Shown piece by piece: positions 1-64,000 of a DNA stretch of 64,000 nucleotides. Under the pieces are notes generated by a model. That model saw only the letters and a list, made by a program, of their open reading frames with translations. It did not search any database and was not told where the DNA came from. The position numbers were made by a program, and so were the translations under genes. The stretch spans positions 930,001 to 994,000 of the forward strand of contig JAYXKI010000007.1 in assembly GCA_037892935.1 (NCBI GenBank). Direction: 5' to 3'. How positions within the stretch are numbered: the stretch's first letter is position 1; every line of letters begins with the position of its first letter. Source of the DNA: Phlebopus portentosus. Taxonomy: Eukaryota > Basidiomycota > Agaricomycetes > Boletales > Boletinellaceae.

Positions 1-662
1 AGTATGTCCCAAACACTAGTGAGGCACAGAAAGCTCGGAAGGATGCTAAAGACAACGGGACAACGGCAATTGACGGAGAGGACACGGATGGTGATGCTTA
101 CGAGCTGACCGATGGCGAGCACGAAACGGAAGAGAATGCTTCACCGAAACGTGGGTCAAAACACAAGCGCGACGAGAAAAGCGATGCAAACGAAAGCGAC
201 GCCGATGGGGAGACAGCTGTGAATGAAAAGGGAGAGGAACAAACTGCGCAATCACAACCACCAGCGAAGCAAGCCAAAGGAGACGATGGGGAGAAAAGGG
301 CGACTCAATCAAAGTCAAAAGGCGAGTCCGAATCAGCGAAGACAGATAAAGAGGCGCATGGCAAGAAAAGTGACGAAGAACACGGCGAACCGGCAAGCGC
401 GACTCGTCTTCCCAACGAGGGCCAGCACGTATTTTGGCGCGCAACCCCAGGATGGGTCGAAGGTAGGAATACATAATTGAAAGCAAGTCACGAGATGCTG
501 ATGTATGCGGCTTGTAAAGGAACCGTCGTCGAAATTTGTCACTCTGAGAAAGAGGTTGATGGCAAACACGTCAAGGCCTCTCAGGATGACCCACGCATCG
601 TTCTAAAAAGTGCAAAGTCTGGAAAGACAGCCGTGCACAAGCCCGAAGCAGTGTACTTCTAA
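1..662 (+). CDS. HVA1/TUDOR-domain (DUF2945-like) protein, 5' partial
   Basis: The frame is open from base 3 and the true start lies outside the window. Exons are 3-462 and 520-662, with a 57-bp intron that restores the frame at a Gly-Thr-Val-Val-Glu stretch. The first part is a long, charged, Glu/Lys/Asp-rich linker that looks disordered. The C-terminal part (VFWRATPGWVEG, then GTVVEICH, KHVKASQDDPR and KTAVHKPEAVYF) matches the small barrel known as the hypervirulence-associated (HVA1) TUDOR domain, or DUF2945. The domain usually ends a protein, as it does here. Its biochemical role is poorly known, and the family name comes from a yeast-pathogen gene, so it says nothing about virulence here. 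The family call is fairly secure; the function is not. Confidence 0.7.
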
Positions 663-870
663 AATTCTGCCTCGGTACTGCAGTTCCATTCTGGCGTGTA
701 AGCTCTATGTACATCAACAATAATTTATGATGAAAATGGTCCAAATAATACTGGCATATATCTTTTGCTCATTGGAGTTTTCACTCTAAAGGAAATCTTT
801 GAACAGCTTCTTCTTCACTTTCCCCCTCATCGTAACTGATGATTGAAAGACGGAGAAGTCAGTCCCGCAG

Positions 871-2184
871 TCAATAAACTAAGAAACCAGTAAACCGCCA
901 CTTACTTTCGTCGCCCAGAAGGAACCCAAAAATTAGTTCCACATTTCCCTTCTTCGCTGCTTCAAACGCTGATTTGAATTTGAGCAACGGTGACAGCCGC
1001 CACAACCATACGGATTCGACCATCAGGCGGACCAGCTTCAAGTTGGGCAGCGTGCAGCTTCTGAGCCTAAGTTGGAGGAGATCGCCTAATTTCGCTTCAA
1101 CCTCCTCGAGTAAACGAATATCCTGCTCCTTGAAGTCATTTTCGGGGTTTCCGGCGAGAATAAGCCGTCGGAGGGTCGGAGGATACCACACAAGATTCCA
1201 TCGTCGATACGTTACGAGCGGTATGCATAGCTCCGTCAGGGCAGTGAGATATCTGAGATCGACGCAATAGCAATGGTAACTCCCAACTTCGATTGCCGTG
1301 ATAGTGAGCGATTCTAACGTCTTTGAGAACTTTCGGAGGTCCTGATCGAAGAAAGAATAGGCATTCCAGTAATTTCCACCGAGGAGCTCGATGATTCGCA
1401 ACTTGTCTGAATGCTCGGGGAATGTGAAGCACCCGTGTGCGACGTACCAGTTCTTGATGCAGAGCCTCGTAAGCTGTGGCATTTGCGGCCAGGACATGCT
1501 ATGCTGCGTCCGGTTTGGCGGTGATGTTGCTCCCTTTTGCACATCCAGGATCAACTCCCGCAGAGCAGGAAGAATCAAATCGGACGAGTAGACCAAGTAG
1601 GAATTGCATGGCATGCCATGAAGCAGCTCCACTTCGAGACGGGTGAGTCTGGCTAGCCTGCCTGGATCAAAGCCATCAGCGCATGTGGTGTAAATGCGTT
1701 CTTCCCCCAGACGGACGCCTCCAATATCAAGCGACCGCTGGACGGTGAGAGAATCAATATTTGGACATGCGCGATAAATCCGCTTGATGTTCCACAGATC
1801 CGACTGCGAAATGTCAATCCTCGCGGATTTGTACATGGTACTGGCAAAGTGGAAAGAATGCACCAGAGGCTGTAAGTCCGGGTATTTCGTCACCGCCCGT
1901 GCGAGAGCAGACAAGGCGTCCGAAGAGGACAGGTATATCTCGCGATACAATATTGGCGTCAAGACGTAGTACCATGTCTGACAGACACGCGACAAGCGAC
2001 GAAGGAGAGGCTGAACTGGTCTCCTTCTGGCCGTCATCGGCGTTGCACCCTCGGTAAATTCCCTCAGGGCCTCATCGAAGATGACTTCCAGCAGCTCGAT
2101 GGGGAGGCTATGATCCCAGTCTGCTTTTGGTAGCTTCTTGAATCGAATTGCGTATTTTATGCGTGTCGTCTTGCTTCTGTGCAT
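871..2184 (-). CDS. F-box domain protein with LRR-like C-terminal half
   Basis: This is an intronless 437-residue frame. The ATG at 2184 was chosen because the F-box begins shortly after it and the extra upstream residues look like leader sequence; an in-frame ATG at 2361 also exists. The N-terminal region (about residues 20-90) has the F-box pattern LPIELLEVIFDEAL, then RLSRVCQTWYYVLTPILYREI. The rest is irregular and leucine-rich (for example ALRELILDVQ, LESLTITAIEV, LTALTELCIPL), as in the large Agaricomycete F-box/LRR-like family. Such proteins usually join SCF ubiquitin ligases through Skp1 and recruit a substrate; the substrate here is unknown. Members are numerous, fast-evolving and often silent, so expression is uncertain. 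Confidence 0.75.
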   Translation of the reverse strand: MHRSKTTRIKYAIRFKKLPKADWDHSLPIELLEVIFDEALREFTEGATPMTARRRPVQPLLRRLSRVCQTWYYVLTPILYREIYLSSSDALSALARAVTKYPDLQPLVHSFHFASTMYKSARIDISQSDLWNIKRIYRACPNIDSLTVQRSLDIGGVRLGEERIYTTCADGFDPGRLARLTRLEVELLHGMPCNSYLVYSSDLILPALRELILDVQKGATSPPNRTQHSMSWPQMPQLTRLCIKNWYVAHGCFTFPEHSDKLRIIELLGGNYWNAYSFFDQDLRKFSKTLESLTITAIEVGSYHCYCVDLRYLTALTELCIPLVTYRRWNLVWYPPTLRRLILAGNPENDFKEQDIRLLEEVEAKLGDLLQLRLRSCTLPNLKLVRLMVESVWLWRLSPLLKFKSAFEAAKKGNVELIFGFLLGDESKWRFTGFLVY

Positions 2185-3667
2185 TCTGACAGGCAAGAGA
2201 ATATGATCGAGATGGGGAAAGGAGAAGGGAAGAGGTGATGATATGAAGGACCGGCTCACTCGATTGTATTCTAATAATGATTGAGGCCACACAGTTGCCA
2301 TCGCAACTGCCCATAGCTCGAGAGAACAAGAAGGACAAGAACAGGCATTCTGCGCAGACAATACACAGCTCCATCAAATGACCGAAATTGTTCTTTTCGT
2401 GCAGTGCTGAATGAGAAGAATAAGAATACTGGGACGCAGCGGCTTAGAGAGTGATGGTAGAAGTACAATTCGCCCGACTTGGGGAAACACCTGACCGTGT
2501 CCTCCACACATGCCCACCCCAAGTAACACGTACCTTATGTGAATGAGTTGTAGTACAGTACATACATATACAAATTCTCGAGTCGAGCAGAACAGAAGAA
2601 AATTAGTAACATCTGATTATGGGGCTGATGTAAGGAATAAGGAATACAACAAATACATGGATGTCGATCTATTGCTGTGTTTGGAAAGAGATCTGTCTCG
2701 TCTCTCAAATCTCAATTTATTCGAAACAATTGAAAAGGGTAGAAACACACCTGGCGGGCATGAATGCAATACCAGATACTTAGAACACACCGTACCCTAC
2801 CATACTCGGTGCGATCTTCTTTCTCATGCTCTTGTCTATTGTCTTTAGTATATGTCGTTGTTTTTCAGCATTGCAAACTACAAAACATGACTTCCCATAT
2901 AATACACTAGTACTGCCTCATTGCCTGAGCGCAAAATCAGATAATTTGCGCCTTCGGTGAGGTCTGACGCCCAAATCCCAGATAGTTTCCGACCAAAAGT
3001 CTGCAGGGCTGAGCCAATCCGGATAAATTTGGGCCGACAGACCTGAAAATTTCAACCATCCATATGTTGGTATAAACGAGGTCTCAACCGATGGGAAGGT
3101 CCGGTAGGTCGGATCCCCTTTTTGAATAAGGACTAAATGACTATGTAGATCAACGTTCTACAGTGTTTCATCAGCGTGACTCTTGGCTTTGGACAGATCA
3201 TATAATCAAACTTTGAGCAAAACACATTTGCCTCTAGAAATTTGAATCTGACGTATTTTCTTGTCAAAGTTTGTCATGGAGTCCATGCTGAAAGCAAGTA
3301 GCACCTCATCCTGCCCTGAAGTAGTGAGCCATTTTGAAAAGAAAGGGTGATGTGAAGCCTGGACTGTTTAGGACAGCCAAGGCTTGTTGACCTGAGCAAA
3401 AAAAAAAGTGCGCTACTGACAAGGTTTTCTGAACATGCTGTACGTTTGTAGACGAGTCCGAACGTGGGTTCTTGGTCCGAGTTTCGGGATGACATCATCT
3501 ACGTCTTTTGCTTAGTCAGATGCATAAGTGCGGCGGGCCGTCTAGCACGACATATAACGCACTCGTTGAATGATGCTCACTTCATAGCGCAATTCATGTT
3601 CACACGAGCATCTCATATATTCTCGAGCATCCCAAGGATCTGTCTCCGCAACGTGAAAGCATCGACC
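2185..3667. other. Intergenic region, no gene seen
   Basis: Only short, low-quality open frames occur on both strands. It separates the F-box gene (reading left) from the oxidoreductase (reading right), so both promoters should lie here. No convincing repeat or RNA gene was seen. Confidence 0.5.
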
Positions 3668-4960
3668 ATGTCGACCGCGAGCATTCCTTCTACCCAACTC
3701 GGAGTCCTCTCCACCAAGACCTCTCAAACCCTGCAGACATTCCCTGTCCCATCCCCTGGTTCAGGAGAGGTTCTTGTTCAGAATGTTGCTGTCGCATCGA
3801 ACCCAAAAGACTGGAAGATCCCTCTCTTTACCGAGAACTATAGCGCGATTGAGGGAAATGATGTCGCAGGACACATAGCAAAGGTCGGTGAAGGTGTAAC
3901 TGAATATAAAGGTGGCGAGCGTGTTGCGGCATTCAGTAAAATGCGCACTCTGGACAGCAAAGTATATTATCTCAATTTGAACTCTATGAAAGTATCTCAT
4001 TCTCATAATTATATATAGTACGGAGCGTACGCGCAGTACACAGTTGCTCCAGCGGCAACTACATTCCCAATCCCTCAGTCAACTTCATTCGAAGAGGCGG
4101 CTACACTGCCACTCACAGTAGCCACTGCATTCATTGGTCTTCACAAACGACTCGGTATTCCGGAGAAGTCGTCAGGTAGTTCTACGTTCTGCTTCGGAAT
4201 TCTCAATCCTAATCCTATTTTGCGTCATAGGTGAACAAAAAGGCATCATTATAAACGGCGCTTCGTCGTCTGTTGGATCGTACGCTGTCCAATTGGCCAA
4301 ACGAGCAGGACTTTTCGTTATCGGGATCGCAGGCTCATCCAAAGATTACGCAAAAGAGCTCGGTGCTGACGTGATTGTCGACTATCGCGAGCACAAGGGT
4401 GAAGCTCTCGTACGTCATCATAATCCCTCCTGATATTTGAACCAGCTTCTCATACATATATTCATGCCTGTGCATTTAGGAGTCTGCACTAGTCGAAGCT
4501 GCCAAAGGCAAAAATGTTCAGTATGTCTATGATGCAGTGTCCGAAAAGGGATCAATTGTCCTCCTGTCGCGTGTGCTCTCGAAGGTATCTCCGAACGGGA
4601 AGGGCAAAGTCACGTACGTACTCATTCTGAGCGAGGACGAACAAAAGCAAATTCCGCAAGGTATTGAAACTGAGCGGACTGGAGTAAATACGGCTTATGG
4701 AGAAGATCAAGAGTGTAGGTCGTCATTTTTTTACGATTCAATATACCGAACTCTGATGGCCTTATCCTTCAGTTGCCGCGAGATTCTACCGTCAGATTGG
4801 CCAATGGCTGGCTGCATCTCCTCCCTTCAAGACAAACCGTGCCAAGGTCTTGCCTGAGGGTCTCGCCAGTGTTCCGAAGGGCCTCGAGCTCTTGAGGACT
4901 GGACAGGTACACGGAGAGAAACTGGTATACCGTATTGCTGATACTCCTGGTCTCAAGTAA
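3668..4960 (+). CDS. Zinc-independent MDR oxidoreductase (enoyl reductase / ToxD-like)
   Basis: Five exons (3668-3961, 4019-4175, 4231-4409, 4480-4714, 4773-4960) give 350 residues with every phase consistent. The N-terminal half is GroES-like (GSGEVLVQNVAVASNPKDWK and VAGHIAKVGEGV). The C-terminal half is a Rossmann domain with the nucleotide-binding stretch GASSSVGSYAVQLAKRAG near residues 160-177. Its Ala/Ser-rich form is usual for NADP(H)-dependent quinone or enoyl reductases of the medium-chain dehydrogenase superfamily. The cysteine and histidine ligands of catalytic-zinc alcohol dehydrogenases are not evident. The substrate cannot be told from sequence. Fungal homologues labelled ToxD-like occur inside and outside secondary-metabolite clusters, and no other biosynthetic gene adjoins this one. 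The start precedes the conserved LGVLSTK strand. Confidence 0.85.
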
Positions 4961-5464
4961 ATGCATATGCAAAAGGTCTAGTTTGAAAAGACGGGTCTGA
5001 AGTTGCGATTTCGGGTCCTTATCGTGAATATGAAATGTATCAGGTGCGAATGTGAATACGCCACACAAATGATGTGTATCAGTCTGTACAATACAATAGA
5101 AATTCAGAACTATTCGTAATTGAATACGTTGCAAGGCGTGCTTGGAGCCATAGATATATCATCAATTACATTAATGGCCATACGTGACTTACTGTGGACA
5201 GCGATTGAAATATTAACAAGAAAGCAAAAAAATTGCAATTGTTAGGATCCCTCCTCTAAAGCAACCACGGCAGGTAGTTGATCGAGGTATGAAGCTCATT
5301 CAAAGGAACCAAGTCCCGTTTATATTTCTTGGCATATAGGTAACACAGTAGACAGTGTTCCCTGCTATAAAATCAATGTGCCTCATGTCCTGGGACTTCG
5401 TCCAATCATACAAAGCATCTGAAGTCCGGCATCGAAAGTCGAAGGCATCCCATACACGCTTTGC
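4961..5464. other. Intergenic region between convergent genes
   Basis: About 500 bp between the 3' ends of the MDR gene (+) and the DUF6699-like gene (-). No coding signal was recognised. Confidence 0.5.
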
Positions 5465-6390
5465 TCAGTCTTCGCCGTACGTCTTCTCCGGGGTCTTCCA
5501 ATCTTCTGCTTTAATTTGAGTATGCAGATAGTCCCACACCTTTCTGGAAACATCACCGATAGTTATCGGCGTGTTCTGCTTAGTGATGACAGGACCCCAG
5601 CAATTCCTCATATACGGTAGGCTTACTACTATAAGCGACTTGACTCCCGGAACGGTTGCTGGCCTCTGGAAGAGCTCTGTGTTTCCAAAGTCTACGATGT
5701 CGCCACGACTCGTTACACGTTGAATGCAATAAGTTGGTTGCGTCCCCGTAGGAGCTGGGGAGTATACCAGCTGCGAGGATTCGGGACCATGAATGCTTTT
5801 AAGCTAATACCGTAGGATGGTGGGGAGCGTGGAGGGACCCATCGAGTTGGGGAACAGAAAGGATCCATACCAGGAAGAGGATGTCCACCTGTAACAAACT
5901 CCGTAGTCTCTGAATCCCTCCCATGATAAGGCTGCTTTACACCTGGGGTATTTTGCAAAAAAAAAAAAAAATGGATGCGGAACCCACGGGTATGGCGTCC
6001 AGTGCAAATTCCCGCCCTGAACGTTGCACCAGGTGATATTATCCGGAGTTCGCTCGGGCAAACCATCGACGTGGGGCTAAAATCCTCCTGGAGTCGAGTG
6101 AGGTGTAGATCGTTGCCGTCGGCGCTTGGGACGGGGAGGTATTACAAGTGGCTCAGCCGGTAATTCATTTCCCGCGTGAAAGGGAGAATTTCAACCATCT
6201 TGAGGAGGATACGTGCCAGGGTACCTACGAGGCAATCTATCGAATGCCTGCTCGTTCGTATACAGAGACGTACCGGTTCTGGTGATGCCGGTGGCCGTAG
6301 CGGAATAAAAGGAGACGGAGTATGATGGAGACGGACGCGGTGGAATGACAGGAGATGGATAATCTGAGCATATATATATTCCGAACATCC
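5465..6390 (-). CDS. DUF6699-like protein, upstream exons uncertain or damaged
   Basis: The last exon (about 5465-5800) is clear. It reads GDIVDFGNTELFQRPATVP, then VKSLIVVSLPYMRNCWGPV, TPITIGDVSRKVWDYL and a stop after KTYGED. That order (short strand, PAT-P, hydrophobic strand, W-P-V/I, T-IGDV-x-x-x-x-YL) is the pattern I associate with the basidiomycete DUF6699 domain, of unknown function. Upstream on the same strand (about 5800-6390) is Pro/Tyr/Ser-rich sequence such as YPSPVIPPRPSPSYSV, PRRYPGTYPPQDG and PLVIPPRPKRRRQRST. This is the usual low-complexity N-terminus, but it has in-frame stops and frame changes between pieces. Either several short introns are present or the N-terminal half has decayed. 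Exact exons are not claimed. Confidence 0.45.
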
Positions 6391-6661
6391 TGACGATTCT
6401 ATTTCTAATTCTGATGGTACAGGGGAGGGCGGTACTCGATCAAGACGGGCGTGAAGGAGACCAGGGAGACCAATTAGGACGAAGATCGGCATCCTAGGGA
6501 GTCCTTCTAGTGTCTATAATCAGGATTCCGGGCCGCCCTCTGATATCGGCTTCGAGGAGTCCCCGGGCACAGATGCGGTGCATAAAAAACTCGGAAGTTT
6601 TACCCGGAGACCATTTATTATTTTTCATTTTCTCAGCATTTTACTTGGACTACATATTTTT

Positions 6662-8334
6662 TCACAATTCTTGATGCTGCGAGATTTGACTAGAAGCTTG
6701 TCGCCTCAGCCTGAAAGCTCCAACTCCATGTCTGGGCACCGAAGCAGTCAAAGTCCCGCGCGGACCGACGGACCCAACTTTCTTCCCAAGAAGCACTGTT
6801 AGATTCTGTACCAGGCCGGAGGCATAACCGCCCAAAGCCGTCGCATTATAACGAAAATCGATGCCGATAGTATTTGGGTCAGTCTCCGTCGAGTTGCCGG
6901 AGGCAGTCTGATTTGCAGCGGCGATGATCTGCGCAGCTGTGTTGTTGTCCATCCTGTTGCCCCACAGGTCATACACGTCCCATGTCTGACTCGCCTGCGG
7001 GGAATTCCCGATAGGCATCGTATCCCAAAAGATATCAACGAGCGTTGCGTTCATTTCGCGTTCCGCATTCCCAGCATTTAGTAACGCGACAAATTGATCA
7101 CCTCCTGAAAGCGATGCGCTCCACATTTGAATTTCGCCCTGGCCGAACTCGTCCGTGTCATTGACGAAATAGCGCCAACGGCGGAATGCTGGACGTGAAC
7201 CTGGGTCCTGTGAGACTGCAAGAATCGCCGGGTTGGATAAAATGGAAAGCGTCTGAGGCGTAACTACGCGTAGGTCATTGCCCATAATAAGCGGAGACTT
7301 CAGCGCGGCCCACATGGTGAAATGCGTTTTGTACTCGTCATCCGTCATAGCTCCATTTCCGACCTCTGAAAGAAGCCGGAATCAGACTCGCAGACGTGAG
7401 CGAATTTCGATGATTTTGATTTACCGAGCATGTCCATATCATTCCAAGCGCCGTTGACACCCTTGTCAGGGAAACTCGCAACTTTATTCAATATGTTCAT
7501 CATGGAACACCTGAAGCCAGGCAGAGCACAATCAAGACCTTGATCTTCTGAACAAGGGCAAGCTTGGTCGGGCCTGTCGAAATGGTCATAGATGTCGCCC
7601 GACATGCGCCATGAATTCGCGACCGTCTGTGCCCAAGCCCAAGGACGATCCTCTCCCCAATTGCACATGGAGTAGAGTATCTGTCTCCCAGTCGAGTTCA
7701 ATGCGCCAGCCATTGCCTTATATCGAGTAGCAGTAATTTGAGGGGTTCCCGATTGACCTTCATTGTAGCAATTATCATACTTCAAGTAATCGATCTGCAG
7801 GATTCGTGTCTTTTCAGGATGAGACTGGTAGATACGACAAATTCACCTACACCCCAGTTCGCCCAAGTCTCTGCATCTATTGATTCATTACCCAGTGATC
7901 CGATAAACCGGCCACACGTAAGAGATCCCGCATCAGAATAGATCCCAAAACCAAGATCCAATGAATGAATCTCGTCCGCTACGACTGCAATACCCCTCGG
8001 AAACTTCGTCGTATCGACTTGTAGATGGCCCGACGAGTTGCGCCCGGCAGACCAACAATCATCTTGTACAATGTAAGTATAGCCAAGGTCCCTCAATCCT
8101 AGGTTGACTATTAACCGGCCCGTTGACAGAAGCAGATCTTCGCTGGAGTCACAACCGAATGAGTTCCAAGTGTTCTGACACCGAATGTTAGCGAAGCTGC
8201 GATTCTTCATGAAAAGCTGTTCCACATACCCAACCCATTTGCGGGGTCACAGCCAAACCATTGTCTACGCCTCTTGCCAAGTGAGCGAGAAGAACGAGAC
8301 TCAAACTCAAAACGACCACTTCGGTTCCCTTCAT
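6662..8334 (-). CDS. Secreted alpha-galactosidase, glycoside hydrolase family 27
   Basis: Four exons (8334-8230, 8174-7851, 7794-7425, 7365-6662) encode 500 residues. A signal peptide fills about residues 1-22 (hydrophobic core VVVLSLSLVLLAHLA), followed by LAVTPQMGWNTWNSFGC, the classic GH27 start. The (beta/alpha)8 barrel shows the nucleophile motif LKYDNC (Asp near 150) and the acid/base motif WNDMDML (near 260-266), plus the conserved IYSDAGSLTCG. The C-terminal third (WSASLSGGDQFVALLNAG, WDVYDLW) is the beta-sandwich seen in fungal members. No carbohydrate-binding module is present, and several N-glycosylation sequons occur. Expected role: release of alpha-1,6-linked galactose from galactomannan or raffinose-type sugars outside the cell. 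Length is normal and no defect was found. Confidence 0.93.
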
Positions 8335-9008
8335 GACTGTCGATTTCAGGAAACGAACTTCGCCAGTTCTATTCCCGTTTTTCGGTCCGCCCTTTTATGC
8401 GACAAAGACCTATGAAGTCATATGACAAACTTGACCCGCATGTTTGATTGGACAGATCAGAAAATATGTAAAAGGCGTCCATTCCATGTCGCAGGCTCGC
8501 AGCTGACCAGGGTTGCTGAAAGAGAAGAGAGATTGATTTCGGTGAAGCACTGATCATGTGACTTCCGATCTCAGTCCTTTGCAATTGCCAGCCTGATTTG
8601 GAATCGGAGTTCGTATTCGTATTCGTTTCTTTTGGGAACTTGAAGTTTCTTCTCACTCATCCGCATAGCATAGTATGCAGCATAGTAGCTGTTCACTGCC
8701 ATGCGCGATTTTTGCGCATTCCTAATACTAGTGCTTCTAGTACCGCGATACTTGGTATACCGGTGCCTGTCAGTGCTGTTGATGACATTGGTCATGACCA
8801 GGAGGGTGTGCGTGCGATTTCTGTCCTTGACTCAAGGTACTTGTGCTTTTGAACAGCCTCATTCAATCTATCTCTTCTGATAGCATTTGATCAGGGACTT
8901 GTCCCTATATAAAGACAATGCTCTGTGGATGTTGAATCAGCTCTCTTCTACTCCATCTACCACCTGCTCATACCACCCTAGCGCGGCGTGACACCTTGAG
9001 ACTTAACC
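8335..9008. other. Divergent promoter region between GH27 and RING genes
   Basis: This segment lies between two divergently read genes and should contain both promoters. Apart from the TATA-like site listed next, only short random frames were seen. Confidence 0.5.
8907..8913 (+). promoter_or_regulatory. TATA-like box of the RING-finger gene
   Basis: TATATAA lies about 100 bp upstream of the ATG at 9009, followed by a pyrimidine-rich leader (CTCTCTTCTACTCC) typical of fungal transcription starts. Position and sequence only; no experimental support. Confidence 0.4.
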
Positions 9009-10428
9009 ATGGGACAGATTAACAGTCTAAACTGCCAATGCTCCTATCATTCTCTTCGGACTCGCCATTCAGAAGAAGGCTATTGCACCTTATGCCAGGA
9101 GCGGTTCTCGAGTCTACGAGGTCGGGACATTGTGAGTCCCTTCACCGTGTTGTGATTCGATATTGACTTTGATGACCTTGTCCATCAGCCCAATGAAGAA
9201 TCGGAGGACCTCAAGAAGAAAGCTTTTACATCTAAAGAACTCAACTCAAACGAGAACATGAGAGGATTTTCTGATCGTACCCAGAGCTTACCGCAAGCCA
9301 GGTTCTATCTGCCTGTGCCCGATCTAATTTATAAATGCGAACAATGCCCACGATTCTTCTATTCAATGAAGCAGCTGTCTGAGGTTAGTTTCTATACTGT
9401 GTTCTAGACCATCAGAAATTGTTAGCTCACCGTCATGATTGCAGCATACGGCATTCCCGCAAGCTGGACACGCATGGAACGCGCGCTTCAGCGAGGTTGG
9501 AGGACCGGTTCCTGATAAGATATTCAGAGATCTCAGTATCTGCCGTATCATGGACGTATGTTGTGTTTATCTCATTGGACTGGAGAACACCGAGCCTTTC
9601 TGATTGCATCTTGACGCTCGCAGCGCCTAGATGCTTCTCTGTTGCATCTCCAGCGGCCGGAGATATCCAAGAAAGATCTGGAAACTGAACGACAACACAT
9701 TTGTTGTGTCCGCTGTGGAATATACTTCGCCTCAAGGGAGCAGAAACGCAAGGTAAGTATAGTCGAACTTATTTTTAAACTGTATTCAAGTCTCTTTCCT
9801 TCCTCAGCATTTTCGGGATGTGGAAGATTATATAATGCGCGTTGAAGCAAAGGACAACACAGTATGGGACGATGCGATCAGCATGAATAGAGAAGATCCA
9901 GCTGATCCCAAGAGTCCCCCCAGGATGCTTTTCCCACTGCCTCCTTCAATGATGGATACATCAAGCCCGACTCGGCCTTCTTCAGTTTCACGAATCCATG
10001 CCACTTCCCCGTTGTCTGATCCTCTGCCAGCCTTTCCAGCCTTCGTATCTTACAGCTCCCCATATATACCAGAACTACGTGCCGGCTTCTGTGAGATACA
10101 ACAGCTCCCGCCTCTAGCTTATCGGCTCGGTGCATCGTTCCCACATTCTAGTTTGGGGTCGAGCTCGAGCGGCCCGACAGCCAAGATGATACGCGTTTCA
10201 GATGACTTTGAATGCTCGTTGTGCCTGGAGAATGAGAAGGATGTCTCGTCCTTACCCTGTGGCCACGTTTTCGGTACTACGTACGTTAATTCCTCTAGAC
10301 ATCTTATTTCGGAGAAAATCACATTTCGCTCCAGGTGCATTTACAAGACTCTGGACTCGGATCCTCGATGCCCACTCTGCCGCAGACCGGCTGAGAGGCA
10401 CTCTGTGAAGAGGCTGCAATCTGCTTAA
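9009..10428 (+). CDS. RING-type zinc-finger protein (putative E3 ubiquitin ligase)
   Basis: Six exons (9009-9131, 9189-9383, 9445-9555, 9624-9752, 9808-10280, 10335-10428) encode 374 residues with consistent phases. The protein begins MGQINSLNCQCSYHSLRTRH; a glycine at position 2 permits, but does not prove, N-myristoylation. Three Cys pairs resemble small zinc sites: CTLC near 34, CEQC near 93 and CVRC near 163. The C-terminal RING reads CSLC, PCGHVFGTTC, CPLC. The residue between Val-Phe and Thr-Thr, normally the fifth ligand (Cys), is Gly here. Ubiquitin-ligase function is inferred from the fold only. The middle is Pro/Ser-rich and likely disordered. I know no named orthologue. Confidence 0.75.
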
Positions 10429-11223
10429 TGTAATATACAGCGACGTCCTACGTGCACTTTTTCTACCTTCTATGACTTAAAAAATCAGAAACTTGTACTA
10501 TGCAATGTGCTTTATCTACGATCCAGATCGAGAACGGACAATAACATTGTAATAGGGATGCGGCAGCCTCATGACACTCCTCTATGCAACACGTACACTT
10601 GTTACCATCGCATTTTGAAACGTTTTCGTTATTTCCTAGACTGTCCAGTCGTATTTCTGCGGTAAAACCGTCAGAGCGTGGTTCGAGCAGCCGGTTCCAG
10701 TACACACATACGTCACGCAACTGAGTATATTCTCCATTGCTATGAAAGGATTTCCTGATCTGCGAGAATTTCCCTTTAGCTCATTCATGGCTAATATTCT
10801 AGCAGCAATATCGGGCGAGAATTTCTCCGAGTGACTGGAGAGAATTTCATCACTGGTATGAAGTCCATCAGGAGAAACCTCAGATCCGAAGAGCAAACGA
10901 AACCGACCAAATAGCCGAATCCGTAGAGCCGGGGTCGAATCCGCAGAGTGACCTCAGAAACTGTAGAGCAGGAAACAAAACGAGCAGAAAAATAAATAGA
11001 GATGTAGGGATGATTTTGCTCCCAAAAGAAAAGTATCAGAAAATGAAACGAAACAAACAGAAACAATAGAATTGTGTAGAATAGAATTTGCAATTTGAAA
11101 AGGAGAAGAAATCTGAAAAGTTTGCCCTGGGACTAAATAGCTATGCCTGGTATTGTGTTGCTTGGTTCGAACTCCAGCATAACAACTATTTATTCTGCGG
11201 ACAAGTAGTACACAGTAAAATGA
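10429..11223. other. Intergenic region, no gene seen
   Basis: A-rich tracts and short frames only. No gene or repeat could be supported. Confidence 0.4.
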
Positions 11224-12399
11224 GTGCTCGAATTCGTGATCATTGATGTTGAATATTTTACCGCGCCGCCTCCCAATGAAGGCCATGCCATCTTCGCTAT
11301 AGACGAATTGTATAAGATCATCCAACAAATTCCAAACAGTCTCACCGTAGTGACCAACGAAGACAAACATCTGAGAGATGTTGACGAAAGTACCCTTGGA
11401 ACGGCGGCATTCATTTGCTTGACGTTATTGTCCTCTTTGAGGTTCTGCTCCGAGGATTGAAGCAAATGAAAACAGCGCGTTGAAAGTAGGTCTCATGGCT
11501 TGCTATTGAGGTTCGTTGGTGACTATTCCGTCTATTTGCTCAGACTTATATGCAGGGATATTGGAACCTCTATTGGATTGGTCTAGAACAAATACAGACG
11601 AAGAACTTTAGGAATTCTCCGAACTCTCAGGATCTTGAAAAATGCAAGAAGAATCAAGAATACCATAATCTACTACGGTCATACTTAGAGTGCCTGGAGA
11701 TTAAACTCGGATATGCAGAAGTCACAGAATCCCAAGCATCCATGAATCAATTAGATACTCACCAGCCGAATCAACTTCTGCGACCACGAGCGGAATCACA
11801 GGATAGTCGGTGTCACGCCAACGCCAAGGAACACCTGAGGCTGTGGGATCGTACCTCTTGTTAGATGGATTCAAAGCGGAAGGAAGTATCATTAGCAGAC
11901 CACTTCAATTTGAAATCGTGATATCTCTCATTCGTTTATAGGACCACCTGACTACAAACGCTTCTTAATGATAGGTGCTGTATGGTCAAAAGATGGAGAC
12001 GTTGCTTTGATGACGGCGGTGTATCAGTATGTCTAATCATGCACTCGTACGTTCTTGAACGCGATGTCTCCAGACATTTCGAGCATAGCGGGTATCAGCA
12101 TCTGATATGACCTCCTATCAAAAAACGCATGACATTGATATATGTCGGCTGACCAGAATTTCTGTACTAACTTCAAGGAAATGAATTCCCTATTCAAGAC
12201 GTATGAGGAAAGTAGGAGAAAAGACTGGTCCATCTCTGTGGGAAAAAGCCTAAATAGGAGCATAGCTGTTGTCGTGAAACATGAGGATAAAAAGGAGCAA
12301 GGTAAAGCATATGGACAAGGCTTGATGATCATTTCACAATACAGGGATGAAACTAATAAACGAGTTCAACGATTAACGAGTGAGTCACTTCAACAATAA
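11224..12399 (+). CDS. Unrecognised multi-exon gene or gene remnant
   Basis: Several plus-strand pieces have protein-like composition and fit splice signals, but they do not join into one confident model. They are: 11224-11460 (includes FAIDELYKIIQQIPNSLTVV), a piece after an acceptor near 11552 (YWNLYWIGLEQIQ, NLLRSYLECLEIKLGY), a short one near 11941-12029 (PPDYKRFLMIGAVWSKDGD), and 12160-12399 after an acceptor (NFCTNFKEMNSLFKTYEES to a stop after SESLQQ). No domain was recognised and no convincing start codon was found. It may be a decaying gene. It ends just before the 3' end of CRP-A. Confidence 0.25.
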
Positions 12400-12445
12400 T
12401 CTCGAACTATCTTTACTTCGGCAACAGCGTGTAGGGAAACCCGAA

Positions 12446-13192
12446 CTAGTTAACGGGACCAAGACGAGTGAAGAAACGTTCGTCATCGGCTACACAGAGA
12501 CCGCTGGTTATATCCAACTCGCTGATGCACGTAACGACATCGTTTCCTGCGGCGGCCTGAGAAGGAAAGTAATTAATCGAAAGAGATGAGGAAGTTATCC
12601 ATCGGAACGAATGGAAACTGACCAGATCATCCCAACAATACTCCGCGTTTGTAGTTGCCAAGTTGATGAAACCGAGCGAGCATGTATTCAAAGTAATCGC
12701 CATGAACGTATTCGGAGGAACGATGAATGTTGGACCACCAAGTGAAGAAAGGACGGCCGTGGAACCGATTAATGTGCTGCAGTCGCTAGCAGATGGCGCA
12801 GGTCCATTGTTGAAGCACCCACAGTCAGCTAAAACATCGTAAATCCAGTGAAAGCCGCGGTATTTAACGATACACGCACTTGCTGCTCCACATTGACACA
12901 CAGGATTTGGCGTCGTACATTCCGCTGCGCTACGTTCTTCAATTGATGTGCGCTTCTGCGGTGTACGCGAAAAAGTGCCGCTGGACATCGCGGCCGCCGT
13001 AAAGTTAGCATCTATGCAGGTGAATGTCTGATGCGAGATCTCATATTCATCAACAATAAAGGTTGTAGAAGAAACCTCTTGGATGGATGGGCAGTCGTTT
13101 GTCAAGAATCGGGGAGGTGAAGAGCGAATGTGAAGAACTTGAGTGGTGATTGTGTACGCAAGAAAGAGGATTTTGACGGCCAGGGGTCTCAT
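12446..13192 (-). CDS. CRP-A: secreted twelve-cysteine protein
   Basis: Three exons (13192-12880, 12828-12623, 12556-12446; 313, 206 and 111 nt) encode 209 residues. A signal peptide covers about residues 1-20 (VKILFLAYTITTQVL). The family signature follows in order: DCPS, FTC, ECTT, CQCG, DCGCF, DCSTLIGST, GPTFIVPPN, NTCSLGFINLA, YCWDD, TCIS, LCVA. That gives twelve cysteines, an even number suited to six disulfides. Intron 1 splits the protein right after CQCG, and intron 2 follows CWDDL. The central exon length is the same as in B, C, D, F and G. No known fold or enzyme motif was recognised. Secretion follows from the signal peptide and Cys content; any effector role is inference. The gene is the leftmost member of the 13-kb array. 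Confidence 0.8.
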   Translation of the reverse strand: MRPLAVKILFLAYTITTQVLHIRSSPPRFLTNDCPSIQEVSSTTFIVDEYEISHQTFTCIDANFTAAAMSSGTFSRTPQKRTSIEERSAAECTTPNPVCQCGAASACIVKYRGFHWIYDVLADCGCFNNGPAPSASDCSTLIGSTAVLSSLGGPTFIVPPNTFMAITLNTCSLGFINLATTNAEYCWDDLVSFHSFRWITSSSLSINYFPSQAAAGNDVVTCISELDITSGLCVADDERFFTRLGPVN

Positions 13193-14310
13193 ATTTGGAG
13201 ACAGCGAGACAAATCAACTCGCCCAAGAAGACACTAGTACTGAGCGTAGCTCTGAGTCTTTATACATGTCAAAAATATGCCAATGAACGACCGAAGTGCG
13301 AGCCCGGAATGGCATAGAGTCGGCAACACTACGTATCGGGCTCCGAGGATCAAGGACGTTTATAACACTCTTCTCAAGAGGATAGAGATGAGGAATTACG
13401 AAAGACGGCCTCAGTGCCTGGACACACTGAGTATGTGAAGTACGAATCGTGGTAGTTTAAGCCACGAGATGAGAAAATCCGGCAAGGCCATCGTGGTTTC
13501 ATCATGTACTATCTGAATCAGAGCGTGAAGATGGTAAAGGGACCTAGTACAGTATACATATGGTGACATTGTATTGGATGATGGAGAGAGAGAGACCTTT
13601 TTTCGGTTGTGGCCGGTAGCCCGCGGGCGTGGCCGAGCAAATAGAAAGCTCTTCACGTGACTGTACACAGCAGGAACCTCAATTTGAACTCGTTATTATT
13701 CTGCGTACAACATTATTTTTATAACCGCTAGGCGGCCTCATAGAGGCGCGTTGTAAGGACCAGGGACTCGGATGTGTCTCGACATGTCAAGAAGGCTTCG
13801 TGTGAACTGCAACGAGCGGACAAATTCTGGTTCCCAACCCGCGGAGGAAATGACGACCTCGGCCTTCGAGATGCCATGAAGCGTTCTGCTAGGCACCTTT
13901 GCTGGTAAATACCTTTACTTTACTAATGGATTCTCTGATATATTTGGCTAATTGCACTTCATACGATGATGGGCATGACTGTGGGTGTTTCCCGAAGCGG
14001 GTCGTCTCAAGTTTCTTGAGAACATTTCAGTATGACCTTCAAATTGCGTTTGACGATAATGGACTATTTGCAGGTCTTCGAATGGTCAATCTTCGGGTCA
14101 GAAAGTAATCGATTTGCTTCTATGCAGGCACCCAAGCCATCTCTCTGATCGCCTGTCCACGGAGATCGGACGTCGTTGAAAGCTTGAAACGGAACTTTGT
14201 AAACTTTACGTCTACTATTCACAACCTTGGGTGAAAAATACATAAGTGAATACTCTAATACGCCTCGAATGTGTAGCCAGACTACCAGGCCAGATCTCGG
14301 CTTTGTGGAC
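13193..14310. other. Divergent spacer between CRP-A and CRP-B
   Basis: CRP-A (-) and CRP-B (+) are read away from this 1.1-kb spacer, which should hold both promoters. A TATAAA-type site on the minus strand (about 13258-13263) lies about 70 bp before the CRP-A ATG. No further gene was seen. Confidence 0.5.
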
Positions 14311-15046
14311 ATGTCGAAGCTCTACATCGCTAAACTGCTTACTCTTGCATGTGCCATTGGTGCACAAGCACTTCACGTACGCTCTCTTCCGCGTTCTGTT
14401 ACAGACGTTTGTCCTGGTGCTCAGGAGATCGAATCGTCCACCTTTAACGTCAATGACCTTGAATTCGTGCGCCAGACGTTTGTTTGCCCCAATGGCAACT
14501 TCAATGTCGAGGCTTTTTCCAATACCAACTCGGCAAGCTCAATTTCGCACCTTTCTTCCCTTGAAGCACGTAGTCAGGCGGAGTGCACGACACCTGCGAC
14601 TACATGCCAGTGCGGAACTGCGGGTAAGATTACCATCACCGACTAATTGATTTGATTCTAACAACTCGTATTCCAGTTGATTGTGCTTGCTTTACTGACG
14701 GTATCGCCCCATCCACAAGCGACTGCAGAACTTTGATTGGTTCAACGAGCGTGATCGCTTCGACGCAAGGCCCGACCTTCATGATCCAACCAAATACTCT
14801 CCACGCCATAACTTTGAACACCTGCACACTCGGTTTTCTCAATCTGGCGAGCTTTGCTGAAGAGTTTTGCTGGGACGACCTCGTCAGATATATTCCTTGT
14901 ATCACGCCTCCACTCAAGACTGACTCCATTGTATTCTACAGGCTAGTCAGGCTAATACTGTCGTGGGATGTTTCCCTGGTCTGACGAGCGGATTTTGCTT
15001 AAGCAATAATCAGCGTTATCTCACGCGCTTGGGCCATTCGACCTGA
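14311..15046 (+). CDS. CRP-B: secreted twelve-cysteine protein
   Basis: Three exons (14311-14623, 14677-14882, 14942-15046; 313, 206 and 105 nt) give 207 residues. A signal peptide is evident (LYIAKLLTLACAIGAQAL). The ordered motifs are VCPG, FVCP, ECTT, CQCG, DCACF, DCRTLIGSTS, GPTFMIQPN, NTCTLGFLNLA, FCWDDL, GCFPG and FCLS, so all twelve family cysteines are kept. Exons 1 and 2 have the same lengths as in CRP-A, and both proteins start with a short Leu-His-x-Arg-Ser mature N-terminus, so A and B are the closest pair among the divergent members. They are divergently transcribed from a shared spacer. No known domain was recognised. An in-frame ATG at or near 14272 exists, but the signal peptide starts only at 14311. 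Confidence 0.8.
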
Positions 15047-15495
15047 GGAGAAGTACAGTGTATACCTACATATACGGCGGCTTGTCTTTGTTCTAAAGCG
15101 CATGCTTTGTGTGAATAAGTTTTGTTGGAAAGCCGATTATTGAGCATTTGTATAAACGAACAGTCTTCAAATATTTGACAGTGTGAACCGTAGCTTTCTC
15201 AGGCACGGTGATCTGGAGATGAGCCGAATAGATAACTTACGAGTATATTCAGAAAGGTGCATACACTTGCGTGAGGAAATGGGTTTCACGTCCTTCTCTA
15301 CATCGTCTCTATCGGAAATCTGCAGGGATGGTCGAACAGCTGGAATCGAAAAGCGAATTTTATCTTCCTCTGGATTCGCAGTGTTTTGCGTTTACTGTAA
15401 GTGATTTCTTGTCGGCTCTTCTCGAGGTTCGTGACAGTTCGCACTACGAAACATACGTCCTCAGATTTCTGTCTACGTCCTAATATAATAAAAAA
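15047..15495. other. Spacer between convergent CRP-B and CRP-C
   Basis: About 450 bp between the two 3' ends. Only weak open frames occur; nothing could be supported. Confidence 0.5.
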
Positions 15496-16236
15496 TTAAG
15501 ACGAAGACGAGTGTCCGATACGTATAAGAAAGAAACCGTCAGTGGCAACGCATACACCACTCGAAGAGCCCTGAAGAAAGCATCCTGAACCGATACGGCT
15601 CGCACTTGCCTATAATGTAAAAGTGAAAAGTATAAGTCTTATGTCAAGGGTATGAATCATGAAGGGAATTCACGAAGTCATCCCAGCAGAACTCTGTGGC
15701 AATACTCGCTAGGTTTGCAAAGGCGATAGAGCATGTCTGGAAAGTGACCACCTCCACGTTTGCCGGAGGAATGAAGAATGTCGCACCCTCTATTTCGGAG
15801 AGGATACCCGTGGAGTTGATCAGCGTTGTGCAGTCACTTGTCGACGGCACTGTCCCGCCTGCCAGACACGAACATTGTGCTGGAACGAAGAAACGGTTCG
15901 TTTGTTAATATCAACTCGCATAATTGAGTAAACAAAATTACAGCCCATGCCGCACTGGCAATTAGGAGCTGGAACGGTGCACTCATCAGAGCTTCGGCCT
16001 TCAAGGGGTGGATTAGGACGAAGGTTTCTTGCTGAAGATGCATTTGAAGTGTGCGCATCCGAGATGCCGTTTGAACATGCGAATGTTTGGCGCAATATTT
16101 CTCGTCCTTCATGAGTAATGGTAGATGAAGCAACTTCTACTGGGAACGGACAGAGAGTAGACGTCGCAAGTGCATTCGTCACGATTACGTGGGCTAAGCT
16201 TGGGGCGGTAATCAGTAGAAAGATAGTGACTTTCAT
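15496..16236 (-). CDS. CRP-C: secreted twelve-cysteine protein
   Basis: Three exons (16236-15942, 15879-15674, 15609-15496; 295, 206 and 114 nt) encode 204 residues. The signal peptide is KVTIFLLITAPSLAHVIV. Family motifs in order are LCPF, FACS, ECTV, CQCG, QCSCL, DCTTLINSTG, ATFFIPPAN, QTCSIAFANLA, FCWDDF, GCFLQ and VCVA, again with twelve cysteines. It is the most divergent intact member: exon 1 is shorter by six or nine codons, and the protein ends in a Ser-rich tail instead of the usual hydrophobic one. A TATAAATA site on the minus strand (about 16292-16301) lies about 60 bp upstream of the ATG. It is convergent with CRP-B and divergent from CRP-D. Confidence 0.78.
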
Positions 16237-16424
16237 CGATGAAGCACGATAAACGAGAGGGGTTAGATGAGAATATCTCATGGTCTTACAAGGTTTATTT
16301 ATAGAAGCAAAGGTGATGGCATCAACTTCTTTTGAAATAGAGCTGGCAAAAATAAAGTCAAAACACCTCTCAGTAAATGATAGGTTCCTGAGAGGGAGGG
16401 ACCGAATCGAATTGCGCAAGATTT

Positions 16425-16740
16425 CCGTTGCCAAAGGCGGAACTTGAGGTTTATCAAGATCATACGAAGCTGTGGGTCAGTGACACGACGGGGGTTAACA
16501 AGTAGCCAGAGGAGGATGTAGCGCATCGTTTGACGTGTTCCTAGACAAGGAAGATACGAACCACAAGGCCTAGATGAGGTCGGATAGGAATACGAGTAGT
16601 CGCGGTAGGTCCGCGCTGATTGAAGTGATTTTTCAGAGTCTTGGGCGGATCTCAATTGTCCTTCTGCGAGTTCTGAGGAGGATGAGTCACCATTGTCCGC
16701 CCTTGTGAGTCTCAGAAGTACGCATGTAGGAAAAAGGCTT
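16425..16740 (+). repeat. CRP-array intergenic repeat, copy R1
   Basis: Shares ordered blocks with R2 and R3: GCGGAACTTGAGGTT, AGTAGCCAGAGGAGGA, TAGATGAGGTCGGATAGGAA, and TTCTGCGAGTTCTGAGGAGG. It lies upstream of CRP-D. A minus-strand open frame across it (16299-16796) is not conserved in the other copies, so I read it as non-coding. Confidence 0.6.
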
Positions 16741-17415
16741 CGAAGAGATACGCAGTGAGCCCTAACGTGAACAAGGCGAAAATGTTGCACGAGCATGGTT
16801 CTCGGCGAGAAAATGATAAGGACTTAGTGGTCAGATTGTCCAGTCGAGCCTGACTCAAATCCCGCGATGTTCTCCTGGACTATAACTTCGTAGAATCCTC
16901 ATAAAGTGCGCATCTGGATTGTCGCATAATTTCTTGTAACAAATTTTAACATTTCAAAAAGGTCAGTACTATTTGTTAGTTGAGATGACCCGAGTCATCA
17001 CGCACTTGGAAGACTCACTGCACCAGCTGTCAAGATATTGTCAATTGCAGCATGCTCATGCTCACCAGAATGTATCGTCGAAAATTTTCCGCTTCTGTCT
17101 GGCATGTATATGCGATCGAAGAAGTTGCTTAGCTCCGATGGCTCAAACAAGAGGTATCCGGCAATACCAGTCACCAGGTCCGCGCTGCGAAAATGTTGTT
17201 ACGTAGTCTTCTCTGATTAGATCAAGGTACTTAAAATAGATGATCACGAACCTGAAAGAGGTAGTAAAGAGTGTCTTTTATCAGTGAAGCATAAATTTCA
17301 AATATAATATTTTTGGGAATACTGATTCAGCAGTGTAGAGATAAGTCGGGCCCAAGATTCCTGAAGCATGGCGTCAAATGGTTGCTGCTTGAAAAGATTT
17401 GTAACCGAGCCTCAA
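16741..17415. other. Upstream region of CRP-D
   Basis: No gene was recognised between repeat R1 and the CRP-D core promoter. Short open frames look random. Confidence 0.45.
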
Positions 17416-17422
17416 TATAAAA
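17416..17422 (+). promoter_or_regulatory. TATA box of CRP-D
   Basis: TATAAAA lies 83 bp before the ATG and is followed by ACACCGATACTTCAGC and later ACGTACTCTTTCAGTTCTC. Closely similar elements lie at matching distances before CRP-F (and, for the TATA, CRP-G). Confidence 0.6.
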
Positions 17423-17498
17423 CACCGATACTTCAGCTTAAGCTTTACACCAGAGGCGATAAACGTACTCTTTCAGTTCTCGCAGTTCCGCACCCATA

Positions 17499-18250
17499 AT
17501 GAAGCTCTTCACTGTCCAGCTATTCGTCGTCGTTGGCGCATTGAGTGCTTTTGCTTCAAGCATTCGCGCAGGCTCCATCCCCCAAAGCCTAGCGGATGCA
17601 TGTCCTTCCGTGCAGGTGGTCAGCTCATCGACCATCACCATCGATGGTCAAGAAATTGTGCGCCAGGTATTCTCGTGCCCCGGCGGAAACCTCACGGCTC
17701 TGGCAATACCCGAGGCCAGCCTTATTCCCTCCAGCGCCATCGCTGAACGCTCGGTGATCGAAGCGCGTAGCGCAGCAGAATGTACGACTCCAGCTTCAGA
17801 ATGCCAGTGTGGCCAGCCAGGTGAGACGGATTTTACATACCAGATAGTGCTATGGTAGTTAACATACTTGTATTCTCAGCTATTTGCGGCTGTTTCGGTG
17901 AGACCGTTGGGTCGAACCCAAGTGACTGCACCGCATTGCTAGGCTCATTGCCTGTCATCTCGTCCATCTCTGGCCCGACATTCATTATACAGCCGGGAAC
18001 AGTACACACAACTTCCCTAAGGACCTGCTCTGTCAGCTTCACCAATCTAGGTTCGACAGCCGAGGAATTTTGTTGGGATGATCTGGTAAGTAGTATAAGT
18101 TCGCCTGTTCTAAAGCAACCTAACCCACTTCTATTTTGCCTTCAGGGAACGCTAGCGAGTAACCAAATATTTTGTATCAACGAGGGCGGCGAAACGGTGT
18201 GCGCGGCAGAGAATCAGCGTTTTGTTGTCCATCTGGGTGCCACAGTGTGA
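17499..18250 (+). CDS. CRP-D: secreted twelve-cysteine protein (type member)
   Basis: Three exons (17499-17820, 17880-18085, 18146-18250; 322, 206 and 105 nt) encode 210 residues. The signal peptide is about residues 1-20 (LFTVQLFVVVGALSAFA). Cysteines fall at 35, 60, 95, 102, 104, 110, 112, 124, 157, 172, 186 and 195. Conserved motifs are IVRQVFSCPGG, ARSAAECTTP, CQCG, ICGCFGETV, DCTALLGSLPVIS, GPTFIIQPGTVHTTSLRTC, SFTNLG and EEFCWDDL. The end, RFVVHLGA, is shared with F and G. It has exactly the architecture of CRP-F (same three exon lengths). No enzymatic motif was seen. The strong TATA box and conserved leader suggest regulated, possibly high, expression, but this is not shown. It is the first of four tandem plus-strand copies. 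Confidence 0.85.
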
Positions 18251-19332
18251 TAGAATAGTGCCATACGCGTTGCAAGTATATTAGTCGTGAATGTTTTGAG
18301 ATCATCGCAAGGTGTATAAACGGGTCAGTTATCCAACTGTGTCTTTGAGCTGTTCGAATGTGCGAGAAAGAAAAAAGACGCCTCATGTTGAGGCCCTCAC
18401 CTTTCTGCAGAGTGTCTATAAGCCACAACAATTGAGGTGTACGGAAGAGCTTTGAGATGGCAATTCCAAAAGGCCAGATACAGGAGTTGAAAATGGCGGA
18501 GCTAGTGATGCTCCTCTGATGGAGTGGGCGGGCGAATCAGAATCGGAGTGCAAAATTTCGAATATTACGTGATCCAGCCTCAAAGAGGCCAGCACCAGTG
18601 AGCAGTGAGACGATCTTATCCATAACACATTTGCGAATCGCATTGTCCTGGGCACTTATTTACGCACCAACAAAATGATAGAGTCTGTTCGACTGCAGCA
18701 TGATGCAAGTGTCTTACCGCTGAGGTGGACCATGTGGAATCACGATACGTCTGAGCTGATTTTCAACTTGGCCCAACTGTTGCTGCTGCAGCAGTACGAT
18801 ATCAATACACAGGATAAACATTTCCAGAAGTGCACCAAATGCTTGAAGGTGCGCATATTCAGAATCGGATCGTGAGAGACCATAAGGCACTTTTCTTGAC
18901 AGAGTTGACGACAGAACACGAGCGAGAAGCCGAACAGACTGTAGCTTCGCAGAATGTCAATAATAGAAGAATGGCTCTAGTACTCTACTTATCGAATATT
19001 GAATGTCAAATAGGTCAAAACCATATGTTAGCGGGACAATCGCATATTACATCTGCAAATTTCATTACTCCAGGCGCCTGCCATTTTTTGGTGTTCTACC
19101 TAGAAGACTTCCTTGAACACTGAGCCGGACCATTGTGCTTCCCTTCGAGTGTATTCCAAGGCCTAGAATAAATGACGGAAGACCCAGCGATCCTCTAACA
19201 GCCGTCTTTCCAATATCCAGATAAATTTGTCGCAAAAAAAAAATATTATTCAAGAGTCAGCATTTCTCCAACCAAGAATTTACTCCAGAGACGATCACAC
19301 GTACTCTTTCAGCTCTCACAATTTGTAACCTC
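18251..19332. other. Spacer between CRP-D and pseudogene CRP-E
   Basis: No gene was recognised. Close to CRP-E the leader element ACGTACTCTTTCAG is still present (about 19298-19311), showing that the duplicated unit included the 5' leader. Confidence 0.45.
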
Positions 19333-19994
19333 AAGGAAGAGCTCCGTCGCTCAGTTATTCATCCTCGCAAGTGCTTTCGCATTAAGCATCTGCACAGGGT
19401 CCATTCCGAAAAGCATCGTAGTTGCTTGTACTCCTGCTCACGAGGTCGGCTCTTCGTCGATCACTGTCGATGGTCGACATCGTGCGTCAGGTATTCTCGT
19501 GCACAAACGGCACCCTCACGGCTCCAGCGATACCCGAGACCGCCCTTATCCCCTCCAGTGCGATTGTTGAGCGCTCAATGGTTCGAACCGCGCAGTGCAT
19601 CCGAACGTACAACTTCAGGTTCTGAATGCCAATGTGGTCAGCCTGGTAAGTGAGCTTTTATAGCAGAAGGCGCCGTGCTTTTGACATATTCCTAGTCCCA
19701 GTTGATTGCGGCTGCTTCTCGGAGGCTCCGAGCGACTGCACTTCATTTCTCAGTGCTCTGCCTGTCATTTTGTCTATTGAGGGCCTAACCTTCATCATCC
19801 AGCCGACGACAATGCCAACACTGAAGTCCAATACCTGCGCGGTCAGCTTCACCAGTCTAGGTTCAACTCCCGAGGAGTACTGCTGGGATGACCTGATAAG
19901 AGGAGTAAGTTGCATTGACGGCAGCGACCGAAAGAACGTCGCTTGCATCGGAACAAATCAACGTTTTGAACTCCATATGGGACTCGATGCTTGA
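19333..19994 (+). pseudogene. CRP-E: dead copy of the CRP-D type
   Basis: The position of the family ATG reads AAGG, so the start codon is lost. Exon 1 (about 19333-19645) carries at least two frame changes; one is a two-base loss next to TGTCGATGGTC. The exon 1 donor is intact. Exon 2 (19702-19895) is 194 nt, four codons shorter, and still reads DCGCFSEAPSDC through EEYCWDDL. The intron 2 donor is ATAAGA instead of GTAAGT, and intron 2 plus the first codons of exon 3 are deleted, so the frame runs straight into SCIDGSDRKNVACIG, NQRFELHMG and a stop. The copy cannot make a normal precursor. Confidence 0.8.
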
Positions 19995-20394
19995 CTGATT
20001 GTAAACACTTTGGCCACAAAAACATCAGCTCTGAAGTTTCAGTAAAGGTCGCGCAGGGGGGTGTCATAGTTGATCGGAAATGCCTTAGCGCGTTGCGAAT
20101 TTGTTTGTGTCTTGAATCGTTACCAAAAAAGAGCAGAAGTTGTGGGAAAATTTACGCGTCCGGACAAATCCATAGAAAAGTACCAAATAACGAGTTACAG
20201 CGGTGGTGGTGCAAAAGTAACGATTCAGCCTCGGAGATGAATGGGACGCTGCACGTGACCGTGACCATAAAGCGTAACGACATTTTGTGCGAAACATGTG
20301 AATAAACCTTCACCATCCAGCTCATCGATTTCTGTCCGCTAACTAATAGTTTCGCATTTGCTACAGCTACCACTGAATTGTCAACTTACAAGAG
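19995..20394. other. Spacer downstream of CRP-E
   Basis: Nothing was recognised in these 400 bp. Confidence 0.4.
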
Positions 20395-20625
20395 AAAACC
20401 ATTGCCAAAGACGGAACTCCCGAGTATGCGAAAAACTGTTCTCGAGTATTTCGGAAGGAATTTGTCTAGTAGCCAGAGGAGGACATACGTAGTCCATAGA
20501 TTGATGCGTGATCAGACACAGAACACACGAAAGTTCTTGATGAGGTTGGATAGATCTCCTGTTCCGACTCAAACGGCCTTTTTCGAATCCTTGCGCAGAA
20601 CATTGTGATCATTCCGCGAGGAAGA
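20395..20625 (+). repeat. CRP-array intergenic repeat, copy R2
   Basis: Contains AAAGACGGAACT, TAGTAGCCAGAGGAGGA, TTGATGAGGTTGGATAG and TCCTTGCGCAGAACA in the same order as R1 and R3. A further block (CTGCGAGATCCGAGGAGGAT, about 20926-20945) lies apart from it, so this copy has been interrupted or rearranged. It lies upstream of CRP-F. Confidence 0.55.
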
Positions 20626-21970
20626 GTCACCGTCGACCAATCTTACAGAAGGGACCATCTGAGAAGCTAAGCCCAAAGCCTGAAAGAGATGTGCGCTGAT
20701 CCCTGCTGAAATCGCTGCATGGACGCGGCTCTCCGCAAAATATTGATAAGGACCTAGTGGCCGAGCCTGAGTTAAACATTGCGGAGCTCCCCTCGAATAA
20801 AATCCGCGTAAAGAGCGTGCTTCACCTATCACGCAAGTGCTTAGAATTCCAGTAGATCAACAACGTTTACTAGTGAGGTACTCCGTGCAGTCTTTGCGCG
20901 GCATTGCGTTGATTACTGTGGTACTGCGAGATCCGAGGAGGATGATTCACTATTATCAGCCCTTCTCAATTTTGCAGGCAGGCAGTTGGATGTCGATTGT
21001 TCAAGGGACCGTGAAATAGAATCGCGGAAAGAGGCTTTCAAGGAGACCATCTCTTTATTTTTCAAACTCCGATCGCGAACCATCGGTCTTGACTGATGGA
21101 TTCGTGATGGTCAGTAAAATCGATACATGTGGTAATCATTAGCCTTCAGCGGATCCTGCACACTCCAGCACAACGGCACACTATGGAAAACACCCATGTC
21201 AATTGCCCATCGCTCACTGACTGACCAAAATTGAAAAGGGCTGTTAACTAATTTTGCAGTCGTAGTCATTGATGTGCATCGTGGATGCACCTTGTGGAAG
21301 CGTATATGCAGCCACAAGACACATCATGTGGACGAAGATTTACGGGAGAGTCGGATTGCTGCATGTTCACAGTCCCTCACGGGGAAACAGCGATGGGTGT
21401 GGTGGCGCCTTGATTTTGACCAGTTCAGCTCAAAGGTAACTTTTCAGAACTTCTCAAATATCTAATAATCCTACAGACTCGAACACTCTCGCGTTTACCG
21501 GTCCCAAATGAGCGTAAATTCATAATCCATACAATCGAAATTGAAGGACTCTCGACAAAATTACCTAGCATGTTTGATTCGATGGTCACAATCATCATTG
21601 CGGTTTGTCCATATCATTCACAATGAGTAGCCAGCATTTCGACGAGTCGAAAATGCTTGCGTAATGTGATCATGCAAATTTCTCGTGGGAGAAGTCCACA
21701 ACGGGACACAGGGCAAGGAGTTGATCGCGAAACCCTAATGCGTGTAAAACATCGCTTTTACCCGAAAAGAGAAGATGCCAAAATAATATTATCCTAAAGC
21801 AATGCAGGGGTGCATCTCAAAGAGTTCTGAGGCACTGGAAGTCAAAGCTCGGTCTCTCCTTGTCTTGCTCAATTTTGAAGAATCAAAGATCCTTGGGTAG
21901 CGGACTAGCCAAAATCCAGGATGATATCCATATGGCTTTACCGTCTGAATATGTTGTTATGCATTGTCTA
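20626..21970. other. Upstream region of CRP-F
   Basis: No gene was recognised; several short plus-strand frames look random. It holds the displaced R2 block near 20926-20980. Confidence 0.4.
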
Positions 21971-21976
21971 TATAAA
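21971..21976 (+). promoter_or_regulatory. TATA box of CRP-F
   Basis: TATAAA lies 90 bp before the ATG, followed by CCACCAGTATTTCAGCC. It matches the CRP-D element in spacing and flanks. The leader ACGTACTCTTTCAGTTCTCA follows near 22019-22038. Confidence 0.6.
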
Positions 21977-22060
21977 CCACCAGTATTTCAGCCAGAGAAT
22001 CTCAACAAGGGCAATACAACGTACTCTTTCAGTTCTCACAACTCTGCATCCGCAACCGCA

Positions 22061-22823
22061 ATGAAGCTTTTCACTGCTCAGCTATTTGTCCTCGCAAGCT
22101 CCTTGACCAGCTTTGCTGTAAGCATTCGCACTGGCTCCATTCCGCAGAGTCTGGCGGATGCTTGTCCTTCCGCGCATGTAGTCAGTTCGTCGACAATCAT
22201 CGTCGATGGTCAAGACATCGTACGCCAGGTGTTCTCGTGCCCCGACGGCAACCTCACCGTTCCAGCGATACCCGAGGCCAACCTTATTCCCTCCAGCAAC
22301 ATCGCTCAGCGCTCGGCGGTTGAAGCGCGCAGCGCGGCAGAATGCACAACTCCAGCTGCTGAGTGCCAGTGTGGTCAGGCTGGTAAGTAATCCTTTTGCT
22401 GACCAATTACTGTTTATCAGGAAATGTGGTCATTTTGACAATTTTCATTTTCCAGTTATTTGTGGCTGTTTCGGTGACACCGTCGCGCAGACCGCGGCCG
22501 ACTGCACTGCTCTGATTGGCTCGTTGCCTGTTATTTCGTCCATCGCTGGACCGACGTTCATTGTACAACCGGGAACAGTGCACACAACGTCGCTGAGGAC
22601 CTGCTCAGTCAGCTTCACTAATCTAGGGTCGACACCTGAGGAGTTCTGTTGGGATGACTTGGTAAGTGGTATGAACTGGCTTTTAATGAATCTAACTCAC
22701 ATCCTTTAATCTCTTCAGGCAACCCAGGCGAATAGCGAAATAGCTTGCATTAACCAGAGGAATGAAGCTACATGCGTGGCAGAAACTCAGCGTTTTGTGA
22801 TCCACATGGGCGTCGCCGTTTGA
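22061..22823 (+). CDS. CRP-F: secreted twelve-cysteine protein
   Basis: Three exons (22061-22382, 22456-22661, 22719-22823; 322, 206 and 105 nt) encode 210 residues, the same plan as CRP-D. The signal peptide is LFTAQLFVLASSLTSFAV. The motifs IVRQVFSCPDG, ARSAAECTTP, CQCG, ICGCFGDTV, DCTALIGSLPVIS, GPTFIVQPGTVHTTSLRTC and EEFCWDDL closely match D, and all twelve cysteines are present. Most differences from D are conservative, which indicates recent duplication with the protein maintained. An upstream in-frame extension exists, but the ATG at 22061 aligns with the paralogues and begins the signal peptide. No known domain. Confidence 0.85.
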
Positions 22824-23035
22824 AGGGTCGCAGAAAGACATCCTCCATGGAGATCCCCCTCCAGTTTTCTGGAGATGAACGTACAGGACCAGTGTGGTAT
22901 ATATATTTTGGGATTACAACTTAGTCTATAAATGTGTCTCCTGAATGTGCATAGAGTGCTACCAGAAATTTTTTATTCAGATGCCTATATTGTCTGAGTA
23001 GTAACGAGTAACCCATCTCAGACGAAGGAAATGAG

Positions 23036-23713
23036 TCATGCTTTTGCGGAGAGTTTATAAGAAACAATGCATGAAATCAAATCTCGAAAGACAATGACCA
23101 AGTGCCGCGATGACCGAGGATGAAGGTGGAACGAAAAAGAAATCGAGGCCAGATCGATCCTGAGTCTTGGCAAGTAACGTTGCTTGCTTGTGACAGTGCC
23201 TTTTCTTCTCACGCTCGTCCTCAGTCTATAATCATCCGGGGTGAAACCCTGGATGCTGAACAGAACTTCAAGACACGAGTCAATCTGGCCGGAAAGTGAA
23301 GCATAGGGTTCTGAAGCTACTACTTGCCGTATTCTTCTCGACTCTCGACTCGAATATTTCATGAATACGATCCTTTGTCTTTCAGGGACTTTCCATCGCA
23401 GGGAGAGATTTTCCTTCTTGGAAACTCCAGGCTCAGATTTATGAGATGACCTCCTTGAGACAGTCGTCGAAGTCGTCACAGACGTACTGAACAGTTTCGA
23501 GCTAAACGGACAGCTGCAAAAGCCACGGGAATACTCAGTCATCCTTTCCATGCTCGTGAATCCCAAAGAGACTTCGCGTCTTGTGGGCCAATGCTGCTTG
23601 ATCCTCGAGCTCTGCGTGAATAACAATGGGTTACATAAGTTACGTCTTCTGCGGCTTGACGTATTTCGAAGTGATGCGACTTGGCTGCACAGGTTGTGTA
23701 AAAGGACTCGCAA
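23036..23713 (-). other. 225-codon open frame of doubtful coding value
   Basis: A continuous minus-strand frame, rich in Arg and Ser, with no recognisable domain, signal peptide or splice pattern, downstream of CRP-F. Its composition (many Arg/Ser codons) resembles a chance frame opposite other sequence, and no related frame was seen beside the other CRP genes. Listed because of its length only. Confidence 0.12.
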
Positions 23714-23744
23714 AGAAGAAAGTTATTTGAGTAAAGCAAGACTT

Positions 23745-24030
23745 CTTTTACTGAAGACGGAACTTGAGGTTAATCACGATCATGAGAAGTAGTCATTCAG
23801 GAACGCACCGGAAGTTGTCAAGTAACCAAAGGAGATATACAATCAATCGGTTGACGTGTCCCGGGAGAAAGAATACACGAAGTATATCTTCTACATGAGG
23901 TTAGATAGGAATAACAGTTGTCCTGCCACAGGTAGGTTCGAATTTACCGCGGTGTTGAATCAACTTCTACGAAGTCTTGCGCGGAACAGACATTTGCTTC
24001 TGCGACTTCCGAGGAGATGACTCACCAGTG
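23745..24030 (+). repeat. CRP-array intergenic repeat, copy R3
   Basis: Contains GACGGAACTTGAGGTTAATC, TCAAGTAACCAAAGGAGAT, ACATGAGGTTAGATAGGAAT and TTCTGCGACTTCCGAGGAGA, in the same order as R1. It lies upstream of CRP-G, so D, F and G each have a copy upstream. Confidence 0.6.
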
Positions 24031-24807
24031 AGTAATTTGTAAAACGAGGTCAGCGGGGCACTTCATGAGAGGACTTATCAGGTCATAAGGTCGCATTGCA
24101 GAAGGAGAGAGAATGCCCGTGGGTTCTAAGGGGAGACTTGTCACAAACGCGAGGATTTCGGTAAGATTGATTTCGTTCTGGGCACCGGTTTCCTTCGAGA
24201 TTAACTTAAGTGAAATCGAGAAGTCAGTACCATTCGCCCTTTTGGTAACTCCCGTTTCCCCGTGACCTATCGGGGAGAGAGACCTGATGCGTTCCCAAGA
24301 ATATCCTTAATTCCGATAATAGGCACAGTAGCCTGCTACGCCGAGCACACCGGCCATAGGTTCCTACGGAAGCTGAATCTTCCAGTCTTGTCGTTCTCAT
24401 TTCTCACGAAGGAAGGACAGGGTAAGAACTCAGGTCGAGGGGAGGGTCGGGAACTCGAAAATGCGATGTCCAAGTGATCTTTCCGCGGGTAAAGCCTTAG
24501 TTCTCTTCAGAATACTTTCCAGCAGTGGTCCAAGGTCGTGTTCAGGTCGCCACATTGCGATTCTCTGAGCGTACATCAGTGTTATGTGTAAAAATAGATG
24601 AGCTGTCGTAAAACTGAGTCGGAATAGTGATGCCTTCCGTCAAATCGGGGAAGTCAAATTTCAATCACGGTTTTTGTTAGTCCCTTCAAATCTCAAAATG
24701 TCGAAGATCCTTGAATAGCGGGATTTCCAAGATGCTGCAGGTCGTCTAATAATATCCATGCAGCTCTGTTGCTTGAGTCGGACTTTCTTTCTAGTTATTC
24801 GAGAACG
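24031..24807. other. Upstream region of CRP-G
   Basis: No gene was recognised. Confidence 0.4.
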
Positions 24808-24814
24808 TATAAAA
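24808..24814 (+). promoter_or_regulatory. TATA box of CRP-G
   Basis: TATAAAA lies 86 bp before the ATG, followed by ACCGCCAGTCATTTAG, aligned with the CRP-D and CRP-F elements. The leader downstream has diverged (ACATACACTTCAACGC). Confidence 0.55.
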
Positions 24815-24893
24815 ACCGCCAGTCATTTAGTGAAACGTTTACTCCAGAGACGAAAAGACATACACTTCAACGCTAGCAGCTCTACACCCCGCA

Positions 24894-25653
24894 ATGAAGC
24901 TCTTCACTTCTCAGCTACTCATCCTCGCGAGTTCTTTGAGCGCTTTTGCTCTAAGCATTCGCTCTGGTCTCGTTCCGCAGGAAGTGGCGAATGCATGCCC
25001 CTCTGCGCAAGTGCTCAGCTCGTCTACAATCAGCGTCGATGGCCAGGATGTTGTGCGCCAGGTGCTCTCGTGCCCAGGCGGCAACTTCACGTCATCGCTC
25101 CGAGCTGTCGATAGAACGCTTTCCTCCAGGGCCTCGTCGAGTACTCGGCCATTGAAGCACGAAGCGCTGCCGAATGCACCACTCCGGCCACCGAATGCCA
25201 ATGTGGTCAACCTGGTAAGAGAAGTTCTACCAAGGACAGCTTACTGGATTCGCTGACGAGTTCTCTTCACTCTCAGTTATATGTGGCTGCTTTGGCGAAA
25301 CCGTTGGGCCCAGCGCTGCCGACTGCACCGCACTGATTGGCTCGTTGCCGGTAATCGCATCCATTACAGGCCCGACCTTCATTATTCAGCCAGGAACAGT
25401 GCACACGACTTCTTTGAGGACCTGTGCCATCAGCTTCACCAATCTAGGTGAGACTCCAGAGGAATTCTGCTGGGACGATTTGGTAAGTACATTCTGACGG
25501 TAGATTGAATATCTGCTCACCCTTCTCTCTCTTTACCTAAAGGCGAGTCAGGCGAACGGAGAAATGAGCTGCATGAGTTCGCCACCCTTCAGCAGTGCGG
25601 TCTGTATGGCAGAGACTCAGCGTTTTGTCTTCCATCTTGGGGAAGCCGTTTGA
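24894..25653 (+). pseudogene. CRP-G: CRP-D type copy with a one-base frameshift in exon 1
   Basis: Exons are 24894-25214, 25277-25482 and 25543-25653 (321, 206 and 111 nt). Exon 1 is one base shorter than the 322 nt of D and F. The frame changes between the VLSCPGGNFT stretch and SAIEARSAAECTTP, near 25150. Read with the shift, the protein has all twelve cysteines, including CQCG, ICGCFGETV, DCTALIGSLPVI, EEFCWDDL and a two-residue-longer tail. Read literally, it terminates early in exon 2. All splice sites, the TATA box and the signal peptide are intact. Either a very young pseudogene or a sequencing/assembly error; the rest of the gene shows no decay. Confidence 0.7.
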
Positions 25654-26090
25654 AGGGCTTCAAGTATGTGGACTCGAGTATCAGAGCTCAGATGCCGAGT
25701 GATGAGAGTCGAAGTGCGCTTATGGTGTAGGATTTAATACACGATCATTCCCTGTGTCGAGCTCACGTTTGTATGAGCCATCCGCTGCCATCGGGCCTGA
25801 ATGAACTTGCATTGTTGTCTGAGAACGATTCTTCGAGCTTCAAAGTTACAGTTGTTCGCATAGAGCAAGATTCTTCAAGCTGAGCTGCTCTTCGGGCTTT
25901 GCCCTCATCATGGCAAAGAGAAGTGTCAGCGTAGACAAATTGAGTTCCCCACGCATGTCAGTTTCGGTCACGTAGACGCGTCGCGTCGCGTCACACTCTA
26001 GCGTTCAAGCGAGATGCACAAAACTTGCTTTCTGTTCACCACGACAATCGACTAGCGGTCCCTAACTCTCTGATAAAAAAAAATCAAATA
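25654..26090. other. Intergenic, end of the CRP array
   Basis: About 440 bp with no gene. It includes a short CG-rich run (GACGCGTCGCGTCGCGTCAC near 25974-25993). Confidence 0.45.
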
Positions 26091-26663
26091 ATGGACACGG
26101 AGATAAACTCTCAGCCTCGAGTGAACTCAGCTCGCCTCGGTGATTTTGTCGGACGTATCGTGAGGCTCGTTTGCAAAGTCGAGAGGGTGCGCTTTCCTTC
26201 GTTCCTCTGCGTCAGTACGATGTTGAGTCTTAGTTCTTATTATCTTTTGCACGTTGCAGATAAAAGTCAACTCTGCCATTGTGCGTGCGTCGGACCATGG
26301 CCAGATTGAAGTTACTAGTACGATGCCTTTGGTATGTCTGGCCCCCACACAACCCCCCCTTTGACTGTTGGCTATTTCGCCCCTGTCCATGCCCCCAGCG
26401 CCTGATGTGCCTAATGTGAAATCTTCTTTTGTGAATTCAAGGAAGAGCAAATTTCGGGCACGTTCGTCGAGTTCATTGGGAGCGTTGAGGACTCGAGCAC
26501 TGTGAAGATGCAAGCGTGCATCCTCTTGGAACTGACCTAGGTGAGTAATCCTTGCATCTTTGTGAGCCAACGCCTAATGTCTTCCATGAACAACGAAGAT
26601 ATGGATCTGATCAACGATTGTATCAACATGACGCACGATCCGCGATTTCAGAATATCTTCTAA
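26091..26663 (+). CDS. RPA3: Replication protein A 14-kDa subunit (RPA3), with a one-base frameshift
   Basis: Exons are 26091-26186, 26260-26331, 26442-26540 and 26599-26663. The pieces read PRVNSARLGDFVGRIVRLVC, VNSAIVRASDHGQIEV, FVEFIGSVEDSSTVKMQACI and DMDLINDCINMTHDPRFQNI. This is the single OB fold of the smallest RPA subunit, which with RPA1 and RPA2 coats single-stranded DNA in replication and repair. Exon 3 as given runs ILLELT and then a stop. One extra G in the TTGG run near 26527-26530 would give ILLGTDL, restore the phase across the last intron and make the protein a normal length. The subunit is generally essential, so a base-calling or assembly error is the likeliest reason. Confidence 0.8.
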
Positions 26664-27022
26664 CTCATCCTGCTCCTGCCATCTCGCATGTCTGTATTTG
26701 TACTCCATCCTGTCTAATTTACTCCAGATGTACGACCTGACTTGATCACACTTGTTTCCCGCTTCGTTATCTACCGTCACAAAGTATCGAGATTCGCAAA
26801 TATATCTTCAATGACAAAGCGTCTATCCTATAGACTGTCTAATACATCTTTGGCCATCTAGTCATACAGTACACTGGTACGTGATGGCATTACTTCTAAA
26901 GCGGGCACGGTATTTGCTGCAAATATCAGGGATGCGCTCTCTAGAGGCTCAGTGCCTCAGATAGCTCTAGTCATTGCTGGAATATGCGGTACCAGCTGAG
27001 ATTTTTGATACTTCGGCCGCTC
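26664..27022. other. Spacer between convergent RPA3 and RLI1
   Basis: Holds both 3' ends; no gene or repeat was recognised. Confidence 0.5.
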
Positions 27023-29170
27023 TCAGTCCTCCAGGAAGAAGTAGTTTGCCCGATGCTGAACAAGTCAAGTCAGCAGGACGTAAAGAAGAGCGAGACACAA
27101 AACAACACACCCTTCTGTTCCTTATCCTTGACACTGTTCAGCTTGTTCACCCGCGGGCGGAAGTTCGTCGGGTCACGTCTGAAGGTAATCCGAAGAGACG
27201 CAAGGAACCTATTCATTCCCGTCAAAAGCGATTGCGGAGGCGTCGCCGTCGCTGATATAGCAGGCTTGCCCTCAAATACGATGACGCGGTCGGCGAGATA
27301 GGTGGCCATGATGAAGTCGTGCTCGATGACAAATGCGGTCTTCTTTGAGTGGAGGACAAATCGCTTGATGACTTTGCTTGCGATGATACGTTGTTCGGAG
27401 TCGAGGAAGCTGAAAGCGTGATACGCGTGAGTCACAAGAGAGAGAAAAAGAAACAGGAATGGGGGAAACACACGAGGAAGGTTCATCAATGAGATACACC
27501 TGAACGTTCGGCTTTCCGAGCGCAAGGACGATAGCGACTCGCTGGAGTTCACCACCAGATAGAGTCTTAACCTCCTGGTCCATGATATTATCCAAACTCA
27601 TCGGCTTAAGTACCTCCGTCTGGAACTGCGGATGCATGAATGCCTGTTTGATCTGCTTCAGCAGCAACATTCGGACCGTTCCAGGGAATCTGGGAGCGAT
27701 AGCCTGAGGTTTGAGCGACACTGCGAAGCTCTGTTTGTCTGTCGCGACGTCGGGCGTATCACCTGCAAGCAGCCTTACGAAAGTCGTTTTACCAGTTCCG
27801 TTCTCGCCCAACATGACGATGATCTCGGAGTCGGTGAAGGAACCCCCCTCAACAGTAAGTTTGAACGACCCATTCGTCTTTGTCATGGCTGGGTAGGAAT
27901 AATGTCGTGTCTTCTCTGCGACGAGTTCTTCGGCCGTTTCGACCATCTTGAAGGAAAGCTGCTCCTCGCGGAAACGCAAGTTCTCCGTCGGGATGAAACC
28001 GTCTAAGAAAATATTGATACCTTCCCGTACCGAGTACGGCATCGTCACGACACCATACATCGACGGTTTGCCGTATATGCAGCAAATGAAGTCGGATAGG
28101 TAGTCGAGTACGGAAAGATCGTGTTCTACAGCGATCACGTAGTTGTCTGGTCGGAGTAGAGAACGGATCACCTCAGCGGCCCTTAGACGCTGTCTGACAT
28201 CCAGATAACTTGACGGCTCGTCAAACATGTATACGTCCGCACGCTGGATGCACGACATAGCGATTGCGAATCGCTGAAGTTCTCCGCCCGAGAGCTGGCC
28301 AACCTGCCGATCAAGAACCTCGTTCAACTCTAGTACATCGCACATTTCCTGCTTGTTGTCGAGCTCTAGTTTCGAGTCAAGCATTTGGGAGACTGTCAGC
28401 TCGCCCTTGATTGCTCGAGGAATGTGGTCTACATATTGTGGTTTGATGAGTGCCTTGAGATTGTCCTCTAAGACTTTAGTGAAATAATTTTGCAATTCCG
28501 AGCCTCGGAAGTACTTGAGGATTTCCTGCCAATCTGGAGGGTCCTGGTCGCCACGGTCAACTGGGTATGTAAACATGCGTAGAGTATGGACAGCTCACGT
28601 CATATCTCCCGAGATTAGGCTTGAGCTTCCCCGCAAGGATTTTTAGCGCTGTGCTCTTCCCAATACCGTTCGTACCGACTAACCCTAATACCTGGCCTGG
28701 TCGTGGCGTAGGTAAACGATGCAGCTTGAAAGCGTTAGCGGTGTATCGATGGGTAACTTGCGACTCTAGATCTGTTGGCAGGTTGATGATGGCAATGGCA
28801 TCGAAGGGACATCTACAGAATGATTGGTCAAATGGGTTGAAAGTGGAGGTAGGGCATATGCAAGCACTTTTTGACGCAAATACCGCATCCTATACATAAA
28901 TATTCTGAGATGAAGGCCATCTTGTCTGTTGGCTTCACTTCAATGCAGAGCTTTCCTGCATCCCTGTAAGCACAAGTTTCCGGGTCGATTTAGCTCAACT
29001 CACCCATTTTATTAACGGGACATGACTACGAGGGCATACAGTCAGGCTGACGTACTACAGTATAAAACTTTGATCGATGGGATACTCACTTTTTTGCACT
29101 CCAGTGCGCATCGTTTTGGCTTGCATCTGTTTGCGTCGACAATGGCGATTCGAGTGATTTTGTCTGCCAT
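27023..29170 (-). CDS. RLI1: ABC ATPase RLI1/ABCE1, ribosome recycling factor
   Basis: Seven exons (29170-29090, 29025-29004, 28955-28868, 28812-28599, 28543-27474, 27409-27109, 27055-27023) encode 602 residues, close to the family's usual 600-610. The N-terminus has the two 4Fe-4S motifs: [14 protein letters not shown] with PVNKMGKLC, then [12 protein letters not shown]. Two ABC domains follow: Walker [10 protein letters not shown] and GENGTGKTT, signatures [12 protein letters not shown] and [12 protein letters not shown], Walker B regions [10 protein letters not shown] and LIDEPSS. The C-terminus ends NYFFLED, reached through a last intron whose donor is GTGTTG; a donor two bases upstream would lose this conserved end. 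The protein splits post-termination ribosomes and aids initiation and 40S export in the cytosol. Intact. Confidence 0.95.
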
Positions 29171-30015
29171 GGTGGAGAGAGGCGGAGTGTAGAAGTGATG
29201 TGTGTAAATGCGCGCATCATGATTTGACCGTGGTGTGTGCGTGACCGTTTCCGAAAGTTTTTTGTGACACGCGCAGGTATGACTTGGTAGCGAGTCCGTG
29301 ACAAAACGATACTTTCAGCTTCTACGATAACGAAAGTAAAATTTACAGATACCAGTAGCGGTCATTTTCTTGCAAGTCTTCAGTAATCCATGCTTGTGAA
29401 TAGGTATCGATTTTTACTCGCTAAAAACAAGTAACGTCACGAGAACGACGTAAAAATGGATTCTATTTACAGCTGCTGCACATTCAGATTTCTACGAAGA
29501 TTTATGTACGTAGCTGAATTTGCAAGGTGCAAGGTGTTTTGATAGTTGATGAAGCCTGTCCGAATAATGTGCCTTGCGATTCTGGTGCGAGACATGCATG
29601 GAATTATCGTTCATTTGGGCTGCGCCGCAAGGCTATGTTGGAGGCGCTTGTGGTGAACCGTTCCAGTTCTTTGCTAAAGCCAGGCTTCGCGGACATAAAA
29701 CAGATCTATAAGACGAACAGATTTCATACGTGCAAGGCTATCCCTTTCGCATGGCGCAGAGGATAATAAAGAGAAATCCGATCAAGGATGCCGTTCCTGC
29801 CATGTAATAATAATACAAACGACGAAATGAGCGAATCGAAAGGTAAAATGATAAGTGCCGTATAGGATGTGGTTTTAGCCCTCCTTTAACGTCTTCGACC
29901 ACTCACGTAATCGACGAGTGAGCTCTCCTTCGCCTTTTGGTTTCGCGGTGTTCTCTTGCGTTTCGGTGCCTTGGTGTACGGCGAGAAAAACCAAAGAAGG
30001 CTCGGATGTTCGCAA
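29171..30015. other. Intergenic region upstream of RLI1
   Basis: About 845 bp, with the RLI1 promoter at the left end. No gene was supported; a small plus-strand frame (29527-29766) has no recognisable feature. Confidence 0.45.
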
Positions 30016-30511
30016 CTAGGGGCGAACGAAGAGTTGTGCGACTCCCCTGTAATTGTCTGGTATGAACAAAAGGACGGTCCGACGTAGATAGAAAGATAAA
30101 TACGCACCACAGAGAACCTTGAAGTAATGGACTGATAAGCTGGTCGCGCGCCGTTATCCAGAACACTTTCTTCCATTCGATATCAACAATCTCACGTGCC
30201 TCCCCTCTACCATCTACACTACCTGCTACGCGCCGGGTACGCACATACGGCGTGATGCTCTTCAGATAGCTGCGTTCAAAGCGAAGATCCGGTATTACAG
30301 CAACATGCTTTGCTGAGCCAGAACCAGAGCCAGAATGAGGACGTGCCTGTGCCGTGGCAGGATTCCCGGTATGCTTTTCTCTCGCGGCGAGGTGCGGGAC
30401 GTGTGATGGGTCAACGCTGGTCATAACAATTGAAAGTGTTGAACGTCGAACGTTCGGAGGCAAAACCAGGCCAGCACTTGGCGAGATTTCCCCATTGGGA
30501 TCCGACCGCAC
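30016..30511 (-). CDS. DUF1770-like fungal protein
   Basis: Two exons (30511-30108 and 30046-30016) give about 144 residues. The core reads IPDLRFERSYLKSITPYVRT, then IEWKKVFWITARDQLISPLL and QGSLWGVAQLFVRP followed by a stop. I associate this with the fungal DUF1770 family (DLRFE-x-SYL, W-x-x-V-x-W-I-T-x-RDQ, SPLLQG). The C-terminal hydrophobic stretch could be a membrane anchor or amphipathic helix; the function is unknown. The acceptor used (ATTACAG) keeps LLQGSLWG in frame; an alternative acceptor just upstream would create a stop at once. A second in-frame ATG at 30424 is possible. The N-terminal part is low-complexity (Gly/Ser-rich). Confidence 0.55.
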
Positions 30512-31160
30512 ATAAATGGAAAGAGTGACTCATTGTCACATCACTCTCACAGTTGTTCTTTTGTTTGTGTCACAGTGTGCTCTTCGGCCTCCTGCTATTG
30601 TGTGCCGCAGCCATGATACCATGCATGCCCCGGGTCCCATATTTCAGTGGCATGGTTTTTTTTGGTTGCCACCAAGCGCCAAGATCCGTAGCAACACTGG
30701 AGTGCACAGCTAACATTGACGGCAATGATGCTATTTCCTTGTGGCTCATACGGCGCGACTCATGTTCACTTTGTTCAGCAGCAAGCACGGAAATTCTCAA
30801 GCGTTGAAGAAACTTCTGTGCCTGTTTCAGCTCTGGCTTTTCCTTTTGGCTTTAATCTAGCGTGAATGTGACTCAGGGGACGGAGGCCTTTGATCGGAAA
30901 CTTCACTGTTACTCGAGCCTTTTTGTTTCGAAGCTTGCTCACGCCGACTGTCGCAGCTTATTGTCTTTGTTCGTATCTCTGTCTAATTTTCTCTCTTTCA
31001 CATCGCGCATACTCGCACACACAATAAAAAGAGATGCTGAGTCCGTGCTGCGTACAAAAAGACTCCCTTAAAGGCCTGTGGCCTTTTACCGCGCTGATAC
31101 CTTTCCTTCTCCTTCAGAGCTGCCAAAGTTCTAGCCGTGCAGCCTGTTTCTTTCCGGACA
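30512..31160. other. Divergent promoter region, DUF1770 and OPT genes
   Basis: About 650 bp. Pyrimidine-rich stretches occur close to the OPT start (for example TTCTCTCTTTCACATCGC near 30989-31006). No gene was seen. Confidence 0.45.
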
Positions 31161-33947
31161 ATGACGCTTAGAGAACGACGCACCGATCCCGATGTGCCCA
31201 GGGATGTTGAGGAGGACATCAGGGAGCACCTCCTTCATCTTAATGACCCAAACTGGGACTTTGGCCACTCGGATACGAGCACTCTTAGCGGCGAATCTGT
31301 CGAGCTTGAGCACAAGCATACTTTCCCAAGTGATGTGCACATTGGCCCGTCCATCGGTACAGCGCCTTCCGACTTCGATACCGAGTCGCGGGCCGACTCG
31401 ACGTTGTACGGGAAGAGCGAAAGTCCATTGAATGTTCGCTCTGAGTTTGATGATTATGAAGAGTAAGTTCTTTCGTATGACGGGATTAGCTGTATCTCAA
31501 TCACTTGATTGTAGAAATTCTCCTTACGCTGAAGTACGAGCTGCTGTTCCGAATACTGATGACCCGTCGATGCCTGTAAACACGTTCAGAATGTGGTTCA
31601 TCGGCATTCTCTTTACGATTATTATTTCTGGTGTCAATCAGTTCTTTTCCATGCGCTGTAAGTACTTTGATACGCTTAAACACAATCGCGCACGATACTC
31701 AAGCCTTTCCAGATCCTTCTGTATTCGTTTCCGGTCTTGTCGCTCAGTTAGTTGCTATGCCTATTGGAAAGGCTTTCGAACGGTTCTTGCCCACGACTCG
31801 CTTCAACACATTCGGCTTCGTCTGGTCGCTCAATCCCGGTCCTTTCAACATCAAGGAGCATGTTATCATCACCGTAATGGCCAGCGTCGTCTCTGGTGGT
31901 GTGTACGCGACAGAGATCATCGCGGCCCAACGTGTCTATTTCGACCAAACTTGGGGCGTCGGATATCAAATCCTCTTATGTCTTTCTTCACAACTCATCG
32001 GTTATGCCTTCGCGGGACTTGTGCGACAGTTCCTCGTATGGCCGAGTGCGATGCTCTGGCCAGGCGCACTAGTGAACTGCGCGCTGTTCAGCACACTGCA
32101 TAAGAACTTCGGGCGCGTCGAGACGAAGCACATCAGTCGCGAGCGCTTCTTCTTGATTGCGATGGCTTGCAGCTTTGTGTGGTACTGGTTCCCCGGATAC
32201 CTCTTTACCGCGCTTAGCATCTTCAACTGGGTCTGCTGGATTGCACCGAACAATATCGTCGTCAACCAGCTCTTCGGATACCAGACCGGTCTCGGCATGG
32301 GATTCCTTACATTTGATTGGAGTATGGTTGCGTATTTTGCGAGTCCTCTTGTCGTCCCTTGGTGGGCGCAAGTGAACATCTTCATTGCCTTCGTGATCAT
32401 GTTCTGGTTCATCACGCCCATTCTCTACTGTAAGTTCCGCAATCAAAAGAGAATTTAGGTCCTCTTACTTACGTTACTCTTCAGACAAGAATGTTTTCTT
32501 CGCGAAGTTCCTTCCCATGACCGCTTCAGTAACCTTTGACAACACTGGCCTTTCGTATGATGCGACGCTCATCATTCAGGATGGCACTTTCAGCGAAGAA
32601 GCATACCAGGCATATTCGCCATCATTCCTTCCAATTACGCTGGCGATAGCTTATGGAATCGCCTTCGCATCAACGACTGGTGTATTCGTCCACACGTTTT
32701 GTATGTCAATTTATCTCTCTTTCTCGATCTGTATGCTCATGGATGTTCATTCGTATTAGTGTGGTACCGACACGATATTGTCCGGCACTTCCGCACGTCC
32801 CTCAAAGATCGTAAAGACATCCACTCACGTCTGATGTCGACATATCCTGAAGTGCCTCATGTTTGGTATGCGGGAGTCTTCCTTGTGGCGTTCGTTCTTG
32901 CTATCATCACCATTGAGGTCTTCGACACGAAACTCCCTGTATGGGCTCTTGTCCTTGCACTTGCTGTTGGTGTTTTCTTCCTCCTGCCCGTCGGCTTGAT
33001 CCAAGCTATTACGAACCAGACTGTCGGTCTGCAAGTACTCGCGGAGCTCATTGCCGGCTACGTTCTGCCCGGTCATCCGCTTGCGAACATGATCTTCAAA
33101 ACGTTCTCCTTCATCTCACTTACACAAGCTATTGCATTCCTCGGGGACCTCAAGCTTGGTCACTATATGAAGGTACCGCCGCGTACGATGTTCATTGCGC
33201 AGATTGTTGCGACGACCATCTCGGTCTTTGTGAACATTGGAGTTCAAGAGTGGATGTTCTCGAATATCGTGGACTTCTGCTTGCCGACCCAGCCGAATAG
33301 CTTTACGTGCCCGACTACGAGTGTGTTCGCTACTGCCGCATTGATCTGGGGCGGGATTGGCCCAGAGCGCATGTTTGGTCCTGGCTCACTGTAAGCCCAG
33401 TTTTCTCTGCACCTGCTTCAATTTGTTGACCTCAAATCTTTGAATACAGATACCGTCCGTTGTTGTGGTTCTTCCTCATCGGCGCGATTCTTCCTGTTCC
33501 GTTCTACTTGCTCGCGCGTCGATTCCCGTTGTCACCTTGGCGCTTCGTGAACATCCCCGTACTCTTCGCAGGTATCAGCTTACTCCCACCTGCAACGGGC
33601 ATCAACTTCTCCTCTTGGTTCGTCGTTGGCGCCATCTTCCAGTGGTTCATGCGTCGATTCCACTTCCGCGTAAGTCTGCCTCTTCTTTCGCGAAATTACG
33701 AACTTTATAGCTCATTTATTCTACTCTATAGTGGTGGATGCGCTACAACTACATCCTTAGTGCTGCTCTCGACTCGGGAGTCGCAATTTCATTAATTGTC
33801 ATATTCTTCTCATTACAACTCCCGAAAGGAGGGGTGTTCCTTAACTGGTGGGGAAACACTGTATGGATGAATACTCTCGACGCGGTAGGCGTCCCTCTCA
33901 TCACTCTTGGGGAAGGCGAGACTTTTGGGCCTGCCACATGGTCTTAG
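31161..33947 (+). CDS. Oligopeptide transporter, OPT family (isp4/OPT1-like)
   Basis: Seven exons (31161-31462, 31515-31657, 31713-32429, 32485-32700, 32760-33390, 33450-33669, 33732-33947) encode 814 residues in consistent phase. A hydrophilic N-terminus of about 120 residues precedes many hydrophobic segments. OPT hallmarks are FVWSLNPGPFNIKEH (the NPG motif), YFDQTWGVGYQILLCLSSQL, HTFLWYRHDIV, GYVLPGHPLANMIFK and KVPPRTMFIAQ. Family members carry tetra- or pentapeptides, glutathione-like compounds or metal chelates into the cell with protons; the substrate here cannot be told. The length is usual, and each intron falls in ordinary GT-AG context. No neighbouring gene suggests a siderophore role. 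Confidence 0.93.
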
Positions 33948-35014
33948 GCCTTGCTTCTTTCCGTTTCCTCGGACTTTCTTGAATTTTAGATTTCATGAGA
34001 CGATTGCTCATGCTATTATCCGCACTTTCATCCGGCTATTGTCCCCAGCCAGTTTGTGCCGGGGATTTATTTCTCCCATCCTCTTGTCAACCGGAATTCT
34101 TGCGACGCACGGACGTCGCCTGGAGCATCAGCTTCACAACCAGTTTTATTGTTATTTTTTTTCTGATACTGGCTTGCTCTCTCGCTCCTTTGCTTCCTTC
34201 CTTCTTTGATTCGCCTGGCGTTCTTTTTGTTAGAACCCGTTTATTTCTTTCAAGACTCTCACGCTTTCCTCATATTTACCTCAGCATTTGTCGCCGGAAT
34301 CAAATTTCTTGTCGCGCTCCATTTTAGGTTGTGTGCTATTATTTCATTCCTTTTTGTATGATTCTGTATAACAAAGGGACACTTAGTCTTCATGGCCTGT
34401 CATGGCAATATGCGACTTCGGATTTAAGATTTTTTTGATTTTTTTTTTCACGTCCGAACATGAATTAGAGACATTCAATCGCTGCCAGCTCTTATTTCCA
34501 AGTCTGCCATCTATAAACGGTATTTGCATTAGAGGCTTGGTAGATGCAACTGAAACGAAAGATCCTCGTCTGTCACGTTTCGTTCGACTGGGGAATCGGG
34601 TGCGTCTGGACACTCTGGCGGTTAACTCGAACGAAAAGCATCGACATAGAATTCGCCGTTTATCCTCGCTGTTTGAATGTGCGCGATCACGTCTGGTGCG
34701 CTGTATCTGTCAGTGAGGGTCGCGTAATCCTGAAGACACGTCAATCAATACTCAGATCGAACGCGTCCACAACGACGGAAACTCGACCGCGCTCGTATCG
34801 CCATGAAGGGAGCTGAAAATTTTCAGAGATGCCTTGACGTTTAGATAACCGTCTGTTGAGAAAAGCAGTATCAATGGACCAAACGGAGTGCCGGACAACT
34901 CGGTGAGCGTCAGTCGCCTTGAATTTTCGTGAGTCATTTTGTGATTGGGGATATTTGGCACCCATTGGTATTTGACTCCGACGCGTCCCCTTCCATGTAC
35001 AAGAAGTCTCTATC
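33948..35014. other. Intergenic region between OPT and IleRS genes
   Basis: About 1.07 kb of T-rich, then mixed sequence. No gene, repeat or RNA was recognised; the right end must contain the IleRS promoter. Confidence 0.45.
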
Positions 35015-38000
35015 ATGGCGTTTCCATCTCATGACCGTAAGCCCAGTTACGTCTCTAATAAAATAATCCGTTAAACGAACTGTCCCGATCAGTGACTGCA
35101 CCATTTGACTTTTCAAAGGAAGAAGAGAAAGTTCTTGCCTATTGGAAAGAAATCGATGCTTTCCAGACGAGCCTTAAGCTTTCAGAAGGCAGACCTGAGT
35201 TTTCTTTCTACGATGGACCACCTTTTGCTACGGGCCTTCCGCATTATGGTCATCTGCTAGCCGGAACCGTAAAAGTGAGTGTACTCTCTAGTCAGACGTT
35301 CTTTACACTTCTCATGATTTTTAGGACATTGTTACGCGCCATGCTCATATGAGTGGATATCATGTCTCTCGGCGTTTTGGTTGGGACACTCACGGTCTTC
35401 CTGTCGAGTACGAGATCGACAAGAAGCTCGGCATAACCTCGAGGAATGACGTTCTTAAGATGGGAATAGACAAATACAATGCAGAATGCCGTAGCATTGT
35501 GATGCGATACTCCTCGGAGTGGCGGCACACCGTCGAGCGTATGGGACGTTGGATTGATTTCGATAACGACTACAAGACTCTGAATACTTCATTCATGGAG
35601 TCTGTGTGGTGGGCATTCAGCCAGCTTTATGCAAAAGGTCTTGTGTATCGCGGAACGAGGGTCATGCACTATTCGACTGGGTGCAAGACTCCTCTTTCAA
35701 ATTTTGAGGCGGAACAACTAGACGGAGAAACGAACGATCTCAGTGGTACGTTGTCCATCGAAATTCGAATATCAGCGCTTTGTTTACGTTGTCTCTAATC
35801 ACGCTGTGTCTAGCTATCTTGACCTTCCCTCTCGTCGAAGACCCGGAGACATCGCTTTTGGCCTGGACTACGACACCTTACACGCTACCATCAAATCTTT
35901 CACTCTGTGTGCACCCGGATTTCACTTATCTAAAGATACACGACTTAAGTCGGAACACTAATTTCATTATCCTCGAATCTGCGTTGTCGGTAATATATGA
36001 AAACCCGAAGAAAGGGCGCTTCGAGAAGATTGGTAGTTTCAAGGGCAAAGACATGGTGGGATGGAATTATGTCCCAATCTTCAATTACTTTACGGATCAA
36101 GTAGGGTACATTCTAATTCACCGCTGCTGGAGCTGATCCTCAAAATCTTCCAGTACAACGACAGAGCATTCAGAGTCGTTGCAGATGAGTATGTAAAGGC
36201 TGAAAAGGGCACGGGAATCGTGCACAATGCGCCTGGTTTTGGACCTGAAGACTACCAAATCGCGCTCGACAATGGAATTATTCTTCCTGGAGAACTACCT
36301 CCTTGCCCTGTTGACGATGATGGGAGACTGACGGCGGAAGTGCATGAGTTTCAAGGACTGTACATCAAGGTGGGGGCTTCTGCTTCTTATATACACCATT
36401 CGCCGTGGCTAACGTGGTGAACGTCGTCACTCAGGACGCCGACAAGGAGATATTGAAGACTTTGAAGACTAGGGGAAGGGTTGTCTCTCATAAGCCTATA
36501 ACTCACACCGTCAAATTATGCTGGAGGTACGAGCTCCTTGTGATTATTTTCGAGGTTGCTAATAGGTTGTCAAGGTCCAAGACTCCGCTTATGCTTCGCT
36601 CCATTCCGGCGTGGTTTGTCCGAGTAACGACAATAGTGAATGATTTGGTGAAAAATAACTCTGAGACTCGATGGTATGCTCCTGTTACCCCAACCAATTG
36701 CGTTATGATATAGAGCATAATAGGGTGCCCCAGAATATTGGAGAGGGACGCTTCGCCAATTGGCTATCCGGTGCTCGCGATTGGAATGTGTCCAGAAGTC
36801 GCTTCTGGGGTACACCGATACCCTTGTGGGCCAGTAACGATTTTGAAGAAGTGAGATCCTCAGCTTGCGCATCAGAATCCATAGTACCAAACTCCTCATA
36901 TTTGTGCCTAGATCGTGTGCGTCGGATCCATCGAGGAACTTGAGAGGCTTTCCGGTATACACGGAATAACGGACCTGCATCGTGAAAGTATCGACCACAT
37001 CACAATTCCCTCTAGACAAGGCAAGGGCCAACTGAAACGCGTCGATGAAGTTTTCGATTGCTGGTTCGAATCCGGAAGGTATTGGCCGAGCTCCTCCATA
37101 CTGTACTGTCGTTGATAGACTACTCCAGCATGCCTTTTGCTCAACTGCATTACCCATTTGAGAACGTCGAGCTGTTTGAGAGGCGTTTTCCTGCAGACTT
37201 CATTTCTGAGGGCATTGATCAAACGCGAGGATGGTTCTATACCTTGCTCGTTCTTTCTACCCATCTATTTGGACGTGCACCGTGGAAGAATCTGATTGTA
37301 ACTGGACTCATACTTGCAGAGTAAGCATCAAATCGGTTGATACATATCGACTCGTCTTTGATATTCTTCCAGGGATGGAAAGAAGATGAGCAAGAGCGAA
37401 AAAAATTATCCTGATCCCAATCTGATCTTGGCTAAGTATGGGGCTGATGCGACAAGGTACGCTCTAGCGTCGGCTTGCTTGCCACATAGGCTCATTGATT
37501 TCCTTTGCTCTCTTGTCTAAGGATGTTTCTTGTTAATTCTCCCGTCGTGCGGGCCGATAATTTGCGATTCCGCGAGGATGGTGTCCGTGAAGTCATCACA
37601 CGAGTCCTTCTTCCCTGGTTGAATGCATTTAGATTCCTCATGGGACAGATTGCATTACTTAAGAGTAATAGTGACTTGGCATTTACGTATGATTCAACGG
37701 CGCCAATTCCAAACAACGTGATGGATAGGTGGATTCTGGCTCGCTGCCAGTCACTCATCAAGCACGTCAAGGAAGAGATGCAGGCTTACAGGCTCTATAC
37801 CGTTATTCCACGACTGCTGAACCTTATCGAGGAGCTTACGAACTGGTATATCCGGCTCAATCGCAGGAGGCTAAAGGGGGAAGATGGCCCAAGAGAAACT
37901 GTTACGGCACTGAACACCTTATTCGAGACACTGTTCACACTGTGCCTAGTAATGGTATGTGTTCAGTCGAGAAATTGTGTATACCAGCAGCTCATTCGCA

Positions 38001-38986
38001 CTGCACGCAGGCATCATATACGCCATTCTTCACTGAAAACATTTATCAGACCCTACGTAGATTCATTCCAAATGACGATGACTCGCAAGATACATGTTCC
38101 ATACATTTTTTGCGTTTCCCTGATCCGAAGATGGGCTACTATGATCCGGTGATAGAGCGACAAGTGAAGCGAATGCAGGTCGTAGTTGAATTGGCGCGCA
38201 ACGTCCGAGAAAGGCATAATCTTTCACTGAAAGTCAGCTTTTCTATCCTATGGTTTATCGCAAATATGACATACATACTCATGGCTTCTTGTGGAATAGA
38301 CGCCATTGAGGGAGCTTCTAGTCTTCCACAGGGATGACGAGTTCCTCGCAGACGCCAGCACATTGAAGCAATACATTCTCTCCGAACTGAACGTGCGGGA
38401 AATTGTCTTCACGTCTGACGAAACAATGGCCGGCGTACGGTATAAGGCTGAGGCAGACTGGTCCATTCTCGGAAGGAAGCTCCGTGCGAACGTCGGGAAG
38501 GTCAAGGCGGCTCTACCTCTCATTTCGAGCGATGAAGTTAAGGCTTGCATGGTGACCGGAACATTGATTATCGACGATATTGTCATTGAAGCAGGCGACC
38601 TCGCGGTTCGGCCTTATATTAAATTGCCTTCGCATGGCAAGTATGCTTCTCACACAGATGGAGACGTCGCTGTCAGACTGGATGTTGAGGTGCGCGAGGA
38701 ATTGGTTGGAGAATGGCTAGCTCGAGAAGTCGTCAATCGCATACAAAAGCTGCGAAAGAAGGCTGGTCTTCAGGCGACAGACAACGTCGATGTACGTCTC
38801 GTGTTCAAGACGAATAGTAGTGGACGAGTACAGGATGCCGTGCATCAATACGAGCAGCTCATTTCCAAGGCTGTAAGATGCACACCACTTATCGTGGAAT
38901 CTGAGCCGATAGATGGTCAGAGAGTAGCTGACGAGGAGACGGAAGTCAATGGCGAAACATTCTTATTATACCTTATACGCCAGTAG
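35015..38986 (+). CDS. ILS1: Cytosolic isoleucyl-tRNA synthetase
   Basis: Fourteen exons (35015-35036, 35093-35274, 35325-35745, 35814-36100, 36154-36369, 36435-36526, 36575-36673, 36724-36850, 36912-37078, 37129-37320, 37373-37456, 37522-37954, 38011-38232, 38300-38986) encode 1076 residues, the usual eukaryotic size. Class I signatures are [12 protein letters not shown] (HIGH motif) and [14 protein letters not shown] (KMSKS). The editing domain shows [17 protein letters not shown] and [16 protein letters not shown]. Also clear are [17 protein letters not shown] and [20 protein letters not shown]. The C-terminal extension (from about [13 protein letters not shown]) matches the eukaryotic cytosolic form. 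The first coding exon is only 22 nt. At exon 7 two acceptors nine bases apart both keep the frame; the downstream one gives the normal CWRSKTP. Intact. Confidence 0.95.
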
Positions 38987-39055
38987 TAATAGACACCTAT
39001 AGAAACCCGCTCTATGTGATTATATTCAACTGATTTACATATGAGTACTATTGTC

Positions 39056-40584
39056 TCATTCTTCATCGTGTCCTGGCGCCGAAATGCCGACTACAGGCAT
39101 AGGTTGGTACGGCTCTTCCAAGTATTTCATCTCTTCCTTCGTAAGCTTGATCCACACAGCATCTATAATATCCGTCAACTTCTCTACTCATAGAAATTTC
39201 ACGTTCGCGTACCGATGAGATCCATAAGATTCTGAAGTCTCATTGCTCCAATGGTTGGCGCCGTGACGGGATCTTTGTTCATCACCCAAGCCAATGCGAT
39301 CTAAGCCATTGTCTTTCCTTTCTTCGCCGCGGGTTCTTCAGTCCGGCGGTTAATTTCACGGCGGTAAATTTCATGGCGGTTAATCTCACGGTTACCCTCA
39401 AACTTGTCATAAACGTTGAGTTATCTGATTGAAAACACAGATCAGTATCAGACGACTGCGTTTAGTGAAGACTTGGAAGGTTGCTCATGCATCTGTCTCT
39501 GCTCCCTTGCTTTGTTCTCCCAGAGGTCGCGTAAGGAAACCTCGTGTAAGCAGAGACCAGGGATAGAAACAATACAGAGGTATTTTAGTAGCGGCATCAT
39601 TTCACGCTCTTCTTCCCTGTAAATCAGAGTCTAATAATTCTGCATCGAGATGAACGAAGTAAGGTTGTGATTGATCGCATAGTCTGAGAGCATAATCGGT
39701 GTCTGTCATTATTTTTAAATAGGAGTACTGACTCTGCATAGCATGGAACTAGTCTCGACAAATGATGTTAGTAAATATTGAAATGGATCAAGCCAGCAAT
39801 ACGTACATCAGAGAAGTAAGAGTATATGCTCAAATAGCGTACATGGCCTGATCTGACAACTAGCATCTATGACTATATCCAGTTTAGAGGCTATTGGAAG
39901 AGAAAGTAGTAATTACTGTCTCTTCAATCGGGGCGTTTGGATCAAAGCGATGGCACTGCAGGACGTCAATGTAGTTTAATCGTAGGCGCTTGAGACTATG
40001 GTCGACAGCATCGAATATGTGCTAAAGAGAGAAGGAATCAGGAGGCTCGACCTGAAATACAACATTCGCTATAGAATCACCTTCCTGCTTAAGCCCATCT
40101 GGATCACATAACCGTAGTTTTCGGCATTGATCTCCCGCGATACAAGTCAATAGGTGTTCGTGCGACGATATGGTGCAGCTTGGTTAGAACGACGATCTCA
40201 TCTCGAGGAAAGCTGAACTACTTGATTGCTTCGCCGAGGATAATTTCGGACAGTCCGTTGGAGTATACGTCTGCAGTGTCGAAACTCTTAATACCAGCGT
40301 CATACCTTGAAATAGAGACAAAATTAAGCAGAGTGCCGACAAGGGTACCACCTTCTTTACTTACGCAGTTTTAATATGTTTTAGTCCTTCTTCGTCGTCC
40401 AAAACCCAAGCTATCCATTCTGAGGAGCCATAAGACATGCAACCCAGTATGATTTTTGAACCCTTTAATCCAGATTGCCGAGACGCATTAATGCACTATA
40501 AGGTTGGAGTAGAACTATCTGTGAGTAAGAGCGCATACCATATGACATTTCCGTCTTTTTCTATCCGGGTCTTGATGTGGCCAT
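39056..40584 (-). pseudogene. Aldo/keto reductase pseudogene 1
   Basis: On the minus strand, pieces match fungal aldo/keto reductases of the YakC type: GCMSYGSSEWIAWVLDDEEG, YDAGIKSFDTADVYSNGLSE, PRDEIVVLTKL, IALAWVMNKDPVTAPTIGA and KLTKEEMKYLEEPYQPM. The order and spacing fit a gene with several introns. It is dead: TAG stops interrupt the N-terminus (after MATSRPG), the segment after GEAIK and the one after KGKTMA, and there is a frame change around RLGNL. Intact homologues are soluble NADPH-dependent reductases. It lies tail-on to the IleRS gene (convergent) and has a second, also broken, copy next to it. Span taken from the aligned ATG to the final stop. Confidence 0.8.
39345..39389 (+). 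repeat. Three tandem 15-bp units in AKR pseudogene 1
   Basis: Units GGCGGTTAATTTCAC, GGCGGTAAATTTCAT and GGCGGTTAATCTCAC. They add five residues each in the AKR frame (REINR-like on the minus strand) and are absent from the second AKR copy. Confidence 0.75.
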
Positions 40585-41165
40585 GTGGAAATCAATTGAA
40601 GTCGAAAGAACAAGTGTCCTTTGAATAGCTCAATGCGTCCCCCTCCTACTTACACCTTTTGCGACTTCTCGCTCGCGCGCTCGCACCTTGGACCGTGAAT
40701 AATAAGATGACTCCACTAACGCGTTTCATGGCGCGTCTCGATCCCTAAAGCTCATTCAGACAATGCGCATCATTCGAGTCACGGCTGTTCGACCAACGAG
40801 CACGCCGCAAATGCTTTGTTTTGTAAGCGCATTTTACGAGTACGATACCTCGCATTTAGCGTATCCGTCTTTCACTACTGCGAAAGGGAATAATGCGAAA
40901 GGGAATAATAACTAAGTGGATCCTAATAATCGCTCTTCGTTTATCCATCCGCAAAGCGGCCTCCGCAGCGAAGCTGGTTATGCGACATTCCCTGACTGAA
41001 ATGGAGGAATTGGCAGTATCTTTCGACCCCTCAGAGTGCACAAATATGAATTGAGATTGTAACTATTGATATCATCCGCCGCTGCTGCAAACTGATGCAT
41101 GGTCAGACAAGAAATTATGATCATCTCCCGAAAAATCGTTGCATACGTGCCTACAAGACCGAAAT
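40585..41165. other. Spacer between the two AKR pseudogenes
   Basis: About 580 bp. It holds a short local duplication (GCGAAAGGGAATAAT twice near 40881-40909). No gene was seen. Confidence 0.45.
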
Positions 41166-42666
41166 TTACACAATCTTATCGTCTTCATCCTTGGAAACCG
41201 AGATACCATATACAGGTAGAGGTTGGTACGGTTCTTCATCTCTTCCTTTGTCAGCTCGACATGCACCAAGTCTACATTTTAGTTACCATCTTTGTCCGCA
41301 GAATCTTTATGTTCGGGTAAAATCACGTACCAATTAGATCCATGAGATTCTGGAGGCTCGTCGTTCCGATAATAGGCGCCACGACAGGATCCTTATTCAT
41401 TACCCAAGCTAATGCAATTTGACCCATCGTCTTTCCTTTCTTCATCGCAAGCTCTTGAATCCGACGATTGACCTCTCGGCTACCCTCGTACTTGCCGTAG
41501 AAGTCGATCATGCTTGTAGAAAGATACTTATCGTTGCTCTTGGACTAGCTCAAGACACTTAATCGTCTGTCTCTCCTCGCTTAGATTGTCCCCCGAGCGG
41601 TTGCGTGAGGAAACCTCGTGCAAGCGGAGACCAGGGAATGGAGCCGACTCCAAGGTACTTTAGCAATGGCATCATCTCGCGTTCATCCTCTCTATATGCC
41701 AAATTGTAATGATTCTGCATCGAAACGAACGGGGTCAGGTTGTGTGAACTCGCATAATCTAATTCGGAGTTAGCAACTAAATCTTCCTCCGTTCCATGAA
41801 GGGCTGCGAATACTCACTTTGCATAGCGTGGACTAAATTCGATGGAAAGCTTTTAGTTCGCGAGGTGATGGATTATTGTAAGATAGGGCGTACATTGCCA
41901 TGCATAACACGACGACATGCCGATGTATCGTGCACGACCCGACTCGACGATGTCGTGAAGAGCTTGTATCTGAAAACCAATTCAGCACACAAGCGACGGG
42001 ACGCGAGGAATGCAACTGACAGTTTCCTCAATCGGTGTGAAGGGATCAAACCGATGTCATTGCAGAATGTCGATATAATCTAACTGAAGGTGCTTGAGAC
42101 TGCGTTCGACAGCATCGAAAATATGCTACAAGACAGAACGAGAACCATGAGTTTGGAGCTCAAAGCGAACACTTGAGGAGATGTAGAGCCACCTTCCTGC
42201 CCAAGCCCATCTGATTCATATATCCGTAGTTTTCATAATTGATATTCCCACGAAAAACAGCTTCGTCATTACGACAATCTCATCCCGAGGGAAGTTGAAT
42301 TTTTCGATAGCCTTGCCGAGGATGATCTCTGATAGCCCATTCGAATATATGTTGGCAGTATCGAATATCTGGATTCCCGCACCATAGCTAAAAAGAAACA
42401 GAAACGAATAACGCGCCGAGTCATGACACGGATCTGTTTATGCGGCTTTGATGTGTTTCAAGCCTTCTTCCTCTCCAAGAACCCAAGGTTTCCGTTCCTT
42501 GAAGCCGTACGACATGCAGCTCAGAATAATCTTTGATACTTTGAGCCCAGAGTTACCAAGACGGCCTGGAATACCATAAGGTCAGGTAATAATTACCTGC
42601 GAGCGGACAACCCATACCATAAGGCTTCCTCGTCCGCTTTTGTCCGGGTTTTGATAACTGAGCCAT
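41166..42666 (-). pseudogene. Aldo/keto reductase pseudogene 2
   Basis: The better preserved copy. From the ATG at 42666 it reads MAQLSKPGQKRTRKPYG, then after an intron RLGNSGLKVSKIILSCMSYG, GEEEGLKHIKAA, YGAGIQIFDTANIYSNGLSE, KAIEKFNFPRDEIVVMTKL and SLKHLQLDYIDIL. Near the end come QELAMKKGKTMGQIALAWVM and EEPYQPLPVYGIS. Defects: the donor after IKAA reads ATAAAC; the Cys-His of the LQCHRFD motif is now a TGA then His; and a deletion after KEEMK shifts the frame. It belongs to the same subfamily as pseudogene 1, so a tandem pair was formed and then both copies were lost. Intact relatives reduce aldehydes or ketones with NADPH. Confidence 0.8.
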
Positions 42667-43149
42667 AGTGAGACGGTGCATAGGTTGAATCACGGGTAAG
42701 ATCAACGAAACCCTCCTCTAGAGGGTGCTTATTAACTTTCACGACTCAATGCTGCTGAATCACGTTGCATTGCCGTCCCTATACAGCTTACGCGTCCTCT
42801 CGGCATGTCTTTTGGAATGAGTCACTAGGGACCTTGCTGCAGCGTTTTGACCTTCTTATTTCTTATCTGGTAGTCGGCGTGTCCATTTCTAATCTCCAGT
42901 GGATACAGAAGTTTATCCCTGACCAACCACCGAAGCATAATGTAGGCGAGATAAAAGGAACCATTTAGTTCCGTAAATTCAAGGCAGGAAAAGGGGATGT
43001 GAACGCGATTTCCGTAAAGCACAGCAATTAGACTTGATTAACGTACGTATTAGTTTGTTGATGATTAGGATAGTAAGTACGCTTTTGAAACTTTCAGAGT
43101 AGATAGTAAAAAATCGTGATGGTGACGTACTAGAGGTCTAAAATCCGTA
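42667..43149. other. Intergenic region, no gene seen
   Basis: About 480 bp between AKR pseudogene 2 and the 3' end of GPI12. Nothing was recognised. Confidence 0.45.
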
Positions 43150-44241
43150 TCAAACTGTCTCGATGACCATCTCCTCCCACTCATTGACCCACATATAGCG
43201 CGAAAATAGCATATATAGCCATCGGAACCATATGAGTTGCGACTGATGCTCTTGCATGGCAAACAGTGCTGTCACATATTCGGGCCAGCTGGATAGGAAT
43301 AATGCACGGCCATTCACTTTGTCCCCGTCGAATTTGGAGCAATCTGCTACTGGCAATATGCTGAGGAAAGGCACGGCAAGTTGTGTAGGAAGAGCTTGTA
43401 GTAAAGAGCTATTCGGAAGCAAGATGCAGATAACCTCTTCATATTTCGCGACGAGACCGGCCGCTGCGCCGGTATACTTCGGAATAAGGTCTGTGGTCTT
43501 GAGGCTGAACGCTCTGAGATGTCTTCTCGGAGACTCAGATAAGAGTGCACGGACACCTCGTTCGAGGGAGATATGATTTGGATGAGATGATATGCCAAGC
43601 TCATCAAAAGTTAGAATCTATCGTTGGAGCAATCAAGTGAAGCCATGCATGGCGCAAGTACATCAATTGCTCGTTCATATAATTACAAGAAAAGTGACGC
43701 ACGACATCAATTTTATTATCTTCGATGTACGGCTTTATTTGTTGAGCAATGAGCTTTGCATCCCAAAATTCAGTAATATTATCGTGAAAACTGTCAGAAG
43801 TCGTTGTTCAATGCGAGTTATGTTAAGATCTCAGCTGATAATATCGACATACGGTTCGTCAAGTACCCAACGTCTTCCTTCTCGAACTCCTAGAACGTCA
43901 AGTGCAGCCTCCAACTCGCTCTTTCGCGTCTCGCCTAGTCCTTCCGCATCGCCCGAAGAAAGACAAAGAGAGTACACATCTGCCAAAGGTCCATAGTAAG
44001 AGCCTTGTTCACCGACGTGACGGGTTATGCGAGCAAGCCCGAGTAATGTGGGAGCAAAGAACATGCACTCGTCGTCCGGATGAGCCGTCAACAACAAAAC
44101 GTGTAGCCGTGGATGTTCGTTATCATGTTCTCGGTCTTCCCATAGACGGAAAAAGGTATTATCATAATACTTTGGGGAGGATAACACCAGAAATGCAAGA
44201 GCGAATAGTATGCTTAGTATTCCTAGTGCAGTGTTCGCCAT
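43150..44241 (-). CDS. GPI12: GlcNAc-PI de-N-acetylase (PIG-L/GPI12)
   Basis: Three exons (44241-43853, 43790-43703, 43617-43150) encode 314 residues. An N-terminal membrane segment (TALGILSILFALAFLVL) anchors the enzyme. The LmbE/PIG-L motifs LLLTAHPDDECMFFAPT (about residues 50-66) and LGISSHPNHISLERG carry the expected zinc-binding His and Asp residues, and LCLSSGDAEGLGETRKSEL is the conserved middle motif. The enzyme removes the acetyl group from GlcNAc-phosphatidylinositol at the ER, the second step of GPI-anchor synthesis. The C-terminal part (FRWLYMLFSRYMWVNEW) is membrane-proximal, as in eukaryotic homologues. Length is slightly above usual. Intact, though placed between pseudogenes. 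Confidence 0.92.
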
Positions 44242-44289
44242 GACTATCGAATAATCGAAAGTTGAACAAGATATTCTAATTTCTATATG

Positions 44290-45090
44290 TAGTTGATGAC
44301 TTCACGTGATGGAAGTTGTTACGTATTATAAGTTACATAAAGCACATGAAAAAGAGAATCTTAATGTCATTTCTTCTTAATATTATACTGTGAATTTATC
44401 TTGTACTCCACGAATACATGCACAAAGTCACTCTATGTAGTACCGATACTGGTAGCAGTACTAGTGCTGTTAGTATATTGTGTGAGCAGGTGTGAGAGCT
44501 TCTTTCTATATCAAAGGCGTATTACAAATCCTGTACACGTGTGGCATTATGATAGACTGCTCTTTGCCTCGCAGACCCCTCAACCAAACCACATCAGCAC
44601 CTCGTTCCCGCAATGCCAATTGGATCTTCCAGGGCAGTAACATTGCAGACATTGCTGACAATTGTCCTCGCCCTGACTTGTTGAGTTCACTCTTAGCTCC
44701 CCTGCTGCCGCTGGCTGGGCAGACATAATCACTAGGTCATCAGAATGCGATGAAGGGCCGATAAGAGTTTCTCGGATGTTGCATGTTCTATGTTCCTACT
44801 ATCAATATCCGTGCCGTCTGGTGAGAACGCGACCTATTGTCTGCTTCTTGCCAGACGGCATGCAAATCATTGTCTGGGTCATAGTCACAACTCGGAACTC
44901 TGGGACATGGAGAGCGGGCAGAATGTTCCTGGTCTTTCGGTGGGGCACAAGCTCCTCTCGCTCAGTCATGCAAGCCCTTGTAGAATGTGAGCCATGTTCT
45001 GCCGGCATGGGTGAATGTTCTGAGCTGGAAGATGCAGGATGGATTTTCGACGACTATGATGGCATGCATCTTTTGTCACATAGCGCATGA
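44290..45090 (+). repeat. Duplicated segment, copy 1 (unoccupied transposon site)
   Basis: Matches 47985-48045 plus 48687-49390 in order: TTCACGTGATGGAAGTT, GAAAAAGAGAATCTTAATG, GGCGTATTACAAATCCTGTA, GCAGACCCCTCAACC, GATAAGAGTTTCTCGGAT and CCGTGCC(A/G)TCTGGTGAGAAC. Similarity is interrupted by small indels. No coding frame is shared by the two copies, so I read it as non-coding. The 635-bp element of copy 2 is missing here at about 44345. Confidence 0.75.
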
Positions 45091-45166
45091 ACACGATTTT
45101 TTTAATTCAAATTATCATGTTAAGACTCGGTATCTATTCAGCGTCATAATAATCAGATCAAGATGT

Positions 45167-46929
45167 TTATTGCGTCTCGAAAGGAGTTCCTGCCTTCAAT
45201 AGTGATGTCGTCTCTACAAGGTTGTCATCTGCGACCGTCTCCCAAGCCCATCTATTATTTCCGAGGAATGTCTCCCCGAAAGCCACCAACTTTAAATTAT
45301 CGTCCCCACTATCTGAGATGGTGCGGCCGGCGAGAAATGAGACATGGGAATACTCAAACTTACACATCTGTCTCTGAAGCTTGGAACTGATTTGCGTGCC
45401 GAAGACAAATCGATTCGTACGCTTTGAGAGCTACCGGAAGCGTAGAAAGTGTCGTTCGTGAATGTGCTAGGAGTGCGCCCAGAATGTATCCATCCTCAAT
45501 TGCAGTCCCTGCCCCTGCCCCTTGGTGAGGCGACACTGCATGTACCTTCATAAGGTAAATACAGTGAGAAAGTCACTTAGGACTACCGATCAACTTACTG
45601 CATCGCCAATGATCGCAACGCGATTATGGGTGTAAATGGGGAGTTCCTTCTTGGAATGAATAGCCCAACACGAAGGTTTGTCCATGCACTGGTAGACGAC
45701 AAGTGTAGGTAGAAAGATTGCATCACTATGAATACACCTGAACGAGGTTGTACCTCGGCTTCCCAGCCTTCATATGCGGCAATGACCTCAGCCTTGTCTG
45801 CGTTGCTTACCGCTTACCCAAGGATGATCGAAAGTCATCCCTTCCCTCTCGGGCTGAGAAATAAATACCGCAACATTTATGATTTTGCCTTTCATGATCG
45901 GATAAGATATAATATGCTTGAATGCAGAGGTCGCGTCAAAAAATGTTGATCCGAGATGTTGATCTCGAGAGTATACCTTGTTCTTCCCTGTGTACTGAGG
46001 AACAGTTATTGAAATGGTCGGACACAATCAACTTGACAATACTTACGTTCATTCGTCTGTCCAAAGCTCTATGTGCTTCATTCAGCGCGCCCAGTCGTTC
46101 ACGAGGAATAAGCGCTCGATAAGCTAAAGATCCGGTCCAAATGGGATCGAGCTTTCCAGGAGACTTCAGTAATTCGACCCTCCTCCTGTCCTCTTCTATA
46201 CCCTTGGTTTCTAGTTCTTGAGCGACCAGTCCCAGCATAGCGTGCCTTACTGACGAGTGGATTCCATCTGCTCCGATGAGCACGTCACACTGGGCTTCTG
46301 TGCCGTCTTTAAACATAAGTGTAATTGTGCCTGACGTGTCTTGCTCTTTGGAAGGGAGCCTATGCCCCATGAGACGTTTAGAGAAATGAGAACGGACCAC
46401 GCTCGGGTCGAGATGGTTGACAAGACACTGTTGGAACTCAGCGCGATGAAAGGTGATTAAGCCGGCTAATGGTGATTAATTAACGTGTTCCGCTATCGAA
46501 CATTACAGGGAACCTACAAGGATCTTTGGGCAATGGAATGTCACTCCCTTGGTTGGATCCGACTTTCGAATTTCAAAGTTGGTTACTGAAAAACGATTTG
46601 AAGTCAGAATATCTGCCAGGCAGGTGAATGCAACATACCAAGCTCGTCGTCGGAAGCGCGTATTACTACTAGTTTTCTTAGATAACTCTCAAGCCCAAAT
46701 ACCTTCATAACTTTCCAAGGACGCCTATACATTACGATACCTGCTCTAACCTCGGTGAAACTGGGAGCCGCTTCGTAAAGATCAACTGCGATATCTTTTC
46801 TCTCTGCGGAGAAATGTGCTATCGAAAGCGCATGGGACAACCCCGCTACGCCTCCGCCACTAATGTTGCCAACGGTTTACAAGAACTTTGATAGGGACTT
46901 ACCAAATTGTTTGGTGAATTTCGGGACCA
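45167..46929 (-). pseudogene. FAD-dependent monooxygenase pseudogene (FMO-1)
   Basis: A class A flavoprotein monooxygenase of the salicylate-hydroxylase-like type. It shows GGGVAGLSHALSIAHF (dinucleotide-binding), DVLIGADGIHSSVRHAML, LAYRALIPRERLGALNEAHR, WAIHSKKELP, AIIGDA and HAVSPHQGAGAGTAIEDGYI (GD/FAD motif). An 18-nt micro-exon (45977-45994, YTGKNK) is shared with the paralogues. Defects: the first exon (from the ATG at 46929) lacks a base relative to FMO-2, so the Rossmann motif is out of frame, and a deletion of about ten bases after LRHANQ breaks the C-terminal exon. The C-terminus then continues in another frame to a stop at 45167. Intact relatives hydroxylate aromatic substrates with NAD(P)H and oxygen; no substrate can be assigned. 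Confidence 0.75.
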
Positions 46930-47754
46930 TTGGCCGTAGAAAAACTTGAGTTTATGATTGAGTGGATGCCTTCAAGCTAACCTGAAGGTTGTTCTCTGCA
47001 GATTTGAACAATCCTTTCACGCTTTTATTCTCACTAGCTGTGTAAACTTGAAATAAACTTTCTTCACCAAATCAGCAAATCTCTGGATGTAAAGCTCTTC
47101 TACTAATGTCCGTGAGAGGCGTTCTTGACGGACGTAAAAACGTCTTCGCACGGTCGAGCCGGAGATACTCCTGATAAAGTAAAGCACCGTTGCTCCTGCT
47201 CGAGGTTGAAGCCTACTCATGCGACGCTCCGACAAGCGCTGATAAGAGTAAGATGAACTGCGTACTGCGACTGCATCGCTCCTAGCACAAAACCGCATGA
47301 ATTCAATTACTAGAAATGGCTCACTTTAACCGAACTGCACATGCATTCGCACCGAGAGGTTCATGTCTATGAAGTGAGAATTCCAATTCTATATTTCCAG
47401 AGCGGTGGGCACTAAAACGAGTAAGCAATTCCAGACCCACCGCTGATCCTGAGAGGAAGGAGCGATCCTCCTAAATTCTGGAAGGACAACCAAAGTTATC
47501 TGCAGCAACAGAATCTGGTCAATGAGGAACTCGCGAAAGGGCTGACTATATCAGCTCTCCTGTTCTTCTACGTTTATAAGTGTTCTTCTAATGCCTTCGG
47601 TACAGACATCAGGCAACGCTAATATCTCTGTAATTGACTGGTAATATCATCATTATCGATCAAAACCCGCAGAACAAATTTGTCGCATTCACCCGATCAG
47701 AGAAGTTGCGCCAGCCTTCAGCATTATTTCTTATGACTTACTTCATCGAGGTAT
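46930..47754 (-). repeat. Duplicated FMO intergenic segment, copy 1 (unoccupied hAT-like site)
   Basis: Aligns with 59280-60319: shared stretches include TTCGCACGGTCGA, CGGAGATACTC, AATTCTATATTTC versus GATTCTATATTTC, ACTAAA(A/G)CGAGTAA and ATTATCGATCAAAA versus CTTATCGATCAAAA. At 47111-47118 the sequence CGTGAGAG marks the spot that carries a transposon in the other copy. No gene was recognised inside. Confidence 0.7.
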
Positions 47755-47960
47755 TCACTCTGCCTCGGAAGGGACGTCAGCCTCGAGTATTGCTATCGCC
47801 CTTGTGACGTTATCATGCGCATCTGTCTCCCAGTTCCATTTCCTGTTCGCTACTCCAAGAGCTCTGAGCTCCTCCATGTCGTCTTGACTCTCTTCAGGAT
47901 CCAAGATGGTGCGATCTGCCAGGCTTGAGAAGCGAGGATCCGGCGCAGCTACATTTTGAC
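47755..47960 (-). pseudogene. C-terminal fragment of an FAD monooxygenase (FMO-0)
   Basis: Reads PDPRFSSLADRTILDPEESQ, DDMEELRALG, NRKWNWETDAHDNVTRAIAI and LEADVPSEAE to a stop. It is nearly identical to the last 70 residues of FMO-2 with a three-codon gap (the GDAFIA region). Upstream of the fragment the sequence changes abruptly to the duplicated segment at 47985, so the rest of this gene was lost at a recombination junction near 47965-47990. Confidence 0.8.
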
Positions 47961-47984
47961 CTGTCATCATCATTTCAAAATTAG

Positions 47985-48045
47985 AAGGCTTCACGTGATG
48001 GAAGTTACGATTCAAGGCTATTACGTACTATAAGCTACATAAAAC
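47985..48045 (+). repeat. Duplicated segment, copy 2, left part
   Basis: TTCACGTGATGGAAGTTACG and CGTACTATAAGCTACATAAA match copy 1 at about 44301-44341. It is cut from the rest of copy 2 by the transposon. Confidence 0.7.
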
Positions 48046-48686
48046 ATAAGGTAGGGAAAGTATAAACTCGACCAACCTGTCACATGTGACTGATGACCCT
48101 GATGGACCCTGATTTAACCCGATTTGGAAGGACCCTGCGGCAAAAATCTGAGGTCTGGTTGACCCAACCCAGGACTTTTGTTTTATTTCCCTTGAGACTC
48201 ATGAATTTTAAGCTCTGCAAATGTAGATTAGCTTCTTAGAGCTGGTTTGAAGCCTTTGGTTAGCTACTCTATGCTTTTCTGGTCTTTCAAGTAAAACTAC
48301 TTAATTTGGATATGACAAAGCTATTACAAATGTATGACAAATAAATGACAAATGCAAGTTTTACATAATAATTTTGCATATGTAAGCGGCAAAAATCTAG
48401 GTCGAAAATTTTCAAGTTGTGCCAAAACATGCAAAAATGACATTCTGAGTAAATTTATAAGGTCAGGGTTCTTCCTTAAATAGGAAGCTCAAATAGCCAT
48501 ATTTTTAGGAAATAAGACCAACAAAATGTAGGTATGGATCCCCCCTACAAATGTACGGAGTTAGAATTTTCATTTGAGGTGTTGTGTTGTGTGTATTTCT
48601 GTTGAAATGTTGTGGGAGGGTGGATGACCAAATGGGGTAAGCGCGTCGCGTCACGGTTGGTCGAGTTTATACTTTCCCTACCTTAT
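48046..48686. mobile_element. Non-autonomous DNA transposon (MITE-like), 32-bp inverted repeats at a TA target
   Basis: The ends 48046-48077 and 48655-48686 are perfect inverted complements over 32 bp; the left end reads ATAAGGTAGGGAAAGTATAA. Taking TA (48047-48048 and 48684-48685) as the target duplication leaves an element of 635 bp. The paralogous segment at about 44341-44356 (AGCACATGAAAAAG) lacks it, giving an unoccupied site with CA instead of TA. No transposase frame is present. The interior has two GCGGCAAAAATCT motifs (about 48138 and 48387). A TA target fits Tc1/mariner-type elements, but the family is not proven. Confidence 0.88.
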
Positions 48687-49390
48687 GAAAAAGAGAATCT
48701 TAATGCTAATGCTATTTCCTTTCCTCTTAGATATTGCTACTTGTTTTACTTTCTGCGACTGTATGCACACAATATTTACACTAGTACTGGTGGTACTGTG
48801 TAGTACTATGTAGTGCTGTCTTTGTGTGTGAGCTCCTCTCTGTATAGAAGGCGTATTACAAATCCTGTACACAACTGCTCGTCCGAGTCAATGCCGCGCA
48901 GACCCCTCAACCCAACCACATCAGCATCTCCATCTCATTCTTGCAACGTCAGTTGGGTCCTCCCAGTGTAGTGACGTTGCGGATTTTATCGCTAACAAGC
49001 ATCCTCGCCTTGACTCGTTAAGTAAACTCGTTAACTCTTTACCCCCCTGCTCCTGCAGCCCTGCTGCTGGGCAGACACAATCGCTAGGTCATCAGTATGC
49101 GATGATGGTCCGATAAGAGTTTCTCGGATCGTATGTCGTATGTCTGTGTACCCACTATCAACATCCGTGCCATCTGGTGAGAACGCGACGACTTGTCTGT
49201 TTTTCGCCGGATGGCACGCATTTTTTCCTGGGTCACAGTAGCAAACGCTGGGGTTTCATAATGGTCCTGACCTTCCTGTAGGACACAAATTCCTTTCGCT
49301 TGATCGTGCAAGCATTTGTGGAGCATGGATCATGTTGCTCGCATGCGCAAGTAGTTGGAATGGGTGCAAGAGATAGCTCCTTGTGGCTAT
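48687..49390 (+). repeat. Duplicated segment, copy 2, right part
   Basis: Continues the homology to 44347-45090 after the transposon: GAAAAAGAGAATCTTAATG, GGCGTATTACAAATCCTGTA, GCAGACCCCTCAACC, GATAAGAGTTTCTCGGAT. It stops close to the 3' end of the C1-THF synthase gene. No conserved frame was seen. Confidence 0.7.
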
Positions 49391-49513
49391 CTACGACGTA
49401 TATCTCTGTCACGTGAACAAACCTTATTTCTATTGTAATTCGTTTCTTGTTCTCTATCTTTCTCCTTTATTGACGAGATACGGTGCGCAATACACAATAT
49501 ATGCGATCCGCAA

Positions 49514-52500
49514 TCAGAAAAGACCGACGACCCGCCCTGTATCCGGGTCCAAGCCGACTTCCCAGAAGCCTGATATTTTTACGATGCCTCCGTCAGCAAT
49601 CTTCTTCGGGAGAAAAGACCTTGTAGACGTACCAGGACGAGTACCGAGCCCAGGCATAGTCTGAACGTCTCCGAGAAGAGGGTATAGGAAGCCTGCCCCT
49701 GCTGCGAGACGTACGGAGCGTATAGGGATCGTGAAACCTGCTTAGGGAAAGGAAAATGATAATGTTGTTTGAGTGAGTACTGTATTCCGACCGATATTCC
49801 TAGAATGACGCACCTGAAGGGACGCCTTTGAGCTTCGGGTCGTGCGAGAACGAGTACTGTGTCTTCGCCATGCAGACTGAAAGCGAGGGTATGATAAGCA
49901 CTCAATCCAACAAACTAACAAAGGCAAAAAAAAAAAAAAAAGACTCACTGGGCAAACCAGCATACCCCTGCTTCGTATACATCTCAACCTGCTTCTGCGC
50001 AGCCTCACTGAGCTCCACGCCATCCGCGCCGTAGATCTCCTTGCAGACAACTTCGATCTTCTCCACAATGGGCTTGTCCGACTCGTATAGGAATCGGAAC
50101 TGGGACTCGCTGGACTCGCAGACGCTGACGACGGCGCGGGCGAGGTCGAGTGCGCCGGCGCCACCGCGCGCCCAGTGGTTTGAGACGACGGCTGCGTCTG
50201 CGCCTGCGGCGAGCGCCTCTTGCCGGATGAGCTCGAGTTCTGCGGGCGTATCGGAGCTGTATGTGAAGTGGTTCCGTCAGTTCTTTTCATTCATAATAAC
50301 AAAAAAATTGCAGGAAAGACTAACGCGAATTTATTAATCGAAATGACCACCTTAATCCCAAACTTTTTGGAGTTGACGATATGTCTCGCGAGGTTCTTAC
50401 ACCCCCCGTGGAGGATCTCCAAGTTCTCCGTCGTGTACGTCTCATGAAGGGGTTTGCCAGGCGTCACCTCGGGCCCGCCTCCGTGCATCTTCAGCGCGCG
50501 CGTGGTGGCGACGATGACAGTCGCGTCGGGCTTCAGGCCGCTCACGCGGCACTTGATGTTGCAGAACTTCTCCATGCCCATGTCCGCGCCGAACCCGCCC
50601 TCGGTGAGCACGAACCCGGTGGAAGAGGCCGTGTCGCCCGGCTCCGTCCCGGCGAGCTTGAGCGCGACTTGGTCGGCGAGGATGGAGGAGTTCCCGTGTG
50701 CGATGTTCGCGAAGGGCCCGGCATGTACGAATACGGGCGTTCCCTAGACGCACACATACTCATTATAAGAATTACACGTTTGAGTAGGACGGAGACGAAC
50801 CTCGAGAGTCTGCATGAGATTCGGCTTGATCGCATCCTTCATGAGCACCGCAAGCGCGCCTCCAACACCCACATCATCTGCCGTAATCGGCTCGCCCCGC
50901 TTACTCGTCGCAACAACCATGGCGCCCAGGCGCTCGCGCATATCCTTCAACCCCATCGTCAGCGCCAGCACGGCCATGCACTCGCTCGCCACGGAAATAT
51001 CGAACCCCGTGTCCCGCTCGTGTCCCTGCTCCGTCGGGTTCTTCCCAATGGTGATCTTGCGTAGGAAGCGGTCGTTCGTGTCGATGACGCGGTTCCAGGT
51101 GATGGTCTCCGCGTCGACGTCCAGCCGCGCGAAGCGCGTGATCTCCTCGGGCGTGAGGCTGTTTGGGTCCGTCTTGTCGATCCCGAGCTTTTGGAGACGC
51201 TTGAGCATGAGGGGGGCAAATTCGCGTTTGCCCTTGACGCTTGGGACGAGGCGGTTGTATAATGCCTGGCAAAGGAATTCAATACTTTCTATTGGGTGAT
51301 CGGTTCTAGGGTACTTTACCTTGTCGGATTGAGTGGCCTCGTGGAACATACGCGCATCCAAAGCAGCGGCGAGCAAGTTGTTCGCAGCAGTCACAGCGTG
51401 AATATCTCCAGTAAGATGCAAGTTGAACTAAAATGAAATTCGAAGAATAAATCAGCCATTGACTCGCGTATGAAGTCAAATAAACCAAATCTACCTCATC
51501 CATCGGGATGACCTGACTATACCCACCACCGGCAGCACCGCCCTTGATCCCAAACGTCGGGCCCTGACTCGGCTGGCGCACACATGCGAACGCCGGTCTC
51601 CCCAAATGCGCTCCAATGGCCTGCGCGAGCCCGACCGTCGTCGTCGACTTGCCTTCTCCCAACGGCGTCGGCGTGATCCCCGAGACGACGACATACCTCC
51701 CGTCCTTCCTGTGCGCCAACCGCTGGAGCACCTTCAGGTCCACCTTCGCCTTGTACTTCCCGTAGCTCTCCAATTCGTCCGCGTGCAGGCCGAGCTCGGA
51801 TGCGAGTGTGGTGATGGGTTTGGGCGTCTGCGACATGGCGACTTCGATGTCGCTGGGCACTTTGTCGAGGATGGTCAGTGGGAGGGGCTTGACGCGCCTG
51901 GAGCGCGAGGCGAGGAAGAGGCGCTCGGCGGATGCGAATGTGTTGGACATGAGCATCGCTACTGTCATTGGACCTACTCCGCCCGGTACGGGGGTGATGT
52001 GCGACGCGACTGGGGAGGCGGAGGTGAAGTCTACGTCGCCGACTAGACGCTGGCCCGATTTCTTCGAGGCGTCTTTGTTAGGGATTGAAATAATCAGTGA
52101 AGTGCCGGGGTGGTAAGAGAGAGAACAGACCTGGAATGTAGTTAATCCCGACGTCGATGACTACGCAACCTGGCTTGAGCCATTCGCCCTTCACGAATTC
52201 GGCTTTACCGATAGCAGCTACCACGATGTCCGCAGTTTTGAGCTGAAGATCGTAATTAATATCAAACACAATCGTAATATCTATATGTTTTGAATTCACG
52301 CACGATTTCAGGCAGGTTCTTGGTACGACTATGGCATTGAGTGACAGTCGCGTCCCTCTTACGGAGCATTGCCGCGACGGGGTTGCCAACGATATCGCTG
52401 CGCCCGAGGACAACGGCGTTCGATCCTGAGATTTCCACACCGGTGGACTCGAGGAGTACGATGCATCCCGTAGGCGTACACGGTGAGAACAACGGATCAG

Positions 52501-53148
52501 AAGCTTTAGAAGCCAAATGTCCGATGTTATATGCGTTGAATCTATAAGACTACTTCTCAGTTAAAATAACATAGCATATTGAGGTGAAGGATAAACGCAC
52601 CCATCGACGTCCTTCTCGGGACTAACAGCCTCCGTGACCTTCCTCTCCCCATCCGTGCCGACATGTTCACCCAACGGGAGCTGCACCAGAATCCCACTGA
52701 CCTCGTCATCCTCGTTCAACAGCCTCACTTGCTCGACGACTTCCTCCACGCTCGTTTCGGCAGGGAGGTTGACATGTTTGAAACTTATACCCACTTCCGC
52801 TGCGGCTCTGGCTTTCATGCGCACGTAGGTCGAAGAGTCCGGGCGCGCGCCGGCTTGGATGATGGCGAGCTGTAGTGCGAAGAGCGGGTATGTAGATCTG
52901 AGGGATGATATTTTCTGTGCGACGGTGTTCCGGATCGATCTATTCAATCAATGAGAATGCACGAGATTGAAAGTATTATTTTGAATGAAGACGTACTTTG
53001 CGAGAGCGGTGCCATCTATGATCTTTGCCGTCGTCGGAGCAGAGGAAGCCATTGTGCGGACGAGAAAGAAAGGAAGAGAGCGGGAGGAATTGAGACGAGT
53101 TATCAGATGACGATGAAGGGGAGGGACCCGAAGCATGCGCATGCCCAT
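49514..53148 (-). CDS. ADE3: Trifunctional C1-tetrahydrofolate synthase
   Basis: Twelve exons (53148-52997, 52939-52601, 52541-52304, 52242-52131, 52072-51495, 51427-51320, 51265-50801, 50743-50325, 50256-49949, 49876-49814, 49737-49633, 49569-49514) encode 980 residues. The N-terminal dehydrogenase/cyclohydrolase domain shows [44 protein letters not shown] and [17 protein letters not shown]. The formate-tetrahydrofolate ligase domain shows [71 protein letters not shown] and [11 protein letters not shown]. The enzyme interconverts formate, formyl-, methenyl- and methylene-THF for purine and serine/glycine metabolism. Two starts fit: 53148 adds a basic, acid-free leader; 53052 ([14 protein letters not shown]) gives a cytosolic form of 948 residues. 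One intron holds a long poly-T run (sense strand). Intact. Confidence 0.95.
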
Positions 53149-53482
53149 AACAGTACTTGTATACTGTACTGTTACTTATAAAATTGAATAAATCGCTGTC
53201 TCTCGAGGTTGTTGCAGACGTGCACTGTAGACACACCAACAGCGCACGTCGGCCGACCGATATCCTCGCATCTCTTGAAATTATACCGCGGAAAATTGAC
53301 AACAGCTTCCAGTTCCAATCCAATCCAATCCAATCCCAAGGCCCATGAGAGATGGATGACAAATACATCCGATGCCGTAATCACGTTATACAACACAAAA
53401 ATTTGGACCGAGTTGCTGGCGGTTCAGGTTCACAACTGACCTCAGTTCAGTTCGACTTGCTTTTCTTTGTTGCTGCTGGCTG
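53149..53482. other. Promoter side of the C1-THF synthase gene
   Basis: Short spacer with a small ATCCA pentamer run (CCAATCCAATCCAATCCAAT, near 53315-53334). No gene was recognised. Confidence 0.45.
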
Positions 53483-53862
53483 GTGATTAGATATGAGCAG
53501 AACAGTGCAGCAGTCTCTCTTTTCCGCCAGTACACCGCAGCTCGGCGGTCTGCTTGCTCATCTTTCCTTGTCTCGGGCTCATGCGGCGCGTACGTGCGCC
53601 GCGTACGTGCGCTTGCTCCTCGCTCTGGGTTAATAAGACTCTATTCGACACAACAAGAACAGGAGCTGAATGGGAATGGAGCTGAAGCGAAGAAGGAAGG
53701 GGACAAGTCTGGTGAGAGTGTCGAGGCCGAGAGCGAGAAAAGAGAGGAGGGGAGTAGTAGCAGTAGTGTAAAAGAGGAGAGCGATGCTACGCAGAGCCAG
53801 CAAAATGGCGCGAAGACGCTCACTCGGAGTGCCTAAAGAAGCTCAAATCAAAAGAGGATGAG
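53483..53862 (+). pseudogene. Truncated 5' part of a mitochondrial GrpE-like gene (tentative)
   Basis: The frame has an Arg/Ser-rich start (RQYTAARRSACSSFLVSGSC, later GLIRLYSTQQEQE) like a mitochondrial presequence ending at RLYST. An acidic linker follows (AEAKKEGDKSGESVEAESEK). After a one- or two-base frame change it continues as EDAHSECLKKLKSKEDE and then stops matching anything at about 53862. The layout (presequence, acidic linker, KKLKSKEDE coiled-coil start) resembles fungal Mge1/GrpE, the nucleotide exchange factor of mitochondrial Hsp70. The core of such a protein is missing, so a functional product is unlikely. Family assignment is from memory of the layout and is weak; that it is a truncated gene is better supported. 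Confidence 0.35.
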
Positions 53863-54440
53863 CATCAACTCTTTATTGACATAGTAGCTATCCGTCACGC
53901 TCCGACTGGGGTGGTCAGGCGCGAAGCTCAGATCATCGAAATTCTGCTTCAGGGCGGCGAAGGATCGTAAGAGGGGATGCCGATGCAGATAAAAGTCGAA
54001 AATCCCCAGAGCAATTACTAGAAGAGTGATGGCTGCATCGGGACGTTGAGGAAGTATCACAAACAGTCTAAACCGAACGGCGGCAAAGGATCGTAAGAGG
54101 GGGTGCCGATGTAGATAAAAGTCGAAAATCCCCGGAGCGTGACGAGCGGCGAGAATGCGCTCGCGCCGAAATGGTCGTAGTCGCTGAAATGGGACTCGAT
54201 GTGCGATTTGAGCGTGGTGAGCGGGTGAGCGGGGTTGGTGAGTAGGTGTGAGTCGAGCCGCGAGAGGATGGCGGGTGTGATGTTCGTGTATTCGTCCTTT
54301 GGGTAGTGCGTACCGAGGACTTCGATCGTTGATGGTTTCCGGAATGTTGGTGGCCGATCTGTTGGAGGCGGTCGCTGTTATTGAGTCGAATGGTGATATT
54401 GTTGACGGCGACATGACGCTGAGTAGAGCCATATCGAGAA
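53863..54440 (-). pseudogene. MSF1: Truncated mitochondrial phenylalanyl-tRNA synthetase gene
   Basis: The minus strand reads EVLGTHYPKDEYTNITPAIL, SRLDSHLLTNPAHPLTTLKS and HIESHFSDYDHF, then PLVT, and after an interruption KQNFDDLSFAPDHPSRSVTD followed by SYYVNKELML. This is the N-terminal part of class II mitochondrial PheRS (NITP-x-IL, NFDDLSF-x-x-DHP-x-RS-x-TD-x-YY). The catalytic core that should follow (an RTHTSAHE-type motif) is absent: the match ends at the junction near 53862. Between PLVT and KQNFDD lies a roughly 190-bp insertion with two copies of a 59-bp repeat and stop codons. Clearly a non-functional remnant. Confidence 0.75.
53954..54139. repeat. Pair of direct 59-bp repeats inside the PheRS remnant
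   Basis: Copies at about 53954-54012 and 54081-54139 share GGCG(A/G)CGAA/CAAAGGATCG, AAGAGGGG(A/G)TGCCGATG and AGATAAAAGTCGAAAATCCC, about 127 bp apart. They make up most of the insertion that splits PLVT from KQNFDD. Confidence 0.8.
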
Positions 54441-54607
54441 GCTGCGGGGTGAAAGCACCTTGAGCACGCCCAGACACAGTGAAAATCTGTGGCGCGTGAT
54501 TGTGACCACCCAGGACGCGCAGAGTCACGTTATTCTTTCGTCACCCTTCATTCATGCTTGTACTCCGACCACCGTAATTATTGAAGAACACCTTATTCAA
54601 AAAAGAT

Positions 54608-56402
54608 ATGCCTGCAGCAAAATCGAAGGCCAAGGCCAAATCACAAAGGAGCTCAACCAAGGAGGTACGACAAAACATTCAGAGTTGACCTTATGATTTC
54701 GCGTTTAGCATGAGTTTCACATACTCACGCTGCACAATTATGATTTATATAGAAAGCTGAGCCTTCGTCCGCATCGCGCAGAAAACCACGTCGGAAGGTG
54801 GTCAGCGACGAGGACGAGGACGACTACGAGTCTCCGCCTGAAAGCGAGGAAGAGGAAAACGAACCTGGTACATCTAGTAAGCACTACTATGGTTCACTGG
54901 TTGCATGGATGGCTGAAGTTCCTTGATCCAATCACAGAACAGCACGCACAAAGGCGACCGAGCCTCAGGCACCGACGCAGCAGCATGAGTCAAGCAAACG
55001 CCCCGGATCCAGACAAGCTCTTTGAGGACAACGAGAACGTGGACGTGATCAACTGTTCTCCCCAAAACGACATAATGGACATTGACATCCCAGATCGTGC
55101 ACCGACGCCCGTACCAGGTCCCTCCTCACGCCGGCGTGGCGGCAAAAAGAAATCCATGGCTATTTACTCAGACGAAGATGACGATTATGTTGATGCTGGG
55201 AGGAAGCAGGGTGACAAAGACGATGAGGACTTCGTTGTTGATGACTCTCCGCCGGCGCGGAAGAGTGCTGCGGGAAAGAAAGGTGTGAAGGGAAGAGGGA
55301 AGGGCGCGAAGGAGAAGGGAGGTGGGATTGGGGAGATTATGATTAAGGACGAGAGGAAGCTTCCTGCTTCTGCTGGTGCGCCTCCTGCTGGGACCGCTGG
55401 TGATGCGAAAGCGGGTACTAAGAGGAGGCGGGATACGGTCCCTGAAGCCAACGCTCCGCCTGATACTCAACCGGGGGCAACTGGGGCGCCTGCGCAATCA
55501 TCCTCTACTGCACCTGCCCAGGCAAGCCAACCAAAAGAAGGCGCACCATCTGTGCTTCCGCCCTTTAAAATCCGTAAACTACCTCCAATCAAGAAGAACA
55601 AGAACCTCGCCGGCGTTACGTCCACAGCGCCCTCTTCTGGAGTCTCAACCCCTTCAGTCTCCGCTCCTGCCCCTGCTCCCACTGCGGCTGCTGGAGCTGC
55701 CAAGGTTGGAACGTCTGCGAGTAGTAGCAATACGAATCCTAGTGACTTACCGCTCCATACCTCTCTCCCGCGCAAACCCCCAGCTCCGAAGACGTCTGAT
55801 GTCGATCTGACGAGCCCGGATATCTACAATAGCTTGTTTAAGACCGGGACACCTACAGCGAGGGCTGGTTGGGACTCGAGGTTTGTTTGCTTCATTCAGT
55901 CTTTGATGAGGGCTGGTATAGGAGATGAATTGACTCACTTTGGCGTAGGGTTAAAGAACTGGCACGCCGAAAAGAACTGATGAAGATGCGCGATGAAGCG
56001 CGTGCAGCTCGGATGGCAAATCTTCAAGTACGTCCTTTTCTTCCTTCGAAGTATGATAGTTCCCGAGGTAACTGATCAACTTCCTCTTTTCTTTTTCTTA
56101 AAAAAAATGATCAGAAGAACACTTTCAACCTCCTCGGCCCGCAAGATAAAGTCGCACGGTTCGAAGCCAGGTTGCGCGCGCGCAACAGTCCCGCCGTATA
56201 CCCCAACCACCTGGGGTCCGCGCTCAAGCTTATCGTGCACGACAGGAATAACGGGATGCCCGTGCGACCTTTTAAAAGAAATTCAGGGAACGCGGATGAG
56301 GTTGCGGCTACGGCTACGGCTGGGAGTTGGAATGCAGTCGGTCATATGAATGGTGCGCCTGGAAGCTCAGGAACTGGGAATAAGACAAGGACAGGCTGGT
56401 AA
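54608..56402 (+). CDS. Disordered, highly charged nuclear-type protein, unknown function
   Basis: Five exons (54608-54664, 54753-54876, 54938-55880, 55949-56027, 56115-56402) give 496 residues in consistent phase. It begins MPAAKSKAKAKSQRSSTKE and has acidic runs (VSDEDEDDYESPPESEEEE, SDEDDDYVDAGRKQ), basic patches (SSRRRGGKKKSM, KGVKGRGKGAKEK, AGTKRRRD) and a long Pro/Ala/Ser stretch. The C-terminal fifth looks folded: LTSPDIYNSLFKTGTPTAR, ELARRKELMKMRDEARAARM, FNLLGPQDKVARFEARLR and NSPAVYPNHLGSALKLI. The mix suggests a chromatin- or RNA-associated nuclear protein, but I do not recognise the family. An ATG at 54988 could start a shorter form. Confidence 0.65.
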
Positions 56403-57534
56403 GCCGGATTGGGAGAAGGTGTCTTTGCTTTATTTTCACTGTCGTTGATTGGTGAACGCTTCCTATAAAACCTTCTTTTTTTTTTCTGGAGTGCTTAAGT
56501 ACTTGCTACCGTACCCTTATGTCCAACTCACTGCAACTTATGCATGCTCCACGAACGAGCCGGAAGATTGAATTCGTTCTGCTGTCATTTCCTGTCGTGC
56601 TGCTCGAGCCAGATGGACCGTTCTTGATGCTTGTTCACTTCTTCTACTCATGCCCAAAAGACCGTGAGCGAGGCGCCGACCAGTTGATCACCCTGGGCCT
56701 GTGTTTTCACGAGAAAAATAAAATAGAGAAGGACCACAGATGGTTAGAGACTTCAGTAGTTCGTTCCCTTAAATCAGGCGCCCGCCTACTTGCCACTTTT
56801 CTCTTTTTATCCGCCCGCGTTATACCAAATTCGAATTCGCTTACGATTAGCTTTGATCTTTCTTCATTCATCTGTCTACAAGTACTTACAGAAAAACAAA
56901 CGAATTTCAAATACAAAGTACTTTTGATTTTCTAGCGGAGAGTATGAATCTGATGTCATACTTGTCGCTCTCATCTTACTTAGACAGTCTAGTCTTAGGC
57001 CTTGTTGTTGATCTTTACGTTACGCTTCTTATCGATATGTCCGCCGATCCTACTTACACTTGACTTCGAGATTAGATCTTCCGGGTATGGTCAGGTAGTC
57101 GGGTATGGGCGAGGCGCGCATTCAAGTTGAGGCGAGCCTGATCTGTTTTTTTTTTTTTTTTGCAAATCAAATTCGAATAGTCTGTTGATTAGGTTTCAGT
57201 GCGGCGCAGGAGGCGCTGGCGGGTTGAGTTGATGGCACTGCGCGGGCGGCTGGATGCTGTTGTTTATCTTACCTTTCAGATTATAATCCGTTTATCGTAT
57301 CGCATTGTTTAGTAAAAAAATTAAATCAAACTGCATCATCGTTCAAAATATCATCAGGAATCAGTAGCCAAAGCACAGAGCAATGTCAGGATAATACAGA
57401 TGGAGGGAGAGGAATAGAGATACCAGACACGTTGAAAGGCGTGAAGACTTCACGTAAACAAGAAAGATCTAAGACAGGTCTCTGCAGGGAATGCCCACTC
57501 CAGCACGGAAAAGTGACGACCAAGGAACACACTT
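56403..57534. other. Intergenic region with A/T homopolymer runs
   Basis: Over 1.1 kb; contains poly-T runs near 56474 and 57147-57161. A 138-codon plus-strand frame (56519-56935) has no recognisable feature and is not called. Confidence 0.45.
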
Positions 57535-59010
57535 TCAAAGCTGCTTCTCATCCTTGGCGTCCTCTTCCTCCTGCTGCGCAATAGCGCTATCCACACTCGC
57601 AAGCACCGCATCCCTCGTCCTCACGTATCCCTCCCAAAGTGTCTTCCACTCGCTAGGTAGCATCTCCCTACTCGGCTCGGGCACCTCGCCCTTTTCGTAC
57701 GCCTCGTACGACACTTCATCACCCGCTCCCGCCCACGCGCGCGCGTGCATAACACCTCAGCGCTGCCCATCGCTCGTAATCCCTCCTTTCGGCTTCTTGT
57801 TGTTGGTGTATGGAAGGGGAGGAAGGAGGGACGCTGGAGGAGAATAGCTTACCCCACAGAGATGCGCTCGTTTCGAGTGGAGTCGTGGATGATGTGGAGA
57901 AGTGGGAGGATGAGGAGGCGGATGAAGACGCGTTCTCGTGTAGGATCCCGGAGAGCGTCCATGCGTGAAGAGCTTGTTCGACGAGCGTCCCTTAGTAGAC
58001 TACTCGCAGGACCTTTGAGAACACGGTATTTTGAATAGCTTTTGTCGAGTTGCGCTTTGTGCACGGGTGTCTCGGAGGACGATTCGGGAGAAGTTGAGGC
58101 AGAAGGAGAGGAGGCGGTCAGCTTGAAGATGACTTCTTCTGCTTCTATCGCTGCTCTCACGAGGTCCTTGAGCGTTTGTCCGGAAGACGAAGATTTCAGC
58201 GCGTAATTGACCTCTGCGCGGTGCAGAGCAAGGAGGCTGAGTCGGTGTTGGAGGAATAGATCGTGCAGCGATTGAGGCGTCGATTTGCCCATGTTCGCTT
58301 CAGACAGTTTTGAAGTTTCCTCGCTAGCAGACTCGCTCGATTCTTGAGATAGTGAGAATGGTGAGGATTTAAGAGCCTCCTCTGATGCAACGAGGACAGG
58401 GAGGATGAGCTTGAAACCCTCTTCTTGAATGGCCTTTGCGTCAGTAAGCTGACCAGACTGAGCAAGGAGTGCAGAAAGTGAGGATAAGGTCGCTGCTATG
58501 GTACGTTGGGCGTGTGGGGAGTCTGGGAGGCGTTCTGGAAGCGAGCTGCAATGCTTTTGACCACCATGAACACGCCTCTTCTGAGTCCCCGAGTCGGACG
58601 TTCACATCACCAAGCTTGAGAGCAAGACGCGCTCGTTCTTCCGCATCGGCGTTAAGTTTCGCTTGTGCATCCCAAACACGTTCATATGTTGCCCGAGCAT
58701 CATATAAAGCGCCTTTCGATCCAATCCTTTCAAGAGTAGCGGCCTTCCTCACCAATATCTCGCTAATCGTTTCGAGACGCAGGGGTTTCCCCGCTCTCTC
58801 CTTCTCCTCTGCAAGCGACAACGCTAAAGATAGGAAATCATGAGAGAACTCCAGACGCGCTTCGATGGCTTTGTTTGGACTCTGTTGAGCTTGCGCAAGC
58901 GCGTTATCACTGATAATCTGCGCCCCTGTGCCCCAATGCTGTGCCATCCAAGCCGATCGGAGGGCATACCTGGCCTGTTCCAAGTATCCTGTGACACTGT
59001 TATCAGAATA
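57535..59010 (-). pseudogene. TPR-like helical-repeat gene, 5' truncated and frameshifted
   Basis: The minus strand begins after an acceptor-like site with GYLEQARYALRSAWMAQHWG and continues with helical-repeat sequence: AIEARLEFSHDFLSLALSLA, ISEILVRKAATLERIGSKGA, LKLGDVNVRLGDSEEACSWW. It continues in another frame with PDSPHAQRTIAATLSSLSAL, LAQSGQLTDAKAIQEEGFKL, DLFLQHRLSLLALHRAEVNY and, after another shift in a CG repeat near 57738, EVSYEAYEKGEVPEPSREML to a stop. At least two frame changes occur (near 58545 and 57738). No start codon or first exon was found: upstream lies an FAD monooxygenase fragment. The shape suggests a tetratricopeptide-type protein of basidiomycetes, function unknown. 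Confidence 0.5.
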
Positions 59011-59029
59011 TTTGTTATGTCTCCTGAGG

Positions 59030-59290
59030 AGTTCCTGCATTCAGCAAGCGAGACAGCCTCCGCAAGGCTTTCATCTGCAACGTTTCAAGCCCATCCATTG
59101 TTTTCCAGTGATATTAATGTATCTCTGAGAGTGACCAACTTTGACGTATCGTGCCCGCTATTGATATGGCCCGTCCGGTTAGAAGCAAGAAACGGGGCCT
59201 GCAAGCGCATACATCTTGCCCTGAAGTCTGGAGCGCCGTTGGACTCCATTTGCGTGCCGAAGACAGAATGCATACTTTCAGGATTTTATC
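59030..59290 (-). pseudogene. C-terminal fragment of an FAD monooxygenase (FMO-f)
   Basis: Nucleotide alignment with the FMO-1 3' end (45180-45410) is clear: GAGGAGTTCCTGC versus GAAAGGAGTTCCTGCC at the stop side, TCATCTGC(A/G)AC, CAAGCCCATC, and ATTTGCGTGCCGAAGACA at the far end. Translation shows only broken frames. It abuts the truncated TPR-like gene, so a duplicated monooxygenase block probably replaced that gene's 5' end. Confidence 0.65.
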
Positions 59291-59349
59291 AGTAAGGTTT
59301 CTTGACCAAATCCGTGGGTCTCCGAGCATGAAGGTCCTTCATTATCTCT

Positions 59350-59800
59350 CGTGAGACAGGACCCCCGGCAATTCCAACAGATGCCTGTGCTGGAAATGGA
59401 CCAAAATGTCCGGATTGCTCCGGGCGCTGACGCGCCCAGATTGTCCGGATGGCAACAGGCATATGGGTCGGTGGCCCTTTGATGTCCGGATCAATGACAC
59501 AGGCCTTCTAAATAGGGACGCTTGGCCGGATTGGTAAGCAACATGGGTTGAACAAAAAAGGCACATTTTTCGAACCTGCATGGTGCGTCACATTGAGTCA
59601 CATCACATTATGGCTGTATGTCCGGATCGGAACAGGCTTCACCCCCACCGGAATGTCTATGTCCGGATGATTGCACAGGCATTTCGACAAATTTGGTCCA
59701 AAATGTCCGAATGGCAACAGGCATGAGGGCTATTTTTCGGCTTCCCGTGTCCGGATCGCGCACAGGCATCTGTTGGAATTGCCGGGGGTCCTCGTGAGAC
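59350..59800. mobile_element. hAT-like MITE, 33-bp inverted repeats, 8-bp target duplication
   Basis: The ends 59358-59390 and 59760-59792 are inverted complements; the left end reads AGGACCCCCGGCAATTCCAA. They are flanked by the perfect direct repeat CGTGAGAC (59350-59357 and 59793-59800). Element length is 435 bp with no transposase frame. An 8-bp target duplication is the rule for hAT elements. Inside are about seven repeats of the form TGTCCGGAT, a few bases, then ACAGGC(A/C). The same ACAGGCATC ends the inverted repeat itself, which suggests repeated transposase-binding sites. The paralogous segment near 47111 lacks the element and has CGTGAGAG. Confidence 0.92.
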
Positions 59801-60319
59801 TCACTGTAACGGACACAAAAGCCAGCTTCGCACGGTCGAAGCGGAGATACTCAATAACTCAAAGCATTGTTCGGACTTCGGACCCTCGGGCTTGAAACTT
59901 GCTCATATGACGCACTGATAATCACGGACAAGAGTCAGATGAATTGTGCGCACTTCGACTGCATCGCTCTTAGCACGAGACTGTATATGCTCCGCGTGCC
60001 AGTCTAGTCTGAAAGTGGTTCGCTTTGATTGAAACTGCGCATTCATTTTATATAGCGATGCTCCAAGGGAATCCCGATTCTATATTTCGAGAACATTCAG
60101 TACTAAAGCGAGTAAAAAGTCTCATAGCCCTTACCTTGGGTTTGGGAGAAGGATCAGTCTGGTAAAATTTGGCCTCAGTTAAACAACCGAAAATATTTGC
60201 ATCCTCTGTAATTGACTGGCAATGTCATCCTTATCGATCAAAATAAAGAAAAAATTCGGAATGATTTGTTGCGTTCACCGAATTAGAAGTCGTGTGGTCC
60301 TCAACATTAGTTCATATGA
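59801..60319 (-). repeat. Duplicated FMO intergenic segment, copy 2
   Basis: Matches 47119-47754 (for example TTCGCACGGTCGAAGCGGAG and CTTATCGATCAAAATAAAGA). It ends at the 3' end of FMO-2. No gene inside. Confidence 0.65.
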
Positions 60320-62160
60320 CTAATTTCGTCGAGAAACACGTTCCATCTCGGAAGGGACTTCAGCCTCGAGTATCGCAATTGCCTTTGTGAGGTTATCATG
60401 AGCATCTGTCTCCCAGTTCCATTTCCTGTTCGCTATAAACGCATCTCCTAGAGCTTTGAGCTCCTCCATGTCGTCTTGACACTCTTCAGTATCCGAGATG
60501 GTGCGATCTGCCAGGCTTGAGAAGCGAGGATCCGCGTATTCATACATTTGACCTTGCAGTCTGGAACGTTGTTGGACGTCATTTCCATGCTGAAGACAGA
60601 CAGTCTCGAATGCCTTGAGAGCGACAGGAAGGGTAGAGAAAGTCGTGAGTGGATGCGCTAGCAGAGCTCCTAGGATATAAGCGTCTTCAATTGCTACTCC
60701 AGCGCCAGATCCTTGATGAGGAGTCATTGCGTGAGCCTGCAAGCAGTAAGAATATTTCTACTTCTGCAACAACTTCAGATAAGCTTACTGCATCACCAAT
60801 GATCGCAACGCGATCATGAGCACACTTTGGGAGTTCTTTCAGAGAGTGGATAGCCCAGCATGAGGGACTGTTCATGCACTAGCAGACATTTGCATCGAGT
60901 GAGCACAGATTGGGATACCAGCGATGCAGAACAGACCTGAATAAGCTGTTGAACTTCAGTTTCCCAGCCTTTGTAAGCAGCAACGACCTCAGATTTCTCT
61001 CTACTAGTAACCCAGGGGTCGTTGTAGAGAGTTCCCTCTCTTCCGGGTTGAGACACGAACGCGACGACGTTAATGAGTTTGCCTTTTGTGACCGGATAGA
61101 CAATGACGTGCTGGAATGAATGCAATATCAGTTCGTGATGGACGATGGACAGGAATGCGTTCCGAGGTTCTCACCTTGTTCTTCCCGGTATACTACATGA
61201 AGAAAAAGCGGACTCAGGTGAGAACAGAAGCAAAGCGAGTGTCATGATGGCTCACATTCATCATCCTATTCAAGGCCCTGTGTGAAGGATTCACGGCTGC
61301 TAATTGCTCGCGCGGAATCAGAGCCCGGTAAGCGACCGATCCTGACCAGATAGGATCAAGCTTTCCGAGACTCATCAGTGTTTCAGCTAATTGCCTTTCT
61401 CCACCTGTCCCTCGATGTTCAATTTCTGAGGCTGCAAGCTCAAGCATAGTGTGTCTCGTCGCTGAGCGGATACCATCTGCCCCGATAAGCACATCGCATT
61501 GAGCTTCGGAAGCATCCTTGAATTTCAGTGTAATCCGACCTGGAGTACCGACATCCTTTGATGGGAGACTGTATCCAATGAGGCGCTTGGAAAAGTGAGT
61601 ATGGATCACGTTTGGATCAAGATTCTCGACGAGACACTGTTGAAAGTCGGCCCTATGGAATGTGATGTTCGCAACTGGAAACGGGCAAATAATTACGTTG
61701 AAAAGCTGTTAACGTGAGAGTAGTCTGTATACTTACAGGGTATCCTGGGATATTGAAATGTCAAGCCCTCTGGACTGGTCTGACTTTCGTGCTTCAAACG
61801 TGGGCTCTAAATGAACTTGAGTAATCGTATCCTTGGTCATTCGGAGAGATATGACGCACGCAGTTCGTCATCCGACGAAGGGACATGCGCGAGTCTCCTC
61901 AATGCATCCTCAAGTCCAAGCGCTTTCATGACCTTCCAAGTGCGCCTCTGGATCCCTATTCCTGCCCCAACTTCCGCGAAACCGGGTGTTGCTTCATAAA
62001 GATCAACTAGTATATCCTTTCTCTCTGACGAGAAGTGCGATATTGCCAGCGAAGCAGTAAGCCCGGCTACTCCTCCTCCGCTGGAGATTGTGGTTTTAGG
62101 GAGAAAGAACAAGATCTAAGAGATAGCGCACCAAATCGCAACAGTGAACTTTGGGGACAT
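60320..62160 (-). CDS. FAD-dependent monooxygenase (FMO-2), near-intact, one frameshift
   Basis: Eight exons (62160-62132, 62080-61860, 61815-61737, 61674-61256, 61192-61175, 61110-60937, 60878-60789, 60736-60320) give about 481 residues. Class A motifs are present: GGGVAGL at residues 11-17 after MSPKFTVAIC, CDVLIGADGIRSATRH near 167-182, and GDAAHAMTPHQGSGAGVAIE near 341-360, binding FAD and NAD(P)H. Such enzymes hydroxylate aromatic rings (salicylate-hydroxylase-like); the substrate is unknown. Exon 5 is an 18-nt micro-exon (YTGKNK). Exon 3 carries one extra base in the AGAGGG run near 61768: SDQSRG is in one frame and GLTFQYPRIP in the next, and the exon lengths add up only if that base is removed. 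All splice sites are good, so a sequencing error or very recent loss is likely. Confidence 0.78.
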
Positions 62161-62383
62161 CATTGCTCTGACCATAAGGACACACGTTCAACACACGTTC
62201 GACCTTAGCTTGCCCCGCAGCGTGGACAAAGTGGATGAACCCTCGATTTCTCGTATATAGACCGTCTTGCTTATGCCGTGCTTTCTATTTTTACATTTGA
62301 ACGTATGAGCATCGCAATATCTAATTTGAGATATTCTGGAATCCAGAACGCCAACTTTAGATGCTTCGTCTATAAGATGTCAG

Positions 62384-63008
62384 TCACACGCACGACGTCG
62401 CGCTTTTAATGCGGAATCCGTTCTCATCAAGGACAATACTCGATGACCGCCCTCGTAACACCTCAATGGTATGAAGCGGAACACCGGTTAGCCGACATTA
62501 TGAGAATCAGTACCAGACCGCGCACTGTACAGAAACAATAATATGTATACCTTGCCATAGGCGAAGTTGAGTCAAGTCGGAATTTCTCGCCGTTTTCATC
62601 ACAATGAGCCTTACAGATAGGACAGTCTATACGAGAACAAGATAAGAGTATATCTAAGAATAAGAATGATCACAACTTACACTTCCATCTCTTTCGTGTG
62701 ATGTAGACGTTGCGGGCCTCGAATAGAAGTTCAACTTGCTGCACCCTACCGCCATCCGCTTGCCGATATGCCATGCGTACATGACCTTTATCAGTTCCTT
62801 CCAAAGGACGAAGCGGTAACAAGGATCTGTCGGCACGTCTGGAGCCAAGCCTGACGTCGCACTGAGGGATTCCTCCTTTCAACGAGCGCACCTCAGCAGG
62901 CTTCGAATATACTACATCTTGCAAGGCGTTCAGCTGGTTTTTAGAATAGCGATAGTGGTCAGGGTAGTGCTTACTATAGATTCTCACGAGTTGACTGAAG
63001 AGATGCAA
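62384..63008 (-). CDS. Hypothetical protein with a CxxC zinc-knuckle-like segment
   Basis: The minus-strand frame 63008-62687 reads PAEVRSLKGGIPQCDVRLGS, then RPLEGTDKGHVRMAYRQADG and VELLFEARNVYITRKRWK. After a GTAAGT intron it continues as YCPICKAHCDENGEKFRLDS and TSPMAR, with Cys-x2-Cys and a further Cys that could bind zinc. A last piece near 62386-62460 (TIEVLRGRSSSIVLDENGFR to a stop at 62384) looks coding, but I found no clean acceptor for it. The first exon boundary is also uncertain (a GTAAGC donor near 62975). The family is not recognised. It sits between two monooxygenase genes and may be a single-copy passenger. Confidence 0.4.
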
Positions 63009-63101
63009 AGTTTGAGTTGTTGAGGTTTAAGAAATGGCACGTGTGGCTGAAATTCCGAAACAAATTTATTGGATTTACCGACTCAACGATGAAACGATTA
63101 T

Positions 63102-64000
63102 TCATGGATATCCAACTTCAGACGCGACTCCCTGTCCGGACACGACTTCAGTCTCAAACGACGAGATAGCCTCTGCCAGGTTATCAGCTGCGTCCGTCTC
63201 CCAGCACCATTTCTTGTTCTCCATGATCGCATCCCCGACAGCCTTCAGGTCCATCACGTCATCTTGGGGTTCTCCGTTGTCCAAGATAGTGCGACCGGCA
63301 AGGCTTGAAAAAGGAGGAACCGCAAACTCATACAACTGACCATGAAGCCGGGAACGTTGCTGGACCTTATTTGCGTGTCGCAAGCAGACAGTTTCGTAAA
63401 CCTTGAGCGCCGTCGGAAGCGTAGAAAGCGTCGTTCGCGGATGAGTTAGCAGAGCACCGAGAATATAGGCATCCTCAATCGCGACCCCCGCGCCTGCACC
63501 TTGATGAGGAGTCATCGCGTGAGCCTTTTAATATTAAGTACAGATTTTAGTTTTGTGGACAACTAGAGATGAACTTACTGCATCACCGATAATCGCAGTG
63601 CAATCGTGAGTGCAAATAGGAAGTTCACGCAAAGAGTGTATCGCCCAACGCGAAGGCTTGTCCATACACTTGGTATCGTCAAAGCATAGTACGTGACTTC
63701 CACCAACATAGAACATACCTGAATGAGTTGCTGCACTTCGGCCTCCCAACCCTTATAGGCAGCAAGAAGATCAGCTTGCTCGCTACTAACGACCCAAGGA
63801 TCATTGTAAGGAGCCCCTTCCTTTTCAGGATGAGATACAAAAGCGACAACGTTGACTAGTTCGCCTTTCATTATTGGATATACTATGAGATGCTAGGATC
63901 AAACGTCCATAAGTTCGCAGTAGACCCAGTCTACTGCTATATTCGAATACCTTATTATGTCCAGTATACTGCATCGGTAGCGTGGAAGAATCAGCAAGAG
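63102..64000 (-). CDS. FAD-dependent monooxygenase (FMO-3), 5' end outside window
   Basis: The last four exons are visible (63968-63951, 63892-63719, 63668-63579, 63524-63102; 18, 174, 90 and 423 nt). The first three match the FMO-2 exon lengths exactly. They read YTGHNK, HLIVYPIMKGELVNVVAFVS, DKPSRWAIHSLRELPICTHD, AIIGDA and then HAMTPHQGAGAGVAIEDAYI. All phases are open and no defect was seen. The C-terminus (LETVCLRHANKVQQRS-type, LAGRTILDNGEPQDDV) ends two codons longer than in FMO-2. One His-type residue of the HNRVAIIGDA stretch differs (HDCTAIIGDA). The N-terminal FAD-binding domain lies beyond the right edge. Probably the most functional member of this array. Confidence 0.85.

Follow-up and report, generated by a model that had tools for sequence, protein, structure and literature searches.

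The seven-copy gene array in the window (the whole stretch of DNA that was analyzed, 64,000 nucleotides in length) is best explained as encoding apparently secreted two-part proteins of the KP4/Hce2 fold that would act on the surface of other organisms, most plausibly fungi. We give this reading a probability of about 0.6. An earlier note on this DNA had described an array of family genes at 12446..25653, and that array is real, with both ends placed exactly. Hand-built models of genes A, B, C, D, and F, made from the DNA, give three-exon open frames with products of 204 to 210 aa (Table 1). Exon 2 is 206 nt long in all five models, and the ten introns measure 51 to 73 nt. When the other six copies were compared with D, the best E values ranged from 2.5e-47 (F) to 1.3e-15 (C), far beyond chance. 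Protein A is identical to P0002 (S. sanghuang ACEPAF_1411) at 208 of 209 positions, protein D to P0004 at 191 of 210, and protein F to P0001 (labelled S. baumii) at 206 of 210. The near identity of A and F to these proteins assigns the source fungus to Sanghuangporus (Hymenochaetaceae). Gene C is the most divergent array member, and the family alignment, A5, contains no close counterpart of it in its 35 rows.

Table 1. Genes and gene copies of the array, in window coordinates.
Feature	Position	Strand	Exons or reading	Product
Gene A	12446..13192	-	13192-12880, 12828-12623, 12556-12446	209 aa, 12 Cys
Gene B	14311..15046	+	14311-14623, 14677-14882, 14942-15046	207 aa, 13 Cys
Gene C	15496..16236	-	16236-15942, 15879-15674, 15609-15496	204 aa, 12 Cys
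Gene D	17499..18250	+	17499-17820, 17880-18085, 18146-18250	210 aa, 12 Cys
Copy E	19346..19994	+	dead copy; reading of DNA frames	
Gene F	22061..22823	+	22061-22382, 22456-22661, 22719-22823	210 aa, 12 Cys
Copy G	24894..25653	+	exon 1 24894-~25214 (broken frame), exon 2 25277-25482, exon 3 25543-25653; by eye	

Two copies depart from this plan. Copy E is dead, as the earlier note had said: the start codon is absent at the aligned place, exon 1 is scattered over three frames, and the third cysteine is gone. Its exons 2 and 3 are fused in a single open frame (19650-19994, +), with the second intron missing. Copy G had been counted as a member once a shift was allowed. Its exons 2 and 3 are indeed open and it has an intact orthologue in S. 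weigelae (P0006), but a frame change in the linker-coding stretch breaks exon 1.

The window genome (38.37 Mb in 23 contigs) was searched for further copies, and at least 20 family loci with both main exons were found. Besides the seven of the array, these are a single copy at C7:521k, four copies at C11:415-421k, and eight at C12:646-709k. Another five short matches, four of which lie on C12 and one on C15, are possibly fragments; their individual best E values run from 6e-8 to 0.005. One of the four copies in the C11 cluster (C11:414500-422500) models cleanly, with 12 cysteines. Six of the eight C12 copies were modelled, four of these with three introns; among the seven whose relevant exon was read, CWDE occurs in six and CSDE in one. 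The local expansion that had been claimed is borne out, and the family is wider than the array, with these loci and members in several other genera. The remaining three copies of the C11 cluster, the second cluster in the genome, have frame breaks or lost cysteines and are heavily decayed. The lone C7 copy (C7:520500-524000) is divergent, lies about 420 kb from the array, and has a KR site and an uncertain gene structure.

Database searches returned 50 family proteins (P0001 to P0050). Every named host belongs to the Hymenochaetales, in six genera (Sanghuangporus, Fomitiporia, Coniferiporia, Phellinidium, and Pyrrhoderma of the Hymenochaetaceae and Schizopora of the Schizoporaceae), and the remaining proteins are environmental sequences; because the searches required common five-letter words and the second one scored only the 7999 candidates with most such words, this distribution records where the family was found and does not imply absence elsewhere. 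The family was not encountered in a limited library of Sanghuangporus and Hymenochaetales literature, from which we claim no absence from print. The main text of a paper on a related species (PMC11446221) makes no mention of Hce2, Ecp2, KP4, cyanovirin, or CFEM, and the available sections of PMC10410303 treat small secreted proteins only in bulk.

Alignment A5 comprises 35 of the 50 database proteins; the 15 left out are fragments, long mis-models, or deleted forms (P0007, P0008, P0009, P0011, P0012, P0021, P0027, and P0043 to P0050). All 12 cysteine columns of A5 hold cysteine in every covering row (34/34 or 35/35). Twelve cysteines in one order had been claimed for the array proteins, and this holds for A, B, C, D, and F; B has a thirteenth, in the signal-peptide region. 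Cysteines have been lost in some copies of the window genome, namely, E, C11 copies, and C12:662k, in which CQC reads CQY. The CWDD motif had been called invariant, which it is not, since CWDE and CWEN occur in its place in the wider family. Disulfide bonds are predicted for the family proteins. Seven of the 35 aligned relatives (P0026, P0033, P0034, and P0037 to P0040) have an extra cysteine in common at A5 column 242, a possible thirteenth position in one subgroup.

Signal peptides had also been claimed. All five intact proteins (A, B, C, D, and F) have a hydrophobic stretch at the N terminus (mean hydropathy of the best 11 residues, 1.81 to 2.56), but in protein F it is slightly outscored by a later stretch, so that N-terminal hydropathy supports a signal peptide without proving one. 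The array proteins are cysteine rich, as the earlier note had said, and probably secreted.

PF14856 (Hce2) was the sole Pfam family matched by more than one member. Matches were obtained with 11 of the 35 full-length proteins (P0014, P0018, P0022 to P0025, P0029 to P0032, and P0038; best E value 0.0093, 16.6 bits) and with 9 of 10 isolated C-terminal domains (best E value 0.0029), the ten domains all being of the dibasic type and seven of them coming from proteins that also match at full length. As a control, the ten domains were shuffled with each cysteine held in place, and none of 20 shuffles matched. The highest score among the matches listed was 17.3 bits, short of the curated cut-off of 25 bits, and those listed fell within profile positions 1 to 66 of 103, with the last third unmatched. 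The family was for these reasons not filed as Hce2. Array-type proteins gave no Hce2 match, either in their 7 rows of A5 or in the five proteins A, B, C, D, and F of the window. Neither did the window genome when scanned with the profile, a scan that is uninformative because no control genome matched either. The KP4 Pfam model matched none of the 35 members at an E value of 10, a setting at which most matches weaker than about 0.1 are lost to the HMMER filters. Profile searches of PDB sequences with alignments A1, A3, A5, and A7 gave nothing credible and no KP4 or Hce2 chain. The earlier statement that no named sequence family applies is upheld, in that no Pfam match among those listed reached its cut-off and NCBIfam returned nothing for 4 proteins.

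Several other candidate identities were rejected. In UniRef, P0001 has a truncated name that starts with "Extracellular membrane protein," which we take to be a CFEM name; the 35 members gave no CFEM match in Pfam. Cyanovirin-N, named in UniRef for P0029 and P0039, was likewise without a Pfam match in the 35 members. Lone matches at an E value of 10 to MtaB, OpcA_G6PD_C, and DUF1263 (one member each) and to DUF4723 (one isolated domain) resemble chance.

The earlier note had asked for a structure model and a fold search. A predicted-structure model (md407215cd58e) was made from P0001, the counterpart of protein F. By structure the family matched Zt-KP4-1 of Zymoseptoria tritici (PDB 8acx) at 14 to 17% identity. 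The predicted fold is thus held in common with a solved Hce2-domain protein: PMC11952758 gives the PDB annotation of Zt-KP4-1 as Hce2 domain-containing protein, so that the sequence and structure evidence agree on one family. The modelled C-terminal domain is very likely an alpha/beta sandwich of the KP4/Hce2 type. This sandwich was matched through Zt-KP4-1 and not through viral KP4 directly. A Foldseek search with a first, weaker model found nothing significant, 8acx not being among the best 50 matches listed, and a search of viral predicted structures (BFVD) found nothing significant and no KP4 among the best 50 matches listed. According to PMC13211469, Zt-KP4, Gnk-2, SMKT, and toxic mushroom lectins are structurally similar alpha/beta-sandwich proteins, and PMC10462633 places the KP4/ginkbilobin-2 fold among the families found in all 20 surveyed fungi. 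The label "unrecognized family" is therefore apt by sequence but not by fold, given the weak Hce2 matches in relatives and the structural match to Zt-KP4-1. A match to a characterized family, which the earlier note had named as grounds for refutation, was found at the level of fold only and not at that of sequence.

Each known relative differs from the family in some way. Compared with Zt-KP4-1, the family has an extra N-terminal cysteine piece, a domain with ten cysteines, and, in most relatives, a dibasic site. Its likeness to Hce2 (PF14856, Ecp2-type effectors) consists of repeated weak profile matches to some members, whereas the family stays below the cut-off and the array type is unmatched. 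With KP4 of the Ustilago maydis virus and its fungal homologues it appears to have the alpha/beta-sandwich class in common, by way of Zt-KP4-1 (PMC13211469 and PMC10462633); unlike KP4, the family consists of chromosomal multi-copy genes with introns, and its 35 aligned members have no KP4 Pfam match. The mushroom glycan-binding protein Y3 and the L. decastes lectin are weaker structural matches, scoring lower than Zt-KP4-1. Because essentially the fold alone is held in common with known families, no named family fits the array. We regard the family as a Hymenochaetales branch of the secreted proteins that have the KP4/Hce2 fold, set apart by an extra N-terminal piece, by more cysteines, and, in most of the aligned relatives, by a likely Kex2 site that is missing from the array clade.

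The family divides according to a dibasic site. The motif [KR]R directly precedes [NS]xxEC in 27 of the 35 A5 rows, comprising 27 of the 28 rows outside the array type (the exception is P0014) and none of the seven within it (P0001 to P0006 and P0042). Proteins A, B, C, D, and F likewise have no exact dibasic site there. In two of the seven array-type rows, P0002 (which corresponds to gene A) and P0042, the linker still has a KR upstream. In the window genome, the site is present in six of the eight C12 copies and missing from those at 652k and 708k. Within the C-terminal domain, [KR]R occurs in none of the 35 rows against 1.3 expected from composition; since composition predicts as much, its absence there lends no support to cleavage.

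These features suggest how the proteins might be built and processed. Each would have a small N-terminal hairpin piece containing a single pair of cysteines, joined by a variable linker to a ten-cysteine C-terminal sandwich of the KP4/Hce2 type. In the non-array branch (which includes most C12 copies and the other genera), the linker ends in a Kex2-like dibasic site, at which a Golgi protease should remove the N-terminal propeptide and free the C-terminal domain. The array type, without the exact site, would probably be released uncut or cut elsewhere, and gene A retains a KR a few residues upstream of the usual position. PMC13211469 describes how Kex2 matures yeast killer toxins and presents evidence of monobasic-site cleavage in K2, so that cleavage could persist even where the dibasic site is lost. 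The idea raised is one of Kex2-matured secreted antagonism proteins with one clade lacking the cleavage site. A bolder version, which we consider doubtful, is that the Hymenochaetales hold a killer-toxin-like arsenal of two classes, one Kex2 released and the other, the array class, having lost the cleavage site and keeping its N-terminal piece attached, perhaps as a built-in inhibitor or a targeting part. In this version the clusters would undergo birth-and-death turnover and serve as weapons of mycelial combat that differ between strains.

A tree of 45 rows was built from 34 of the 35 A5 rows (without the fragment P0026) and 11 window-genome models. A well-supported branch (100/99) separates the array type, together with a C11 copy, from the rest. 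Within it, S. baumii records are the partners of F and D, P0005 (S. weigelae) is that of B, and S. sanghuang provides that of A; these cross-species pairings indicate that F, D, and B, at least, predate the divergence of these records. Gene C sits on a long branch; its placement is uncertain, and its join could be spurious. dN/dS (NG86) was computable for 3 of the 10 gene pairs, the other seven being saturated. The ratios were 0.18 for B-F, 0.24 for C-F, and 0.19 for D-F, of which only the last is trustworthy (dS 0.75), because dS exceeds 2.5 in the other two. The D-F values (dN 0.141, dS 0.748) indicate, for these coding sequences, purifying selection overall. The 28-codon linker alone gave a dN of 0.142 and a dS of 0.339.

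Under the preferred explanation, the C-terminal domain would act extracellularly on another organism's surface, most plausibly that of competing or nonself fungi in wood. The fungal target is proposed because the nearest structural relatives act so, and we put action against other fungi at roughly even odds. According to PMC3689799, Hce2 and KP4-type genes are induced in the Podospora nonself response. That the KP4/Hce2-type fold serves very different jobs counts against the preferred explanation, as do the Hce2 scores below the cut-off, the array type's lack of Hce2 matches, the sequence and structure searches that gave nothing significant, and the two C12 copies and P0014 that have no dibasic site.

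A less likely account is that the proteins are effectors with which a parasitic wood-rotter disturbs the cells of the living tree, like the Ecp2/Hce2 effectors of leaf pathogens. Zt-KP4-1, the closest relative by structure, is an effector from a plant pathogen, and the family is present in Coniferiporia and Pyrrhoderma, genera with pathogens; against this, Schizopora paradoxa, a saprotroph of dead wood, has at least two members (P0025 and P0038). Sanghuangporus species are listed as parasitic in a table of PMC10410303, whereas the purifying D-F ratio of 0.19 speaks against tree effectors as far as one paralogue pair, which cannot test single arms-race sites, can do so. Defense lectins against grazers such as nematodes and insects, after the manner of Y3 of Coprinus comatus and the L. 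decastes lectin, are improbable, given structure scores below that of Zt-KP4-1 and a piece removable at a dibasic site, which is more like killer-toxin maturation. We think it slightly more improbable still that the proteins are self-directed, serving in the cell wall, adhesion, or the fruit body, with redundancy explaining copy-number change and decay: gene decay, seen in E, G, and three of the four C11 copies, is as compatible with a dispensable structural role as with one in conflict, but the Pfam scan of the 35 members revealed no anchor, repeat, or cell-wall domain, and PMC13211469 describes the fold class as made up of cytotoxic proteins and lectins. Least probable is that the fold match arose by chance, from a small alpha/beta arrangement that is common, in a family unrelated to Hce2 or KP4, even with the low identity to Zt-KP4-1 (14 to 17%), the sub-threshold Hce2 scores, and an array type without any Hce2 match in its favor.

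If the preferred explanation is correct, the KP4/Hce2-type fold extends to an unannotated multi-copy family in six genera of a wood-decay and tree-pathogen order, and the family alignment could supply annotators with a profile where none exists.

Apart from the family genes, the repeats found within 12000-26500 are confined to one 99-nt direct repeat, 73% identical, at 16416-16514 and 23736-23834, outside the modelled genes; two intergenic stretches searched singly contained no internal repeats. Left of the array, an open reading frame at 9763-10425 (+) has a RING finger domain. Right of it, an open reading frame at 27275-28594 (-) has ABC-transporter ATPase matches in two stretches and is RLI1/ABCE1-like by eye.
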